A DNA stretch of 64,000 nt, from assembly GCA_022841915.1 (NCBI GenBank), contig JALHQN010000001.1, positions 310,001 through 374,000 on the forward strand. The letters are read 5' to 3'. The notes beneath the pieces were generated by a model. The model saw only the letters and a list, made by a program, of their open reading frames with translations, searched no databases and was not told where the DNA came from. The translations under genes were made by a program, and so were the position numbers. The stretch comes from Burkholderiales bacterium (GTDB lineage Bacteria > Pseudomonadota > Gammaproteobacteria > Burkholderiales > WYBJ01). Shown here piece by piece: positions 1 through 64,000 of the stretch (within the stretch, counting starts at the first letter, position 1; every line of letters starts with the position of its first letter).

Positions 1-772
1 GCGGCACGTGCTCGAAAACGGCCAGCGCAAGAACGACCGCACCGGCACCGGCACGCTGAGCGTGTTCGGCTACCAGTTGCGCTTCGACCTGCAGCGCGGC
101 TTTCCGCTGCTGACCACCAAGAAAGTGCATCTGAAGTCCATCATCCACGAACTGCTGTGGTTCCTGAAGGGCGACACGAACGTGCGCTACTTGAAGGAGA
201 ACGGCGTCACGATCTGGGACGAGTGGGCCGACGAGCACGGCGATCTCGGTCCGGTGTACGGCCGTCAATGGCGCTCCTGGCCGACACCCGATGGTGGGCA
301 CATCGATCAGATCAGCCAGGTGCTGGCCGAGCTGAAGAGCAACCCGGATTCGCGCCGCATGCTCGTGTGCGCCTGGAACGTCGCCGACCTGCCGAAGATG
401 GCGCTGATGCCCTGTCATGCCTTGTTCCAGTTCTACGTGGCCGACGGCCGCCTGTCGTGCCAGCTCTATCAGCGCAGTGCCGATATCTTTCTGGGGGTGC
501 CGTTCAACATCGCCTCGTATGCGCTGCTCACGCTGATGATGGCCCAGGTCTGCGGGCTCAAGCCGGGCGAGTTCATTCACACCTTCGGCGACACGCATCT
601 GTATTTGAACCATCTCGACCAGGCCCGGGAACAACTCTCGCGCGAGCCTCGCCCGCTGCCGACGATGAAGCTCAATCCGAACGTCACCAGCCTCTTCGAC
701 TTCCGCTACGAAGATTTCGAACTGGTGGGCTACGAGCCTCACCCCGCGATCAAGGCGCCCGTCGCCGTCTGA
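1..772 (+). CDS. thyA: Thymidylate synthase, 5' end outside window
   Basis: Converts dUMP to dTMP using methylene-tetrahydrofolate, releasing dihydrofolate. The frame is open from the window edge (first complete codon at 2-4), and by comparison with E. coli ThyA about a dozen N-terminal residues are missing. Seen directly: the [12 protein letters not shown] segment, the catalytic-cysteine motif [10 protein letters not shown] (Cys codon 413-415), the dUMP-binding [10 protein letters not shown] stretch, and the family C-terminus ending IKAPVAV. folA follows after 23 bases on the same strand, so the enzyme that makes dihydrofolate and the one that recycles it are probably cotranscribed. Nothing unusual apart from the truncation by the window. 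Confidence 0.97.
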
Positions 773-795
773 GACGCGCACCAGGAGCGACCTCG

Positions 796-1314
796 ATGAG
801 CCCTTCACCCCGCGTGTCCTTGATCGTCGCGATGAGCCGCAACGGCGTCATCGGCAAGGACAACCGACTGCCCTGGCACCTGCCCGCGGACCTGAAGCGA
901 TTCAAGGAACTCACGATGGGACACACCATCGTGATGGGCCGCAAGACTTGGGCGTCGATCAACCGCCTGCTTCCCGGCCGGCGCAGCGTGATCCTCACCC
1001 GCAACCCCGAATTTCAGGTCGAAGGAGCGATCGTCGCGCATTCGCTCGAACAGGCGCTGCTCGCGGCGGGCAGCGACGACGAGGTCTTCGTCATCGGCGG
1101 CGAGGAGATTTTCCGCCTCGCCATGGCGCATGCCGATCGCATCTACCTCACCATCGTACAGGCGCAGTTCGACGGTGACACCTTCATGCCCCCCGTCGAT
1201 CCGGCGCAATGGCACAAGGCGAGCAGCGAATCCCACCCGGCGACCGACACCAGCCCGCTCGCATGGTGTTTCGAGATCCACGAGCGCATCCCCGGCACCC
1301 AAGGCACGTCATGA
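796..1314 (+). CDS. folA: Dihydrofolate reductase
   Basis: Reduces dihydrofolate to tetrahydrofolate with NADPH; 172 residues, normal family size. The N-terminal IVAMSRNGVIG and LPWHLPADLKRFK motifs carry the conserved Trp and the active-site Asp, and VMGRKTW plus VFVIGGEEIF form the NADPH site. The start at 796 is chosen over a long upstream open frame because AGGAG lies at 783-787 and the family begins here. The stop overlaps the start of the next gene as ATGA, so translation of the Sel1 protein is probably coupled. Target of trimethoprim-type inhibitors in this family. Confidence 0.96.
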   Translation: MSPSPRVSLIVAMSRNGVIGKDNRLPWHLPADLKRFKELTMGHTIVMGRKTWASINRLLPGRRSVILTRNPEFQVEGAIVAHSLEQALLAAGSDDEVFVIGGEEIFRLAMAHADRIYLTIVQAQFDGDTFMPPVDPAQWHKASSESHPATDTSPLAWCFEIHERIPGTQGTS

Positions 1315-1973
1315 AGCTGGCGCTTGCCGGCGCACTGCTATGGGCGCTGGTCGGCGCCGGCTCGCTGCACGCGCAGTCACCGAGCAATCTTGAAGCATTG
1401 CAGCAGCGTTCGGAGGCTGGTGATCGCAAGGCGACTCGCACACTGGCCGAAGCCTACTATCTCGGACGAGACGGCGCGCAACAGGACTTCGCCCAGGCAG
1501 CCCGATGGTATCGCCGGTTGGCGGCTCAAGGCGATGCGGCGGCCCAGACCACCCTCGGACTCATGTATGCACGCGGGATAGGCGTCGACAAGGACATGAC
1601 CGAGGCGCGCAAGTGGTGGAGCCTTGCCGCGGCGCAGAACGACCCGGGCGCCCAACACAACCTCGGCATGGTGTTCCTCGAAGGCCAAGGCGTCGCACCC
1701 GACCCGTCTCATGCCCTGCACTGGTTCCGACGCGCGGCCGCACGCGGTCATGTGCTCGCGCAGCGCATCGCGGGCCTCATGTACATCGAAGGCAACGGCA
1801 CCGAGCGCGATGCCCTGACCGGCGCGGTGTGGCTCGTCATCGCCGCCGAACGCGGCGACGAGGGCGCCCAGGAAGCGCTCAAGACACTGAGCCCGCGGAT
1901 AGGCGCCGAGACCCTCTCGCAGGCCCGATCGCGGGCCGCACCGTGGCTGGCGAAATACAGTCAGCAGCGTTGA
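1311..1973 (+). CDS. Exported Sel1-repeat protein
   Basis: 220 residues starting inside the folA stop codon (ATGA). The first 20 residues are a signal peptide ending around SLHAQS, so the protein is periplasmic. The rest is a run of Sel1-like repeats, seen as AEAYYLGRDGAQQDFAQAAR, GLMYARGIGVDKDMTEAR, GMVFLEGQGVAPDPSHAL and GLMYIEGNGTERDALTG; such solenoids act as protein-interaction scaffolds. No catalytic motif is visible, so the partner is unknown. Its coupling to folA looks like convenience of operon layout rather than shared function. Confidence 0.85.
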   Translation: MKLALAGALLWALVGAGSLHAQSPSNLEALQQRSEAGDRKATRTLAEAYYLGRDGAQQDFAQAARWYRRLAAQGDAAAQTTLGLMYARGIGVDKDMTEARKWWSLAAAQNDPGAQHNLGMVFLEGQGVAPDPSHALHWFRRAAARGHVLAQRIAGLMYIEGNGTERDALTGAVWLVIAAERGDEGAQEALKTLSPRIGAETLSQARSRAAPWLAKYSQQR

Positions 1974-1987
1974 GCGGGCGCCCGACC

Positions 1988-2560
1988 TCAGATCTTGGGC
2001 AGCGTCACGCCCTGTTGTCCTTGGTACTTGCCGCCCCGGTCGCGGTACGACGTCTCGCAGATATCGTCGGCGGCCGCTTCGAGAAAAATCACTTGCGCCA
2101 CGCCTTCGTTGGCGTAGATCTTCGCGGGCAAGGGCGTCGTGTTGGAGAATTCGAGGGTCACGTGCCCCTCCCATTCGGGCTCGAGCGGCGTGACATTGAC
2201 GATGATGCCGCAGCGCGCGTAGGTCGACTTGCCCAGGCAGACGACCAGCACGTTGCGCGGGATCCGAAAGTACTCCACCGTGCGCGCCAGGGCAAAGGAG
2301 TTGGGGGGGATGATGCAGTAATCGCCCCGCACGTCGACGAACGACTTCTCGTCGAAGGCCTTGGGGTCGACGATCGTGCTGTTGAGATTGGTGAAGAGCT
2401 TGAATTCGCTCGAGCAGCGCAGATCGTAGCCATAGCTCGATGTCCCGTAGGACACGATGCGCTGACCTGCGACTTCCTTCACCTGCCCCGGCTCGAACGG
2501 CTCGATCATGCCGTGCTCGGCCGCCATCCGGCGGATCCAGCGATCCGATTTGATGCTCAC
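1988..2560 (-). CDS. dcd: dCTP deaminase
   Basis: Deaminates dCTP to dUTP, feeding dUMP to ThyA, whose gene is nearby. 190 residues, close to the family norm. The start is a GTG at 2560 preceded by AGGGAGG; the open frame upstream is the shadow of mrp. Motifs seen: SSYGYDLRC near the N-terminus, the [10 protein letters not shown] strand, the [10 protein letters not shown] segment and the [13 protein letters not shown] active-site region with its catalytic Glu, ending GGKYQGQQG. It lies convergent to the Sel1 gene and 44 bases downstream of mrp on the same strand, probably cotranscribed with it. Confidence 0.95.
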
Positions 2561-2604
2561 GACGTGCTCGCCTCCCTGCGTGCTCGTTCGTATTCCCGCG
2601 CGAC

Positions 2605-3693
2605 CTAGGTGTTCTGCACCACGATCTTGGGAAACGCCGAGGAATGATCCTGCTGTTTGTCGGCCAGCTTCACGGCCACGCGCCGCGCGATCTGCCGGTA
2701 GATCTGGGCGGCTCGCGAATCCGGCGCCGCCACCACGGTGGGACATCCGGAATCGGCCTGCTGGCGAATATCGATGTCCAGCGGGATGCTGCCAAGGACT
2801 TCGACGCGGTAATCCTTCGCCATGCGATCGGCGCCGCCTTCGCCGAAGATGTGCGATTCGTGACCGCAGTTCGGGCACACGTGGGTGCTCATGTTCTCGA
2901 CGATGCCGAGAATGGGAATGTTCACCTTCTCGAACATCTTGAGCCCCTTGCGGGCGTCGAGCAACGCGATGTCCTGGGGCGTAGTCACGATGACCGCGCC
3001 CGTCACCGGCACGCGCTGCGCCAACGTGAGCTGGATGTCGCCGGTGCCCGGCGGCAGATCGACCACGAGGTAATCGATGTCCTTCCAATGCGTTTCGTTC
3101 AACAGTTGCTCGAGCGCTTGCGTGACCATCGGCCCACGCCAGACCATGGGCGTTTCTGTGTCGATCATGAAGCCGATCGACATCGCCTGCACGCCATGGC
3201 CGACCATCGGCTCGATGCGCTTGCCGTCCTTGGACTCGGGACGCCCCTTGATGCCGAGCATGGTGGGCTGCGACGGACCGTAGATGTCGGCATCGAGCAT
3301 GCCGACCGTCGCGCCTTCGGCGGCCAGCGCCAGCGCGAGATTGACCGACACCGTGCTCTTGCCGACACCGCCCTTGCCGGAGGCCACGGCCACGATGTTC
3401 TTCACGTTCGGCACCAGCTTCACGCCGCGCTGGACCGCATGCGACACGATCTTGCTCGTGACGAGCACATCGACGCTGTCCACGCCGGGGATGGCCTTGA
3501 TCTGCTCGGCAATCGCCTTGCGAGTGCTGTCGAAAACCGTCTTGGCCGGATAGCCCAGGACAATCTCGATGCCGACCGCTGCACCGTCGATCTTGACGGA
3601 CTTGACGCTCTTGCCGGCCAGATAGCTCTTGCCGGTATCGGGGTTGATGAGGGTGTCGAGTTGCGCCTCGACCTGCTCGCGGGTGATTGCCAC
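2605..3693 (-). CDS. apbC: Mrp/ApbC iron-sulfur cluster carrier ATPase
   Basis: Cytosolic P-loop NTPase that binds and transfers Fe-S clusters to apoproteins. 362 residues: an N-terminal MIP18-like (FeS assembly) domain over about residues 5-85, then a ParA/MinD-type ATPase with the deviant Walker [11 protein letters not shown] at 105-114, the [10 protein letters not shown] segment, and a CxxC (HVCPNCGHE, around residue 273) that bridges the cluster in a dimer. It runs divergently from metG, as often seen in Proteobacteria, across a 237-base intergenic region, and upstream of dcd. Confidence 0.94.
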
Positions 3694-3930
3694 GGCGGTA
3701 CTCCTGATTTCGATCGATCGATTCTAGCGAATTAAGTCTGCCGCCGGGGACCGGCGACGAGGCATCACATCCCTGTCGGCACTGTGGTCTGACACGACCG
3801 ACGCAGAGGCGTTTCGCCTCGCCTACCCCAGCGCAAGTGCTAGGCCCTGGCCCCGAGCGGCTGAGCGGGAACGACAGGGATCGGGATATTCCTACTGCTA
3901 GAATCGGGTCTTTATCCGGGTGATGCCTCG

Positions 3931-6051
3931 ATGCCCCGCCGACTCCTCGTTACTTCAGCCTTGCCGTACGCCAACGGCGCGATCCACCTTGGACACTTGG
4001 TCGAGTACATCCAGACCGACATCTGGGTACGCTTCCAGCGCATGCAGGGTCACGAGGTCACCTATGTGTGCGCCGACGACACGCACGGCACCCCGATCAT
4101 GTTGCGCGCGCAGTCCGAGGGGATCACGCCCGAAGCGCTGGTCGAGCGCGTGTACGGCGAGCACACCCGCGACTTCTTCGGCGGCGAAGAGGCCCTGCGA
4201 AGCGGCAAGCTGGGCGGCTTTCTCGTCAGCTTCGACAACTATCACAGCACCAACTCCCCGCAGAACCGAGCGTTCTGTGAAGACGTCTATACCCAGCTGA
4301 AAAACGCGGGGCTGATCCAGATTCGCTCGGTCGAGCAGTTCTTCGACCCGGTGAAGTCGATGTTCCTGCCGGACCGCTACATCAAGGGCGAATGCCCGAA
4401 GTGCGCGGCCAAGGACCAGTACGGCGATTCCTGCGAAGTGTGCGGCTCGACCTATTCGCCGACCGATCTCAAGAACCCCTATTCCGCAGTCTCGGGTGCC
4501 GCCCCCGTGCGCAAAGCCTCCGAGCATCATTTTTTCCGCCTGTCCGATCCGCGCTGCGAGAGCTTCCTCAGGCAATGGACACAAGGCGGCGAGCACGTCC
4601 AGAGCGAAGCGGGCAACAAGTTGAAGGAATGGTTGGGCGAACCGGGCGAGAACAAGCTCGCCGACTGGGACATCTCGCGCGACCCCCCCTATTTCGGCTT
4701 CGAGATCCCGGGCACCGACGGGCAGAAATTCTTCTACGTCTGGCTCGATGCGCCGGTCGGCTACTTCGGCAGCTTCCGTCACTACTGCGAACGCGTCGGC
4801 AAGACGCAAGCGCAGATGGATGCCTACCTGCGCCCGGGCAGCGACACCGAACTCGTCCACTTCATCGGCAAGGACATTCTTTATTTCCATGCCTTGTTCT
4901 GGCCTGCGATGCTCGAGCATGCCGGCTATCGCACGCCGAGCAAGGTCTTCGCCCACGGCTTCCTCACCGTCAACGGCGAGAAGATGTCGAAGTCTCGCGG
5001 CACCTTCATCACTGCCCGCAGCTACCTCGACCTCGGCCTCAATCCCGAATGGCTGCGCTACTACTACGCAGCCAAGCTGGGCGCGACCATGGAAGACATC
5101 GATCTGAACCTCGATGACTTCGTGGCACGCGTGAACAGCGATCTGGTGGGCAAGTTCGTGAACATCGCCAGTCGCTGCGCCGGCTTCCTCTCCAAGCGCT
5201 TCGGCGGCGTCCTGGCCGAAACGGACGCCGGTGCCAGCGAGGTGATGGCGCTGCTCGCACAATCGGCGCAAACCGTGGCGACGCATTATGAGGACCGAGA
5301 ATTCGGCAAGGCGATCCGCCGCATCATGGAACTCGCGGATGCCGCCAATCAATACGTCGACGCGCAGAAGCCCTGGGAGCTTGCGAAAGACCCGGCCAAT
5401 GCGCCGCGTCTGCACGCGGTGTGCTCCACGGCCATCGGATTTTTCCGCGTGCTGACCCTGTATCTGAAGCCGGTGCTGCCGCGCCTGGCGGAGCAGGTCG
5501 AGGACTTCCTCAACATCGCCCCGCTGAGCTGGTCCGACGCGCAGCGTACGCTGCCCGCCGGTCATCGCATCGACGACTACAAACACTTGATGACCCGAAT
5601 CGACACGAAACAGGTGGCCGCCTTGGTAGACGCGAACAAAGAATCCCTGCAACCCACGCCCGCACCTTCACCCGCTCGTCATGCCGAGCAGCAACAGCAC
5701 GCAGAGAAGCCGGCCGCATCCGCGCACATCAACATCGACGACTTCGCCAAGGTCGATCTGCGCGTGGCCCGGATCGTGAATGCCGATCATGTCGCCGGCG
5801 CCGACAAGCTGCTCAAGCTCGATCTGGACGTCGGCGTGCTCGGCACACGGACGGTGTTCGCCGGCATCAAGTCCCGCTACGACCCCGAGCAATTGAAGGG
5901 GCGTCTGACGATCGTCGTCGCCAATCTCGCGCCGCGCAAGATGAAGTTCGGCACCTCAGAAGGCATGATTCTCGCCGCGAGCGACGACTCCGGCGGGCCG
6001 TTCCTGTTGGCCGTCGACGATGCCGCCAAGCCGGGCATGAAGGCGAAGTAA
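3931..6051 (+). CDS. metG: Methionyl-tRNA synthetase with C-terminal tRNA-binding domain
   Basis: Charges tRNA-Met. 706 residues. The class I signatures are HLGH (19-22) and KMSKS (351-355). Four cysteines in CPKCA...CEVCG (155, 158, 168, 171) form the zinc knuckle. The last 110 residues are an EMAP-II/Trbp111-type OB domain ([12 protein letters not shown], then GTRTVFAGI and [12 protein letters not shown]) that improves tRNA binding and dimerises in E. coli MetG. The linker before it is Pro/Ala/His rich. A weak -10-like TAGAAT lies at 3899-3904. Its stop overlaps the next start as TAATG. Confidence 0.97.
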
Positions 6052-6920
6052 TGCGCCTGCGGGGGATGCTGGCCCTGACACTGGCCCTGACCCTGATCGC
6101 GGCGTTGCCCGCCTTCGCCCAACCCGAGCAGGTCCACTTTGCCGGCATCGGCGAGTTCGACGGTGCACCAGTGGCGCTGAGCGCGTGGCTGTACCGGCCA
6201 GCGGGTGCCGGGCCCTTCCCGGCTGTCGTCATCATGCACGGCTGCAGCGGCATGCACGACCGGGAAGGCAATCTGACCCGCGGCTACCGCTATCGCGCCG
6301 AATTGCTGCGCGACCTGGGCTATGTCGTATTGCTTCCGGACAGCTTCGGACCGCGCGGATATCGCAGCATCTGCAGTCTGCGTCCACGCCCCGTGCTACC
6401 CGGTCGCGACCGGGTCCGCGACGCCCACGCGGCCGCGAACTGGCTGGCCCAACAGCCCGACGTCGATCCCGGCGGCATCGCACTTGCGGGGTGGTCCAAT
6501 GGCGGCGCCACAGTGCTGGCGGCAATGCAACGTGCGCCCGCAGATCTTCCCCGCTTCCGGGCGGCGATCGCCTTCTACCCGAGTTGCAGCGCTGCGGCGC
6601 GCCGCGACCCGCCCTATGCGCCCTACGCGCCGCTGCTGATCCTCATCGGCGAGGCCGACGACTGGACGCCCGCGGCGCCCTGCGTGGAACTGGCCAAGCG
6701 CGCGGATACGAGCCTCGCCCCGCTGACGGTCGTCACGTTTCCGGAGGCTCACCATGCTTTCGACAGCATCGGTGCCCCGCTGCGGCGCCGGGAAGACGTG
6801 GGCAATGCCAACAGCCCCACAGGCCGGGGGGCGACGGTGGGCGAGCATCCCGTCGCTCGGGAGCAGGCCAACGCCCGCATGCGCGAGTTCCTCGAGCGCC
6901 ATCTCGCCCGCCGGCACTGA
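6051..6920 (+). CDS. Exported dienelactone-hydrolase-family alpha/beta hydrolase
   Basis: 289 residues beginning on the last base of the metG stop codon. A signal peptide (residues 1-23, ending PAFAQ) sends it to the periplasm. The alpha/beta-hydrolase fold is shown by the oxyanion segment VVIMHGCSGMHD, the nucleophile elbow GWSNGG with Ser149, the acidic-residue strand LLILIGEADDWTP, and the late His of EAHHAFD (about 234-235). The Ser nucleophile, rather than the Cys of classical cytosolic dienelactone hydrolases, makes it an esterase-like relative. Substrate not predictable from sequence. Position after metG suggests readthrough expression only. Confidence 0.85.
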   Translation: MRLRGMLALTLALTLIAALPAFAQPEQVHFAGIGEFDGAPVALSAWLYRPAGAGPFPAVVIMHGCSGMHDREGNLTRGYRYRAELLRDLGYVVLLPDSFGPRGYRSICSLRPRPVLPGRDRVRDAHAAANWLAQQPDVDPGGIALAGWSNGGATVLAAMQRAPADLPRFRAAIAFYPSCSAAARRDPPYAPYAPLLILIGEADDWTPAAPCVELAKRADTSLAPLTVVTFPEAHHAFDSIGAPLRRREDVGNANSPTGRGATVGEHPVAREQANARMREFLERHLARRH

Positions 6921-6956
6921 ACACCGCCGAACCGATCGATCACAAGGAGCCTCCTC

Positions 6957-8066
6957 ATGCGCATCGAGCGCGTCGAAGCCGAAGCACTCTCCATTCCCCT
7001 CAGCCGCGATTTCGGCGGCAGCACCTATCACGTCACCAAGCGCTGCACGGTCATCACCCGTGTGTACGGCAGCGACGGCGTGGTGGGCGAGGTCTACAAC
7101 GGCGACAACCGGGATCATGCCATCGACATTGCACGCATGGTCCGCGAGATACTCGCCCCGCTGGTGATCGGCGAGGATCCCTTCGCCATCGAACGCCTGT
7201 GGCAGAAGATGTTCGCACTGAGCATCGCCGCGGGCGAGCGCAAGCATCTGCTCGAAGCCATTGCCTGCATGGATTGTGCGCTCTGGGATCTGATGGGCAA
7301 GACGCTGAAAAAGCCTGTGCGCGATCTGCTCGGCGGCTACTGCGATCGCCTGCCCATCATCTCGATCGGCGGCTACTACGTCGAAGGCAAGACCTACGCC
7401 GACATCGGTCGCGAGATGCAGATGTATCGGGATGCCGGCATGGCCGGCTGCAAGTTCAAGGTGGGCGGCCTGACACCGGAAGAAGACGCCAAGCGGGTGC
7501 AAGCGGCGCGCGCGGCCGCAGGCGACGACTTCGTCCTGATGGTCGATGCCAATCGCGGCTGGAACGTTCAGGATGCGATCCGTTTCGCCCGCCTGGTCGA
7601 GCCGCTCGGCATTCGCTGGTTCGAGGAGCCCTGCCACTGGTACGACGATGCGGCCATGATGGCGCAGGTGCGCAAGGCGACCCGCATTCCGATCACCGCC
7701 GGCCAGTGCGAGATCACCAGCCAAGGCGTGCGGCGTCTGGTCGATGCCGGCGCGGTGGATCTGGTGAACTACGATGTCTCCGAAGGCGGCGGGGTCACCG
7801 ACTGGCGCCGGGCCGCCGCGCTATGCGGTGCCGCCGGCGTGCACATGGCGCACCATGAAGAATCGCAGATCTCGATCCATCTGCTGACTTCGATTGCGCA
7901 CGGCACCTATGTCGAATGCTTCGGCGATCCGGAGCGCGACCCGGTGTGGCAGACCGTCTGGGCGAATCGGCCCAAGGTCAAGGACGGCATGTTCGAACTG
8001 CCGAGCGGGCCGGGATTCGGCATCGAACTCGACCGCAAGCTGGTGCAGAAGTACCGCGTCGCCTGA
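6957..8066 (+). CDS. Enolase-superfamily enzyme (mandelate racemase / muconate lactonizing type)
   Basis: 369 residues; acts on a carboxylate through proton abstraction next to the acid and Mg-stabilised enolate formation. The KxK acid-base pair is CKFKVGG (Lys166, Lys168). Metal ligands are Asp197 in MVDANRGW, Glu223/224 in WFEEPCHW and Glu252 in AGQCEIT. A His-rich HMAHHE stretch (296-300) sits where the second base of the mandelate-racemase branch lies. RBS AAGGAG precedes the start. Likely a sugar-acid or hydroxy-acid dehydratase or racemase; the precise substrate is unknown. Neighbouring genes give no pathway context. Confidence 0.87.
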   Translation: MRIERVEAEALSIPLSRDFGGSTYHVTKRCTVITRVYGSDGVVGEVYNGDNRDHAIDIARMVREILAPLVIGEDPFAIERLWQKMFALSIAAGERKHLLEAIACMDCALWDLMGKTLKKPVRDLLGGYCDRLPIISIGGYYVEGKTYADIGREMQMYRDAGMAGCKFKVGGLTPEEDAKRVQAARAAAGDDFVLMVDANRGWNVQDAIRFARLVEPLGIRWFEEPCHWYDDAAMMAQVRKATRIPITAGQCEITSQGVRRLVDAGAVDLVNYDVSEGGGVTDWRRAAALCGAAGVHMAHHEESQISIHLLTSIAHGTYVECFGDPERDPVWQTVWANRPKVKDGMFELPSGPGFGIELDRKLVQKYRVA

Positions 8067-8081
8067 GGGGTGCGGCACCTG

Positions 8082-8109
8082 GAGCGCGCGATCAGCCGAT
8101 CGTGCGCTC
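8082..8109. terminator. Hairpin between convergent genes
   Basis: GAGCGC-g-CGATC, loop AGCC, GATCG-t-GCGCTC: a 12-pair stem with one G-U, overlapping the stop codon of the NuoB-like gene. No T-run follows on either strand, so it may be a weak or Rho-assisted end signal. Confidence 0.4.
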
Positions 8110-8613
8110 GCGGGTGATCGCCGTCAGGATGCCTTGCATGATCGCCTCGGGCGTGGGCGGACAGCCGGGCACGGCGACATCGACCGGAATGACGTTCGAC
8201 ACCCGCCCGCAGGACGCATAACTTTCGCCGAACACCCCGCCGGTGCAACCGCAATCGCCGATGGCCACGACTAGCTTGGGATCCGGCGTCGCCTCGTACG
8301 TGCGCTTCAAGGCCACTTCCATGTGGCGTGACACCGGCCCGGTGACGAGCAGCATGTCGGCATGCCGCGGACTGGCCACGAACTTGATCCCCAGGCCCTC
8401 GACGTTATAGTGCGCCGTCTGCGCCATGTGGATCTCCAGTTCGCAACCGTTGCACGACCCGGCATCCACGTGGCGAATCGAAAGCGAGCGACCGAAGCGG
8501 CGCAGAATGGCATCGTCCAGACCTTGCTTGGTCACGCGCAAGGCATCGTCGACCTGCACCTCGACGTCGGTGACGATGCCCGATCGGGCAATCTGTTTCA
8601 GCAGGGTGTACAT
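8092..8613 (-). CDS. hyfI: NuoB/HyfI-like small subunit of an Ehr complex
   Basis: 173 residues of the NADH-dehydrogenase 20-kDa / hydrogenase small-subunit family, which binds the proximal (N2-type) 4Fe-4S cluster. All four ligands are present: Cys54 and Cys57 (GSCNGCE), Cys121 (GDCGC) and Cys151 (PGCPPTP). It is the last gene of a six-gene minus-strand operon and would pair with the HyfG-like subunit upstream. With the cluster intact but no NiFe site in its partner, it can still pass or receive electrons, from a donor that is not evident here. Confidence 0.9.
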   Translation of the reverse strand: MYTLLKQIARSGIVTDVEVQVDDALRVTKQGLDDAILRRFGRSLSIRHVDAGSCNGCELEIHMAQTAHYNVEGLGIKFVASPRHADMLLVTGPVSRHMEVALKRTYEATPDPKLVVAIGDCGCTGGVFGESYASCGRVSNVIPVDVAVPGCPPTPEAIMQGILTAITRERTIG

Positions 8614-8640
8614 GGCGGATCTGCCTCGCTCGGCGTGTAC

Positions 8641-10179
8641 TTATAAGTCATGGCCGCTGTAGCTCAGGTTGAACGACTTGTTGATCAGCGGGAAGTCCGG
8701 AACGATATTGTCCATCACCGCACGTTCGAGCAATGGCCAGTTCTGCCAGGACGGATCGTGCGGATGCAGACGCCGTATCCGGGTGTGCGCATCGACTTCG
8801 ACCGCCACGAGCACCTCGCCGCGCCAGCCCTCGATCAGCCCGACGCCGAAACCGCCCGCGTCGTCGAGCGGCTGGCGCACCGGTCCCGCTTGAGCCTGCC
8901 CGAGCAGCACGCGGATCAGGCGCAAGGACTCGAGCACTTCGTCGAAACGCACCGATACACGGGCAGCCACGTCGCCCTCGCCATGCGTCGCCATGCGCAC
9001 CTCGAACCGATCGTAAGGCGCACACGGATGATCGACTCGCAGGTCGGCGGCGAGACCGCTTGCACGACCCGCGAACCCGGTCAGCCCCATGCTTTGAGCG
9101 AGTTCTGGGGCCACCCGCCCAGCGCCCATGAATCGATCCTGGACGCCGGCATGCTCGTCGTAGATGGCGCGCAGCGTTCTGACTTCGCTCTCGAGCAGCC
9201 CGCACAGTTCGAACAGCCGCTGCGGCCCCTCGGGCGGCATATCGAGGGCGACGCCGCCCGGCACGATGAGATCCATCAGGTAGCGATGGCCGAAAAGTTG
9301 CGCATTGACGCGCAATGCCAGTTCCTTCAGGCGCCAGAACTGAAAGAAGCCGAAGGACAGCGCCACGTCGTTGCCGAGATAGCCCAGGTCGCCGAGATGA
9401 TTGTGTATGCGCTCCAACTCGAGCGCGATCGCCCGCAGCCATACCGCGCGCGGTGGCGCTTGCAGGCGGGCGATGCTCTCCGCCGCTTGCGCATAGGCCC
9501 ATGCGTAAGCCACGGTCGAGTCGCCGCTCACGCGCCCGACCAGACGCGCCGCCTGCTCGATAGCCATGCCCTCAGCGAGCTTCTCGATGCCCTTGTGCTT
9601 GTAGCCCAGCCGCTCCTCCAGACGCAGAACGGACTCCCCGACGATGGAGAAGCGGAAGTGCCCGGGTTCGATCGTGCCCGCATGCACGGGCCCGACCGGA
9701 ATCTCGTGCACGCCTTCGCCTTCCACGCGGACGAAGGGATAGTGGTCCGCGCCCGGTTCGAATGCGGCGCCGAGCGCCTGCCCCTTGCGCAGGGGAAACA
9801 CCCCGCCAGGCCAGGCGCCATGACGCAGCCATTTGCGCGAATCGGAGCTGCCCTGCGCATGCACACCGAGCAGATCGTACGTCGCCCGCTGCATTCGGCC
9901 CGCGGCAGGAAACACGTCGGCAATGCTCGGGTAGTGGGGATGATCCGGGCCCAGCGCGACCCGCAGACACAGCAGGCCCGTGCCTGTGAGCAAGGCCACC
10001 CGCAGGGCAAAACCTCGTCCCTGATCCGTATCGTCGCAGCCCCACAATGCCAGCAGCCGCGCGCCTTGCGCCTGCGCCTGCGCGCACACCTCGTGCAGCT
10101 GCTCGGGCGCGATCTCGGCCTGCGCCGCCTGCACGGCACCGGGGATCGACTGAAGTTGGAGGTTCGGAGCAGTGTGCAT
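8641..10179 (-). CDS. hyfG: HyfG/NuoCD-like large subunit lacking NiFe ligands (Ehr type)
   Basis: 512 residues: an N-terminal NuoC-like part (about 1-165) fused to a NuoD/hydrogenase-large-subunit part. In NiFe hydrogenases the metal is held by RxCGxC near the start of this domain and DPCxxC at its end. Here the first motif is RVSGDS (216-221) with both cysteines replaced by serine, and the C-terminus ends SFNLSYSGHDL with no cysteine. It therefore cannot hold a NiFe centre and resembles NuoD or the energy-converting-hydrogenase-related (Ehr) subunits. Starts 2 bases after the hyfF stop codon. Confidence 0.9.
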   Translation of the reverse strand: MHTAPNLQLQSIPGAVQAAQAEIAPEQLHEVCAQAQAQGARLLALWGCDDTDQGRGFALRVALLTGTGLLCLRVALGPDHPHYPSIADVFPAAGRMQRATYDLLGVHAQGSSDSRKWLRHGAWPGGVFPLRKGQALGAAFEPGADHYPFVRVEGEGVHEIPVGPVHAGTIEPGHFRFSIVGESVLRLEERLGYKHKGIEKLAEGMAIEQAARLVGRVSGDSTVAYAWAYAQAAESIARLQAPPRAVWLRAIALELERIHNHLGDLGYLGNDVALSFGFFQFWRLKELALRVNAQLFGHRYLMDLIVPGGVALDMPPEGPQRLFELCGLLESEVRTLRAIYDEHAGVQDRFMGAGRVAPELAQSMGLTGFAGRASGLAADLRVDHPCAPYDRFEVRMATHGEGDVAARVSVRFDEVLESLRLIRVLLGQAQAGPVRQPLDDAGGFGVGLIEGWRGEVLVAVEVDAHTRIRRLHPHDPSWQNWPLLERAVMDNIVPDFPLINKSFNLSYSGHDL

Positions 10180-10181
10180 CG

Positions 10182-11630
10182 CTATCCGATCAAGGCTGCT
10201 GCCTGCCGATACCACTGGTCGAGATACGGCGGGATGTACAAGCCGAGCATCAGGACGAGCAGCAGATGCAGAAACACCGGCAGCAGCGCCGGCTGATGCG
10301 GTAGGCGCCGCGCGTTGGACTGGCCGAAGACCATGGGCTGCACCTTGCCGAATATCGCCGCGAACGCCACGGCCAGACCGAACAGCAGGAACGGCGTCGC
10401 CCACGGATGCTCGTGCATCGCGGTCGTCAGTATCATGAACTCGCTGGTGAAGACCCCGAACGGCGGCACACCGAGGATCGCCAGCGAACCGAGCGCCAGG
10501 CCCCAACCGATGGTCGGATTGCGCTCGATCAAGCCGCGAATGTCGGCCATGTTCTGCGTCCCGGTCTTTTGCACCGCATGCCCCACGGCGAAGAAGATTC
10601 CCGATTTGGTCAGGGAATGCACCGTCATGTGTAGCAGCCCGGCGTAGGCCGCCACCTTGCCGCCCATGCCGAAAGCGAAGGTGATGATGCCCATGTGTTC
10701 GATCGACGAATATCCGAACAGCCGCTTGATGTCGCGCTGACGGGAGAGGAACAACGCGGCCACCACCACCGTCAGCAGGCCGAAGCCCATCATCAGCTGG
10801 CCGGTGAACTCGGTGCCGAGGGCGCCGTCGACCAGCACCTTGCTGCGTATCACCGCATACAAGGCGACATTGAGCAGCAGCCCGGAGAGTACGGCCGAGA
10901 TAGGGGTCGGCCCTTCGGCGTGCGCGTCGGGCAGCCAGTTGTGCAGCGGCACCAGGCCGACCTTGGTGCCATAGCCCACCAACAGGAACACGAACGCGAG
11001 CGACATGACCGTGGGCTCGAGCTGATGGCGCACCTCGTAGAGTTGCGTCCACAGCAGCGACACGGTTCCACCCCCCAGCACTTTCTCGGCGGCGAAGTAA
11101 ATGAGGATCGTGCCGAACAGCGCCTGCGCAAGACCCACGCCGCACAGGATGAAGTATTTCCACGCCGCCTCGATGCTGGCCGGCGTGCGATACAGGCTCA
11201 CGAGCAGCACGGTCGAGAGCGTCGCGCCCTCCATGGCCACCCAGAGTATGCCCAGGTTGTTGGTGAGCAAGGTGACCAGCATGGTGAACATGAAGAGCTG
11301 GTAGGCGCCGTGATACAACCGCAACCGAACCGCGGTGACGCGTCCGTGTTCCTCTTCGACCCGCATGTACGGCCGGCTGAACACCGCCGTGGTGAAGCCG
11401 ACGAGGCAGGTGAGCGCGACCAGGAACACGTTGAAGGGATCGACGAAAAATTGTTCATCGAAGGCGGTCATGGGCCCCGACCCGATCACGCGCACGACCA
11501 GCAGCGCCGCCGCCACCAACGTGGCGAGACTGAATACGATGTTGATCTCTGGGGCGTAGCGCTTGTGACCGAGCAGCGCCAGCAGCGCGCTGCCCAGCAG
11601 CGGAACCCCGAGAACCCAGACGATTTCCAC
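10182..11630 (-). CDS. hyfF: HyfF/NuoN-like antiporter-type membrane subunit
   Basis: 482 residues, almost entirely hydrophobic, of the proton-translocating NADH-quinone oxidoreductase/Mrp antiporter family. Conserved charged positions of the channel are visible in WVAMEGATLS (TM5 Glu), GTKVGLVPLHNWLPDAHAEG (TM7 Lys and TM8 region) and RDIKRLFGYSSIEHMG. The start is a GTG at 11630 with GAGG about 10 bases upstream, supplied by the last unit of an 11-bp tandem repeat. Role: proton (or Na+) translocation in the membrane arm of the complex. Confidence 0.9.
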   Translation of the reverse strand: MEIVWVLGVPLLGSALLALLGHKRYAPEINIVFSLATLVAAALLVVRVIGSGPMTAFDEQFFVDPFNVFLVALTCLVGFTTAVFSRPYMRVEEEHGRVTAVRLRLYHGAYQLFMFTMLVTLLTNNLGILWVAMEGATLSTVLLVSLYRTPASIEAAWKYFILCGVGLAQALFGTILIYFAAEKVLGGGTVSLLWTQLYEVRHQLEPTVMSLAFVFLLVGYGTKVGLVPLHNWLPDAHAEGPTPISAVLSGLLLNVALYAVIRSKVLVDGALGTEFTGQLMMGFGLLTVVVAALFLSRQRDIKRLFGYSSIEHMGIITFAFGMGGKVAAYAGLLHMTVHSLTKSGIFFAVGHAVQKTGTQNMADIRGLIERNPTIGWGLALGSLAILGVPPFGVFTSEFMILTTAMHEHPWATPFLLFGLAVAFAAIFGKVQPMVFGQSNARRLPHQPALLPVFLHLLLVLMLGLYIPPYLDQWYRQAAALIG

Positions 11631-11640
11631 TCGGTTTTTC

Positions 11641-11673
11641 CTCAGTCTTCTCTCAGTCTTCTCTCAGTCTTCC
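11641..11673. repeat. Three tandem 11-bp units at the hyfE/hyfF junction
   Basis: CTCAGTCTTCT occurs at 11641-11651 and 11652-11662 and as CTCAGTCTTCC at 11663-11673. On the coding strand the units cover the end of hyfE (its TGA is inside one unit) and supply the GAGG ribosome-binding site of hyfF. Looks like slippage-type duplication of the junction. Confidence 0.9.
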
Positions 11674-12314
11674 TTCAGCTTTTCCATATGGCGAATGTCG
11701 AGCGAATCGAAGGTCTCGCGGATATGGAAGAAGAAGATGCCGAACACGAAGGTACCTACCAGAACGTCGAGCGCGATGCCCAGTTCCACCACCAGGGGCA
11801 TGCCGTAAGTCGCACTGGTGGCGGCGAAGAACAAGCCGTTCTCCATGGCGAGAAAGCCGATGACCTGAGGCACGGCCTTGCGCCGCACGATCATCATCAG
11901 GAACGACAACAGCACACTGGCGAGCGCGATTCCGAGGGTCGATCGCGTCACGGTCCCCGCGAGTTGAGAGATCGGCGTGGCCAGTGCGAATGCGAAGATC
12001 ACGAGCCCGATACCCGCCAGCATGGTCGTGGGCACGTTGATCAGGGGTTCGACATCCCAGCGCACGTTCAGTCGAACGATGAGGCTGTGCAGCACGATCG
12101 GCAGCACGATCACCTTGAGTCCCAAGGTCAGGGCCGCCGAGATCCAGAGGTGACTCTGACCCGTGCTGTAGGCGACCATGGCGGTCGACACGCTCAAGAC
12201 GAGACCCTGCCAGGCGAACAGGCGTACGAGCGAAAGCACTCTGCGCTGAGAGAGCATGGCGAAGGCAATGATCAACAGGATCGTCGCCGCCAGGTTCACC
12301 CATTGCTCAGTCAT
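11664..12314 (-). CDS. hyfE: HyfE-like membrane subunit (NuoK-related)
   Basis: 216 residues with about six hydrophobic segments, matching the HyfE family, whose core resembles NuoK/MnhC. A conserved acidic position appears in GFLAMENGLFF; the C-terminus is charged (HIRETFDSLD...MEKLKED). Lies between the NuoH-like and NuoN-like genes, as in hydrogenase-4 and Ehr operons. Probably part of the proton path connecting the NuoH-like anchor with the antiporter-like subunits. Confidence 0.88.
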   Translation of the reverse strand: MTEQWVNLAATILLIIAFAMLSQRRVLSLVRLFAWQGLVLSVSTAMVAYSTGQSHLWISAALTLGLKVIVLPIVLHSLIVRLNVRWDVEPLINVPTTMLAGIGLVIFAFALATPISQLAGTVTRSTLGIALASVLLSFLMMIVRRKAVPQVIGFLAMENGLFFAATSATYGMPLVVELGIALDVLVGTFVFGIFFFHIRETFDSLDIRHMEKLKED

Positions 12315-12326
12315 GCGCTCGCCTCG

Positions 12327-13274
12327 TCAGACATCGGTCAGAAAATGGACCAGCATGCCGAGCACGGCCAGCAGGAACGCCGTGCTCAGAAACTCCGGTG
12401 CGCGGAAGACGCGGAACTTCGCCGAGACTGTCTCGAGCACGGCGAGCCCCGCCCCGGCCAGCGCAAGCTTGGCCGCTGCCGCTGCCACGGCCAAGGGCAG
12501 ACCCAACCAGTCGCTGCCTTCGGCGATCCCCCAGGGCACGAAGAGCGCAATGCCGATCGTCATGTACGCGAAGAGCTTGATCGCGGCGGCCCACTCCACC
12601 AAAGCGAGATGGCGCGCCGAGTATTCGAGGATCAAAGCCTCGTGGATCATCGTCAGCTCGAGGTGCGTGGTCGGGTTGTCGACCGGGATGCGCGCATTCT
12701 CCGCCAGCAGCACCATCAGGAAGGCCACGGCCGCGCAGGCGAGGCCGGGATGGATCGCGAATTCTCGATGGGCGAGCGTTTCGACGATGGTGGTCAGCGC
12801 CGTCGATCCGCTCAGAAAGGCCGCCGTGAACAGCGTCATGAGCATGGCGGGTTCGGCCAGAAATCCGATCAGCATCTCGCGCCGCGCGCCGATGCCGCCG
12901 AAGGCGGTACCGATGTCCATCGCCGCCAGCGAAATGAACACGCGCGCGAGCGCGAAGATCCCGACCAGCGCGATGATGTCGGCAGCGAATGCGAATGGCA
13001 GATCGGTGGCCAGCACGGGCACGATGCCCGCCGCCAGCCACATGCAACCGAAGAGCACATAGGGCGTGGCCCGAAACAGCGCCGATGCGTTGTGGGCGAC
13101 CACTGCCTCCTTGTGGAACAAGCGCCAGAGCAGGAAGTACGGGCGCAGTATGCCGGGCCCTTTGCGGTTCTGAAGCCATGCACGGCACTGGTTCACCCAG
13201 CCGAGCAACGCGGGCGCGGCCAGCACGACGAACACCGACTGCAGGATCTGGAACGCGATGCCGGCAGCGTCCAT
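12327..13274 (-). CDS. hyfC: HyfC/NuoH-like membrane anchor subunit
   Basis: 315 residues with eight predicted membrane spans, of the NuoH/HycD family that docks the peripheral electron-transfer arm to the membrane and couples it to ion pumping. Typical segments: the N-terminal QNRKGPGILRPY, GTAFGGIGARREM, and ENARIPVDNPTTHLELTMIH, the acidic loop that lines the quinone/E-channel region. Its ATG overlaps the hyfB stop (TGATG). Long open frames on the opposite strand here are shadows. Confidence 0.92.
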   Translation of the reverse strand: MDAAGIAFQILQSVFVVLAAPALLGWVNQCRAWLQNRKGPGILRPYFLLWRLFHKEAVVAHNASALFRATPYVLFGCMWLAAGIVPVLATDLPFAFAADIIALVGIFALARVFISLAAMDIGTAFGGIGARREMLIGFLAEPAMLMTLFTAAFLSGSTALTTIVETLAHREFAIHPGLACAAVAFLMVLLAENARIPVDNPTTHLELTMIHEALILEYSARHLALVEWAAAIKLFAYMTIGIALFVPWGIAEGSDWLGLPLAVAAAAAKLALAGAGLAVLETVSAKFRVFRAPEFLSTAFLLAVLGMLVHFLTDV

Positions 13275-15304
13275 CACCGCACGAACACCAGCAGCGCGAT
13301 CAAGGTGACGAAGCTGTAGAGCAGGTAAGTGCTGATGCGCCCCTGCTGCAGCTTGCCTATGCGGGCCGAGAGGTACTCCACCGCGCGCGCGATCGGCAGG
13401 TAGAAACCATGCCAGTGCTTGTCCTCCACCCTCAATTCGAACTTGGGCTGTGCGTCCTCGGGATTGGGCACACGCTGAGCGATCCTGAATATCGGCGCGA
13501 AGATGACGCGTATGGACTGGCCGAATCCCTCGGAAGAATCCTGCATGCGGGCCGTCTGTTCGGGAAAGCCGCAATCCCACGGCGGCGCGCGCCGCAGCCG
13601 CCCATGGAAGCAGACCCGCACGGTGACATAGGTGATCAGAACCACCACGGCGATGACGAGCAGGAACACGATGGGCCCGTAACTCGCCCGGGCCTGCGTG
13701 GAAGGCACCAGCCACAGCACACCCGCTTCCAATGCAGACGGCGGCAAGCCCGCCCCTGCCACCGACAGGCTCACCTGGTTGAGCAGCCCGACCACCGTGC
13801 TCGGGAAGACACCCAGCACCAGGCACCATACCGCGAGCCACGCCATGCCCAGGCGCTCGAACAAGCTCGCGTCCTCTTCGCCATGACCGTGCGCGTGTTC
13901 GCTGACGACGCCTCGGGGTTGCCCGAGAAAAGCGATCCCGAACGCCTTGACGAAGCACCGGGCAGTGAGCGCAGCAGCAAGGGCGAGCATGGCGGCGAGC
14001 AAAGGCACAAGACTGCGCAACACCCCGTTGTCGAGCTGGCCGGCCTGCAAGGCCGTTTGCAGCATCAGCCATTCGGACACGAAGCCGTTGAGCGGCGGCA
14101 AGGCGGATATGGCGAGCGACCCGACCAGGAAATAGCCCGCGACCTGAGGCATCCGGTGGATGAGCCCCCCCATCTCGTTCAGATTGCGCATGCCCGTCGA
14201 ACGCAGCACCGTTCCCGCGCCGAGGAACAGCAAACTCTTGTACGCCCCATGATTGAGGCAGTGATAGAACGCACCGATCAGCCCCAGCGCGCCCGCTTCG
14301 GGGTGGCCGCTGCCGAAGAAAATCATCGCCAGCCCCAACCCGACCAGGATGATTCCGATGTTTTCCACCGAGGAATAGGCGAGCAGACGTTTGAGATCGT
14401 TCTGCTGCAACGCATAGAGGATGCCGAACAAGGCCGTCGTCGCCCCCATGCCGGCGACGAGCAGCCCCCACTGCCACATGGGCGAACCGATCAGATCGAA
14501 GACAACGCGAACCAGGCCGTAGATCGCCGTCTTGAGCATCACGCCGCTCATCAACGCCGACACCGGAGAAGGCGCGGCCGGATGGGCGTCCGGCAACCAG
14601 ACGTGCAGGGGCATCATTCCGGCCTTGGCACCGAAGCCGACCAGTGCCAGCAGGAAAGCGACGCTTGCCCAGAACGGCGTCAACTGCGCCTGACGCAAGG
14701 CATCGAAGCTGTAGGCCTCGACACCGGCCTCGTGCAGTACGCCGAAGCAAAGCAGGATGGAGAGCGCGCCGATGTGCGCAATGAGAAGGTAGATGAATGC
14801 GGCCCGCCGGATCGTACCCTGCCGGTGCTCGGTGACCACCAGGAAGTACGATGACAACGCCATTGCCTCCCATGCCACCATGAACATGTAGGCGTCGTCC
14901 GCCAGCAGGACGAAGGTCATGCTGGCGAGAAACCAGTGATACTGCAGGGAGAGAAGCCTCAGCTTCTGTACGCTCTCGCTGCGGAAATAATCGCTCGCAT
15001 AGAGGGTGATCCCGAAGGAGCAAACGCCCAGCAGGCACAGGAAGAAGGCCGACAACCCATCGAGCCGCACGTGGAAGGGCAGGTCAGGCAAACCCAGCGG
15101 CAACGTCAACGTGTCTGCGGGGTCGCCGAGCGTGCGCAATGCGAGTGCTGCCAGAGCGAAGGACACCAGTGCACTGAGGGGAAACACCCCCCGCGCAACG
15201 AACCGCGCTCGCTCACTCTCCAGCAGACTGAACGCCCCCAGGGCGAGCCAAGCCAACCCGATCCCGACCGCAGCTTCAGCGGAGGGAAAGGAGGCGAGAT
15301 TCAT
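13274..15304 (-). CDS. hyfB: HyfB/NuoL-like antiporter-type subunit
   Basis: 676 residues, first gene of the complex operon. Antiporter-family hallmarks: FVLLADDAYMFMVAWEAMAL, AKAGMMPLHVWLPDAHPAAP, LKRLLAYSSVENIGI, and a long hydrophobic C-terminal extension as in HyfB/HycC. Start placed at 15304 (MNLASFPSAE) because the open frame upstream is hydrophilic and overlaps the divergent acylphosphatase region; no clear ribosome-binding site is seen, so the start is the least certain point. HyfA, HyfD and HyfH equivalents are absent, giving a six-subunit arrangement B-C-E-F-G-I. Confidence 0.9.
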   Translation of the reverse strand: MNLASFPSAEAAVGIGLAWLALGAFSLLESERARFVARGVFPLSALVSFALAALALRTLGDPADTLTLPLGLPDLPFHVRLDGLSAFFLCLLGVCSFGITLYASDYFRSESVQKLRLLSLQYHWFLASMTFVLLADDAYMFMVAWEAMALSSYFLVVTEHRQGTIRRAAFIYLLIAHIGALSILLCFGVLHEAGVEAYSFDALRQAQLTPFWASVAFLLALVGFGAKAGMMPLHVWLPDAHPAAPSPVSALMSGVMLKTAIYGLVRVVFDLIGSPMWQWGLLVAGMGATTALFGILYALQQNDLKRLLAYSSVENIGIILVGLGLAMIFFGSGHPEAGALGLIGAFYHCLNHGAYKSLLFLGAGTVLRSTGMRNLNEMGGLIHRMPQVAGYFLVGSLAISALPPLNGFVSEWLMLQTALQAGQLDNGVLRSLVPLLAAMLALAAALTARCFVKAFGIAFLGQPRGVVSEHAHGHGEEDASLFERLGMAWLAVWCLVLGVFPSTVVGLLNQVSLSVAGAGLPPSALEAGVLWLVPSTQARASYGPIVFLLVIAVVVLITYVTVRVCFHGRLRRAPPWDCGFPEQTARMQDSSEGFGQSIRVIFAPIFRIAQRVPNPEDAQPKFELRVEDKHWHGFYLPIARAVEYLSARIGKLQQGRISTYLLYSFVTLIALLVFVR

Positions 15305-15442
15305 GAAAAGGATGAGTGCGGGTCGGTGTTCACGAGACCGCGACGCTCTCTTGCGAGAACTGTACGGCGAAGATAGTTCGATCGATGATAGCAAACGCAC
15401 GGCGCGACCGGCAATGCGATGCCACTCGCCGACGCCGACCGA

Positions 15443-15448
15443 TATAAT
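15443..15448 (+). promoter_or_regulatory. -10-like TATAAT upstream of acylphosphatase
   Basis: A perfect TATAAT 28 bases before the acylphosphatase ATG. No good -35 hexamer at the expected distance, so only a candidate. Confidence 0.4.
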
Positions 15449-15476
15449 CGACGCTTCCAGAGCCCATGACCCGACC

Positions 15477-15755
15477 ATGCAGGATCTCACCCGTCATCTG
15501 GTTATCGTCGGCCGCGTGCAAGGCGTGGGATTTCGTCACGCGATGACTCGCCGGGCCGCCTCGCTCGAGCTCAGAGGCTGGGTTCGCAATCGCCTGGACG
15601 GCAACGTCGAGGCCTTGATCCAGGGGACCCCGGACGCGGTCGCCGCGATGATCGCGTGGGCGCGGCACGGCCCGCGGACGGCAGATGTCGATCGCGTCGA
15701 GGTCGAACCCGACGAAGGCGAGTTCACGGCGTTCGAGCAGCGACCCACGGCCTAG
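15477..15755 (+). CDS. acyP: Acylphosphatase
   Basis: 92 residues; hydrolyses acyl phosphates such as carbamoyl- or acetyl-phosphate. The signature GRVQGVGFRHAM holds the catalytic Arg in the phosphate-binding loop, and GWVRNRLDGNVEALIQG holds the catalytic Asn. Length is exactly typical for this alpha/beta sandwich. Transcribed divergently from the Ehr operon. ATG at 15477 is the family start; the longer open frame upstream is not used. Stand-alone gene, physiological role in bacteria generally unclear. Confidence 0.93.
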   Translation: MQDLTRHLVIVGRVQGVGFRHAMTRRAASLELRGWVRNRLDGNVEALIQGTPDAVAAMIAWARHGPRTADVDRVEVEPDEGEFTAFEQRPTA

Positions 15756-15966
15756 CCAACGCATCCGTGCGGCCGATCAGCGAGAGCGCAGTCGCTTCCG
15801 CTTGCCTGGAATGGATTGAGAGCGCATCGCCTTCACGTCCAGCATATGAAAGCGCTTGGAAAGCACGGCTTGGCTGTGCGACCATAGAGCCACCGAGCGA
15901 GTTCGCCCGACGCCAAGCGTGCGAGCCTCGCCTTTTCCCCGATCGCTTTCCACAAGGTGAACACGC

Positions 15967-16782
15967 ATGAAGGATGAAGCGCGCCCCATTCAGCGCGGAA
16001 GCGCAGCGCAGCGTGCGACGCGCGCGCCTTCCGGCACCCAGAGCATTCAGCGCGCGGCCCGCCTGCTGCGCGAACTGGCGGCCCGCAATCGACAAGGCAT
16101 GCGGTTGATCGATGTCGCGCACAGCTCCGGCCTGCAGCGCCCAACCGTCCACCGCATGCTGAAGTGCCTCGCGGCGGAGAGCCTGGTGTCGCAAGACCCG
16201 CAGTCGCGGCGCTACTTCCTCGGTCCGCTCGTATTCGAACTGGGCATCACGGCCGGCCCCCGGTTCAACATCCGGGACTTGTGCGCGGACGCACTCGACC
16301 GCATCGCCGCCGAAACAGGCGACACCGTCTTCCTCACGATACGCAGCGGCGACGATTCGCTCTGCGTCGACCGTCGCGAGGGCGCCTTCCCGATCAAGAC
16401 CTTCACGGTCGACGTCGGCGTGCGTCGGCCCCTGGGAGTCGGCGCCGGCAGCCTGGCGATCCTCACCGCGCTCCCTGAAGAGGAGATCGAGGAGATCGTC
16501 GGTCGCATCGCCAATCGTTTGTCGGCATTCGGACGCCTCACCGCCCCCGAACTGCTCGCCCTGGTCAAACGCGCGCGCAAGGTGGGCTACGTCTTGAACG
16601 ACGTGCGCACGCTCTCGGGCGTCGCGGCGATCGGCGCCCCGATCTTCGATGCGAGCGCCCGCCCGATCGCCGCCATCAGCGTCTCCGCGATCACGTCGCG
16701 CATGACGCTCACACGGCAGCGCGAACTGGCCGAAGTCTTGCGCCGGGAGATCCGCTCGATCGAAAAGAAGCTTGCACGATAA
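15967..16782 (+). CDS. IclR-family transcriptional regulator
   Basis: 271 residues. Winged helix-turn-helix over about 24-85 (TQSIQRAARLLRELA, then LIDVAHSSGLQRPTVHRMLK), followed by the IclR effector domain (RRPLGVGAGSLAIL, then a C-terminal PIAAISVSAITSRM). AAGGTG sits 7 bases before the ATG. Directly upstream of a Bug receptor gene and near an MmgE/PrpD gene, so it probably controls uptake and breakdown of an organic acid, responding to a small carboxylate. Effector not identifiable. Confidence 0.92.
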   Translation: MKDEARPIQRGSAAQRATRAPSGTQSIQRAARLLRELAARNRQGMRLIDVAHSSGLQRPTVHRMLKCLAAESLVSQDPQSRRYFLGPLVFELGITAGPRFNIRDLCADALDRIAAETGDTVFLTIRSGDDSLCVDRREGAFPIKTFTVDVGVRRPLGVGAGSLAILTALPEEEIEEIVGRIANRLSAFGRLTAPELLALVKRARKVGYVLNDVRTLSGVAAIGAPIFDASARPIAAISVSAITSRMTLTRQRELAEVLRREIRSIEKKLAR

Positions 16783-16828
16783 CGACCGTACTCACATTGC
16801 CCAACTCTTCGCGAATCCACGACCCCTC

Positions 16829-17815
16829 ATGAATCCTAGCTTCCGCATTGCAGCCATCTCGTTGTGTCTGGGCGTCCTCGCACCGAGCATCCAACCTGCG
16901 CAAGCGCAGGCGCCGGGCGCCTATCCGTCTCGCACCGTGCGCTTCATCGTGCCCTTCGCTCCGGGCGGGGGCACCGACGTCGTCGCGCGCGCCATCGCGA
17001 CTCGGCTGAGCGATCTTTGGGGCCAGCCCGTCGTCGCCGACAACCGCCCCGGAGCAGCCACCACCATAGGCATCGACTTGGCGGCCAAGGCGCCCCCCGA
17101 CGGCTACACCATCGTTCTGGCGAGCACCAGCTACGGCATCAATGCAGCCTCGGGACGCAAACTGCCCTACGACCCGCTCAAGGATCTCGCCTTCATCACG
17201 CAGGCGGCGTTGCAGTCGTATGTCATCACGACGCACCCCGCCCTGCCCGTCAAGTCGGTGAAGGAATTCATTGCCCTGGCCAAGGCCAAGCCCGGCGCGC
17301 TCGCGTACGGCTCGCCAGGTGCGGGCAGCGGCAGTCATCTGGTCGTCGAACTGTTCCAGCAGATGACCGGCACGAAGATGCTGCACATTCCCTACAAGGG
17401 CTCGGGGCCTGCGCTGACCGACCTGATCGGCGGTCAGACGCAATTCATGTTCGCCACCATCCTGGCGGTGGCGCCCCACCTGAAATCCGGGCGGCTGAAA
17501 GGGCTCGCGACGAGCGGCCCGCGTCGATCGAAAGCGCTTCCCGAACTGCCGACTGCCGTCGAAGCCGGCGTTGCCGGCTACGTCACGACTTCCTGGAGCG
17601 GCGTGATGGCCCCTGCGGCAACTCCCGCGGAGATCCAGGAGAAGATCCATCGCGATGTCGTCAAGGTGCTCGCCATGCCCGAGGTGCGCAAACGCCTGGA
17701 GGCCGACGGCGGCGAACCAGTGGGCAGCACGCCGGCGGAATTCGCGGCCCTCATCCGCCACGAGATCACGACCTGGGGCAAGGTGATCAAGTCCGCAGGA
17801 CTCTCCACGGAGTGA
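16829..17815 (+). CDS. Bug/TctC-type periplasmic solute receptor
   Basis: 328 residues, secreted by a signal peptide ending QPAQAQA. Family marks: YPSRTVRFIVPFAPGGGTDV, the LPYDPLKDL and HIPYKGSGPALTDLIGGQ segments, and AATPAEIQEKIHRDV near the end. Such receptors bind small carboxylates; many are orphans without TctAB membrane partners, as here. Start set at 16829 to give a proper signal peptide; an upstream in-frame ATG at 16772 overlaps the IclR gene. Likely regulated by that IclR protein, 47 bases upstream. Confidence 0.92.
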   Translation: MNPSFRIAAISLCLGVLAPSIQPAQAQAPGAYPSRTVRFIVPFAPGGGTDVVARAIATRLSDLWGQPVVADNRPGAATTIGIDLAAKAPPDGYTIVLASTSYGINAASGRKLPYDPLKDLAFITQAALQSYVITTHPALPVKSVKEFIALAKAKPGALAYGSPGAGSGSHLVVELFQQMTGTKMLHIPYKGSGPALTDLIGGQTQFMFATILAVAPHLKSGRLKGLATSGPRRSKALPELPTAVEAGVAGYVTTSWSGVMAPAATPAEIQEKIHRDVVKVLAMPEVRKRLEADGGEPVGSTPAEFAALIRHEITTWGKVIKSAGLSTE

Positions 17816-17821
17816 CGTTCG

Positions 17822-17859
17822 CGCGAAGCATCGAGAGTCGTTGCCCCCGATGCTTCGCG
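17822..17859. terminator. Bidirectional hairpin between convergent genes
   Basis: CGCGAAGCATCG and its perfect complement CGATGCTTCGCG (12 bp) around a 14-base loop, placed midway between the converging Bug-receptor and MmgE/PrpD genes. No T-run, so termination is inferred from position. Confidence 0.5.
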
Positions 17860-17896
17860 AGCGCTGACGCGCTGCCCGGATGCTATCCGAGGCCGA

Positions 17897-19282
17897 TCAA
17901 CTGGCCGTCGCGACCGGGCTGCGCTGCGTGCTGGCCGGAATAGTCGCTGCGGTCAGTGTGCGGATGTTCGGCAAGGTCTCGCAGCGCTGTGCAAGATCGA
18001 GCAGCGCCTTCGCACCGGGGGTGCCCAACACGCGCCCCGCGCAATCCATGAACTTCTGCACGGCCAAGGCTTCAGTCACCGGCCACTCCGGGGAGCCCGG
18101 GACCCGATCGACGCGCATGGAAAACTTGCCTTTGCTCGTCTCAACCTCGATGTCGCTATAGCCGACCACCCCGGAGAACGTGCCCTCGGCGGGGATGCGA
18201 TAGCGCTCGACCTTCGACATCAGTGCGCGCACAGGCGGGCGCATCACCATGGCATCGGTGAAGGTCTCCAGCGTGAGCTTGCGGTCGTGCAGCAGCGCCG
18301 CCATCACATACTCGATGCTGAACTTGCCCTCCAGGCCGGTGTGCGGATTGGTGCTGACCAGCGCCGTGTCGGATCCGGGCAGGAAACCCACGCGCACGCG
18401 CTTCACATCATCGGCCGGGATGTCGTGCTTGGCCATCAATTCGAGCATGCCGCCGATCGGCCGGTGATTGCAGTAGCAGCACGGCCAGTTCTTGACGTAG
18501 ATGCCCGGACTGATGGCTTGCCACGGCTTGCCCATGTGAGCGACCAGTTCGGCGAACGGCTTGCCGTCATCCCCGGCGTAGGTCTCGAAGAAATTGTTCT
18601 TGCCATCGAAGATCGCGGCGTCGGCCGTGAAACCGCGCTTGGCCATCATCGCCGAGAAGACACCGACGCGCGCGGCGTGCCCCGCGTGAAAAGGCTTCGT
18701 CATCGTGCCGAAGTTGCGCACCAGCCCGGAAACCTGCGAGGCGGCAAGACCGAATGCGCGCGCGAGCGTGTCGACATCCAGCTTCAGGATGCGTCCTGCG
18801 ACCGCGGTCGCCGTGAACGCGCCCATCGTCGCCGTCGAATGCCAGCCGCGCAGATAGTGTCCCGAGCCCACGGCCTGACCGAGCACGCCGCCGACTTCCA
18901 GGCCGAGAACCAGCGCCTCGAGCACCTCCTTGCCGGAGGCGCCGCTCATCTCGCCCGTCGCCAAAGCGGCAGCGACCATCGGCGCGCTCGGGTGGCCGCG
19001 CAAGGTGGGCAGACTGTCGTCGAAATCGAGCGCATGTGCGCAGGTGCCATTGACGAAAGCAGCTTCCGCCGCAGTCGTGGAGGCGTTCGCGCCCCAAACG
19101 ATCGCCTGCGCTGATCCGCCGCAATCCCGCGCCCAGCCGTGCGCGATCTCGCCCACGTCCTCGAGCGTGCCGGCGATGCCGACGCCCAGCGTATCGATCA
19201 AAGCCGCGCGCGCAGCCGCGATGGCCTGCTGCGGAATATCTCGGGTCTCGACCACGAACGTCGCAAGCTGCTTCGTACTCAT
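17897..19282 (-). CDS. MmgE/PrpD-family enzyme
   Basis: 461 residues of the family that includes 2-methylcitrate dehydratase (PrpD), immune-responsive gene 1 (cis-aconitate decarboxylase) and MmgE. Seen: GTCAHALDFDD near residues 78-88, HPSAPMVAAALA, RGWHSTATMG and the FHAGHAARVGV segment, the usual order of the all-alpha domain. AGGAGG precedes the ATG at 19282, so the upstream in-frame ATG at 19303 is rejected. Convergent with the Bug receptor. Likely a dehydratase or decarboxylase of a tricarboxylic or dicarboxylic acid; no other methylcitrate-cycle genes are present. Confidence 0.88.
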   Translation of the reverse strand: MSTKQLATFVVETRDIPQQAIAAARAALIDTLGVGIAGTLEDVGEIAHGWARDCGGSAQAIVWGANASTTAAEAAFVNGTCAHALDFDDSLPTLRGHPSAPMVAAALATGEMSGASGKEVLEALVLGLEVGGVLGQAVGSGHYLRGWHSTATMGAFTATAVAGRILKLDVDTLARAFGLAASQVSGLVRNFGTMTKPFHAGHAARVGVFSAMMAKRGFTADAAIFDGKNNFFETYAGDDGKPFAELVAHMGKPWQAISPGIYVKNWPCCYCNHRPIGGMLELMAKHDIPADDVKRVRVGFLPGSDTALVSTNPHTGLEGKFSIEYVMAALLHDRKLTLETFTDAMVMRPPVRALMSKVERYRIPAEGTFSGVVGYSDIEVETSKGKFSMRVDRVPGSPEWPVTEALAVQKFMDCAGRVLGTPGAKALLDLAQRCETLPNIRTLTAATIPASTQRSPVATAS

Positions 19283-19381
19283 CGCATCCTCCTGGGTTTG
19301 CACATCACGTTGGTTGATTCGGCACGGCTGGGGCCGGCGACGACAACCGGCGGGACCGACTCTCGGGACCGGCCCAAGACC

Positions 19382-22876
<3,495 letters not shown>

Positions 22877-23085
22877 GGACCTATTTTAATGCGTCAGCGC
22901 CCCGCGTCGGCGGTCGAATCGATGCCTGGCGGACCTCCCGGCAGGGCATAGTCTCGAGCCGCTCTCGACCTCGAGCGTCGGGTGTTTTTGTTCGACAGGA
23001 TGCGGGCAAAAGCCGCAGCCTAAGATACCAGAGTCGCTATCCGCGGACCGCGGCCAGAGCGCGGCTGCGAGGTGCGGGCCTCCGG

Positions 23086-24072
23086 TCAGTCCAGCTTGAC
23101 GCCCACCGTGCGAATGATCTTGCCCCAGCGATCGGCCTCGGCGCGCCAGAACTTCTGGAAATCTTCCGCCGAGCCGCCGATCGGGATGGCGCCGAGCGAC
23201 GAGAGCTTGTCCTTGGTCTCCGGTGCCTGGATGCTCTTCACCAGCAGCTCGTTCAGACGCATGACGATGGGTTTGGGGGTAGCGGCCGGGACGACGACGC
23301 CATACCAGTTGTCCGCCTGCACTTGCGGGTATCCCGCCTCGGCCATGGTCATGAGTTCGGGCAGTACCGAAGAACGCTTATCCGTAGCGATGGCGAGCGC
23401 CCGCAGCTTTCCGGCACGGATGTGCGGGAGCAAGACCGGGATATCGAGGAAGGTGAGTTCCACCTGACCGCCGAGCAGATCGGTGACGGCCGGTGCCGCC
23501 CCCTTGTAGGGCACGTGGGTCATCTTGATGACCGCCGCCATGTTGAGGGACTCGGCAGCCAGATGCGGCATCCCGCCCGCGCCTGCTGACGCGTAGTTCA
23601 ACTTGCCTGATCGCGTCTTGGCGAGAGCCACCAATTCCTTCACGGTCTTGACCGGCAGCGAGGGATGCACCACCAGCAGTTCCGGCACGCCGACGGCCAG
23701 CGTCACGGGCGCGAATTCCTTGAAGGTGTCGACGGGCACTTTCGCATAGAGATGCTGGTGAAAGGCAAGCACTCCGGCATTGGCGAGGTAGAGCGAATGG
23801 CCATCGGCCGCAGCGCGTGCCACGTTCTCGGCTGCGATCATCCCGCCGGCGCCGGCACGGTTCTCCACCACCACCGGCTGACCGCCTAGTTCCGCGAGCT
23901 TGTGTCCGATCGTCCGCGAAAAAAAATCCGCCGGACCGCCTGCCGGGAAACCGTTCACGAAACGTATCGGCTTGCTCGGAAAGGTCTGCGCGCTCGCAAC
24001 GCCGGACAGGCACGACACCACCATGCCGACCACGAAAGCTCGCGTGCCTGCGAGACGTGCAGATCGACTCAT
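23086..24072 (-). CDS. Bug/TctC-type periplasmic solute receptor
   Basis: 328 residues with a signal peptide ending SGVASAQ. Family marks are FPSKPIRFVNGFPAGGPADF, VVVENRAGAGGMIAAENVA, HVPYKGAAPAVTDLLGGQ and VVPAATPKPIVMRLNE. The start at 24072 has a strong GGAGGAG site; the longer frame upstream has none. It is not obviously linked to a transporter or regulator; it is divergent from an isoaspartyl-peptidase gene 133 bases away, which might hint at an amino-acid-related ligand but this is only inference. Confidence 0.91.
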   Translation of the reverse strand: MSRSARLAGTRAFVVGMVVSCLSGVASAQTFPSKPIRFVNGFPAGGPADFFSRTIGHKLAELGGQPVVVENRAGAGGMIAAENVARAAADGHSLYLANAGVLAFHQHLYAKVPVDTFKEFAPVTLAVGVPELLVVHPSLPVKTVKELVALAKTRSGKLNYASAGAGGMPHLAAESLNMAAVIKMTHVPYKGAAPAVTDLLGGQVELTFLDIPVLLPHIRAGKLRALAIATDKRSSVLPELMTMAEAGYPQVQADNWYGVVVPAATPKPIVMRLNELLVKSIQAPETKDKLSSLGAIPIGGSAEDFQKFWRAEADRWGKIIRTVGVKLD

Positions 24073-24205
24073 GCTTTTCTCCTCCAACAATGCGGCCAAA
24101 CGAACGCGACCGACTATAGCATGCGCTCGCGCGAGCGCTTCGGGCATCGACGCTCGTCCCTTATTCGGGCATCATCGATCGCCGTCGCGCAACGCAGAGA
24201 GCCGC

Positions 24206-25135
24206 ATGCCTCATCCAGTCATCGCCATCCACGCGGGCGCCGGCGCAATTGCGCGGGCAGAACTGTCCGCCGGGCGCGAGTTCGAAATTCGTGCAGCCCT
24301 CGAGGCTGCGCTCGAGGCCGGCTGGAAGGTGTTGGATGCCGATGGCGCCAGCCTGGACGCGGTGGAACAAGCCGTGCGCGTGCTCGAAGACTGCCCGCTG
24401 TTCAATGCCGGTTGCGGCGCAGTGTTCAACGCAGAAGCCGAGATCGAACTCGACGCCTGCATCATGGCTGGCAACGGCCTGCGGGCGGGCGCGGTGGCGG
24501 GCCTGCGCACCGTGCGCAATCCGGTGAGCCTCGCGCGGGCAGTGATGGAACACACCCCGCATGTTCTGCTTGCTGGCGCAGGCGCGGAGGCGTTCGCTCG
24601 TTCGCGCGGCTTGGAACCTGTGCCGCCGATCTACTTCCAGACCATCGAACGACGCCAGGCGCTGGCACGCGTCCGCGCCGGCGCAGCGACGGCAGACAAG
24701 GACAGGCATGGCACCGTGGGTGCGGTCGCCTTGGACTGGGCTGGCGATCTCGCCGCGGCCACATCCACCGGCGGCATGACCAACAAGCGACAAGGACGCA
24801 TCGGCGACTCCCCTATCGTCGGAGCAGGCACGTATGCCGACCAGCGTGTCGCCGTATCGTGCACGGGGGACGGGGAAGTGTTCCTGCGCTGCAATGCTGC
24901 GTTTCGCGTCTCGGCACTGATGGAACTGGCGGGCACCACGGCGACCCAAGCCGCCCGCCGCACGCTGGCGCTGGTGAAACGCCTGGGCGGCAGCGGCGGG
25001 ATGATCGCGATCGACAAATCGGGGGCCGTCACGATGCCCTTCAACAGCGAGGGCATGTATCGCGGCATCAGGCGCAGCAACAGTTCGGTGCGCACGGGCA
25101 TCTATCGCGAGGATACCCAGCGGCGCCTGCCTTGA
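24206..25135 (+). CDS. iaaA: Isoaspartyl peptidase / type 2 L-asparaginase
   Basis: 309 residues of the plant-type asparaginase family (N-terminal nucleophile hydrolase), made as a proenzyme that cuts itself before the nucleophilic Thr. Seen: the N-terminal VIAIHAGAGAI, LFNAGCGAVFNAEAEIELDA, the cleavage motif DRHGTVGAVALD (Thr begins the beta chain), STGGMTNKRQGRIGDSPIVG and SCTGDGE, which line the active site. Breaks isoaspartyl dipeptides and asparagine. Divergent from the Bug receptor. No strong ribosome-binding site, but the ATG at 24206 matches the family start. Confidence 0.92.
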   Translation: MPHPVIAIHAGAGAIARAELSAGREFEIRAALEAALEAGWKVLDADGASLDAVEQAVRVLEDCPLFNAGCGAVFNAEAEIELDACIMAGNGLRAGAVAGLRTVRNPVSLARAVMEHTPHVLLAGAGAEAFARSRGLEPVPPIYFQTIERRQALARVRAGAATADKDRHGTVGAVALDWAGDLAAATSTGGMTNKRQGRIGDSPIVGAGTYADQRVAVSCTGDGEVFLRCNAAFRVSALMELAGTTATQAARRTLALVKRLGGSGGMIAIDKSGAVTMPFNSEGMYRGIRRSNSSVRTGIYREDTQRRLP

Positions 25136-25207
25136 AGCGACCGACGTGCAGTTCGACGCTTGTCGAGCCGACGCAACGCGCGTACGCACCCATGCGAGAG
25201 GTACGCT

Positions 25208-26302
25208 CTACGGCATGACGATGCGAGCGAATTCCGGACGCGCTTGCGACAATCGCTTCCATACCGGATCGGCGGCTGCGGGCGCAACCGCGCTCAAGTC
25301 GGCGCGCACGGTTTTCAGATCGTCGTCGTCGTAGCCGCCCTCGCGGCCGATGACCACCTGCCCCAGCGCAAGCGCAAGTTCCGTAAGCCCGGCCTGACGC
25401 AAGCCCGCAGCCAGATTGCGCAGAACATCGTCGCGAGTCTCGGCCTGGGTGTCTCGCGCGACGATGTCCCAGAGCGGACGTATCGTCTTGCCGAGCACCA
25501 GCAGCACGTCCGCATCCCCCGTCTCGTCGCCCTGGTAGGCACGAATCATCAACGGATCGTGCCGGCGCGCCCGCGCGTAAGCGGCTCGGGTCTCGGCGGA
25601 CGGCGCAAGTTCGGAATGGATGCTCAGACGGCTGCGTGGCGGCGCACTGCGCCCCCTCGAGACGTACTGCTGCGCAAGCATGGCGAGGGCCGACTCGTAG
25701 TGAGCCAGAGCGTTCGCGGGCCAAGCGTCGAGAGCCGTACGCAAACGCGCGAGCGCAGCGGCCGGTGACCCCTCGTCATGCAGCTTCGCTGCTTCGGCGA
25801 CGTTCAGGGCGCCAGCGTTGATCGTCCGCTGCGCATGCATCAACAGCTCGTTCATGGCCTCGAGCAAGCCCTTGTCGATCTGCACCGTCTGACGCGCGAT
25901 CAACAGCACGTAGGCGGCACGACTCGCCTCGCCGCCGGCGAGCAACAGCGCCCCGTGCAGCAGCATGGTGCCCGGATCTCCCGGCGTCATCTCGAAGTAG
26001 GCGCGCCAGAAGGCCGGATTGCGAACGACGAGCCGATCGACGTCGAGCTTGGGCAAAGGGGCCGCCGCCGATCGCTTGCCCAGCGTGCCGCCGGCCGCAC
26101 GATAGTCCTTGAGCCATGCGTGAATACCCGGAAAACGTTTCGGATCGGCAGCGGCCATGCCTTGGGCAAGAATGCCCGCCGTATCCCATCCCGCGCGCTG
26201 AGCTTCCTGGAGCGGCGCAAGCGCCGGGACGGTTGCTGCCGCCCAGGAGAGATTCGCCGGGCTCGCCAGCAAAAATAGCAAGAAAAGTGCGATGAAACGC
26301 AA
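25208..26302 (-). CDS. Exported helical-repeat protein of unknown function
   Basis: 364 residues. Start is a TTG at 26302 with GGAG 5-6 bases upstream; no in-frame ATG gives a signal peptide. The N-terminus is a signal peptide (RFIALFLLFLLASPANLSWA). The remainder is Ala-rich and helical, with TPR-like spacing in GSPAAALARLRTALDAWPANALAHYESALAML and in the middle segment on lost or kept cargo (GALLLAGGEASRAAYVLLIA). No catalytic residues are visible. Divergent from the PP2C gene. I do not recognise a named family. Confidence 0.75.
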   Translation of the reverse strand: MRFIALFLLFLLASPANLSWAAATVPALAPLQEAQRAGWDTAGILAQGMAAADPKRFPGIHAWLKDYRAAGGTLGKRSAAAPLPKLDVDRLVVRNPAFWRAYFEMTPGDPGTMLLHGALLLAGGEASRAAYVLLIARQTVQIDKGLLEAMNELLMHAQRTINAGALNVAEAAKLHDEGSPAAALARLRTALDAWPANALAHYESALAMLAQQYVSRGRSAPPRSRLSIHSELAPSAETRAAYARARRHDPLMIRAYQGDETGDADVLLVLGKTIRPLWDIVARDTQAETRDDVLRNLAAGLRQAGLTELALALGQVVIGREGGYDDDDLKTVRADLSAVAPAAADPVWKRLSQARPEFARIVMP

Positions 26303-26435
26303 ATCGATCTCCGCATGACCGGTGTAACGACACCCTGCACGGCATGATCCTGGGACACCGACGAACCGTCAATGGCCGTGCGAATGCGCGCACCAGCTAA
26401 TGCATGCACGGTAGAATGACGACGATGGTGATCCG

Positions 26436-27224
26436 ATGACCTCTTCGCAATCCTTGTGCATGCGCATCGCCGCACTGACGCATGTCGGCTTGCGTCGGCA
26501 ACGCAATGAAGATTGCATCGCCGTCGGTCGGCAGAGCATCCACGAGCCGCTGGCCGATCCTTGGCTCACGAGCCAGCCCCTCGACACGCCCTTCGCATGC
26601 CTGGTCGCCGACGGCATGGGTGGCCATCCCGCGGGCGATGTCGCCAGCCGATTCGTCATCGAGCATCTGAGCAATCGATTGAACGCGCGGACGACCGACG
26701 CAGCCGGCCTCGTCGAGGCCATACGCGATGCGAATCGATCGCTGTTCTCCGAGATGGAACGTATACCCGCGTTGTACGGCATGGGAACGACGATCGCGGG
26801 GCTCGTCGCGCACCCGGCGGGCCTGTACGCGTTCACCGTCGGCGACAGCCGGGTGTACCGGCGCAGGAACAGCAGAATCGAGCAAGTGGGGCACGACGAT
26901 ACCGTGCAAATCTGCGCGCCCCCGTTCTCCGGTCGCAAGGCGTCCCGGGTTCTCAGTCAGTGCCTGGGCGGTTTTTCCGGCGCCGAGCAGATCGAGCCGC
27001 ACATCACGCAACTGCCGCTGGAAGCGGGGGCCGAGTTCCTGATCTGCAGCGACGGCCTGCACGACATGCTGAGCGACCCGGAGATCGAACGCTGCATCGA
27101 TGCCGATCAGGCCGCGACCGTGATGGCATTGTTCGAGCACGCGATGAGGGCGGGCGGCATCGACAACATCTCCATCATTCATGCGCGTATCGAGTCCGAC
27201 ACCGAAGTCGACGCCGATGCATGA
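26436..27224 (+). CDS. PP2C-family serine/threonine protein phosphatase
   Basis: 262 residues. All metal-binding motifs of PPM/PP2C enzymes are present: RNED (23-26), DGMGG (59-63), GTT (117-119), VGDSRVY (135-141), SDGLHD (205-210) and the final GGIDNISII. Dephosphorylates Ser/Thr-phosphorylated proteins in the cytosol; such proteins often partner a Hanks-type kinase or a type VI secretion locus, but none is in this window. A TAGAAT at 26412-26417 could be its -10. Confidence 0.92.
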   Translation: MTSSQSLCMRIAALTHVGLRRQRNEDCIAVGRQSIHEPLADPWLTSQPLDTPFACLVADGMGGHPAGDVASRFVIEHLSNRLNARTTDAAGLVEAIRDANRSLFSEMERIPALYGMGTTIAGLVAHPAGLYAFTVGDSRVYRRRNSRIEQVGHDDTVQICAPPFSGRKASRVLSQCLGGFSGAEQIEPHITQLPLEAGAEFLICSDGLHDMLSDPEIERCIDADQAATVMALFEHAMRAGGIDNISIIHARIESDTEVDADA

Positions 27225-27248
27225 CGGACGCCGACTTGGCAGGGACGA

Positions 27249-27878
27249 TCAGGCGGTCACCGCCGGATTCAGCGCGTAGACCCCGGTGAGCGACGCCGAC
27301 GCGAGCACGTGCCCTTGCATGGCGCGGAGCACGTCCGATGCCTTGAAACTGCCCTGCACCGGGCATTTGTCGACATCCAGAGCGTAAAGCGTGAAAACGT
27401 AGTGGTGGGTGATGCTGTCGTTCCATGGCGGGCACGGGCCGTCGTAGCCGAAATAATCTCCCCCCATGTCCTGATCACCCGCGAACCATGCGGAATAGTC
27501 GTTGACGCCTTGGCGGGTTCCACGCGGGCCGGATGGGCCACCCTTGCCCTTGGGCGTCACCTCGCTCGAGAACTCGCCCTTCTTGATCGGCCCGGATGTC
27601 GGGTCGATGTCGACGACGATCCAGTGGTAGAAATCCATACGGGGCAGATCTGGCGGAATGGTGCGCCCTTCGCGGTTGACGTCGTCGGGCTTGCTCGGCA
27701 CGTCACGATCGTGACAAATGAGCACCAGCGAGCGCGTGCCGACGGGCAGCTCGGACCAGGCGAAATCAGGATTGAGATTCTGCGACAACGCGACATGCAT
27801 CGCATCGTCCGGCGCACAAAACGCACACTCGACCGGGATCTTCTCGTTGTCTGCGAAACATGAACTGGCGAGCTTCAT
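27249..27878 (-). CDS. YbhB/YbcL-type PEBP family protein
   Basis: 209 residues, phosphatidylethanolamine-binding/Raf-kinase-inhibitor-like fold. Marks: NPDFAWSELPVGTRSLVLI, the CHDRDVPSKPDDVNREGRT and DFYHWIVVDI pocket segments, YDGPCPPWNDSITHHYVF, and GHVLASASLTGVY at the end. AGGAG lies 6 bases upstream of the ATG. No signal peptide, so cytosolic. The role of bacterial homologues is poorly known. Convergent with the PP2C gene, only 24 bases apart. Confidence 0.92.
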   Translation of the reverse strand: MKLASSCFADNEKIPVECAFCAPDDAMHVALSQNLNPDFAWSELPVGTRSLVLICHDRDVPSKPDDVNREGRTIPPDLPRMDFYHWIVVDIDPTSGPIKKGEFSSEVTPKGKGGPSGPRGTRQGVNDYSAWFAGDQDMGGDYFGYDGPCPPWNDSITHHYVFTLYALDVDKCPVQGSFKASDVLRAMQGHVLASASLTGVYALNPAVTA

Positions 27879-28030
27879 CGGTCTCTCCTGGGTGAGCTGT
27901 ACGGTCTGCGACGGGTCGCACGCGGTTTCGAGAGCGCTGGGCCAGAAGAAAGCCGCCGGCAGCGAGCCGCAGCACCGTGCCGCCGGCGAATTATAGCAAC
28001 GCGCTCGCGCTTCCCGGCCCGGGAGGCGCC

Positions 28031-29113
28031 TCAGTGCGCCGATAGGCGCATCCCCCGCTCCTGCAACTTCGCCAGCTGCTCGTGCCGTTCCGATTTGGAC
28101 AACGAAGCCATCTGTCGCACCTCTTGGTAGAAGCGCGGGAGCTCGTAGCCGACGTTCTCGAGCATCGCCTGAAACGCGGGGACGAGTTGCGTGTAGACCG
28201 CGATCGACGCCAGGCTCGCATTGTTCGCCCCCGGACCCAACCAGCGATCGTAGCCCCGGAACCCGCCCCAGGATTGCTTGAGCGCATCGTACTCTTCGTG
28301 CAGCTCACCGAAGAGCCGCTGCTTGCCGGCCGCCATTTGCTCGGCCGGCAAGCCCGAGGCGTAGTGTTGCTCCAGGCGAGCTCGATACTTCAGCGCAAGG
28401 CCATGGAACTGCGTGCGCCGTTGCTGGGCCTTGTGGAAGGCTTGCAACTCCGCGGGCGACCCATGCCGCTCCATCCAGCGACGCACACCTTCGCGCTCCA
28501 CCGTCACGGCGAAGGATTCGTTGAAGACGGTGTCGCCCGAGACATAGACCGCCTGGTGCGCCAGTTCGTGAAAGATCAGGCGCGCAAGCTCGCTCGGCGG
28601 ATAGTGCACGAAGGTATTGAGGATCGGGTCGCGCAGATAGCCGAGCGTCGAGTAGGCCGGCACACCGCCCAGAAAGACATCGTCGCCCCCTCGCCTGATC
28701 CCTGCCGCGTACGCCTCGGCTCGCGCCTGGGAGAAGAATCCCTTGTAGACGACGCACCCGGCAATCGGAAAGCACCACTGGCGCGGCTGGACCGAAAACG
28801 GCTCGGTGGCGAAGATGTTCCAGACGACGTACTGGCGCTTCAGATCCGCATAGCCCCGGTAACTCTTGTTGTCGGGCAGACCGAGTTCCCGGCTCGCGAA
28901 CTCGCGGATCCGGCTGGCGTTCTGTAGCTTGTCCTTGATCGCCAAGGGCACCTCGGGATCGGCGATCACCGCCTCGATCGGTCGCGTGGCATGCCACAGC
29001 TGCGCTTGCCCGTGCACCGCTTGAGCGTAGTAACCCATGGTTTCGCAGCCGCTCAGCGAGGCACCCGCCGCGGCGACTGCGACGCACAGCATCCAACGTC
29101 TTCGCAGCCCCAT
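28031..29113 (-). CDS. Lipoprotein zinc aminopeptidase (DUF2265-type)
   Basis: 360 residues. A lipoprotein signal ends in LSGC (Cys23), so it is membrane-anchored. Zinc-peptidase motif HELAHQ (182-187) with a downstream Glu in FNESFAV as third ligand; the segment FPIAGCVVYKGFF is typical of the predicted-aminopeptidase family PF10023. Start at 29113 chosen because AAGGA lies 8 bases before it; an in-frame ATG at 29122 is too close to that site. The alpha/beta hydrolase gene lies upstream on the same strand with a 38-base gap, probably cotranscribed. Confidence 0.88.
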   Translation of the reverse strand: MGLRRRWMLCVAVAAAGASLSGCETMGYYAQAVHGQAQLWHATRPIEAVIADPEVPLAIKDKLQNASRIREFASRELGLPDNKSYRGYADLKRQYVVWNIFATEPFSVQPRQWCFPIAGCVVYKGFFSQARAEAYAAGIRRGGDDVFLGGVPAYSTLGYLRDPILNTFVHYPPSELARLIFHELAHQAVYVSGDTVFNESFAVTVEREGVRRWMERHGSPAELQAFHKAQQRRTQFHGLALKYRARLEQHYASGLPAEQMAAGKQRLFGELHEEYDALKQSWGGFRGYDRWLGPGANNASLASIAVYTQLVPAFQAMLENVGYELPRFYQEVRQMASLSKSERHEQLAKLQERGMRLSAH

Positions 29114-29151
29114 CAGAGCCATCCTTGTTCATTGCGCAAACGCGCGTCGTC

Positions 29152-29823
29152 TCAGCCTGCCGTCTCGGCACCGGGCGCAGACGCATCGAACGCGCCTGTC
29201 CGAAGAAAGCGATCGACCAGGCCGGCGACGGTCTTCGAGACGAGCATGCCGGCGTGGCTCACGCGCACTTCGGCACAGGCGCTCATTCCCTCGACGCGAG
29301 TCTCGGCCACTCGAATCACGCCATCGTGCGGCGGCGGCATGCGCGGCGCCACGATTCTGCCCAGTCCGACCGCCATCGTACCCGCGATGACGCCCAAGGC
29401 AACCCCTGCGGGCGCTGCCGGCTTCTGTGCCTCCAGCCATTGGGGCACCATCCGCCCCAGCATGCAGCGTCCACCGGGCCAGCGGACCAGTGCGCGGGCC
29501 GCATAGCTCTCCTGCGCGGGACTCCCCACCATGACGATGCTGCGAACGCGCGGCAGGCGACGGCTGGCAGTGGCATGCAATGCAAGCACCCCGCCCAGGC
29601 TATGCCCGACCAGATGGATGGGCTCATCGCCGCCGAGACCGCGCACGAAAGCTGCGAACCGGTCCGCGTTGCTCTCCAGGTCGCGCCGGAAAGACGCGTA
29701 GCCGAAGCGCAAGCAGCGATGGCCCGCGGCGCCCAGTCTCCAGGCGAGCGGCAGCATGACCCAAGCCGGCATCCAGAGACCGGGGATGAGAATGACTGTG
29801 TGATCAAAGGAAGGCTTGATCAT
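29152..29823 (-). CDS. Alpha/beta-hydrolase, lipase/esterase-like
   Basis: 223 residues. HTVILIPGLWMPAWVML holds the oxyanion region and HLVGHSLGGVLAL the Ser nucleophile elbow; a late His lies in VRVSHAGMLVSK. No signal peptide. Start set at the ATG at 29823 with GAGG upstream rather than at the TTG three codons earlier. Resembles PGAP1/lipase-type short hydrolases; the substrate is not predictable. Likely cotranscribed with the downstream aminopeptidase gene. Confidence 0.82.
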   Translation of the reverse strand: MIKPSFDHTVILIPGLWMPAWVMLPLAWRLGAAGHRCLRFGYASFRRDLESNADRFAAFVRGLGGDEPIHLVGHSLGGVLALHATASRRLPRVRSIVMVGSPAQESYAARALVRWPGGRCMLGRMVPQWLEAQKPAAPAGVALGVIAGTMAVGLGRIVAPRMPPPHDGVIRVAETRVEGMSACAEVRVSHAGMLVSKTVAGLVDRFLRTGAFDASAPGAETAG

Positions 29824-29832
29824 GTACCTCAA

Positions 29833-30156
29833 CCTCGCCTGGACGACATCATTCGAACCGCCACCATCCCGTCAATGCGCAATTCACGCGAAGTCTCCGC
29901 CACCGCATCGCCATCAAGACGCCACCCCCATGAGCGGTGCCGATCCAATCCCCGTGAGCGGCCATGCGCTGTCGCAAGCGACTCATCCCTTCGGGCAAAG
30001 CGCCTGCAGGAAGATTTCAATCCGAATGTCATCCGCCATTCGGCCGATATCTCCGACTTGTCTTTCCAGAGACAATCCAGGTACCCGAGGAAGTGCTGCT
30101 GCAACTGATCGCAGATCGAGATTCTGCCGCGTAATGCGCATCCGTCGCGAGGACAT
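29833..30156. other. Gene-free stretch between divergent genes
   Basis: About 320 bases between the hydrolase (minus) and the membrane protein (plus). Frames here are short or antisense to neighbours. I see no clear hairpin, RNA gene or operator; presumably it holds the two promoters. Confidence 0.5.
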
Positions 30157-30843
30157 ATGCCGACCGAACCAATTGCGGGACCGATAGGGCTACTCTTCTT
30201 CATGTTCTTTCTGGTGGCGATTGCGACAGAAGCCTTGCTGGAGCTTCTTCGCCGACCGCTCGAACGATTGAAGATCACACCGCCCAAACCCAAGATGAGC
30301 CTCGACGACGCACTCAAACTGAGCGAGGAGTTCGTGCCGCAAGGATATCGCACCATCGCCAAATTGGAAGCGGTCAAGGCATTCCTGGACAACTCGACCA
30401 AAGCACTGAAAAGCAAACAGTCTTCGATCGACGCTCTGATCGCGGAACTACGCAATGCGCCAGTCGCTGCCCAGCACGGTATCTCGGCCGAATCGATGAT
30501 TCGCCTGTTCGCAGACATCAATGAGTCTCTGAACGAAAGCGAGAACAGTCGCATCAGGATACTTCGTTTCGTCTCGTTCCTCGTGGCGCTCGGAATATGT
30601 ATAGCGACCGGAACCGATGTTTTCGGGGTGCTCGCCCAGGCAGAACCCGCTTTGACCGAGGCCCTCTTGCCCCACCTCATCGACGAGAACACGAAAAGCG
30701 TCGACACATGGGCCCGTTGGCTCGGAACCGTCCTGACAGCTGCCGCAGCCTCCAGCGGCAGTTCCTACTGGCACGATCAACTCGACAAGGTCAGGAAGCT
30801 CAAGCAAGCCGAGACATCGATCCGACAGTTCGCGCAACGCTAA
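30157..30843 (+). CDS. Membrane protein of unknown function
   Basis: 228 residues. One hydrophobic segment near the N-terminus (GLLFFMFFLVAIATEALLE), a hydrophilic helical middle (about 50-145, rich in Lys/Glu/Ser), a second hydrophobic pair (FVSFLVALGICIATG and WLGTVLTAAAASSG), and the SSGSSYWHDQLDKVRKLK tail. Two or three membrane spans with a likely coiled cytosolic or periplasmic domain. I do not recognise a family. The preceding 324 bases hold no gene and probably its promoter. Confidence 0.7.
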   Translation: MPTEPIAGPIGLLFFMFFLVAIATEALLELLRRPLERLKITPPKPKMSLDDALKLSEEFVPQGYRTIAKLEAVKAFLDNSTKALKSKQSSIDALIAELRNAPVAAQHGISAESMIRLFADINESLNESENSRIRILRFVSFLVALGICIATGTDVFGVLAQAEPALTEALLPHLIDENTKSVDTWARWLGTVLTAAAASSGSSYWHDQLDKVRKLKQAETSIRQFAQR

Positions 30844-30944
30844 CCTGTCGGAAGACCGGCCGCTGCATCGAGCAGCAAGATCGCACGCCGCCAACACTGA
30901 GACATCCCTCGACCCGCCCACCCGCGGCTTTCGGCATGCGTGGC

Positions 30945-31271
30945 TCAGGCGGCGACAGCATCCGATCGGGCCTGAGTCGCCGGGACGGGCGTGGTCTGGC
31001 CGGTCACACTCGCTGTGCGAACCAAGCCCAGTGCGAATGCCAGGGCAACCGCCTGCAGACGGGTGTCCACGTTCAGGCTTTGGCGGATGCCCGCCACATG
31101 ACTTTTTACTGTCGCATCGGTCACACCGAGCCGCCGCGCGATAGCCTTGTTCGACAAGCCTTCGCAGAGGAGCAGCAAGACTTCTCGCTGCCGACGTGTC
31201 AAGACGATCCGATAACCTTGGCTGGAAGCATCCCGTCGATCGCACCAGACGTACTGCCAAATTTGCTTCAT
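30945..31271 (-). CDS. Small LuxR-type HTH regulator
   Basis: 108 residues, essentially only a DNA-binding domain: RIVLTRRQREVLLLLCEGLS, NKAIARRLGVTDATVKSHVA and QAVALAFALGL form the four-helix GerE/LuxR domain at about 22-84. There is no receiver or autoinducer domain, so it belongs with single-domain GerE-like regulators. Start at 31271 has a GGGGG stretch upstream; the open frame beyond it shows no domain. Transcribed divergently from the oxygenase-Bug pair and could control it. Confidence 0.8.
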   Translation of the reverse strand: MKQIWQYVWCDRRDASSQGYRIVLTRRQREVLLLLCEGLSNKAIARRLGVTDATVKSHVAGIRQSLNVDTRLQAVALAFALGLVRTASVTGQTTPVPATQARSDAVAA

Positions 31272-31497
31272 GATCTTGCCCCCGCATGACATCTCGTTCG
31301 GGCAGGACCCCAGAGGCACTGCCCACCTGCACGTGGCGCCGCATTCCAGCCGCATGCTTGGACACCAGGATAGTTCTCCGAGAATGCCTCGTATGTGTCG
31401 TTCGACACTCGCGGCGGCACAGCGCGCCAGCCGAGACGCTTCTATCGCCGACGCCATCGTCGTACACTTCACGGGCCCATCTTCTCGGAGTTAGCCC

Positions 31498-32151
31498 GTG
31501 GCGAACGCATCGGAGCCGTGCAGCACCCCGGCCGGGTCAACCTCGGCCGAACTGCTGTTCGCCACGCCGATGTTCTCGAGGCAATTGAGCGGCACCGAGG
31601 CCGTCAATGCTCACTTGAGCAAGCTGTTCCTGGCGCGAGAGCGCAGCGAGGACCGCGACCCGCGAGGCTACTCCAACGTAGGCGGTTGGCATTCACCGAT
31701 CGACCTGCAGGAATCCTGGGACCATCACGTGAGGTGGGTCCTGGAACGCTGCAGGGAACTCGCTGAAGAAGCCACATGCCAGGTGCTTGGCGTTGGTGCC
31801 GGTCAACGCCTACCCAGGTTTTCCTTGTCCGCTTGGGCGAATGTAAGCCGGGAAGGAGACTACAATGTCCCCCATGTCCACGAGATGACTTGGGCGGCCG
31901 TCTACTACGTGTCGGTGCCGGCCCAATGCATCGAGACAGGCACCGGGGCGCTGGAACTGCTCGATCCTCGGTCCCCCGCTTCGATCCCCGACCTGCCCAG
32001 CGACTTCTTTGCCACGCGAAGAACCATTGTCCCCAAGCCCGGCATGATCGTTCTCTTTCCCGGAGCGCTGATGCACTTCGTACATCCCTTCCGCGGTCCG
32101 GGAGAACGGATTTCGGTCGCCTGCGATATCGGGATCAGAACCTTAGAATGA
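31498..32151 (+). CDS. Putative 2-oxoglutarate/Fe(II) oxygenase, TIGR02466 family
   Basis: 217 residues, GTG start with CGGAG about 7 bases upstream. The double-stranded beta-helix pattern is seen as YNVPHVHEMTWAAVYYVS (first His), GALELLDPR, and MIVLFPGALMHFVHPFRG (distal His) followed by RISVACDIGI (the Arg for 2-oxoglutarate). Such proteins hydroxylate unknown substrates. Its TGA overlaps the ATG of a Bug receptor (ATGA), an unusual pairing of a cytosolic oxygenase with a periplasmic binding protein. Confidence 0.8.
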   Translation: MANASEPCSTPAGSTSAELLFATPMFSRQLSGTEAVNAHLSKLFLARERSEDRDPRGYSNVGGWHSPIDLQESWDHHVRWVLERCRELAEEATCQVLGVGAGQRLPRFSLSAWANVSREGDYNVPHVHEMTWAAVYYVSVPAQCIETGTGALELLDPRSPASIPDLPSDFFATRRTIVPKPGMIVLFPGALMHFVHPFRGPGERISVACDIGIRTLE

Positions 32152-33152
32152 CCAATGCGATCATGACTCGAAGATGGCTCGTCTGCTGCATGACCTTCGC
32201 CGCAGCCACCTCGGGCGCCCAAGCGGCGCAACCGAGCAATGCGTCGACCGACTTCCCCAGCCGCCCGGTGCGTCTCGTCGTGGGCTTGCCTGCGGGCGGC
32301 TCGACCGACGTCGTCGCTCGCGTCGTCGGGACCGGCCTTGCCGAAACCCTGCGCCAGAACGTCGTCGTGGACAACCGTGTCGGCCGTTCCGGCATCGTTG
32401 CCGGCGAGCGGATCGCGAAACAAGGGTCCGCGGACGGCCATACCCTGTTGTTCCACGCGAGCTTCTACAGCGAGATCCTGGCATCGGTCGAGGGCACCCT
32501 GCCCTACGACCCGATGGGCGATTTCACACCCGTCACGCTCGTCACCAAGATACCGAATGTGCTGGTCGTCCATCCCGGCGTGCCGGCGCACAACGTTGCG
32601 GAACTCGTCGCCCACGCCAAGAGCCGGCCTAAGCCACTCCACTACGCATCGTCGGGAAACGGATCCTCGGCACATTTGTCCATGGAGTTGTTCAAGCAGC
32701 GCGCTAAGGTCGCAGCCGAGCACGTCCCCTACAAAGGCGTGCCGCAAGCGCTGATCGATCTGTTCAGCGGGCAGATGAGTGTCATGTTCGGCAACATCCC
32801 CGGGCAACTTCCTCACCTGCGTAGCGGCAAGCTGCGAGCGCTTGCGGTCACCTCGCTGGACCGCAGCTTCCAGTTGCCGGATGTCCCGACCATGCACGAG
32901 GCCGGTATACCGGGATTCGAGATCACGGTCTGGTATGGTGTGCTGGCGCCCACGCAGACGCCGCCCGCCCTGGTGCAGAAGCTCGATGCCGCCATCATCA
33001 AGACCCTGGAGCGGCCTGAGGTGGCAGCGCGGATGATGGAACACGGCGCCAAGCCTCAGCCGCTGCCCGCTCAGTCTTTCAATTCGTTCCGCCGGGCCGA
33101 AACCGCCAAGTGGACCCAACTCGTGCGCGACGCCGGCATCAGGACGAACTAG
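32148..33152 (+). CDS. Bug/TctC-type periplasmic solute receptor
   Basis: 334 residues from the ATG inside the oxygenase stop codon; a second ATG five codons on is also possible. Signal peptide ends GAQAAQ. Family marks: FPSRPVRLVVGLPAGGSTDV, VVVDNRVGRSGIVAGERIA, HVPYKGVPQALIDLFSGQ, LAPTQTPPALVQKLDAA. Translational coupling with the oxygenase suggests that it binds the oxygenase substrate or product, or a related carboxylate. No TctAB transporter genes nearby. Confidence 0.9.
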   Translation: MTNAIMTRRWLVCCMTFAAATSGAQAAQPSNASTDFPSRPVRLVVGLPAGGSTDVVARVVGTGLAETLRQNVVVDNRVGRSGIVAGERIAKQGSADGHTLLFHASFYSEILASVEGTLPYDPMGDFTPVTLVTKIPNVLVVHPGVPAHNVAELVAHAKSRPKPLHYASSGNGSSAHLSMELFKQRAKVAAEHVPYKGVPQALIDLFSGQMSVMFGNIPGQLPHLRSGKLRALAVTSLDRSFQLPDVPTMHEAGIPGFEITVWYGVLAPTQTPPALVQKLDAAIIKTLERPEVAARMMEHGAKPQPLPAQSFNSFRRAETAKWTQLVRDAGIRTN

Positions 33153-33184
33153 GGAGAACGGCTGCGTCCGATGCGGCGTGCGGT

Positions 33185-34081
33185 CTAGCGGAACTTGTTC
33201 TGGTGCGGTCCGATCATGTCGCCCCGGAACGATCCCGCACCGCGGCCGACGACATCGCCCCGGGAACGCGCAGAACGGTCTTCCTCCGTACGATCCGCGC
33301 CCACCATCGAATCGAGCAGGATTTCCTGGTAGTTGCCGATTTCGACATCCAGACATACGGCGAGGTCTTTGCGATCGACGGTCCAGACGCGGATGTCGAA
33401 CGAAAAGCTCCAATCGCGGGCGTCGACACCGGTATACGCTGCCGAGAATCTGTCGAACTTGTTGTTCAATGGGGCGCGACGCACGTCGGTGCCCTCGCCT
33501 TCCAACAGGAATAGCAGCGGCCGGGGCAATCGATAATAGTGTCCTTCGTAGGAAAAACTGTAGATGCGGGCAAACTGCTTGGCTTCGTCGGGGTTCGTCA
33601 CTTTGCCATCCTTGTCGACGAACAAGCCTCGACGAAGGGTACGCTCTATCCGGTTAGGCGGCATGCTGCCACGAGCGACATCCGACGCATAACGTCGGTC
33701 GAACTCTCCACCTTGTGTCGCTTTGTCCGCCGCCGTACGGGCGTCGGCCAAGGCCTTCTCGGCGCTGCTCAATATTTTTTCTGCAGCCACTAATTTCGCT
33801 TGCGCCTGTGCTTGCGCTTCAGTGTCAGCAGCGACGAAAGCAGCCTGGGCGATGCTCATGTCGTGTTCAGCTCGCAGCCTTAGCTTCTCTGCATCCATGA
33901 CTTTGCGCTTCGCCGCTTCGATTCGGTCAGCATTTGACGTTTCGCTCGCCTCATCAGAGGTCCCATCCACACCCATGAGGTCCGGCCTGTACTCCAATCC
34001 GCCAAACCTCTTCCCGAACAACCAGACGCGTGTCGGTGTAAAGAACGTATCGAACTCAGTTGCAGTGTGAGAGATAGGCAC
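33185..34081 (-). CDS. Uncharacterised protein downstream of the YcaO-TfuA operon
   Basis: 298 residues, GTG start with GGAGG 7 bases upstream. Three parts: a non-helical N-terminus (about 1-40), an Ala/Glu/Lys-rich helix, probably coiled coil, at about 52-125 (ADTEAQAQAQAKLVAAEK), and a folded C-terminal half (YSFSYEGHYYRLPRPLLFLL, RDWSFSFDIRVWTVDRKDL) ending in an Arg/Gly-rich tail (SRGDVVGRGAGSFRG). No family recognised. It follows the four-gene operon but is separated by a strong terminator, so it may be expressed separately; it could be a substrate or partner of the modification enzymes, which is inference. Confidence 0.7.
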   Translation of the reverse strand: MPISHTATEFDTFFTPTRVWLFGKRFGGLEYRPDLMGVDGTSDEASETSNADRIEAAKRKVMDAEKLRLRAEHDMSIAQAAFVAADTEAQAQAQAKLVAAEKILSSAEKALADARTAADKATQGGEFDRRYASDVARGSMPPNRIERTLRRGLFVDKDGKVTNPDEAKQFARIYSFSYEGHYYRLPRPLLFLLEGEGTDVRRAPLNNKFDRFSAAYTGVDARDWSFSFDIRVWTVDRKDLAVCLDVEIGNYQEILLDSMVGADRTEEDRSARSRGDVVGRGAGSFRGDMIGPHQNKFR

Positions 34082-34103
34082 TGAACCGCCTCCTAGATCA
34101 ATT

Positions 34104-34134
34104 AAAAAAAGCGCGCAAACCGAGCTTCGCGCGC
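34104..34134 (-). terminator. Rho-independent terminator of the YcaO-TfuA operon
   Basis: On the minus strand: GCGCGCGAA, loop GCTCGG, TTTGCGCGC, then seven T. A 9-pair stem with one G-U. It lies 14 bases after the stop of the HExxH protein and before the 298-residue gene, closing the operon or attenuating readthrough. Confidence 0.85.
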
Positions 34135-34148
34135 ACGTGATGCCGACC

Positions 34149-35417
34149 TTAGTCCATCCGCCTCCTGAACATCCGCTGCCCTCTTCCGAACCTGAACGTA
34201 ATGTCCCGCCATTCCATGCTCGAGATAATGATGTTCCGTCCCGCGCCCTGGTAGCGTCTCGAATCGACGTCTAGCAGTTCGGCCGCCACGTCTTCGTAGC
34301 GCAGATCCCACGACAAGCGACGCCATGTCGCCGCCAGGCACCGCCCCATGTAATCGCGGGCATCGCGCAGCGCCTGCTTGAACCCCTCGCGATTGCGCGC
34401 GTAGCACAGGTCGAAGGCGGCCTGCACTCTTCGCTCGTCCGCGGCGTGCAGTTCCGGCCGAGAGAATTTGTCCAACTCGCGGCTGATCAATCCATCCTGC
34501 ACCAGGAGCGCCTGAAAAACATCCACCATCATGTCGAAGACAGCACCCGTAAGCGGCAAGCTCATGGCATGGCGCTCAGGCTGCGTGAGCCGCTCCACCG
34601 GCGTGGAGAAATCCGGCACGTCGCCGAGCTTCATCGAGTTGCTCGCTAGTCTGATCTGCTTGGTCTCGGACAACTCCCCGATACGGTTCAGTTCGTTGGG
34701 CAGATAGAGATTGCCTCCGGTACGCTCGAGCAAGCGATCCAGCACCGATTCGAAGTGCATGACAGCTACCATCGCGACGCAATCCGCCGCCGATTCGTGA
34801 AACGCGTGATAAGTGGCCGTGGCCTTACCCGGCGGGGGAGTTCCGAGCAGCGCATAGAGGAGCGAATGACCGAACTCATGCGCGAGCACGTCGAAGTTCA
34901 GGCAGAAGGGCTGGCGATCGACCCCCTCGATCTCGGCAAAGCCGGTCTCGATGAAACCGAATCCGGAATGGGCGTTGTCCCACTCGACGATAGGCACGAG
35001 TTCCAGACGCCGTCGGTCTCGGGACGAGAAGTGCCAAGACAACTCCTCTCCCAGGTAGTCCTCCCAGATGTCGAGCACGAATCGAATCGTGCCGTACATG
35101 TGGGCTGCCATGAACTCGCGGGTGCCCGGCTCGAGATGGTCGAAGTGGCCGTCCGGTCCCGCCACGACAGGAGGATGCATCGGTCCGCGCCAAGGCGGCA
35201 GATAGGGGTACTCGTAGTGCTTGTCCTTGCCGATCGCATCCACGACATACATGCGCTCGTCGGAAGGTCCCGGCCCGATGCTCCCCGGTGGGCGCCCGAT
35301 CCAGACGGTCTCCGGCGTCTGCGATGCGACCTGCAAGGGAAGCTGGGCGTAAAGCCGGAAGCGTGTTCCTTCGCGCTCGGCGCGAGCCCCCCGCATTGGC
35401 GGCGATCGATCACGCAT
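34149..35417 (-). CDS. HExxH metallopeptidase-like protein of the YcaO-TfuA operon
   Basis: 422 residues. Contains HEFGHSLLYALL (zinc His180, Glu181, His184) followed after 23 residues by HESAAD, whose Glu208 fits the third ligand of gluzincins (thermolysin-like or M36-like clan). No signal peptide, so probably cytosolic. Its ATG begins directly at the end of the tfuA stop, so expression is coupled. In RiPP loci such enzymes remove leader peptides or mature the product; equally it could be a dedicated processing factor. Not assignable to a named peptidase family by eye. Confidence 0.75.
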   Translation of the reverse strand: MRDRSPPMRGARAEREGTRFRLYAQLPLQVASQTPETVWIGRPPGSIGPGPSDERMYVVDAIGKDKHYEYPYLPPWRGPMHPPVVAGPDGHFDHLEPGTREFMAAHMYGTIRFVLDIWEDYLGEELSWHFSSRDRRRLELVPIVEWDNAHSGFGFIETGFAEIEGVDRQPFCLNFDVLAHEFGHSLLYALLGTPPPGKATATYHAFHESAADCVAMVAVMHFESVLDRLLERTGGNLYLPNELNRIGELSETKQIRLASNSMKLGDVPDFSTPVERLTQPERHAMSLPLTGAVFDMMVDVFQALLVQDGLISRELDKFSRPELHAADERRVQAAFDLCYARNREGFKQALRDARDYMGRCLAATWRRLSWDLRYEDVAAELLDVDSRRYQGAGRNIIISSMEWRDITFRFGRGQRMFRRRMD

Positions 35418-36719
35418 CTAGGCCCCCCGAACCTCGGACTCGGGCGAGATACCGAGAGCCTTGCGATACACATATTCGTGGAAAACAGCCTGATGAAATG
35501 CGCCCCTGCTCGAATAACCTGTCGCATCGATGTAGCGGTCGAGATCTTCCGGGATCTCTATGCCCATGCATTCGGAGAAGTACCAATCCTCCAGTTGCAG
35601 CAACTCGATACCGTCGAACGATGCCACCCGAGGCAGATCGCCTGCCTCGCTCAAGCAGACCTGCTTTCGCTGGGCGCGTGCGAGCAGCGATGCATGCCTT
35701 CCGTCGGCGTGCAGCCTGCTCAGAATCCGGTGCTCGATCACCAGGCGAGGAAGCTCGCTCTTGGCCTTCGCCAGCGCCTGCGCCCGCGCTCGCTCAGCCA
35801 GGATTGTGTCGGTGTCCCTGGCCAGAGGGACGACAGGCGCTGCCTCACGAGCGGGGCCACGCTCGAACAACGATCGTTCGGCGTCCCGCCATTCGCGCAG
35901 GAACACATCGCCTGCCAGGCGCAGCTCGTCGAGCACCTGCTCGTCGTCGTGCCCATGGCCCGAAGCAGCCGAATGGGTGACCAAGGCATGACGCCAGGCA
36001 GTCGTGTGTTCGAAACGAAAGCGTGGGCCAGGGGCCGGACTGTCCGATGCAAGGTAAGCGCGCATCTCTTCGACGAGTTCGAGTGCATCCGCTCGTTTCT
36101 GATTGATGCGCCCCTGCGGCAGCCACGTGCGCAATGCTTCCAGCGTTCGAGGCGATAGAAGCTCTTGCGCAGCATTCTTCAGCACCGCGTCGTAGCTGCG
36201 ATCCGGATAGAACAGAGCCTTGCCGATCCGCACAAGGGCCGTCCGCGCATTCGCATCGATCTGTCCGGTGCGCTCGGCTTCGGCCAAGGTGACACGAATG
36301 TTGATCATGGCCTCGGAGCCGGCCAGATAGCCGCTCTCCGGCGGCCCATGCACGACCGCGACCTCGTCGTCGTCCTCGAAGGGTTCGGTGTAGGGTGCAA
36401 GCACCCCTGCTCGATACGCCTCGAATATCCGACCTACGCCGCACATGCCGAAGGACACGAGTTCGGCCGCCCGGAGGGCCCCCATGCTCGCGGCGCCATA
36501 CACGCGCACGCCTCGATCCATCGCCCAGAGGATTTCCTTGTGCCAGACCGCCGGCGCCCACTGGAAATAGCCGTCGATGATACCGATCGCCCGGGGCTGG
36601 AGGAGGCTGACGACGCGCAACACATCGCCCTGCTTGGCAGGCGGCAGCCAAACGGCCTCGGGGAGCTTCTCGCGATCACCGGGCAAAAGCGTGGGGCCGG
36701 CAAAGATGCAGCAGGTCAT
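35418..36719 (-). CDS. TfuA-domain protein, YcaO partner
   Basis: 433 residues. The TfuA core is clear at about 5-140: FAGPTLLPGD, ALRVVSLLQPRAIGIIDGYF-like strand (VVSLLQPRAIGIIDGYFQWA), VYGAASMGALRAAEL, GMCGVGRIFEAYRAGVLAP and DDDEVAVVHGPPE. TfuA proteins help YcaO enzymes install backbone thioamides, probably by delivering sulfide. The C-terminal 290 residues are helical and of unknown function, making it longer than minimal TfuA proteins. ATG overlaps the ycaO stop (ATGA). Context fixes the assignment. Confidence 0.88.
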   Translation of the reverse strand: MTCCIFAGPTLLPGDREKLPEAVWLPPAKQGDVLRVVSLLQPRAIGIIDGYFQWAPAVWHKEILWAMDRGVRVYGAASMGALRAAELVSFGMCGVGRIFEAYRAGVLAPYTEPFEDDDEVAVVHGPPESGYLAGSEAMINIRVTLAEAERTGQIDANARTALVRIGKALFYPDRSYDAVLKNAAQELLSPRTLEALRTWLPQGRINQKRADALELVEEMRAYLASDSPAPGPRFRFEHTTAWRHALVTHSAASGHGHDDEQVLDELRLAGDVFLREWRDAERSLFERGPAREAAPVVPLARDTDTILAERARAQALAKAKSELPRLVIEHRILSRLHADGRHASLLARAQRKQVCLSEAGDLPRVASFDGIELLQLEDWYFSECMGIEIPEDLDRYIDATGYSSRGAFHQAVFHEYVYRKALGISPESEVRGA

Positions 36720-37978
36720 AACGGCAGCGCCCCTGCCTTGCGGGCTCGCCTGCCCGGCACGTAAGCCGTGTCGCCGAAGGACATGGGCCCCTCGAGGCCA
36801 GGCACCACGACGCGCACCACAGGAATGCCAATCGCGTCGCGCGACAGGTCGACGACGAGCGCCTCTGTAATGCCCACTGAACGTAGCCTGGCCAGTATCC
36901 ATCGCACGTCGGCACTGAGGCTCATGGACTGGAAAGTAGGCACCAGTTGAAAACTTCGACGGGCCTGCGCAAGGTGCGTGCGTCGCAGCATCGCCGTGCG
37001 ACGCTGGCTACGAGCGTCCGGGTCATACCACTGCGCGAGATAGTCGTCCCGCGAGCCCGTAATGTAAGTGGTACGTGCCTGCACCGCCTCGGTCAGCGCG
37101 CGCAGCAGTGCGACAGGGCGCGCAGGGTGACAGCCGGATCCGACCTCGGGGTCGGCGGTCTCATCGGTGCCATCCAGGAGTTGGCACACGAAGCTCGCCA
37201 CGCCCACGTCGCTGGTGATGTCCCAGACATGGACTTGCAGCCCACATGCCTGCAGCTTTGCAATCAGCGTCTGGCACCCCACGTCGTCGATGGTAGCGAG
37301 ATCCAGCATGCGATCGGCCTGCGCAGAGGGCGAAGCGAGTTCCCACAGCGTGCGAGCATCCCGCTCGATCACTTCGCACAGCGCATGCAGGATGGCTTCG
37401 GTGCTGTGGTTCCCCGACGCCAAGCCGTTGGAACTGGCCTGGAAGTATCCGCTTCCCGGAGGAAGAGGCAGCGTGTAGTTGGTGCTGACCAGCTCGTTCG
37501 GCACCCAGACGGCACCCGCACCGAGCAGATCTGCCGCTTCGATCCAGAACACCGGTGCCTTGGGATCGAACGGGACTGCGCCGGTGCGAGGCAAGGCGGC
37601 CACGTCCACCATCCGGTGTTCTCCGCGCATCTCCTCCAGACTGGCGAACTTGAGCGGACGGATGATGCGTTCCGCGTGCCAGACTTCGATCGCTTCCATG
37701 ATGCCCGAGGCCTTGGCCGCCTCGAGCGTCAACCCCTTGCCCTGAAACACGGCCAAGGAGCGGGCGTTGGGCCGACACACGGTAACCACGGGGACAGCAA
37801 GCCGATCTAGGCCCGTGACGTTGGCGACACGCGTAATGCCGAAGGTCGTGAAGTAGGGCTTTACCCGAGCAATGGTCTCGGCCGGAGAGACGGTACGGTG
37901 TGTGCCGTCGAAGTAACGCTTCGGCACCTCGCAGGATGCCCACCCCCCCGGGGAGCCGCCTTGATACGGGTGATTCAT
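36716..37978 (-). CDS. YcaO-domain ATP-dependent peptide/protein-modifying enzyme
   Basis: 420 residues. YcaO enzymes activate backbone amides with ATP to form azolines or, with TfuA, thioamides. ATP-site motifs are present: KGLTLEAAKASGIMEAIE (82-99), SSNGLASGNHSTEAILHAL with CEVIERD (182-207), and RPVALLRALTEAVQAR followed by TGSRDD. The C-terminus PVVRVVVPGLEGP is also typical, though it ends without the proline-rich tail of azoline-forming enzymes. Overlaps the upstream and downstream genes by 4 bases each, hence a tight operon. No short precursor peptide is obvious. Confidence 0.92.
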   Translation of the reverse strand: MNHPYQGGSPGGWASCEVPKRYFDGTHRTVSPAETIARVKPYFTTFGITRVANVTGLDRLAVPVVTVCRPNARSLAVFQGKGLTLEAAKASGIMEAIEVWHAERIIRPLKFASLEEMRGEHRMVDVAALPRTGAVPFDPKAPVFWIEAADLLGAGAVWVPNELVSTNYTLPLPPGSGYFQASSNGLASGNHSTEAILHALCEVIERDARTLWELASPSAQADRMLDLATIDDVGCQTLIAKLQACGLQVHVWDITSDVGVASFVCQLLDGTDETADPEVGSGCHPARPVALLRALTEAVQARTTYITGSRDDYLAQWYDPDARSQRRTAMLRRTHLAQARRSFQLVPTFQSMSLSADVRWILARLRSVGITEALVVDLSRDAIGIPVVRVVVPGLEGPMSFGDTAYVPGRRARKAGALPL

Positions 37979-40900
37979 GAACTCGATCCTTGGATCGCCT
38001 TGGCATCCTGCAGCGCAGGTGTATCGGCATCCTTGCCCCGCACTGTTTCAAGGGACTCATGCATCTCCACGCCCTCTCGTGGACCACGGCCACCACGCAA
38101 CCGGCTCGAGGACTGCACTGCCCGCTGCTCCAAAGAGCGCGCACCTTGGGCCCGTGCGCATGCGATCGACTGCTGGAATCTGCCCTCCGCATCGTCGGTG
38201 CGATCGAGCGCCAAGAAGATTTCTCCCTCCCTGCGATACAACTCCGCGTCCCAGAAAACGATGCCGTGTCCCTGTGCAATACCGAACGCATCGCTCACGG
38301 TCTGCTGTGCTTCGGCGTAGCGTCCCGCCAGCGCTTGCACTTGCGCGAGCATCTCGTAATACAAGGCGAAATCGTGCGGCGTGTCGGCTGCCCGCTCCGA
38401 TTTGATCCCATCGAGCATCTGGGCCAACCCTTCGTTTACCCTACCTTGCAGGGCGCGCGCCCAACCACAGAAGAAGTTGCCCTTGGCATAGAAAACCTTC
38501 AAACGCTGTTCCTTCGCAAACGACGCGAGTTCCATGGCTTGTCTCTCGACCTGCTCGTAGTTGCGTTTGAACTTCTGCAGCACCAGAGCGTAGTCCATGG
38601 CATGCACCCGACTGCCCACGTGCGAAAGTTGCGCCGCCCAGTCGAGCGCGGCCTCCGCGCGAGCATCCGCGAATTCGTAATCGCCCAGCATCCAAAGCGA
38701 CAGCGCCGACTCTCCAAGCGCGCAGACCTTTGCGTCGTGCCCACCGAACAAGCCCGAATGGACACTATCGCGCGCCGGGTCGTAGAGTGCCAATCCCGCC
38801 TCGGTATGTTGAAGGCATGCTTCGTGGCTGCCGATCATGTACAACGTGGCCCACTGACAGTGGTGCGCCTGTACCGTCAGATCCGGCTTACCCAGCGTCT
38901 GCGCCAACGATATCAGTTTGTCCGCTCGCTTCAGCCCGGCGCGGTGATCCATCGTCGTGCGCCACCATCCCCAATGCGCGATGAAGTGAAGCGGCGACTG
39001 CGGCGTTTCCTGGCACAACTCGAGTGCGCGCGTATACAGGTCGGTCACTTCTCGGGTACCCGCCCCTTGCGTCGTGATCAGGACCGGGCCGAGAGCTAGC
39101 TTAAGCGCGAGCTCCTGCTCCAATCGCAACGTGTCTTCTTCGATCGCGGGCAACAATGCGAGGCCACGTCGAATATGCACAATCGCCTCCACGTACTCGC
39201 ACCGCTGGCTTGCATGGCGGCCGGCGACGAGCCATGCCGCGACGGCCTTCGTTGCATCGCCGGCTTCGGTCCAATGATGCGCCAGTACTTCGGGCTCGTC
39301 CTCCCCCGTTTGGGCGAAGTGCCGCTCGATCGCCTCTGCTACGCGACGATGGACTTCCGGACGATCCCGTCGCGGTACGCGATCGTAAGCCGCAGCCTGC
39401 ACCAAGGCGTGGCGAAATACATAGCGAGCATCCTGCTCGGCATCGGTTGCGCCGCTGGCTTCGTCTGCAGGCGATCGCGTTCCATGCGGCACCCGGCTCA
39501 CCAGGCCATCTCGGCGCAATCGGCGCAACCCCTCGATCAGACGGCTGCGGTCGCCTCGATATACCCGTGCTAGCAGCAGATAAGAAAACTCGCGGCCGAT
39601 GACGCTTGCGATCTCGGCCACGAGGCTCGCGGGACCGACCTGGTCCAACCGCGCGCTCAACAGGCCAGCCAGCGTCGGCGGCGGCGTATTGTGCTGCACT
39701 GTCCCGCCCGCCTCGGTCACGGCCTTCGTCAGTTCCTCGATGAAGATCGGCACGCCGTCCGTCAGACGCGCGATCTGTTCGACCGTTGTGCGGTCGAGCG
39801 TTGAACCACTGATCGCGTCGATCAATGCGACCGTGTCCTCCCGGGTCAGCCCCGTCAGACGGGGAATCTCCACATGCGGCTCGCCGAACCAGGCGGGTGC
39901 ATAATCGGGTCGAGCAGTTGCTAGCAGGAGTACTCGCAGGTCCGACAGGGCATAGACGAGGTTACGCAAGAACTCCTCGGTCGTCGGATCGGCCCAGTGC
40001 AAGTCCTCGAAAAGCAGTACCACCGGCTGCTCGCGGGATCTGTCTCGCAAGTAATGCAGCAGAACCTCGCCCAGCCTTTCGCGCTGCCGACGAGGGCTCA
40101 GAGCCGGCATCGGGTACCGCTCGTCTTCCCCCAAGGAAAGCAGGTTCGCGAACAACGCGACGGCCATGGGCTTGTCGTCCGCGCTGCCATACCAGGAGGC
40201 AAGCTTGTCGAACCGCACATGCGTGTGCTCCTCGGAAGCGATCTGAGCCGCGCGTCGGATATGCTCCATCACCGGATGCAAGGCGGTATTCGAGTAAAGC
40301 GGTTCGCACTGAAACTGAAGCAACGCCATCCGCCTACCTTCGAGGCGGCACAGCACTTCCTGCGCCAATCTGGATTTGCCTATGCCAGGCTCGCCACTGA
40401 TCACGACCACCTTGCCGTGACCTGCCTCCAGTTCGGGCCATAAGCTGAGCACCCGCTCGATCTCAGTGGTCCGCCCAATGAGGGGAGCGATGTGTTCATC
40501 CCCAGGGAAACGGATCGGCCGGTCACGCACCTTCACCGCTTGCCACACAGGCTCGGGCCGCGGAAACCCCTTGAGGGTGCGTTCACCGAGATCGTCGAAC
40601 TCGACCCGCTTTCGGGCGATCAGGCGTGTACGGGCGCAAACCAGAATGTCGCCAGCGCTCGCCATCGACTGGAGACGTTGGGCCAGGACGGTCGTGGACC
40701 CGTGTATGGGCACATGACCGTCGGGCCCCGGACTGTCGGTGATGACGAGGCCGGTCGCTATGCCGACACGAGCCCGAAGCACTTCGCCGGCGAACGGTGG
40801 GCGCAGCGCCAATCGAGGAATCCGCTCGATCATCCTGGTCGCGGCCAGAACGGCGTTCACCGCATCATCCTCGTTGGCCTGTGGGTGGCCGAACACCGCC

Positions 40901-41088
40901 AATATGCCATCACCCAAAAATTGAGTGACGCGCCCGCCGAACAATTCGATGACCTTCGCGCACGAAGAGGTGAAGAGCCGCTCTACGTCCCGTGAGGCCT
41001 CCTCCTCGTCGGCTCGGATGAAACGGGCGCTGTCCACCATGTCGCAAAAGAGCACGGTGACATGCCTGCGTTCCGACCTAGCCTCCAT
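37975..41088 (-). CDS. Cyclase-homology / AAA ATPase / TPR regulator
   Basis: 1,037 residues, first gene of the operon. Class III nucleotidyl-cyclase domain at 8-185 with both metal Asp (LFCDMVDSAR, Asp16; FLGDGILAVFG, Asp60). The usual substrate Lys is Gln56 and the usual catalytic Asn of GxxVNxAxR is Val134, though Arg138 is kept, so activity is doubtful. Then a STAND-like ATPase (Walker A GEPGIGKSR 232-240, Walker B VVLLFEDLHWAD) and a long TPR-like C-terminus (about 600-1000). A signal-transducing or scaffold role, possibly sensing substrate of the modification enzymes, is inference. Confidence 0.85.
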   Translation of the reverse strand: MEARSERRHVTVLFCDMVDSARFIRADEEEASRDVERLFTSSCAKVIELFGGRVTQFLGDGILAVFGHPQANEDDAVNAVLAATRMIERIPRLALRPPFAGEVLRARVGIATGLVITDSPGPDGHVPIHGSTTVLAQRLQSMASAGDILVCARTRLIARKRVEFDDLGERTLKGFPRPEPVWQAVKVRDRPIRFPGDEHIAPLIGRTTEIERVLSLWPELEAGHGKVVVISGEPGIGKSRLAQEVLCRLEGRRMALLQFQCEPLYSNTALHPVMEHIRRAAQIASEEHTHVRFDKLASWYGSADDKPMAVALFANLLSLGEDERYPMPALSPRRQRERLGEVLLHYLRDRSREQPVVLLFEDLHWADPTTEEFLRNLVYALSDLRVLLLATARPDYAPAWFGEPHVEIPRLTGLTREDTVALIDAISGSTLDRTTVEQIARLTDGVPIFIEELTKAVTEAGGTVQHNTPPPTLAGLLSARLDQVGPASLVAEIASVIGREFSYLLLARVYRGDRSRLIEGLRRLRRDGLVSRVPHGTRSPADEASGATDAEQDARYVFRHALVQAAAYDRVPRRDRPEVHRRVAEAIERHFAQTGEDEPEVLAHHWTEAGDATKAVAAWLVAGRHASQRCEYVEAIVHIRRGLALLPAIEEDTLRLEQELALKLALGPVLITTQGAGTREVTDLYTRALELCQETPQSPLHFIAHWGWWRTTMDHRAGLKRADKLISLAQTLGKPDLTVQAHHCQWATLYMIGSHEACLQHTEAGLALYDPARDSVHSGLFGGHDAKVCALGESALSLWMLGDYEFADARAEAALDWAAQLSHVGSRVHAMDYALVLQKFKRNYEQVERQAMELASFAKEQRLKVFYAKGNFFCGWARALQGRVNEGLAQMLDGIKSERAADTPHDFALYYEMLAQVQALAGRYAEAQQTVSDAFGIAQGHGIVFWDAELYRREGEIFLALDRTDDAEGRFQQSIACARAQGARSLEQRAVQSSSRLRGGRGPREGVEMHESLETVRGKDADTPALQDAKAIQGSSS

Positions 41089-41234
41089 GTCGCGACCTCG
41101 CTGCCCTCGGGCTCGAGACTGCTCGACACATGGGTGGAAGATAGAAAGCGTTCAGCAAGGCGCTCCCCGCTATAAATGCGGCATGTATGTTTTGCCTGCA
41201 ATAATATGCGCTTCTATACAATTCTGGTGGTGCC
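41089..41234. promoter_or_regulatory. Divergent promoter region between cyclase-like gene and Crp/Fnr gene
   Basis: 146 bases, AT-richer than the surroundings. A plus-strand pair TTGCCT (41192-41197) and TATACA (41215-41220) is spaced 17 bases. An imperfect inverted pair TGCGGCA...TGCCTGCA spans 41177-41200 and could be the binding site of the adjacent regulator. Assignment is tentative. Confidence 0.4.
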
Positions 41235-41951
41235 ATGGACCGCAAATTCGTACCTGCCGACGCCCATGCCCAGTTGCGCAGAATTCATATGCTGAACTCG
41301 CTGGAATCATCCGCGCTGCGGTCGCTCGCCACAGCATGCCACTGGCGCACTTACACCCCCGGACAACAAATCATCTCCCCGGCATCAAAGGACAGACACG
41401 TCTATCTCATCGTTTCTGGCAACGTCCGCGTCGCTCTTTTTTCCGCTGGCGGCAAAGAAGTGGCTTTCCGCGACATCTCGGCCGGAAAAGCCTTCGGCGA
41501 AATCTCGGCCATCGACGGTCAGCCTCGCTCGGCCAACGTGGAAGCACTGGAACGGTGCACAGTTGCCGCGATCCCGCCTGAAGCATTTTGTGAACTGATG
41601 GAGAAGCACCCGAGCGTCATGAGGTATGTCGTGCATGAACTCGCATCCACGATACGCTCGCTCTCCGAACGGCTCTTCGAACTCAGCACCCTCGGGATTC
41701 AGAACCGGGTCCACGCCGAAGTGTTGCGACTGGCCAAGCAGACCGGCGCTACCCACGGGGAGGCGGTCATCGATCCGGCGCCACGCCACATCGACATCGC
41801 CAGCCGGATAAGTGCCAATCGCGAGCAGGTGACCAAGGAGCTGTCCGCGATGACCCGCAGAGGTCTGCTGACAAAATCGGGACGCGCCCTCGTCGTCCCT
41901 GACATCGCCAGACTCGAGCGTCTCGTAGCAGAAGTTCGACGGTCGACCTGA
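41235..41951 (+). CDS. Crp/Fnr-family cyclic-nucleotide-binding-type regulator
   Basis: 238 residues. Cyclic-nucleotide-binding beta-roll at about 20-135 with the phosphate cassette AFGEISAIDGQPRSANVEA (Gly-Glu at 88-89, Arg-Ser at 98-99), which matches the cAMP-binding signature better than the heme or Fe-S members, since no N-terminal cysteine cluster exists. A long dimer helix follows, then a winged helix (ISANREQVTKELSAMTRRGL, recognition helix). Divergent from the cyclase-like/YcaO operon, so the two are likely functionally linked. Starts 13 bases after a possible -10. Confidence 0.92.
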   Translation: MDRKFVPADAHAQLRRIHMLNSLESSALRSLATACHWRTYTPGQQIISPASKDRHVYLIVSGNVRVALFSAGGKEVAFRDISAGKAFGEISAIDGQPRSANVEALERCTVAAIPPEAFCELMEKHPSVMRYVVHELASTIRSLSERLFELSTLGIQNRVHAEVLRLAKQTGATHGEAVIDPAPRHIDIASRISANREQVTKELSAMTRRGLLTKSGRALVVPDIARLERLVAEVRRST

Positions 41952-41993
41952 CCCTGGTGTCCCACCCTAACCGGGTTGAATGCAGGCGCCGTT

Positions 41994-43172
41994 CTATCCG
42001 AGCCGCAAGAACGCCTCGATCCGTCCGACCGCCTCGCGCAACCGCTCGACACTCGTCGTATAGGCGAACCTCACATGCTCCCGGCCACGATGATGGCCGA
42101 AGTCCACACCCGGGGTGATGGCCACGCCGGCCTCGTCCAGCAGCCGGCTGCAGAACTCGAAGCTATCGGCGCACAGCGCGCTGCAGTTTGCATAGACATA
42201 GAAGGCGCCCTCGGGCTCCACTGGAATATCGAATCCCAGGCGCCTCAGCTCCGGGACGAGGTAGTCGCGCCGCTCGCGCATGATGCGCCGGCGCGCTTCC
42301 AGCAAGTCGAGCGTATCGTCGCTGAACGCGGCCAGCGCCGCATACTGCGCCGGCGTGGATACGGAGAGGAACAGGTTCTGCGCCAGTCGCTCGATCGCCT
42401 CGACCATGCCGGGCGGCGCCACCAGCCAGCCGATCCGCCATCCGGTCATGTTGAAGTACTTCGAGAAGCTGTTGACGACCAGGACATCGTCGCCGATCTC
42501 CAATGCGGTCCTCACCTGCGCACCGTAGGTCAGGCCGTGGTAGATCTCGTCCACGAGCAGCGTGCCGCCACGGCTCGTGACCTGCGCATGAATGGCCTCC
42601 AACGCCTCGTGCGAAATCAAGGTGCCCGTGGGATTGGACGGTGTAGCGATCAGCGCGCCGACCGTGCGCTCGTCCCAATGGGCTGCGATGCTGGTGGCCG
42701 ACAACTGATATCGTGATTGCTCGTCGACCGGGATGCCGACTGGCACGCCCTCCAGCACGCGCACGAAGTGGCGATTCGCCGGATACCCGGGATCGGCCAG
42801 CAGCAGGCGGCTGCCCGGATCGATGAGCACGCCCAGCGCCAGCAGCAGTGCCCCCGACGAACCGCTCGTCACGACGACGCGCGAGGGATCGACGCGAACG
42901 CCATACCGACTGCGGTAGAACCCGGCGATCGCCTCGCGCAGTTCCGGCAGGCCGAGTGCCGGCGCGTAGTGCATGGAACGTTCGGCCAGCGCCCGTTGCG
43001 CCGCGGCGAGCACGGGCGGGGGCGTCTCGAAATCGGGCTCGCCGATCTCCATGTGTATGATCGAGCGCCCTTCGGCCTCCAGGCGCCTGGCCCGGTCGAG
43101 AATCTCCAGAACGTGAAACGGCGCGATCTCGCCCATGCGAGACGCGAGACGAAAGTTGTTCGGCATATTCAT
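41994..43172 (-). CDS. PLP-dependent class I/II aminotransferase
   Basis: 392 residues of fold-type I. Seen: HMEIGEPDFETPPPV at the N-terminus, ALGLPELREAIAGFY, the ATPSNPTGTLIS Asn-Pro motif, LLVDEIYHGLTY (Asp for the PLP nitrogen), VNSFSKYFNMTGWRIGW with the Schiff-base Lys, and the C-terminal VRFAYTTS Arg that binds the substrate carboxylate. Resembles aspartate/aromatic-type or alanine-type aminotransferases. Start at 43172 by family length; the long frame upstream covers the nitroreductase shadow. Substrate not resolved. Confidence 0.9.
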   Translation of the reverse strand: MNMPNNFRLASRMGEIAPFHVLEILDRARRLEAEGRSIIHMEIGEPDFETPPPVLAAAQRALAERSMHYAPALGLPELREAIAGFYRSRYGVRVDPSRVVVTSGSSGALLLALGVLIDPGSRLLLADPGYPANRHFVRVLEGVPVGIPVDEQSRYQLSATSIAAHWDERTVGALIATPSNPTGTLISHEALEAIHAQVTSRGGTLLVDEIYHGLTYGAQVRTALEIGDDVLVVNSFSKYFNMTGWRIGWLVAPPGMVEAIERLAQNLFLSVSTPAQYAALAAFSDDTLDLLEARRRIMRERRDYLVPELRRLGFDIPVEPEGAFYVYANCSALCADSFEFCSRLLDEAGVAITPGVDFGHHRGREHVRFAYTTSVERLREAVGRIEAFLRLG

Positions 43173-43261
43173 TGTTGTCGCTGCGTGCTGCTCAAAAGTG
43201 GCGGCCGTCGTCACGGCAAGGCCGCACATTCTAGGCGCGCGGCCCCGATCGCGCAGTTCTT

Positions 43262-43870
43262 TCAGATCTGCACCGATTTGCCCCAACTGCCCTCGAAGAA
43301 CCGCTCGGCCAGCGGCTTGCGTGCGCGCGGCGCCAACTCCTTCTTCTTGGTCTCGTCGTCGAGCACGTCGGGCGACGCCTGGCAGCCCACCGCCACCATC
43401 GCCATCGGGGTGCAGTCGGTCGGGATGCCGAAGGCGGCCCGCGCCTTCTCGGCGTCGAACCCCGCCATCTGGTGTGAAATCAATCCGATCGCAACCGCCT
43501 GCAGACACAAGCTCATGGTGGCCATACCGGTGTCGTATTGGGCGAAGCGGTTGGGACGCCCGCCGGTCAACGGATCCGAACTCGCAACGGAGAGTATCAG
43601 CAGCGGCGCGTTCTTCACCCAGCGCTTGTTGCCCTCGGACAGACAGTCGAACGCGAGGGCGAAACCCGGGGCGTCCTGCGTGCGATCCCAAACGAGGAAG
43701 CGCCATGGCTCCACGCCATTGCACGAGGGCGACCAACGCGCCGCCTCCAGCAGGGCGGCAAGCTGCGCTCGTGTCACCGGACGCTTGTCGTCGAAGGCGC
43801 GCGGACTCCAGCGCCGGCTCATCAGTTCGTGGATCGGCACCGACGTCGATGCGTTCTTGTCCAGCGTCAT
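43262..43870 (-). CDS. Nitroreductase-family FMN oxidoreductase
   Basis: 202 residues. ELMSRRWSPRAFDDKRPV at the N-terminus and LLEAARWSPSCNGVEPWRFL are FMN-binding signatures, and QYDTGMATMSLCLQAVAIGL the dimer-interface helix; GVGCQASPD-like strand (VAVGCQASPDVL) closes the fold. Start at 43870 has GGAGAG upstream. Reduces nitro or quinone-like compounds or an unknown flavin substrate. Lies 92 bases beyond the DedA-rhodanese gene on the same strand. Confidence 0.9.
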   Translation of the reverse strand: MTLDKNASTSVPIHELMSRRWSPRAFDDKRPVTRAQLAALLEAARWSPSCNGVEPWRFLVWDRTQDAPGFALAFDCLSEGNKRWVKNAPLLILSVASSDPLTGGRPNRFAQYDTGMATMSLCLQAVAIGLISHQMAGFDAEKARAAFGIPTDCTPMAMVAVGCQASPDVLDDETKKKELAPRARKPLAERFFEGSWGKSVQI

Positions 43871-43962
43871 GGTTCTCTCCTTCGAGGTTCGCATTCGATT
43901 CGGTCACCGGCGGCGCATTCCCGCAACGGCGCCACAGCACGCCGGCACGCGCCCGCATCCGG

Positions 43963-44898
43963 TCAGGTGCCGTCTTCCAGGTCGTAGCCCGCATCGCGCC
44001 ATGCCTCTATGCCGCCGAGCAGCGGCCGGACACGGACGAAGCCCTTGTCGATCAGCATGCGGGCGACACGCGCCGCGCTCGCTTCGTCGGGTCAACTGCA
44101 GTAGACGATGATCTCACGGTCGCGCGGCAAATTCGCCAACGAGGCATCCGGCGCATCGGGATCGATTACCACCGCCTTCGGAATTCGGCGCCGATCCGCT
44201 CCGAGCGTCCCGACCGCACGCACATCGAGCACGAGCGGATCCTCGCCGCGCTCCATCATGGCGTAGACCTCGTGCACCGCGACCCGAGCCGCGCGCAACT
44301 GGCTCAGAAAGCGCATCCGCTCGAACCACTTGAAAGCCATGTAAGCGACAAGCAGCAACGCGAACGCGCCTGCCGCATAGCCGCCCAGATCCGACAACCA
44401 GTCGAGAAAGGCATCGATCTGCCCGCCGAGCAGCCAGCCGGCGAGTAGCGATCCTCCGACCCAAAGCGCGGCCCCGATGCCATCGAAGAGCGTGAACGTT
44501 GCGAACTTCAAGCCGATCGCTCCGGCCAGCGGCGGCGCGACGGTTGCCAGCCCCGGCACGAACTTGGCGATCACCAGCGAGCCCACCCCCCAGCGCATGA
44601 AAACCCGCTCGGTCTGGCGCACGCACGACTGCGGCGAGAGCGACAGACGGCAAAGCATGGCCAAGACGCGATGCCCATAGCGCCTGCCCGCAAAGTACCA
44701 GATTTCGTCAGCGATCAGGCAGGCCACCATCGCCGCCGCAAACGCGTGCAGCACCGACATGTGCCCGCCCGCGGCGAGCCCGCCCGCCAGCATCATGACG
44801 GGGATGGCCGGCAGCGGCAGGCCGAGCTGAGTCAGGAGGACGTTGACGAAGACGAGCATCACGCCGTAATGAGCAAGCAGCGCACTGAGCTCGTTCAT
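43963..44898 (-). CDS. DedA membrane protein fused to rhodanese domain, with in-frame UGA (possible selenocysteine)
   Basis: DedA/SNARE-associated membrane domain at about 5-190 (LLTQLGLPLPAIPVM, FAGRRYGHRV, FVPGLATVAPPLAG) followed by a rhodanese domain from about 215. AAGGAGG lies 6 bases before the ATG at 44898. The frame reaches EIIVYCS, then TGA at 44092-44094 (codon 269), then continues in the same frame for 42 codons (PDEASAARVAR to GGIEAWRDAG) to a second TGA at 43963. Relatives have Cys at the UGA position (YCSCP). Hence either a selenoprotein of 311 residues or a fresh nonsense mutation/sequence error leaving 268. The rhodanese catalytic Cys is the one before, in VYC. Confidence 0.75.
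44054..44076 (-). promoter_or_regulatory. Candidate SECIS-like hairpin after the UGA
   Basis: On the transcript, about 15 bases after the UGA, GCGGCG pairs with CGCC-c-GC (one bulged C) around the loop CGUGU. The distance and a G among the first loop bases fit the general bacterial SECIS layout. The stem is short and this is GC-rich coding DNA, so chance is possible. Confidence 0.35.
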
Positions 44899-44917
44899 CG
44901 ACATCCTCCTTGCATGG

Positions 44918-47191
44918 TCAGCGGGCGGTCGACGCTCCGGCGCTGGCGAGTGCCGTCATGTTCACGATCCGCCGCACGGTGGCCGACGGCGTGACGATGT
45001 GCACCGAACGCGCACAGCCGAGCAGGATCGGTCCGATCGTGATCCCGCCACCGCTCGTGATCTTCAACAGATTGAAGGCGATGTTGGCAGCGTCGAGGTT
45101 GGGCATCACCAGCAAGTTGGCCTCACCCTTGAGACGCGAATCCGGATAGAGCTTGGATCGAATGTCCTCGGAGAGCGCGGCATCGCCTTGCATCTCGCCA
45201 TCGACTTCCAGCTCCGGTGCCCGCTCCTCCAGGATCTCGCGCGCTTTCGCCATCTTTCGGGCCGACGCCGAGCCGGAACTGCCGAAACTCGAATGCGAGA
45301 CGAGCGCGACCTTCGGCGTCTGACCGAAGCGACGCACTTCCTCGGCCGCCATCAGCGTCATTTCCGCCACCTGCTCCGCCGTGGGATTCTCGTTGACATA
45401 GGTATCGCAGATGAAGAGCGTGCGCTCGGGCAGCATCAGCACGTTCATCGCCGCGAAGATCTCTCGTCCCTTGGCATGCCCGATGAGATCGCCGACGTGC
45501 GCCAGATGCTCCTCGTGCGTACCGAAGGTGCCGCACAGCATGGCATCGGCATCGCCGCGCCTGAGGAGCATGGCGCCGATCAGCGTGGGGTGCTGGCGCA
45601 CGCGCGCCTTGGCGACATCCGGCGTGACGCCATGGCGCCCCATCTCGCGGTGATACTCGCTCCACACCTCGCGATAGCGCGGATCGTTCTCGGGATTGAC
45701 GATCTCGAATTCCTTGCCGGCGGTCAACCGCAGCCCATAGCGCTTGATCCGCGTTTCGATCACCTCGGGCCGGCCGATCAGCACCGGATGCGCCAGACCC
45801 TCGTCCACGGCCACCTGCACGGCGCGCAGAACGCGCTCGTCTTCGCCTTCGGCATAGACCACGCGCTTGGGCGCCTGCTTGGCCGCTGCGTACACCGGCC
45901 GCATGATGAGCCCGGAGTGATAGACGAACTGCATCAGCTGGTCGTTGTAGGCATCCCAATCGGTGATCGGGCGCGTCGCGACGCCGCTCTCCATGGCCGC
46001 CCGGGCCACGGCCGGGGCGATCTTGATGATCAGGCGCGGGTCGAACGGCCGCGGGATGATGTATTCGGGCCCGAACTCGGTTTCCACTTCGCCGTAAGCC
46101 ATGGCGACGTCATCGGGCTGCTCGGCTTCCGCCAGAGCTGCCAGGGCCTGCACGCAGGCCATCTTCATCTCGTCGGTGATCTTGGTCGCGCCGACATCGA
46201 GCGCCCCCCGGAAGATGAACGGGAAACACAGGACGTTGTTCACCTGATTCGGATAATCCGAGCGCCCCGTGGCGATGATGCAGTCCGGCCGCGCTGCCTT
46301 GGCTTCCTCGGGCGTGATCTCCGGGTCGGGATTGGCCAGCGCCAGGATGATGGGCTTGTTCGCCATGCGCTTGACCATGTCCCCGGTCAGCACGCCGTTC
46401 GTCGAGCAGCCGAGAAAGACATCCGCGCTCTCGATCACGTCGGCGAGGCCGCGCGCCGTGGTCTCCTGCGCGTAGCGCGCCTTGTTCGGCTCCATGTTCT
46501 GCTCGCGGCCCTTGTAGATGACGCCACGGCTATCGCAGACGAATACCTTGCTCGGATCGAGCCCCAGGTTGACGAACAGATCCAGGCAAGCGATCGAGGC
46601 GGCACCTGCCCCGGAGACGACGAGCTTCACCTCGCCGATCCGCTTGCCCACGATCTTCAGGGCGTTGATCAGCGCGGCCGAAGAGATGATCGCCGTGCCG
46701 TGCTGATCGTCGTGGAACACCGGGATGTTGAGCCGTTCACGCAGCTTCTTCTCGATGTAGAAGCACTCCGGCGCCTTGATGTCCTCGAGGTTCACGCCAC
46801 CGAGGGTGGGTTCGAGCGCGACGACCGCCTCGACCACGGCATCAGGGTCCGTGGCCGCCAATTCGATATCGAAAACATCGATGCCGGCGAATTTCTTGAA
46901 CAGGCAGCCCTTGCCCTCCATCACCGGCTTGGCAGCGAGCGGGCCGATATTGCCCAAACCGAGAACTGCGGTACCGTTCGTGACCACCCCGACCAGATTC
47001 GCACGGGAAGTCAGATTGGCCGCCTGGGTCGGATCCTCGGCGATGGCCAGACAGGCATAGGCCACACCCGGGGAATAGGCGAGCGCGAGATCGCGCTGAT
47101 TGACCAGCCCCTTGGTCGGCGCGATCGAGATCTTCCCCGGCCGCGGGTAACGGTGATATTCGAGCGCGTTGATGCGCAGTTGTTCGTCCAT
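44918..47191 (-). CDS. maeB: NADP-dependent malic enzyme with phosphotransacetylase-like domain
   Basis: 757 residues: malic enzyme (about 1-430) that decarboxylates malate to pyruvate, and a C-terminal phosphate-acetyltransferase-like domain (about 435-750) that serves as a regulatory and oligomerisation part in MaeB. Motifs: [24 protein letters not shown]-type [33 protein letters not shown] (NADP loop), [14 protein letters not shown] region ([14 protein letters not shown]); in the second domain [14 protein letters not shown] and [20 protein letters not shown] precedes the ATG. Same strand as the DedA gene, 19 bases apart. Confidence 0.95.
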
Positions 47192-47310
47192 GTTGCCCCC
47201 TTGGATCGCAGGACGGCGTCTGGAATGGCAGTCCGGGCCCGCGTATTGAAGATGCGAAGCATTCTACCCGTACAGCGAAGTCGCTTTGCGTTTTGATCGT
47301 TCGCTTTGGA

Positions 47311-47339
47311 TTTACCCGATGGGGGCGTTTGCGTACAAT
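47311..47339 (+). promoter_or_regulatory. Promoter of tRNA-Lys
   Basis: TTTACC (47311-47316) and TACAAT (47334-47339) separated by 17 bases, 16 bases before the first tRNA base. Confidence 0.6.
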
Positions 47340-47355
47340 ACGCCTCCTGCCGAGT

Positions 47356-47431
47356 GGGTCCCTAGCTCAACTGGTAGAGCAGCGGACTCTTAATCCGTTG
47401 GTTGCGAGTTCGAGTCTCGCGGGGCCTACCA
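47356..47431 (+). tRNA. tRNA-Lys (anticodon CTT)
   Basis: 76 bases including an encoded CCA. Acceptor GGGTCCC pairs with GGGGCCT (two G-U pairs); D arm TAGCTCAACTGGTAGAGC; anticodon loop CTCTTAA; variable loop; T arm GCGAG-TTCGAGT-CTCGC. The integrase gene ends only 6 bases downstream, marking this tRNA as the insertion target of an integrated element. Confidence 0.97.
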
Positions 47432-47436
47432 AAAGA

Positions 47437-48483
47437 TCAAGGGGTTAGCCGAGTGCTAGCCCCTTCGTCGTTGCTGGACTGTGGCGTGATTGTGCCATTG
47501 AGCACTTCGGTCAAGACCTCTGCATGCTTGCGAAGGTGTGCAGGCGCAAGATGCGCGTAGCGGCGGACCATGCTTTCCGATTCCCACGCCCCCATCTCCT
47601 GGATGACATTTAGCGGCGTACCGCGCTGAACATGCCAGCTGGCCCACGTGTGCCGAAGATCGTGCCAGCGGAAGTTCTCGATGCCGGCGCGCGCTAAGGC
47701 TTGTCTCCATGCCTGCGTGTTTGCCCAGCCGATCGGCTTGCCCTGGTACGTGAAGACCCGGGTGGGATGCTTGTTCAGCTGTCGCTTCAGTACGTCCATG
47801 GCCGCTGTGCCCAGGGACACGTGAATGTCCCGCTGCCCCTTCGCTTGATCTGCATAGATCCAGGCTACCTGGCGCTCCAGATCGATCTGCGACCATTCGA
47901 GATTGACCACGTTGGACTGTCTGAGCCCGGTGGCCAGCGCGAACAACACGACATCGACCTGATGTTTCGGCAGCTCGTTCAACAGCACCTTCACTTGCTC
48001 CGGCGTGATCCAACGTACTCGGCGCTTGGCTTCCCGATACAGCTTGATTCTCGGTGCCCGATCGAGCCACTCCCAGTCTTGCACTGCGCGTCTGAGGATG
48101 GCCCGGATCAGCGCCAGATAACGATTGGCCGTCGCCGGACTTGCTTCGCTCGCCTTCAATGCGCCGATCTTCGCAACCAGATCCCGATCCAGGGTCTGCA
48201 GCAGCTTGCCGCTGAAGTGCTGCTGTAGCCAGCGGATCTTGCGCTTGTCTTCCTCGTGCGTGGCCTTGTGCGTCGTTTCCGTTAGCCACTTGAGGGCCGC
48301 TTCGTCCCACGTTCGATTCGGCTTATCGCCGAGCTGGTCTTGGCGCCACGAATCGGACCTCAGCTTGTCGTGGAACTCTTGCGCTTGGATTTTGCTGGTT
48401 GTGCGAGCAGAGCATCTAATGCGCTTACCGCCTGGTGTGGTGATATCGATCCACCACGTACTACCGCGTTTGAAGAGTGACAT
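47437..48483 (-). CDS. Tyrosine-recombinase integrase
   Basis: 348 residues, phage-type integrase. N-terminal FKRGSTWWIDITTPGGKRIR, SAM-like core-binding domain, then the catalytic domain with ATGLRQSNVVNLEWSQID (first Arg), FRWHDLRHTWASWHVQRG (His-x-x-Arg), and SMVRRYAHLAPAHLRKH (Tyr nucleophile). It would insert the element at the adjacent tRNA-Lys. Its stop overlaps the terminator hairpin at 47439-47465, and its start lies inside the 3' end of the upstream excisionase-like gene (124-base overlap). Confidence 0.95.
   Translation of the reverse strand: MSLFKRGSTWWIDITTPGGKRIRCSARTTSKIQAQEFHDKLRSDSWRQDQLGDKPNRTWDEAALKWLTETTHKATHEEDKRKIRWLQQHFSGKLLQTLDRDLVAKIGALKASEASPATANRYLALIRAILRRAVQDWEWLDRAPRIKLYREAKRRVRWITPEQVKVLLNELPKHQVDVVLFALATGLRQSNVVNLEWSQIDLERQVAWIYADQAKGQRDIHVSLGTAAMDVLKRQLNKHPTRVFTYQGKPIGWANTQAWRQALARAGIENFRWHDLRHTWASWHVQRGTPLNVIQEMGAWESESMVRRYAHLAPAHLRKHAEVLTEVLNGTITPQSSNDEGASTRLTP
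47439..47465. terminator. Hairpin at tRNA-Lys / integrase junction
   Basis: AAGGGGTTAGC, loop CGAGT, GCTAGCCCCTT: 11 pairs with one G-U. It would serve the tRNA on the plus strand and the integrase on the minus strand. Confidence 0.6.
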
Positions 48484-48692
48484 TCACTTGACTCCTTTCT
48501 CGGAGTCACCCCCAACGCTTGCCGGGGTCCAGCATAGAACGAGCGCAGATAGTCGGCAAGATCGCATTCCAGGAACACCCAGCACTTGCCGACCTTGGCG
48601 CCGGGCGCCAAGCCGAGCTTCGCGCGGCGTCGCAGCTCCTCCGGGTGGATGTGCAGGAACGCCGCGGCTTCGGCGAGCGAGAGCGTCTTCAT
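48360..48692 (-). CDS. Excisionase-like small HTH protein
   Basis: 110 residues. MerR/excisionase-type HTH at 3-52: LSLAEAAAFLHIHPEELRRR, then KVGKCWVFLECDLADYLRS, the usual wing and anchor helix of phage-related Xis or AlpA-like proteins. The C-terminal half is polar and low in structure, and the last 124 bases overlap the integrase gene in another frame. Its ATG overlaps the stop of the upstream HTH gene (ATGA). Likely directs integrase toward excision. Confidence 0.8.
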   Translation of the reverse strand: MKTLSLAEAAAFLHIHPEELRRRAKLGLAPGAKVGKCWVFLECDLADYLRSFYAGPRQALGVTPRKESSECHSSNAVVRGGSISPHQAVSALDALLAQPAKSKRKSSTTS

Positions 48693-49249
48693 GGCCGATC
48701 TCGCTTCTCGTCGGCATCCGTGGGCGGCGGGATGAGGGCCTCATGTCGTTTTCTCCGGGCTTGAGCCAAAAACTCCTGGCAGTCGGCGTGACGGCGCGCA
48801 ATCTGCGTGACGGTTTGTGCCGACGCCGCTGCGGTGTTGTTTGTAGAAGTTCCTGTAGAGTTAGTCCGAACCTCGTTCGGTACCTCGGCGTCGTCAGGTT
48901 CGGGACCTCGTGCATGAGGTTCGGTACCTCGTCCCGAACGACGTTCGGGACCTCGCATCTGTGATGGGATGACGGCTTGGTAGTGGTACTGCGCCCAGTC
49001 GCGACCCTCGCGACGTGGCTTTCGAGTGATCCAACCCGCATCGACCGCCCTCTGCAGGTGGATGCCGACGGCGCGCTCCGACAGCCCCGTCTCTTCCGCG
49101 AGACAGCGTTCCGAGGGATAAGCCCGACTGCCGTCGTCCGCCATGTGCAGGCTCAAGGTGATCAGCACATGGCGGGTCGTGGGCGAGTCAGGCCCCTGAT
49201 CGGAAGCAATCAACCAGCGCCAGACGAAGAGAAGCTTTCGGGCGGGCAT
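48689..49249 (-). CDS. HTH protein of the element, replication- or conversion-type
   Basis: 186 residues. Winged HTH at about 15-85: HVLITLSLHMADDGSRAYPS, ERCLAEETGLSERAVGIHLQ, RAVDAGWITRKPRREGRDWA, the pattern of phage and plasmid helix-turn-helix replication proteins. The C-terminal half is low complexity (repeats of RGTEP/RGPEP), encoded by four copies of a 13-base repeat that look like iterons. Followed without gap by the excisionase-like gene. Function inferred from context: replication of the excised element or transcriptional control. Confidence 0.75.
   Translation of the reverse strand: MPARKLLFVWRWLIASDQGPDSPTTRHVLITLSLHMADDGSRAYPSERCLAEETGLSERAVGIHLQRAVDAGWITRKPRREGRDWAQYHYQAVIPSQMRGPERRSGRGTEPHARGPEPDDAEVPNEVRTNSTGTSTNNTAAASAQTVTQIARRHADCQEFLAQARRKRHEALIPPPTDADEKRDRP
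48875..48955. repeat. Iteron-like repeats inside the HTH gene
   Basis: GTTCGGTACCTCG at 48875-48887 and 48919-48931, GTTCGGGACCTCG at 48898-48910 and 48943-48955, spaced 21-24 bases. A degenerate copy (GTCCGAACCTCG) lies at 48864-48875 and an inverted piece at 48930-48939. Spacing near two helical turns suits a replication-initiator binding array. Confidence 0.75.
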
Positions 49250-49373
49250 GGTCAGCGGACCGACAAGGGCACCGACGAGGCGGCAGACGTTGGAAGGCAG
49301 ATCGAAGACATGAGTGGCGAGATCGAGTGAATTGCCTCAAGTGTGTCGGCTTCCCAAACAAGTTGCTTGCTAT

Positions 49374-49424
49374 AACCCCCCCGTCGGACAGGGGGGGTTG
49401 GCGAGAAAAAGCCCCCTTTCTCGC
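49374..49424. terminator. Two tandem perfect hairpins
   Basis: AACCCCCCC / GGGGGGGTT (9 bp, 8-base loop, 49374-49399) directly followed by GCGAGAAA / TTTCTCGC (8 bp, 8-base loop, 49401-49424). They lie between the recombinase and HTH genes, both read leftward, and could terminate transcription or be recombination or RNA structures. Confidence 0.5.
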
Positions 49425-49490
49425 GATGAATGCCCTCATCCCCCAGGTTTTCTGCAGAGATGGCGTTCACCATTCAATCCCTCGCTCGAC

Positions 49491-50357
49491 TTACCGACCT
49501 AGATAAACCGCAGTGACTTGTTCGCGCTCGTGACCAAGTTCGCCGCTGACGACGAGCCGCGCTTCGCGATCGAGCGCTCGCTGCTCGGGGGTGAGCGCTT
49601 TCGAGGTCGGGCCGCCGGCGGCCGGCGCCTTCCAACCCGTGATCTCCAAATAGCGAGCTTGCGCATAGGCGTGCCGGTGACCATGGACGCGGTGGATGCC
49701 AGCGCCACTGCACTGGTGTTTGAACCGCTGCAGCTGATCGATGAAGCGAAGCTCCCGAGGGATCAGGCTGCCGCCCTGCGCGAGGCGTCGGGCTTCGTTC
49801 AGCACGTGCCGCTGCTCGGTTGTGCGGATCGGAATCTCGCGCTCCCGGCCGCCTTTGCACCAGCTCGCCTTGAGGACGAGCTTGTCGCCGCGGTCGGCCC
49901 AGCTCGGCTGGAGCTTGATCGATTCCGCACGCCGCAGCCCGAAGGCGGCCTGCAGCTTCAGTGAGACCGCTGTGTACGGATCGGTGATGCGGCCAAGCTC
50001 GGTCGGCGTCAGCGTGCGAGCCCTGCTGACACTGCTAACAAGCTGCCGGTCAGGGATGCCGTAGGTCTTGTTGCTTTCAGCGATGATGCCGGCCTTGCCG
50101 ATCTTCTCCGCCCACCATCGCAGCTGGACCATCCGGTTCTTGATCGTGCCCGGGTTGAGTCCCTCCGTCTGCCAGCGTTGTGACAGAGCGTCGACATGCT
50201 TGGGCTTGAGCCCGCCGGCCCGCAGATCCCGAAAGCCGGATTCGTGCAGTTGGGTGGCGGTGAGCTGCAGGATGCGCAGACGATCGGCCTGGGTCGCGTA
50301 GCTGCCATCTCGATTGCGGTAACACAGCTGCTTCAATTCGAAGTTCAGTGTCCTCAT
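49491..50357 (-). CDS. Second tyrosine recombinase (integrase-domain protein)
   Basis: 288 residues of the short phage-integrase type with a SAM-like N-terminal domain (about 20-90) and a catalytic domain: FGLRRAESIKLQPSW (first Arg), KGGREREIPI, HRVHGHRHAYAQARY (His/Arg box), and the C-terminal ELGHEREQVTAVYLGR with the Tyr. It is clearly different from the tRNA-adjacent integrase. Such proteins are common cargo of proteobacterial genomic islands. ATG at 50357; upstream region holds no convincing gene. Confidence 0.88.
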   Translation of the reverse strand: MRTLNFELKQLCYRNRDGSYATQADRLRILQLTATQLHESGFRDLRAGGLKPKHVDALSQRWQTEGLNPGTIKNRMVQLRWWAEKIGKAGIIAESNKTYGIPDRQLVSSVSRARTLTPTELGRITDPYTAVSLKLQAAFGLRRAESIKLQPSWADRGDKLVLKASWCKGGREREIPIRTTEQRHVLNEARRLAQGGSLIPRELRFIDQLQRFKHQCSGAGIHRVHGHRHAYAQARYLEITGWKAPAAGGPTSKALTPEQRALDREARLVVSGELGHEREQVTAVYLGR

Positions 50358-52221
50358 TGCGTTGCCTCGTTCGTTGCCGTCTCGCTGGGTGTGCGCACTG
50401 ACAGGTCAGTGTTGTTGTCCGCCTCGCCGGCGTTGAACCGGTCGAGAACCACGAGGGACAGCGGGCCACACCACGAGCCCGTTCGTGCAGAGGGGTAAGT
50501 CTTGCCAGCGCTGCACGCGCTTTGGATGGCACCGGGGGCGCGACGCAGAGCACCGCCACCCGCCGAAGACCTGTGTTCCCAGGCCCAAGGAGCGCCGAAC
50601 GGACGCAAGATCCCCAAACAGACGGGGATGGAACACCACGCGGCATTGCACCGCACATCACAGCAACGCCCCGAACGGGACGAGCGACAAGGCGACCGTT
50701 GAACGGTCGCATCACGACCACAGCAGGGGGAGCTTCGATAGAGCGCCGGAAAGGCGCTCATAGGCACGAACTCGCACAGGCTTCGATGTGCCGAAACATC
50801 ACGAAGCACTGCTGCGCAGATCGCGCGACATCACAAGAGCGGAAGGCGTCGGACGTACATGGACTGATGCGGACATCAGCACCACAACGCCGATCGACTT
50901 CCGCCTACGGGGGGGGGCTACTCGGCGAAACCGAGCGCCCGCCCTAGGCTCATCACCATCGAATCGCACAGCTCGCAGTAACACGAGCCTGTGCGCTATG
51001 CTCATCACTTAATCGCCAAACCCTTGGGGCCGCCGGCTCGCAGGCGATGTGGCCGACTTCTGGGCGGTGCGTAACGTGCACCATTCCGGGCTGACACAGC
51101 CAGCGAAATCACTGCGCCAAGCGTAGCACATCGATAGAACCGAGACATACCCTTATGGCATTCTCAATGTCCGACATGATCGGAGAAACTCAGTTCCAAG
51201 CTTTTCGAGAAAATCTTGTGATGCGCTGCACCAGCGTCATGTCGGAGAACGATGCACCAGGCATCGCTCGTCACTGAGGGCTCGTCACTCAGGATATTTG
51301 GGCCGGTCACTTGCGCCAGGACCACGAAAATCGAACGCCGGTGCAGCCTTGCGCGCATCGTCACTGGCAGCTGAAGCCGACCAGTCACGATGCGCGGTTG
51401 GCGCAAAATATCCGAATTGCAATGTTGGCACAGCGAGTCATGCCCGTCGAAGTAGCTGTTGGCGCACGGCACGCAAGGAGTGTTCGCGCTGCGGACAGCT
51501 CGACCCGTCTCGCCTGCTGCGTATGCACGGGCGACGTTGTGCTGCCCCCCCGGCAACTCCTAAGTGGTACGCTGCACGCAATTGCACGACGTGGTCAGCG
51601 CTCGGCTCACAATCCGAGTTTAAGAACGACGTTGTAAACGGCGTTTACAGGCGACCGTAATAGTTCCGAAGAGACCGGCGCCCGGTGTTCCGGGCAACCA
51701 CGAGCCTGCGCGAGCGATCGCATGGAGGCGCCACGGTACCGACGGTTTTCTGGGAGACGACGCATGTCGTCAGGGCACGCGGCAGCGCATCGCCGCGGAG
51801 CTTGAACTCGATGGGTGTCTGGCGCGATTCGTTCGCAGCCACACGCGAAGACCGGGACGCGATTCCACCGACTCGCACGCATACCACCGTATCGCGTCGT
51901 AACAAGCGAGGAGATCATGCGACCACTTGACTACGGCCGGCTAATGGGTGACCCCTTTTTTGTTTTCTAGGTCACGTGCCGCCCCAATGGCTATACCACG
52001 CTGGTCATTACACTCGCAGTCCGGACAAATGCCGCGTATCGACGCTGATGATCTGCATCGTGTCTGCCTCCAATTTGCACTCTTTGTCGACCGCCGTCCT
52101 AAGGCGGCGAAGCAGGCCGCTGGGAGACGACGGCTGCTCCTCCGCATTCTTGCCGGCCGTTGATCACCGGTAGATTGCATGAAGAGCCGGTGCGCAAGAG
52201 GACCATGCGCGCGTCCTCGGT
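50358..52221. other. About 1.9 kb without a confident gene
   Basis: Only short frames without family features. It contains three hairpins with short or GAAA-type loops (GCGACCGTT/AACGGTCGC at 50692-50710, GAGCGCC/GGCGCTC at 50741-50759, and CTCGG/CCGAG near 50931), a tandem 14-base repeat GCTCGTCACTSAGG (51266-51293), an inverted pair GGATATTT...AAATATCC (51292-51299 and 51406-51413), and a perfect palindrome TGTAAAC-GGC-GTTTACA at 51633-51649. A minus-strand frame at 51164-51556 has two CxxC pairs like a zinc ribbon but no other support. Probably degraded element DNA or a structured non-coding region. Confidence 0.5.
51633..51649. promoter_or_regulatory. Perfect palindrome, possible operator
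   Basis: TGTAAAC-GGC-GTTTACA, 7-bp arms and 3-base centre, in the gene-poor region. No gene starts next to it that I can support. Confidence 0.35.
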
Positions 52222-55200
52222 TTAGAAGGATGCACGCAAGCCCACCTCGATCGCCCGCCCGGCTTCTGGAGCGTAGTTGCGCAGGAAGGACACTGAGTTT
52301 CGGATCTTGTTGTCCAGCAGGTTACGTCCCTGCAAAAAAACGACCATCTCGAAAGGTCGCGCTTCCCAGCGATACTCGAAGAATGCGTTCAGTTGGTCGT
52401 AGCCCGCGGTTTCGGTCTCGTTCACACCCGGCCTGGTCTGCGCATCGGCTCGGGTGTGCCGTATGGAAGCCGTCCAGGTTTCGCCGATGAACGCCAACTC
52501 CAGTCCGTACCTTCGCGGAGGAAGCCGCGGCACGTCGGAGCCGTCGTCGAGGCGCGCACGCAGGTAATCCATGAACGGCTTGATCTCGAGCAATCCGAAC
52601 GGCACGTCCAACCTCATCACGAGTTGGGCCTCGAACCCCTTGAAACGCGCATCATCCTGCTCGTAGCGCTGCACCGGCAGGCACTCATCCAAGCGCACAC
52701 ACCGGACACGGATCTGGCCCACGTCCGGATCGTAGAACAGCCCGGCATTGCGCTGATAGATGTAGTCCCTGATGCGATAGTCGAACACGTTGACTTTGCC
52801 CGCGTACCTGCCGCGGTCGACGCTGAAGCCCAGGTCCGCGCCCTCGACGGTTTCCGTATTCAGCCGATTGTTGCCGACGTCGAACGTGCGGGTCGCCAAG
52901 TGAGGCCCGAGTGCATACAACTCCTGCACGTCGGGATTGCGCTGGGCCCGCGAGAGCGTCAGCGTGGCACTGGATCGCGCTGCGAACTGTAGGCTTGCTA
53001 TAGCCGAGTAGCTCCTGCTTGTGTGCTCTGTATCGGGTAGGACGACGGAGGTGCCGAACACGGTACGCTGCGGCTCCGGTCGCATCCGCTGATGCTCGCT
53101 GCGCGCACCGAGCTCGAACGAAAACGGGTCGAGGTTCAAGCGCTGCGTCAGGTAGCCGGCATGAGAACGAATCGCCGATTCGGGCACGAACGCCTCGGCC
53201 CCGAGCGCGGAGAAGTCGCGCTTGATCAACTGGCCCCCGAGAGTACCGGAAAGGTTCTTGCCCAGCCGATGGCTCAGCTCGGCACGTCCTTCCCAGACCT
53301 GGTTTCGAAAAGTAGTCTGGACGACGTTGTTGTCTATTTCCGCGTGCTCGTAATCGACGTGGGCAGCGCGCAGCTCGAACCGCTCGATCGGCCCGTCGAA
53401 GCGAAACGCGCCCTTGACGTCCTGACGCTGCTGCTTCATGTCGATCCGAACCGCATCCGCTCCTGGCGGTGCTCCGGGCACATGGCTGTGCGAATGCGCG
53501 CCCGGTGGAATCCCATAGTTGTTCCGCAGTTCGCCAACCGCGAAACCAAGCATGCTACGATCGTCGAGCAGCGATGCCCCTACGTTGATGCCATGGCTGC
53601 GCGCATCCGTATTGGCGACGTAACCGCACGTATTGCTCGCGTTGAACAACCCGAACTGGCGGACGATAGCCGCCTCGTCGATGGCACACCCAGGGATGAC
53701 TGTGTCATTTCGGCTGCGGCGGAAGCCGTCGACATGCAACGCGACCAGTCCTCTTCCGGTGTCGAGCTTGAATGCCTGCGCTCTCTCGTTTGCGTTGCTG
53801 TTGATGCGAACTTCGGCTGCTCCCGATACACCATTCTTGGGTATGCGCTCCGGTATGCGGCCGTCGATGACTTCCACCGCGCCGCCGATGGCTGCCCCCC
53901 CGTAGCGAATCGTTGCCGGGCCGCGCATGACACGCACCTCTTCGGCGAGCAAGGGCTCGAGCGTAATCGCGTGATCCGGACTGACGCTGGAGGCATCGTG
54001 CGATCCAAGGCCGTCGAGCAGGATACGCACGCGCGGCCCCGTGAAGCCGCGGATCACCGGCAAGCCGACGCTGGGTCCGAAAGAGGCGTTGGCGACTCCC
54101 AATTCGTCTTGCAAGGTCGCGCCGAGCGTCGAACCTTTCTTCTGCCGCAGCTCCTCGCCCTGCAGACGGGTTTCGGGACGTGCATTCGAGTCGGCAGACC
54201 CCTCGCGCTTGACCTCCACCTTGACTTCCGGCAGCTCGACCGGTTCGCTCGCTGCAATGAGCACCGCCGCGCCTTTCTTCTGCTGTAACTGTTCGCCGCG
54301 CAAGCGGATGTCCGGACGAGGATCCGAGTTGACCGAGCCTTGGCGCTTGGCTTCAGGCTCGACCGCAAGCAGTTTGACGGGTTCGCTCGCTGCAACGAGC
54401 AACGTCGTCCCCTGCTTCTGCCGCGACGTTTCGCCCTGCAGACCAGTTTCGGGACGCGCACCCGAGTCAGCGGGGACCTCGCGCGCGCCTTTGACCGTGA
54501 CCACAGGCGACGCGACGGGCGCGCTCGCTTCAGCAAGCAAAGCCGACGCCCCGTGCGAATGCGGCCGGAGACCCCAGAAAGTCGAGACTTTCTCCGTTCC
54601 GACATGCTCCCATTCATACCGTAGGCCCATCCCGATCGAGTAGAGCTTCTGGGCCGAGTTGAACTCGCTCGCAACGTTCGCATAGAGTTGCAGCCCGCGA
54701 GAGGCGCGGACACTCAGGCCGAGACCGATGATCGCGCTATCGCGCGGCACGTCGACGTTCGGGACCGAGAAAGTCGGGCTGTTGGGGTCCCCTGCGAACC
54801 TGGCGCTCAGGCTGCCCTGCGAGGCGAACTCGTGAGCCCACGCTATGCGGGCTTCCAGCGTGCCTTGCATGCCACCGCGGCTCAAGTCCCGCGCAGCCTT
54901 GATACCCAGGGTCGAGCGCAAGAAGTTCATCGTCCGCCCAGGCACGGCGAGATTCAGCGCCCCGGCGCCCGATTCCGTGTAAGCGTCGTCGCGCTGGTGC
55001 GACCATTGCAGGGAAGCGCCCGGCTCCAGGCGCGTCGTATCGCCAAAGGTATAGCCCGCTTCGATATGCGCTGTAGCAATCGTTCCGCCGTACGACGCAG
55101 ATGCGGTTCGCCGCAATGTCCCGATGGTCACCGCGCGAGTCGCCTCCGTGGAGGTATCGGCGAGGCCCGCCAACGCGTCGATCCGCAGCGCACCGGTGCG

Positions 55201-58200
55201 GTAGCGGCCATACAAGGCGAGCTGGCGCATCTCTGCGTCGACGCGGCTCCCCGGTACGTCCTGCTTAATCTCGGGCTTCGAATAGGCGGCGAGCCCTCCG
55301 AATCGCATTTGCTCATTGATGCGCCGGTCATACCCGGCGATGACTCCAGAGAAGTCGAATCTTGCGAGACCGGCTCCCGGCGTCCCGTCCGCTCGGCCGC
55401 GTCCGCCGTAGCCACGAAGCCACAACCCGTCTCGCGGCTCCGGCTCGCCGCTCGCCATGCCGGCCCCCGCGAACGAGTGCGCATAGGCGGGATTGGCGTC
55501 CGACGCGATCCAGGGATCGAGCGATCCGAAGCCGGCAAGTGCCATGTTGCCCGCTCGCCCGCCCGCCCCACCATCGGCGGCGCCGAGCCGCGCGACGACC
55601 TGCTGCCAGAGCGCACGCTGACTGGACTGCTGTGCCGTCTCGATCGACGCGCGTCCGACCCCGCCGATCGAATCGAAAGCTGCCCGTGCACCTTCCGGAG
55701 TAAGCCCGTCCACCGCGCCGATCACCGTTCGAGCATCCGGGGAGTTGAGCCTGGAGAGCGCACCGAGCGCGGTCGCCACGCCCGCCTGCGCGGGAGTACG
55801 GGCGACCGATTGATAGGACGCGTCGGTTCGCTCGAGCGTGAGATAGACGTGTCGCGGATCGTAGTGCAGCGTCGGACGGAGAAACGCGAGATTGCTGTTC
55901 GCGTTGTCGAAGCGACCGCTGATCTCCTCCGTCGCCGAGAGGACGATATGGCGCCCCTTCAGCGGATACTCGCCATCTCGCGCGACGACCTCCAATGCCG
56001 CTCCGTCGACAGTGGCGCTACGCACGGCGAGATGGTCTGCGCCGGCGGACGGGTCCGCATTCACCCTGAAGGTCGAGCCGGGGGCGAGATCGAGGTGACC
56101 TGCGATCGTGCCCGATCCCGCAAACGAAGCACCGCTCACCACGCGCACCGAACTCGCCAGCGAGCCTCGGAACGCGAGCATACCTCCTGCGACCGTCGTT
56201 GGCCCCGAGTACGTTTGCTGGCCGGTCAACTGCAGCGTGCCGGCGCCGATCTTGTCGAGCGATCCGGGCCCCGTGATGTTGCCGTTGATGGCAAACGTGG
56301 TATTCGCACCGGTATCGAGCACCGCACCGGTGTCGCCGAGGGCAATACTGCGCGCGGTGGCAATGTCGGCAATCGTACGCAGCGTGCCGCCGTTGATGAT
56401 GACGCTGCCACCCTCGGCGCCGAGGTTTCGATCGTCGGCGATGGTGAGCGGACCGCTTAGCCGGGTGCCGCCCGAGTAGGAATTGATTCCCGAGAGGGTC
56501 AGGTTGCCCGGCCCACTCTTGAGCAGCATGCCGGTTCCGCTGACGGTACCGGCAAAGGTGCCGTCAGCCGCCTGATCGAAAGCGAGGCCGCCGTTGTTGA
56601 CGATCGTGCCCTGTATGCTGAGGTGATCGCCGATCAGCATACCTTCCTCGATCACGGTTCCGCCGGTATACGTGTTGGTGCCTCCGAGCCGCAACGCGCC
56701 GTCGCCGCGCTTGACGAGACGCCCGCTTCCCGAAATGGTGCCGCCGTAGGTCTCCAGCGGAGACAGGGCAAGCGATTCCGAGATGACGAGAGTTCCCTCG
56801 TTGACGACCTGCGAGCCGAGGCTCCGCGCGCGAGCGATCAACGTGCCCTCGGCGATTCTGGTCGTACCGGCGTGCCCGGTGGCACCGGTGAGATCGAGCG
56901 TACCGGTGCCGACCTTGCTGAAAAGACCCGTGCCCTCGATCGCGCCGGCAAAGGTCGTGCTGCTCTGATCGGAGCCCACGGTGAGCCCGTTGGCGCCGAG
57001 CCGGATCGCGCCGACGCCGCCGATGGAACCGGCACTGCGCGCACCGTCCGCCGCACTCAAGTCGAACACCGCGCCGCCCTCGATACGCAGCGGCCCGTTC
57101 GGGTAGAGATTGCCGGCGCTGACCAATGCCAACGTGCCGCCCGTGATGGTCGTACCCCCGGTATAGGTGTTGATGTTGGTAAGCGACAAGACGGCGTTGC
57201 CCGATTTGCGCATGGCTCCTGTGCCGCTCAGGACGTGTCCATACGTTGCATCGACCGCCTGCGCGAACTCTACGGTGCCGTGGTTCGTAATCGCCGTCTG
57301 CAGCGACACGGCCGCCCCCCTGAGCGTTCCCTGACTCACCAGCGGTGCGACGACCCAGGTATTGGGTCCGGTCAGCGTGAGGATTCCTTCGCCGGTCTTC
57401 TCCAGGCGTGACGTCGCCGTGACCACTCCCGAGATGCCGAGATCGAAGCCGCTGGTGTCGATTGCTGCAGCGTCGGGACCGATGTTGAAGTTGCGCCCAG
57501 TCGTGAAGGAATTCGTGGCCTGAAGGGTCAACAGACCAAGGCTCACGGGAGAGCCGAGGGGCGCCAGTTCGCTGTCTGAGCCCGCCGTGAAGCGAGGAAA
57601 CAGGGGGAACACGACTACCGGGGGCGGCGGGGTCGGCACCACGGGCCCCGGCGGGCTGCTCGGCGCATCGATGCGTGAAAGAAAGGCGGACTGGTAGTCG
57701 GCCGTGTTCAATCCGTTGTTGAAAAGAACGTAGAACGGTGCAGAGTCCCTGTACTTTCCGGTCAGGTCGAAAAGTTGCAGGCCAAGCAGGTACGCGCCGA
57801 CCGGTTGGGTTCCCGCACCACCGGCCGACTCGATGAACCAGTTCAGGTGGGTATGCAACGAGCCGTCCGGATATGCTTGGTCGACCAGCTTGGTCGCCGG
57901 CCCGACGACGCCGGTGCCCGTGATCAGGGTCGGGGTCGAGTAATACTGGTACAGGAGCAGTGCTGCCGGGTCGTTGAATACGAGCGCGTTGATCGCGACT
58001 TCCGAAGGTACCGTGCCTTCGATCCGCACCGACGTCCCGGTTGCGGCAGCCCCCCAGCTCCGGCTTTGCGGCGTCCAGTGCAGCAGCGTTTCGAGCGGGC
58101 GGTAGAAGAGACGCTCGCCCGACAGCAGCGTCCCGGGAAATGCTTGAAACCCCGGGTCGTCGGTCGAGTACGGTCCGCCCGGCAGGTCACGGAAGTTGGC

Positions 58201-58419
58201 CGGCCAGATGGGCCGACCCGTCGCGGAGTCGATCGGGGACCTGCCTTGGATAAGAAGGTTCTGGTCGCCGAAGAAGCGCACACCGAGCGGACTGCCGAGA
58301 ACCGGCCCACCCGGCGTAAAAACCTCGACGTCGAAGTGCAGGCTCTGCCCGCGAGATGCCGTGCATAACGCGAAGGTCGCGGAGCACACCAGATATCCGA
58401 TCCTTCTCACGAACCGCAT
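52222..58419 (-). CDS. Autotransporter fused to ZnuD-like TonB-dependent receptor
   Basis: 2,065 residues in one frame. Start at 58419 (AAGGCGAGG upstream) gives a signal peptide ending CTASRGQS. Order: a secreted domain at 26-255 (GERLFYRPLETLLHW, HTHLNWFIES, APFYVLFNNGLNTADY) shared with the divergent PEP-CTERM gene; a proline linker; an autotransporter passenger with repeated GGTTITGG-type beta-helix units (about 300-900); an autotransporter barrel at about 990-1268 ending MGLRYEW; three tandem 46-residue repeats of a TonB-box/plug-start segment (about 1290-1430); then plug (VGLPVIRGFTGPRVRIL, VMRGPATIRYGGAAIGG) and a 22-strand-type barrel ending AIEVGLRASF. The receptor part is very like zinc receptor ZnuD, including a His-rich loop (GAHSHSHVPG, near residue 1643). 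Two outer-membrane barrels in one chain are highly unusual. Confidence 0.9.
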   Translation of the reverse strand: MRFVRRIGYLVCSATFALCTASRGQSLHFDVEVFTPGGPVLGSPLGVRFFGDQNLLIQGRSPIDSATGRPIWPANFRDLPGGPYSTDDPGFQAFPGTLLSGERLFYRPLETLLHWTPQSRSWGAAATGTSVRIEGTVPSEVAINALVFNDPAALLLYQYYSTPTLITGTGVVGPATKLVDQAYPDGSLHTHLNWFIESAGGAGTQPVGAYLLGLQLFDLTGKYRDSAPFYVLFNNGLNTADYQSAFLSRIDAPSSPPGPVVPTPPPPVVVFPLFPRFTAGSDSELAPLGSPVSLGLLTLQATNSFTTGRNFNIGPDAAAIDTSGFDLGISGVVTATSRLEKTGEGILTLTGPNTWVVAPLVSQGTLRGAAVSLQTAITNHGTVEFAQAVDATYGHVLSGTGAMRKSGNAVLSLTNINTYTGGTTITGGTLALVSAGNLYPNGPLRIEGGAVFDLSAADGARSAGSIGGVGAIRLGANGLTVGSDQSSTTFAGAIEGTGLFSKVGTGTLDLTGATGHAGTTRIAEGTLIARARSLGSQVVNEGTLVISESLALSPLETYGGTISGSGRLVKRGDGALRLGGTNTYTGGTVIEEGMLIGDHLSIQGTIVNNGGLAFDQAADGTFAGTVSGTGMLLKSGPGNLTLSGINSYSGGTRLSGPLTIADDRNLGAEGGSVIINGGTLRTIADIATARSIALGDTGAVLDTGANTTFAINGNITGPGSLDKIGAGTLQLTGQQTYSGPTTVAGGMLAFRGSLASSVRVVSGASFAGSGTIAGHLDLAPGSTFRVNADPSAGADHLAVRSATVDGAALEVVARDGEYPLKGRHIVLSATEEISGRFDNANSNLAFLRPTLHYDPRHVYLTLERTDASYQSVARTPAQAGVATALGALSRLNSPDARTVIGAVDGLTPEGARAAFDSIGGVGRASIETAQQSSQRALWQQVVARLGAADGGAGGRAGNMALAGFGSLDPWIASDANPAYAHSFAGAGMASGEPEPRDGLWLRGYGGRGRADGTPGAGLARFDFSGVIAGYDRRINEQMRFGGLAAYSKPEIKQDVPGSRVDAEMRQLALYGRYRTGALRIDALAGLADTSTEATRAVTIGTLRRTASASYGGTIATAHIEAGYTFGDTTRLEPGASLQWSHQRDDAYTESGAGALNLAVPGRTMNFLRSTLGIKAARDLSRGGMQGTLEARIAWAHEFASQGSLSARFAGDPNSPTFSVPNVDVPRDSAIIGLGLSVRASRGLQLYANVASEFNSAQKLYSIGMGLRYEWEHVGTEKVSTFWGLRPHSHGASALLAEASAPVASPVVTVKGAREVPADSGARPETGLQGETSRQKQGTTLLVAASEPVKLLAVEPEAKRQGSVNSDPRPDIRLRGEQLQQKKGAAVLIAASEPVELPEVKVEVKREGSADSNARPETRLQGEELRQKKGSTLGATLQDELGVANASFGPSVGLPVIRGFTGPRVRILLDGLGSHDASSVSPDHAITLEPLLAEEVRVMRGPATIRYGGAAIGGAVEVIDGRIPERIPKNGVSGAAEVRINSNANERAQAFKLDTGRGLVALHVDGFRRSRNDTVIPGCAIDEAAIVRQFGLFNASNTCGYVANTDARSHGINVGASLLDDRSMLGFAVGELRNNYGIPPGAHSHSHVPGAPPGADAVRIDMKQQRQDVKGAFRFDGPIERFELRAAHVDYEHAEIDNNVVQTTFRNQVWEGRAELSHRLGKNLSGTLGGQLIKRDFSALGAEAFVPESAIRSHAGYLTQRLNLDPFSFELGARSEHQRMRPEPQRTVFGTSVVLPDTEHTSRSYSAIASLQFAARSSATLTLSRAQRNPDVQELYALGPHLATRTFDVGNNRLNTETVEGADLGFSVDRGRYAGKVNVFDYRIRDYIYQRNAGLFYDPDVGQIRVRCVRLDECLPVQRYEQDDARFKGFEAQLVMRLDVPFGLLEIKPFMDYLRARLDDGSDVPRLPPRRYGLELAFIGETWTASIRHTRADAQTRPGVNETETAGYDQLNAFFEYRWEARPFEMVVFLQGRNLLDNKIRNSVSFLRNYAPEAGRAIEVGLRASF
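54130..54546 (-). repeat. Three tandem copies of the TonB-box/plug-start segment
   Basis: Protein units of about 46 residues, each with AASEPV-like start, a TonB-box-like VxV stretch (VVTVKG, VEPEAK, VKVEVK), RPE/RPD, and LQGExLxQKKG. Only the third is joined to the real plug domain. The DNA copies are diverged, so the duplication is not recent. Confidence 0.85.
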
Positions 58420-58797
58420 ACAGCCTCGCCTTGGCCCGCTTTGAAGGCGCTTCGGTGCGCAAAGTCGCGGGCTCGACCATTGGGAATTCAACGAGATCCG
58501 GATCCGCGACCACAGGGAGGGCTCGCGCCGAGGCCTTGGAGGGACACGATGCGCGGCGTTGTCACGACGCTTCTTGCGACCAGCGCCTAGTGTAAGTATG
58601 TTGCAACAGCAGGCGGTCAGGCTCATCCCTCGAACCGGATGGTCATCGATGCAGAGATCTCATCTCCGGGCCTTGCAGTGTAGCGGGCTCGACTATATGA
58701 TGCAACTGCGATGCATTTGAGGCATTGCCCAGTTCCTCGCAGGCCGGTCGCATCACGGTTCGCGGTGTTCCCCACGATTGTCAGGAGAAGGCCAGTC
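58420..58797. promoter_or_regulatory. Divergent control region of the zinc-type genes
   Basis: 378 bases without a gene. Perfect palindrome TGTTGCAACA at 58599-58608, resembling the core of proteobacterial Zur sites, and an inverted pair ATGCA-N7-TGCAT at 58700-58716; the word GATGCA occurs three times (58648, 58699, 58710). Both genes start here, so these are candidate operators for a shared regulator. Confidence 0.45.
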
Positions 58798-59541
58798 ATG
58801 TTGAAGTCAATTCGTTCCATCTTGGCGTCCGCCGCGATCGCGCTGGGCGTACTTGCGTCGCCTGCCGCATTCGCGCAGCACTCAGACATCGAAGTGGCAG
58901 TTGTGAGCGGCAAGATCGTGGCCGATCCTCTGGGTGAAGCCGCGACCGCATTGAACGGCTACAAACTTTTCGAGGCCGATTTCGGGGATTTCGCGTTGGG
59001 GCCCAACGGCACGAAGAATCCGGGATTCGCGGATGCGCACGATCTCCCGAGCAGCGGCTTTGCTGGCGGGAATGTCCTCTATATCCGGCCCTTGGAGACC
59101 CTGAGCTTCTGGGACGGAGCAATGTGGACGGCGCCGGCGTCTGCCGGCACAACCCTCTCGATCAAGGACGCGCTCGGCGCCTTCCTGACTATCAACAGTG
59201 CCGGCGCGACCGTGCCGGCCGGTGGCGGCCTCATCGATGAGTTCGATTCCGGTGGCGGTCTGCACCAGCATGTCGATTTCATGATCAATAGCGGGGCACC
59301 GACCGGCGCCTACCGTCTGACGGCCCAATTGTGGGCGACCGAAACGTATCTCGGCAGTCCGATCTACACGGACAGCGACCCGTTCTACCTCGTGTTCAAT
59401 CGCGGATTGAGCACGGACGCCTTCGAGGCATCGGTGACCGCGTTGATGGTTCCCGAAGCCAGCACCTATGCGCTGATGCTGGCCGGTCTGGGGGTGGTAC
59501 TAACCGGCGTGGCACGTCGCCGCCTCGCGGTCCGCCGCTAG
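58798..59541 (+). CDS. PEP-CTERM protein, All3515-like (Zur-linked family)
   Basis: 247 residues, ATG with AGGAG upstream. Signal peptide ends SPAAFAQ; the C-terminus VPEASTYALMLAGLGVVLTG followed by RRR is a PEP-CTERM sorting signal for exosortase. The body (NVLYIRPLETLSFW, LHQHVDFMINSG, SDPFYLVFNRGLSTDAFE) is the same domain as the N-terminus of the giant divergent receptor and resembles the All3515 family whose cyanobacterial founder is Zur-repressed. His residues in the LHQHVDF motif could bind metal. Likely an extracellular zinc-related protein. Confidence 0.82.
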   Translation: MLKSIRSILASAAIALGVLASPAAFAQHSDIEVAVVSGKIVADPLGEAATALNGYKLFEADFGDFALGPNGTKNPGFADAHDLPSSGFAGGNVLYIRPLETLSFWDGAMWTAPASAGTTLSIKDALGAFLTINSAGATVPAGGGLIDEFDSGGGLHQHVDFMINSGAPTGAYRLTAQLWATETYLGSPIYTDSDPFYLVFNRGLSTDAFEASVTALMVPEASTYALMLAGLGVVLTGVARRRLAVRR

Positions 59542-59568
59542 CCGCGCCATCCCTCCATCGAAGACCCA

Positions 59569-59612
59569 CCGGCCGTAACCCCGACCTCGGGGTTACGGCC
59601 GGTTGCGTTATT
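59569..59612 (+). terminator. Strong terminator after the PEP-CTERM gene
   Basis: CCGGCCGTAACCCCG, loop ACCT, CGGGGTTACGGCCGG: a perfect 15-bp stem followed by TTGCGTTATT. Placed 27 bases after the stop codon. Confidence 0.85.
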
Positions 59613-60034
59613 GCATGCGCCCGTCGCCCTTGCCTGCGGTCCTGCTGTACGCCGTGTTCACCCTTTCGGGGGCGGCGGGGCTCGGCTACCAGTTTGTACG
59701 TGATGATGCTTGGCGGTTTCTGCTTCCTGACATTTATAGCCGGTCGCCGAAAACGACGGACCAAGGTGTCCCCGCTGTACAGGCGCTGATCGCCGCGATG
59801 CAGGTGTAGGTCTAAAGCCCCGGTCGTCATACGCTTCATGCCGAGCGTGGGTCGCGTTGATCTGTCCCAGTGCGCCGCCGGGCGCCAGCGCGTTTCCACG
59901 CAGCTCGACCCGCACCGGTCAATATAATTGACGCCCACGCCGCAATCCTAGTCATAGCAGATCTTTGAGACTTGTGTTCGGCGGTTCAGCGCCAGGACGA
60001 TCAATACCCATGTCGCGTGAATGCGGCAGGCATC
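59603..60034. other. Remainder of the gene-poor gap before the HNH genes
   Basis: About 430 bases holding the small spermidine-synthase-like remnant and a TATAAT at 59923-59928 without a good -35. Nothing else supported. Confidence 0.5.
59615..59809 (+). pseudogene. Remnant of a spermidine-synthase-like membrane protein
   Basis: 65 codons. LLYAVFTLSGAAGLGYQFV is the first membrane helix typical of fused MFS/spermidine-synthase proteins, but the frame ends soon after with unrelated residues. Probably a leftover of a deleted gene. Confidence 0.35.
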
Positions 60035-60961
60035 TCAGGCAGCCGCCTTGAAACGTTCATATCGCTGCGCGAGCCGATCCCGATCTGGTCGGTCCTTAAT
60101 GCGGCCGGGTAGATGGATCATTCCTCCATGGAGCCGCTTTAGCGCTTCGAGCATAGGCCCGTCGTTCTGTACGAGCAGACGCTCTGAAACGTGCAGCCTG
60201 TAGTCCGGGTCGATGCCGATCAGATGGGCATCGAATGCCGCATGATGGATCTTGGAGAGCGGAATGCCATTGGCCACGACCGGTTGTCCGAGCTTCTCAT
60301 CCTTGTCGGCGATGATGTGCGCGGCGTCGAGCAACAGCGGTTCCGGCAACCCTGAAAGCGCACAGCGGCCGTTGTAGGCGGTGATGACGGCTTCGCGAAA
60401 CGATGCCTGATGCAGGCGTTGTTTCACCGCTCGCAGCGCGTAGCGGCGCTCGATGGCATTCTCTGGGGGCGCGATCGCATCCTGATCCGGCACGCCGAAC
60501 GCCACGCGAGCCTTCAATCCTCGGGGATCCCAACCGGAAATGAACGCTGGCAACATGGCTTGGTAGCGTCCAGGCGCAATGCCGAGGAAGTAGATGATCG
60601 GCACTCGGTTTTCAAATGCTTCCCGTAGCCAGCGGTTATCGGCTGCGTCCGGGTTCTGCCCCATGAAGGCATAGTCCACCGATTCGTCGCCCTCGAAGAT
60701 CTGCCGATGCACTTCGCGCTGGTCGTCGTACCAAACCTTCGCGCCCGGTTTCGGAAATACGGTCTTGATCGAAAGCAGGAACCGCATCTGCTGTGGCTTG
60801 AAGATTCCACGGTGCGGGTTAACCAGCGGCAGGCGTTCGCCCCGAAACATGAATCCCGGCTTCAACTCGGTCGCTGTCAGGTGATCGTGGATCTCGCCGA
60901 GTCGTCGCACCTCCTCGAAGGCCGCCATGCGCATCGAGGTGTCCAGATCGTCACTCGTCAT
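60035..60961 (-). CDS. HNH endonuclease domain protein
   Basis: 308 residues. N-terminal domain of about 180 residues (FRGERLPLVNPHRGIFKPQQ, KVWYDDQREVHRQIFEGDE, YFLGIAPGRYQAM), then an HNH nuclease: YNGRCALSGLPEP, LLLDAAHIIADKDEKLGQ (His pair position), NGIPLSKIHHAAFDAHLIG. This is the architecture of stand-alone restriction endonucleases often next to restriction-modification genes. Last gene of a minus-strand set headed by hsdR outside the window. Confidence 0.88.
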   Translation of the reverse strand: MTSDDLDTSMRMAAFEEVRRLGEIHDHLTATELKPGFMFRGERLPLVNPHRGIFKPQQMRFLLSIKTVFPKPGAKVWYDDQREVHRQIFEGDESVDYAFMGQNPDAADNRWLREAFENRVPIIYFLGIAPGRYQAMLPAFISGWDPRGLKARVAFGVPDQDAIAPPENAIERRYALRAVKQRLHQASFREAVITAYNGRCALSGLPEPLLLDAAHIIADKDEKLGQPVVANGIPLSKIHHAAFDAHLIGIDPDYRLHVSERLLVQNDGPMLEALKRLHGGMIHLPGRIKDRPDRDRLAQRYERFKAAA

Positions 60962-60973
60962 GATCTATCGTCG

Positions 60974-61892
60974 TCATGCCCGGAAGCGGCTCTCGTTATG
61001 CCACGCCAAGGCTTCTGGGTCAGGCCTTCGCGTAGTGTCCGAAGGTTCGTCAATCTTGTGACCTTGCAGCGCGTAGTAATGCTTGCCGTTGCTGAACTCT
61101 TCCTTGATCCGACGGCTCACCTCGAAATGCAGATCCGGCGTCACCGTCACATAGCCCGCGTCGAAAAGGCTATGGATATCGCGCCTGAGCAGCAGTCCGT
61201 TCCGCGCTTCGTGCTCACCGCCTTCGGCGTAGGGGCGGATATGTGCGGCCTCGAGCGCGGGCAGCGTGCGCTCTTGAGTCACGGCGCAGCGGCGACTGTA
61301 CGTATCCGTGACGAGCACGCGGAATGCGCCTTGTCCCAGCCGCGGACGAATCAACTGTGGCTCCCCATAGCGTGGCTGCATTTGCGCAATAACCGGGAAC
61401 TCCGAGCGGCTCAACCGATCATTCACCGCGTCCCACAGAGAGTCCCTCTGCATCGCCTGTGGTGTAGGTCTTGAAGGAAACGATATTCCGTGACCAACTC
61501 GGCGGAACGGGGATCCAGTCTGTTTCGTCGAAGAAGAAGGGCTGCGTGAGGATGCGACAGCCGATTTCGAAATCACTCCTGTCCGTCGGCGGGACTTTGC
61601 GGTAGCGGGCGATCCGAGTGCGCATTTCCTGTGCCGACCCTGCGCCATTCGCCTCGCCAAACGCCTCCCAGGCCAGGGAACAGGGCATCGCATTCGCGTA
61701 GGCGAAGATGCCACCGCCGACGATGACGTTGCGTGGTGAGTGCAGCTTGAATAGGAAAAGTTCGCCGGGCTGAAGTGCGCGAAAGTTTGCACCGGACGGC
61801 GCCCAGAAATTGACCTCGGCGAGGTTCCGCTGCTGGCGCAACATGTCGAACCAATCGTCATCGGTGACGGCAACGACGAGGTTGATCGGCAT
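60974..61892 (-). pseudogene. HNH endonuclease gene with a frameshift
   Basis: Two frames together make one protein of about 305 residues. The first (start 61892, INLVVAVTDDDWFDMLRQQR to TGDAEGL) ends at 61419 in a TGA after SVGRGE; the reading continues in another frame from about 61440 (SLWDAVNDRLSRSEFP) to the HNH part (RRCAVTQERTLPALEAAHIR, LLRRDIHSLFDAGYVTV) and its stop at 60974. A one-base difference within 61435-61450 restores it. Either a recent inactivating shift or a sequencing error; both halves are otherwise intact. Confidence 0.75.
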
Positions 61893-62011
61893 CCAGCTAT
61901 CCCGTCTCTTGGTCTGGTTGCTCGGCTTCGGTGGACGCAATCCTCGGGGTCTTGGTCATAGGCACCCAGTGGGCAAGTGACACGCACATACCCGGCGTCC
62001 AATCCTTGTCG

Positions 62012-64000
62012 CTATCCATACACCCCCGCATTTCGCTCAGGGTAACTCTCGTACACATGCTCGAATACCGCTGAGCACTTCTGCCGATACATCTCCGGCG
62101 CATACGCGCGCGGAAGGCCTTCGTCGAGGGCGTCCTCGATCGTCAGTTTCAACGCAGAGCGCGCTGCGGATTTCTGTCGCCAGTTGAGCACGAGCAATTG
62201 CCCCAACCGTGACAGCAGGTCCTTGGCAACCTTCTTGACCTCATCGCGTTCCTCGGCACTCAGTTCCGGCGCCGGCCGCGTCAGGATGTCGAAGATCACA
62301 AGCTCTTCCTCAGTAAGGTTCTCGCGGACGTGACGAGCCTCCTCGTCGTTCAAGCTGTTCGACAGCCTGAGCAGGTCCTCGAACAGTTGCTCGATGCTCC
62401 GGCTACCGGCGTTGTAGCTTTCGATCAGTGCCTCGAACTTCTCTGCGAAGTCCGCGCGGGTTCGGTTAAGGCGCACGAGCTTGTCCAGCTTGGCGCGGAT
62501 CGCCGCCTTGAGTGCTTCGAGGTCCGTGTTTTTGTGCTTCGATTCCTTGAAGCGCTGCGCGAGGGCCTCGAAGTTGATCTTGGAGAGGTCGATGGCTGGA
62601 GGCCCAGCACTGCGGATCGTCAGGCCCGTGATGGATTCGTCCAGCAGGCCGCCGATCTGTCCCATGATGGTCGAGATATCCGGCGGGTTGGGGTTGAGTT
62701 TTGCGCGGATGGCAGCGGCCAGCGTCGCGATGCCGGCCACGCGCTGTGCGAACTCGAGCGCGGACGGATCGGGTTTGACGGCCCGGTAGAGGGTGCCGAC
62801 CAATTGCTCGTGGCCGAAGAAATCGCGCCTCAGCGACTCGGGTGAGATCAGCGCGTCGATTGCGTCCTTGATTGCTTCCAGTCGCTGCAAGTCGCCGAGC
62901 GGTAAGGCCTCGATCGCGGCGAGGTTCACGCCGTGGCTCGCGCAGAACGCCGTGGCGGCATCGACCGCTTCCCGCAGAGCAACGCCGAGCTGTGCCTTGT
63001 CCCTGACCGGGCTCGCGCCACCCTTGCCTGCGCCGTAGATGGCCAGCGCCTTCTCCAGCGAAGCGAACACGTTGGCGTAATCGACGATCACACCGCTGTG
63101 CTTGCCGGGGAAGACGCGGTTGGCGCGTGCGATGGTCTGCATCAGCGTGTGGTTGCGCATCGGCTTGTCGAGATACACGGTCGAGCAGCTCGGCGCATCG
63201 AAACCGGTGAGCCACATCGCGCAGACGAAGACCAGCCGCAGCGGGTCTTCTGTATCCTTGAACTTCTCGTCGAGACCGGGCTGCGATTCGTACATGCGCC
63301 GCCGATGAGGCTCGATGTCGAGCCCCAGCCTCTTCATCTGCTCGATCTCGTTTTGACCCGGCGAGACAATAACGGCCATGTCGGTCGTCGTCAGCACGTC
63401 GAGCCGAGCCTTGAGCGCTGCCCTGCGTGCATCACGTGCGGCCTGTGCCTGCAACGCTTCGCCGCCGCGCGTCTGGTAGGCGAGTACGCCCAACTCCTTT
63501 TGCACGCTCGCTGTCTCTTCCACCCAGCGGGCCTTCACCTTGTCATGCATACGTAGCGCCGTGGCCTTGTCGATGGAGACCACCATCGCCTTGCCGACGA
63601 AGCCCCGGCTTAGGAAGTGGTGCACGATGTCCTGAGCCACCGTCTCCAGGCGGTCGTCGCGGGTGATCAAGTGGTACTGCCTTCCCAGCACCTTCTCCAG
63701 CTTGGCCTCCTGTTCGTCATCGAGGCCCGCGTCCTCGATCAGGCGGTAGAGGTCATCGTTCAGGTCGGGATTAACCAGCTCAAGCTCGGGCGTACGGTTC
63801 TCGTAGAACAGCGGCACTGTGGCGCCGTCCTCGACCGACTGCTGGAAGTCGTAGATCGATACGTAGTCGCCGAAGACCTCCTTGGTGCGTTCCTCGCCGG
63901 CGATGAGGGGTGTGCCGGTGAACGCCAGGAACGTCGCCTTCGGCATGGCTGCGCGCATATTGAGCGCCAGCGTGTCGTACTGGCTGCGGTGAGCCTCGTC
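62012..64000 (-). CDS. hsdR: Type I restriction enzyme R subunit (HsdR), C-terminal portion
   Basis: The frame is open to the window edge, so the N-terminal nuclease and the first helicase motifs are outside. The first visible residues are DEAH, helicase motif II, followed by ATFLAFTGTPLIAGEE (motif III) and the second RecA domain (VFVCAMWLTGFDAPSCSTVY, HTLMQTIARANRVFPGKHSG, motifs V and VI). The helical C-terminus (PEMYRQKCSAVFEHVYESYP) contacts the modification subunits. Translocates DNA with ATP and cuts unmodified DNA. hsdM and hsdS are presumably upstream, beyond 64,000. Confidence 0.93.
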   Translation of the reverse strand, partial: DEAHRSQYDTLALNMRAAMPKATFLAFTGTPLIAGEERTKEVFGDYVSIYDFQQSVEDGATVPLFYENRTPELELVNPDLNDDLYRLIEDAGLDDEQEAKLEKVLGRQYHLITRDDRLETVAQDIVHHFLSRGFVGKAMVVSIDKATALRMHDKVKARWVEETASVQKELGVLAYQTRGGEALQAQAARDARRAALKARLDVLTTTDMAVIVSPGQNEIEQMKRLGLDIEPHRRRMYESQPGLDEKFKDTEDPLRLVFVCAMWLTGFDAPSCSTVYLDKPMRNHTLMQTIARANRVFPGKHSGVIVDYANVFASLEKALAIYGAGKGGASPVRDKAQLGVALREAVDAATAFCASHGVNLAAIEALPLGDLQRLEAIKDAIDALISPESLRRDFFGHEQLVGTLYRAVKPDPSALEFAQRVAGIATLAAAIRAKLNPNPPDISTIMGQIGGLLDESITGLTIRSAGPPAIDLSKINFEALAQRFKESKHKNTDLEALKAAIRAKLDKLVRLNRTRADFAEKFEALIESYNAGSRSIEQLFEDLLRLSNSLNDEEARHVRENLTEEELVIFDILTRPAPELSAEERDEVKKVAKDLLSRLGQLLVLNWRQKSAARSALKLTIEDALDEGLPRAYAPEMYRQKCSAVFEHVYESYPERNAGVYG

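Follow-up and report, generated by a model that had tools for sequence, protein, structure and literature searches.

A single open frame encoding a ZepA-like domain, an autotransporter and a ZnuD-type TonB-dependent receptor in a Burkholderiales bacterium

Does one open frame in this genome really join an autotransporter to a TonB-dependent zinc receptor, and what could such a chain do? We analysed a stretch of 64,000 nucleotides (the window) from a Burkholderiales bacterium, in which an earlier note had described about 2,065 codons without a stop encoding both. The in-frame joining was confirmed, since one open reading frame contains Pfam domains of both classes (Table 1), and it is headed by a third module absent from the earlier note, an N-terminal ZepA-like secreted domain (aa ~96–320). 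The frame lies on the minus strand, because a plus-strand reading of the same coordinates runs into several stops and was ruled out. The claimed codon count agrees with ours when counted from Met70, the first residue of the signal peptide, which is seen by eye where it had been claimed and pairs in blastp with the signal-peptide region of the ZepA-like protein that the divergent gene next to it encodes. Neither a frameshift nor a stop interrupts the 2,134 codons, a run to which a base-composition model with the G+C of this DNA gives a chance of ~3e-23 to 3e-28, and the genome search also gives a stop-free frame here (2145 aa). The computed mass of the mature fused protein is 214.6 kDa. The region lies inside an 878-kb contig, integrase genes are found near the fusion gene, and no RNA element reached its gathering threshold between 50000 and 60000.

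Table 1 Features of the fusion locus, with positions in the window
Feature	Position	Strand	Basis
Whole open frame, 2134 codons, likely start Met70 at 58419	52222..58626	-	ORF list
Sec-type signal peptide, aa 70-95	58342..58419	-	translation read by eye
ZepA-like domain with HxH, aa 96-320	57667..58341	-	similarity to unfused C23 protein; alignment; AF2 model
Proline-rich joint, ZepA-like domain to passenger, aa 321-345	57592..57666	-	translation
Passenger with PATR beta-strand repeats, aa 346-1060	55447..57591	-	Pfam PF12951, NCBIfam TIGR02601
Autotransporter beta-barrel, aa 1068-1339, ending MGLRYEW	54610..55425	-	Pfam PF03797
Inter-barrel linker, aa 1340-1500, predicted periplasmic (its final 17 residues fall within the Pfam plug match)	54127..54609	-	translation; in-frame start codons
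Linker repeat 1, 46 aa, TonB-box-like ...SPVVTVKG...	54403..54540	-	label by eye
Linker repeat 2, 46 aa, TonB-box position degenerate	54265..54402	-	sequence comparison
Linker repeat 3, 46 aa, TonB-box-like ...LPEVKVEV...	54127..54264	-	sequence comparison
ZnuD-type TonB-dependent receptor, plug and barrel, aa 1484-2134	52225..54177	-	Pfam, NCBIfam, model, ligands
Zur-box-like palindrome TGCAACTGCGATGCATTT	58701..58718	+	between fusion gene and divergent ZepA-like gene
Divergent ZepA-like gene with PEP-CTERM sorting signal (start picked by eye at signal peptide; ORF listed from 58711)	58798..59541	+	ORF list, Pfam, blastp

The autotransporter part is recognised by its domain families. Pfam PATR matches in five stretches (E 3.5e-35, 120.1 bits against a cut-off of 27) and the PF03797 barrel at aa 1068–1318 (E 2.7e-57, 194.9 bits against a gathering score of 26). 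Similarity to an autotransporter of the same genus (G002) begins at aa ~358; the passenger is ~48–51% and the barrel 49% identical to it (blastp). MGLRYEW (aa 1333–1339) does stand where an autotransporter would be expected to stop, as the earlier note had it, for the homologues in two genus relatives end there (...GAGMRYRW); here 795 residues continue past aa 1339, so that the barrel is internal and not C-terminal. Searched alone against the PDB by sequence, it gave no match at E 0.01. Modelling of the chain, which the note had proposed, succeeded for the receptor half (most residues at pLDDT > 80, with a dip near model residues 663–669) and failed for the autotransporter half (pLDDT < 50); thus two barrels are called by Pfam and only the receptor barrel is modelled with confidence. 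In the model alignment, five supporting rows for the autotransporter part are probably misaligned (19–25% identity), and the G002 row stands at 19% identity there, versus 49% by blastp.

The receptor half is complete, with a Pfam plug at aa 1484–1583 (E 1.5e-13) and a TonB barrel at aa 1765–2103 (E 4.1e-28). The NCBIfam ZnuD model NF038289 matches aa 1463–2134 with E 1.6e-98 and 331.2 bits, below its curated cut-off of 950, and we therefore call the receptor ZnuD-type and not a member of NF038289. The earlier description as very like ZnuD holds to this extent: ZnuD is the nearest solved relative by sequence (E 4e-60) and the top fold match (4rdr, E 1.8e-45; 4rvw, TM 0.91 on target), and 22 long strands were counted in the model. 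All four zinc ligands given for meningococcal ZnuD in the accessible part of its description (Asp99, His100, Glu340 and His499; PMC4557270) are identical in the alignment, as D1551, H1552, E1763 and H1909, the numbering carrying a 14-residue offset to the loop-3 cluster. The receptor also has a His-rich segment, GAHSHSHVPG.

Copies of both end modules are also found unfused and adjoining in the same genome, at the C23 locus (69% and 67% identical), which includes zur, COG0523 and tonB-exbBD genes; named by reading, the genes next to the unfused copy encode a FUR-family regulator and two proteins of the COG0523 type. The palindrome TGCAACTGCGATGCATTT occurs in five exact copies in 6.2 Mb, with 0.03 expected in the window, and its copies mark this zur locus, the promoter region of the fusion and one further metal-type receptor. 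By gene context these sites are a probable Zur regulon. The full-strength palindrome lies ~280 bp from Met70 and is closer to the divergent gene. Another Zur-like site of lower score, at 58588–58608 near the first ATG of the frame, was rejected, its score of 10.6 being lower than those of unrelated matches elsewhere in 126 kb.

The same architecture might serve another cargo, that is, a metal or metal-ligand complex (e.g., copper, nickel, heme or a zinc-bearing protein) and not free zinc. TonB receptors are readily mis-assigned by similarity, according to the accessible text of PMC3814407, the heme and copper receptors PhuR, OprC and ChuA follow ZnuD among the fold matches, and one palindrome site precedes a metallophore-type receptor (named by reading). 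We nevertheless consider another cargo unlikely, given the conserved ligands, the ZnuD structures at the top of the matches and the regulator and COG0523-type genes beside the unfused copy.

The N-terminal domain is the second, putatively zinc-related part. It is 67–68% identical to the unfused C23 protein and 28% identical to the divergent ZepA-like protein (E 7e-19, blastp), and a His-x-His (His164/His166 of the aligned piece) is invariant in all 24 aligned ZepA-like sequences, the middle residue being T, Q, E or S. Its AF2 model is confident (pLDDT 84.3, pTM 0.83); a PDB fold search gave nothing at E 0.001 or better, and a second look returned pilin/Ig-like sandwiches at Z of at most 5.3, within the uninformative range of the tool. 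For its relatives, Pfam and NCBIfam gave matches of PEP-CTERM type, to other tails or none at all; they gave none for the ZepA-like domain itself and showed no PEP-CTERM tail in the fusion. The PEP-CTERM signal of the divergent gene reaches the Pfam cut-off, and that of the C23 copy was recognised by eye with a sub-cut-off NCBIfam match. The name refers to ZepA/All3515, a Zur-repressed zinc-binding exoprotein in the accessible text of PMC10957091, section 17 of which treats its zinc delivery step as unknown and proposes transfer to an outer-membrane receptor; the word autotransporter is absent from the main text of that paper. Because the published ZepA zinc motif, H-X2-9-H-F/Y-H, has no match anywhere in the whole fused frame, we do not class the domain as ZepA.

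Evidence on the history of the join comes from the linker between the barrels. It is long (161 residues) and charged, and aa 1363–1500 consist of a threefold repeat of the ZnuD N-terminal segment, the third repeat being closest to the N-terminus of the unfused ZnuD (63%). The repeats have stayed in frame despite divergence to 63–72% DNA identity, which argues that the linker is put to use as such, and their divergence suggests that the join is probably not recent. A second signal peptide was not seen by eye in the frame, with the in-frame start codons listed at the junction, and the unfused C23 ZnuD does carry one. Thus a stop hidden between two genes is unlikely, because the linker is built mostly of three diverged copies of the ZnuD N-terminus and shows no second signal peptide. 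It is true that the fusion is known from one assembly, and that 12 codons between aa 1339 and 1373 are one substitution from a stop, which is ordinary. Even so, a base error or misassembly that hid a stop or joined two genes is very improbable: the repeated linker is found in neither parent, the receptor half has no visible signal peptide, unlike the unfused copy, and the region is inside its contig with continuous GC3 (0.72–0.81 along the frame in 150-codon blocks and 0.68–0.80 at the inter-barrel junction in 25-codon blocks).

A natural accident is another matter, in which a chain joined by recombination is unassembled or decaying and the C23 copy does the work. Such an accident would fit a singleton with intact unfused copies in the same genome and integrase genes nearby. 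It would hardly fit 2,134 uninterrupted codons with intact zinc ligands, linker repeats that point to an older join, or the tree, where the fused receptor is sister to that of C23 (support 100/99) and their branch lengths are similar (0.20 and 0.25), and we regard it as quite improbable. The dN/dS between these two receptors is ~0.15, and that of linker repeats 1 and 2 is 0.71, indicating weak constraint; such values cannot date selection after the fusion, because dS is close to saturated and some of the divergence is older than the join.

How widely are these modules associated? In each of the 16 other genomes found to have the ZepA-like domain, at least one of its matches has a ZnuD-type match no more than ~1.5 kb away, and 30 of the 33 matches in them have such a neighbour; of the five ZepA-like matches that this genome has apart from the fusion, two are not near an unfused ZnuD. 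When the receptor serves as bait, with a flank of ~1.5 kb, the domain adjoins seven of ten ZnuD loci at 40% identity or more (L031 being placed at 40%) and none of 13 below it. The database search proposed earlier found the triple fusion in this genome only, among the matches listed, in searches that detect fusions with both halves resembling this one; a match that covered both barrels would stand first in such lists, and the genome samples overlap in part. Receptor matches in open frames of 1,000–1,200 codons (e.g., G170, G498, G653, G667) cover the receptor part only, and of 592 plasmid records matching the barrel-linker-plug fragment none had one place covering 80%, among the matches listed. 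The earlier note held that separate genes in related genomes, with the fusion in this assembly alone, would speak against it. That picture applies in part, for this genome and related ones do carry separate genes; we take it for a fusion specific to this lineage rather than an error, since no separate signal peptide heads the receptor and three diverged copies of the TonB-box segment lie ahead of it.

In two genomes of one genus (G269 and G398), the ZepA-like domain and an autotransporter form a gene of their own, whose ATG shares one base with the stop of ZnuD (TGATG), and the two genes are probably translated together. This joining of the ZepA-like domain to an autotransporter is apparently independent of the fusion: the fusion barrel is far closer to that of G002 (49%, 265 bits) than to that of G398 (55 bits), the fusion ZepA-like domain is closer to that of C23 (307 bits) than to that of G398 (114 bits), and the nearest to the G398 domain outside its own genus, of those compared, is L053 (229 bits). 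If the chain were cut in the linker or passenger, an ordinary autotransporter and an ordinary ZnuD would result at 1:1 and the fusion would couple their production only. The overlapping genes favour this, as a probable case of coupled dosage without fusion. A long, charged linker built of repeats is a likely protease target; the preservation of its frame through such divergence points the other way, and we judge cleavage rather unlikely, if the most serious of the alternatives.

Our preferred reading, held with slightly better than even confidence, is a zinc-uptake protein of one chain with two barrels in the outer membrane, in which a zinc-capture domain displayed by an autotransporter is tethered to a TonB receptor. 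The single signal peptide would direct the chain to the periplasm, where the BAM machinery would insert both barrels. As in its family, the autotransporter barrel with its PATR passenger would bring the ZepA-like domain out to the cell surface, the beta-helical stalk replacing the PEP-CTERM tail of the unfused homologue. There the domain, with its invariant His-x-His and an N-terminal His, may catch zinc or a zinc-bearing ligand and offer it to the receptor, whose four ligands would take the ion. In these two families, an autotransporter barrel ends in the periplasm and a TonB receptor begins there, so that the linker between them can stay in the periplasm, where TonB would contact one TonB-box-like segment and drive import. 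Zur probably represses expression when zinc is plentiful. The idea of a zinc-scavenging surface domain tied to its own transporter, raised in the earlier note, gains plausibility from the ZepA-like N-terminus, a putative zinc-capture domain. More tentatively, and at somewhat less than an even chance, the protein may be a self-displaying scavenger covalently tied to its own importer, with the domain stalked above the receptor pore, zinc passing within the chain and the threefold TonB-box linker keeping the receptor engaged.

Other bacteria make the probable capture domain, the display machinery and the zinc gate as separate proteins. Across genomes the ZepA-like domain is held by a PEP-CTERM tail, a PKD-type tail, a separate autotransporter or a receptor-fused autotransporter, and this variety suggests that evolution has repeatedly moved toward holding it at the surface close to ZnuD. 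That a presumed donor is fused to a ZnuD-type receptor offers natural evidence of their working together, and their cooperation becomes testable within one protein. If the more tentative reading is true, the ZepA-like domain is the dedicated surface partner of ZnuD, and an autotransporter barrel folds with 795 residues, including a second barrel, past its C-terminal signal. The protein is also a natural test case for outer-membrane biogenesis, with an internal C-terminal assembly signal followed by a second, larger barrel.

Among known systems, classical (type Va) autotransporters share the PATR repeats, the PF03797 barrel and the terminal ...YxW, and a free-standing homologue exists in the same genus, whereas the fusion barrel is internal and its passenger is headed by a ZepA-like domain. 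Like ZepA, the domain is predicted to be secreted, and its unfused relatives have PEP-CTERM tails and lie beside zur, COG0523 and TonB receptor genes; it differs in having the invariant HxH in place of the published motif, and the likeness lies in such features. ZnuD (PDB 4rdr/4rdt/4rvw; PMC4557270, as far as its accessible text goes) shares plug, barrel, four zinc ligands and His-rich segment; the fused receptor lacks a signal peptide of its own, has the N-terminal segment three times, and has the autotransporter and ZepA-like domain ahead of it. The gene pair of G269 and G398 has the same three modules, with the receptor as a separate gene and in reverse order. The earlier statement that no natural fusion of these two classes is described agrees with the literature we could search, which holds few subscription journals and gave no paper describing one; it needs the qualification that outer-membrane proteins having more than one barrel form a described class, exemplified in the accessible text of PMC11494523 by GfcD. 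GfcD has more than one barrel per chain joined through the periplasm, as predicted for the fusion; its barrels have 12 and 13 strands and serve polysaccharide, whereas the fusion joins a secretion barrel to a TonB receptor.

A single frame on the minus strand of the window encodes an autotransporter followed by a ZnuD-like receptor. The earlier note had read the two in one frame, and ORF and domain searches confirmed this; the plus-strand reading of the same interval is excluded, as it contains stops. A base-composition model gives a stop-free run as long as this frame a chance of 3e-23 to 3e-28. The 2,065 codons counted in that note run from Met70 (58419), where a signal peptide begins and which is probably the translation start of the fusion. 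In Pfam searches, PATR repeats, an autotransporter barrel, a TonB plug and a TonB barrel follow each other in this order, and the best match of plug and TonB barrel was the NCBIfam ZnuD model, under its cut-off. We lean slightly towards a reading in which a zinc-capture domain reaches the surface on its own autotransporter and is tethered to a receptor of its own: the ZepA-like domain at the N-terminus would capture zinc at the surface, where the autotransporter of the fusion would hold it, and would stay linked to its ZnuD-type receptor in one chain.

The sequence MGLRYEW, taken in the earlier note as the end of the autotransporter barrel, indeed ends at 54610; in two relatives of the genus (G002 and G001) the homologous genes terminate at this point, in ...GAGMRYRW. 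Several frames break up the G001 autotransporter, and a short repeat, whose translation occurs twice, lies inside and near it. No second signal peptide was seen by eye in the linker between the two barrels. Three 46-residue copies with DNA identities of 63-72% make up aa 1363-1500 (numbered from the frame start); they are copies of the segment opening mature unfused ZnuD, to which copy 3 is nearest (63% protein identity), and copies 1 and 3 contain stretches that look TonB-box-like by eye. An autotransporter barrel has its C-terminal end in the periplasm, as a TonB receptor has its plug end; the fusion is therefore topologically possible, and the linker could lie within reach of TonB. The main rival explanation, that the fused chain gets cut and only expression is coupled, seems to us unlikely but worth serious consideration.

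Coordinates of the fusion and of the other genes and loci discussed
Feature	Location	Strand	Remark
Open frame of the fusion, 2,134 codons	window 58626 to 52222	minus	ORF listing
Inter-barrel linker, 161 residues	fusion aa 1340-1500		end overlaps plug match
Two integrase-type genes	window 47437-50357		Phage_integrase; Integrase_1
Two neighbouring HNH_2 endonuclease-type genes and type I restriction R-subunit-like gene	window 60035-63958	minus	
ZepA-like domain + PATR autotransporter gene, G398	L059 3766-6978		
ZepA-like domain + PATR autotransporter gene, G269	L060 2435-5896	minus	
Autotransporter gene, G001	L037 1089-3462		
Tandem ZnuD-type receptors and ZepA-like gene	L051 3318-7781		Methylococcaceae bin
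Receptor-PepSY-alkaline-phosphatase-like group, own genome	L068 2670-4900		G000:C9:231169 on
Secreted protein with PEP-CTERM-like tail, own genome	L008 4082-5038	minus	
Further ZepA-like PEP-CTERM gene, own genome	L010 3114-3998	minus	G000:C1 about 69.1-70.0 kb

The frame also holds a third module, at aa ~96-320, that differs from an ordinary passenger. It is homologous to the PEP-CTERM protein encoded divergently next door (28% identity, E 7e-19, blastp), and it shares 67-68% identity with a secreted protein that is encoded on contig C23 of this genome and carries a PEP-CTERM-like tail. We call it ZepA-like because of its gene company and its secretion. An HxH is invariant in 24 of 24 aligned relatives, and His stands at the mature protein start in the 16 rows reaching there (counted by eye). 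The AlphaFold2 model of the domain is beta-rich and fairly confident (pLDDT 84.3, pTM 0.83), and a fold search against solved structures gave no clear relative.

Unfused counterparts lie together in ~10 kb of C23, which carries tonB-exbB-exbD, ZnuD, two ZepA-like genes, two COG0523-type proteins and a FUR-family regulator (tonB, exbB, exbD, COG0523 and FUR being names assigned from translations by eye). The C23 ZnuD is 69% identical to the fused receptor, and the two were sisters in a tree with support of 100/99. Between fused and C23 copies, dN/dS amounts to 0.15 (receptor) and 0.12 (ZepA-like domain), at dS values close to saturation. Among those compared, the nearest to the autotransporter part is a free-standing genus gene (about 48-51%) that lacks both the ZepA-like domain and the receptor. 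Most simply, a duplicated zepA-like/znuD pair would have been joined onto both ends of a resident autotransporter. The integrase-type genes, 2-5 kb downstream of the fusion, suggest a mobile-element edge; the window also contains endonuclease-type and restriction-type genes (Table).

Comparison of six promoter regions found a common palindrome, TGCAACNNNNWTGCATYT, a putative Zur box, with five exact copies in the 6.2 Mb of this genome and, at up to one mismatch, seven sites versus one for the reversed control. One exact site lies between the fusion and the divergent ZepA-like gene, three lie in the C23 locus at promoter regions, one of them belonging to the FUR-family gene, and one lies on contig C9, ~75 bp before a group that by eye comprises a metallophore-type TonB receptor, a PepSY-like membrane protein and an alkaline-phosphatase-like secreted protein, possibly a second metal-uptake operon. 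The first four are not independent because the pattern was built from them; the C9 site is independent. Exact copies were absent at the COG0523 gene after zur and at the third ZepA-like gene (L010), where the upstream copy is degraded (score 14.8) and no ZnuD-type match lies within 1.5 kb. Divergently from tonB and under a motif copy, the genome encodes another secreted protein whose tail is PEP-CTERM-like; it had no match to the ZepA-like domain in searches run with that domain.

The whole-fusion query matched somewhere in 61/200 genomes of the order and 47/274 of the class (own genome in both), and outside the own genome no match extended across both barrels. With the barrel-linker-plug fragment, 142 of 398 phylum genomes matched, and among the matches listed only the own genome spans both barrels. 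That the triple fusion was found in a single genome is one of the weakest points of the tethered-capture reading, as is the low confidence of the structure model for its autotransporter barrel (pLDDT under 50). The single occurrence speaks for an artefact, which we consider very improbable, or for a poorly functional accident, which is somewhat less improbable.

The ZepA-like domain itself is rare (13/399 order and 5/369 class genomes, own genome in both), and each of the 16 non-own genomes has at least one ZepA-like match with a ZnuD-type match no more than ~1.5 kb away; per match, this holds for 30 of 33 (exceptions L096, L099 and L110). When the receptor was used as bait with a ~1.5 kb flank, ZepA-like neighbours appeared at 7/10 ZnuD loci of at least 40% identity (not at L021, L031 and L041) and at 0/13 below 40%. 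A named-genome scan yielded 14 loci, 10 of them from methanotroph-named records (Methylomonas, Methylicorpusculum, Methylomicrobium, Methylococcaceae), three from other gammaproteobacterial bins and one from a Phycisphaerae bin; a ZnuD-type match precedes the domain in 11, a count biased by selecting loci with the ZepA-like domain. In L045 the domain carries PKD domains and a dockerin match that stays below the cut-off, and other Methylomonas rows show similar tails by eye. The tandem receptors of L051, which precede the ZepA-like gene, share 38% and 45% identity with the fused receptor.

G269 and G398, which belong to one genus, also have the domain joined to an autotransporter; there, the ATG of the joined gene overlaps the preceding ZnuD stop by one base (TGATG). 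For the window's autotransporter barrel, the score is 265 bits against G002 and 55 against G398; for its ZepA-like domain, it is 307 bits against C23 and 114 against G398. The G398 domain has a closer relative in L053 (229 bits) than in the domain of the window. On these scores, the domain and autotransporter were most simply joined twice, apparently independently.

Meningococcal ZnuD is the best solved relative of the receptor half by sequence (E 4e-60), and ZnuD is also best by fold (4rdr, E 1.8e-45; 4rvw, TM 0.91 on target). Its buried zinc ion has Asp99, His100, Glu340 and His499 as ligands (excerpt of PMC4557270); D1551, H1552, E1763 and H1909 of the fusion align with them, 4/4 identical, and a His-rich segment, GAHSHSHVPG, falls in the region of the meningococcal His-rich loop 3. 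ZepA's published motif, H-X2-9-H-F/Y-H, was absent from the whole fused frame in a motif search. A substrate other than zinc we regard as unlikely.

In the literature searched, which excluded most subscription journals, we found no account of a fusion between an autotransporter and a TonB receptor. Several outer-membrane barrels per protein are a described class (excerpt of PMC11494523, citing Solan et al. 2021), and ZnuD, autotransporters and ZepA-type exoproteins are already known. In the excerpt of PMC10957091, the authors of ZepA propose that zinc is passed to an outer-membrane receptor, by a mechanism that they call unknown; the fusion, which carries an unusually testable implication, is what their proposal would predict.
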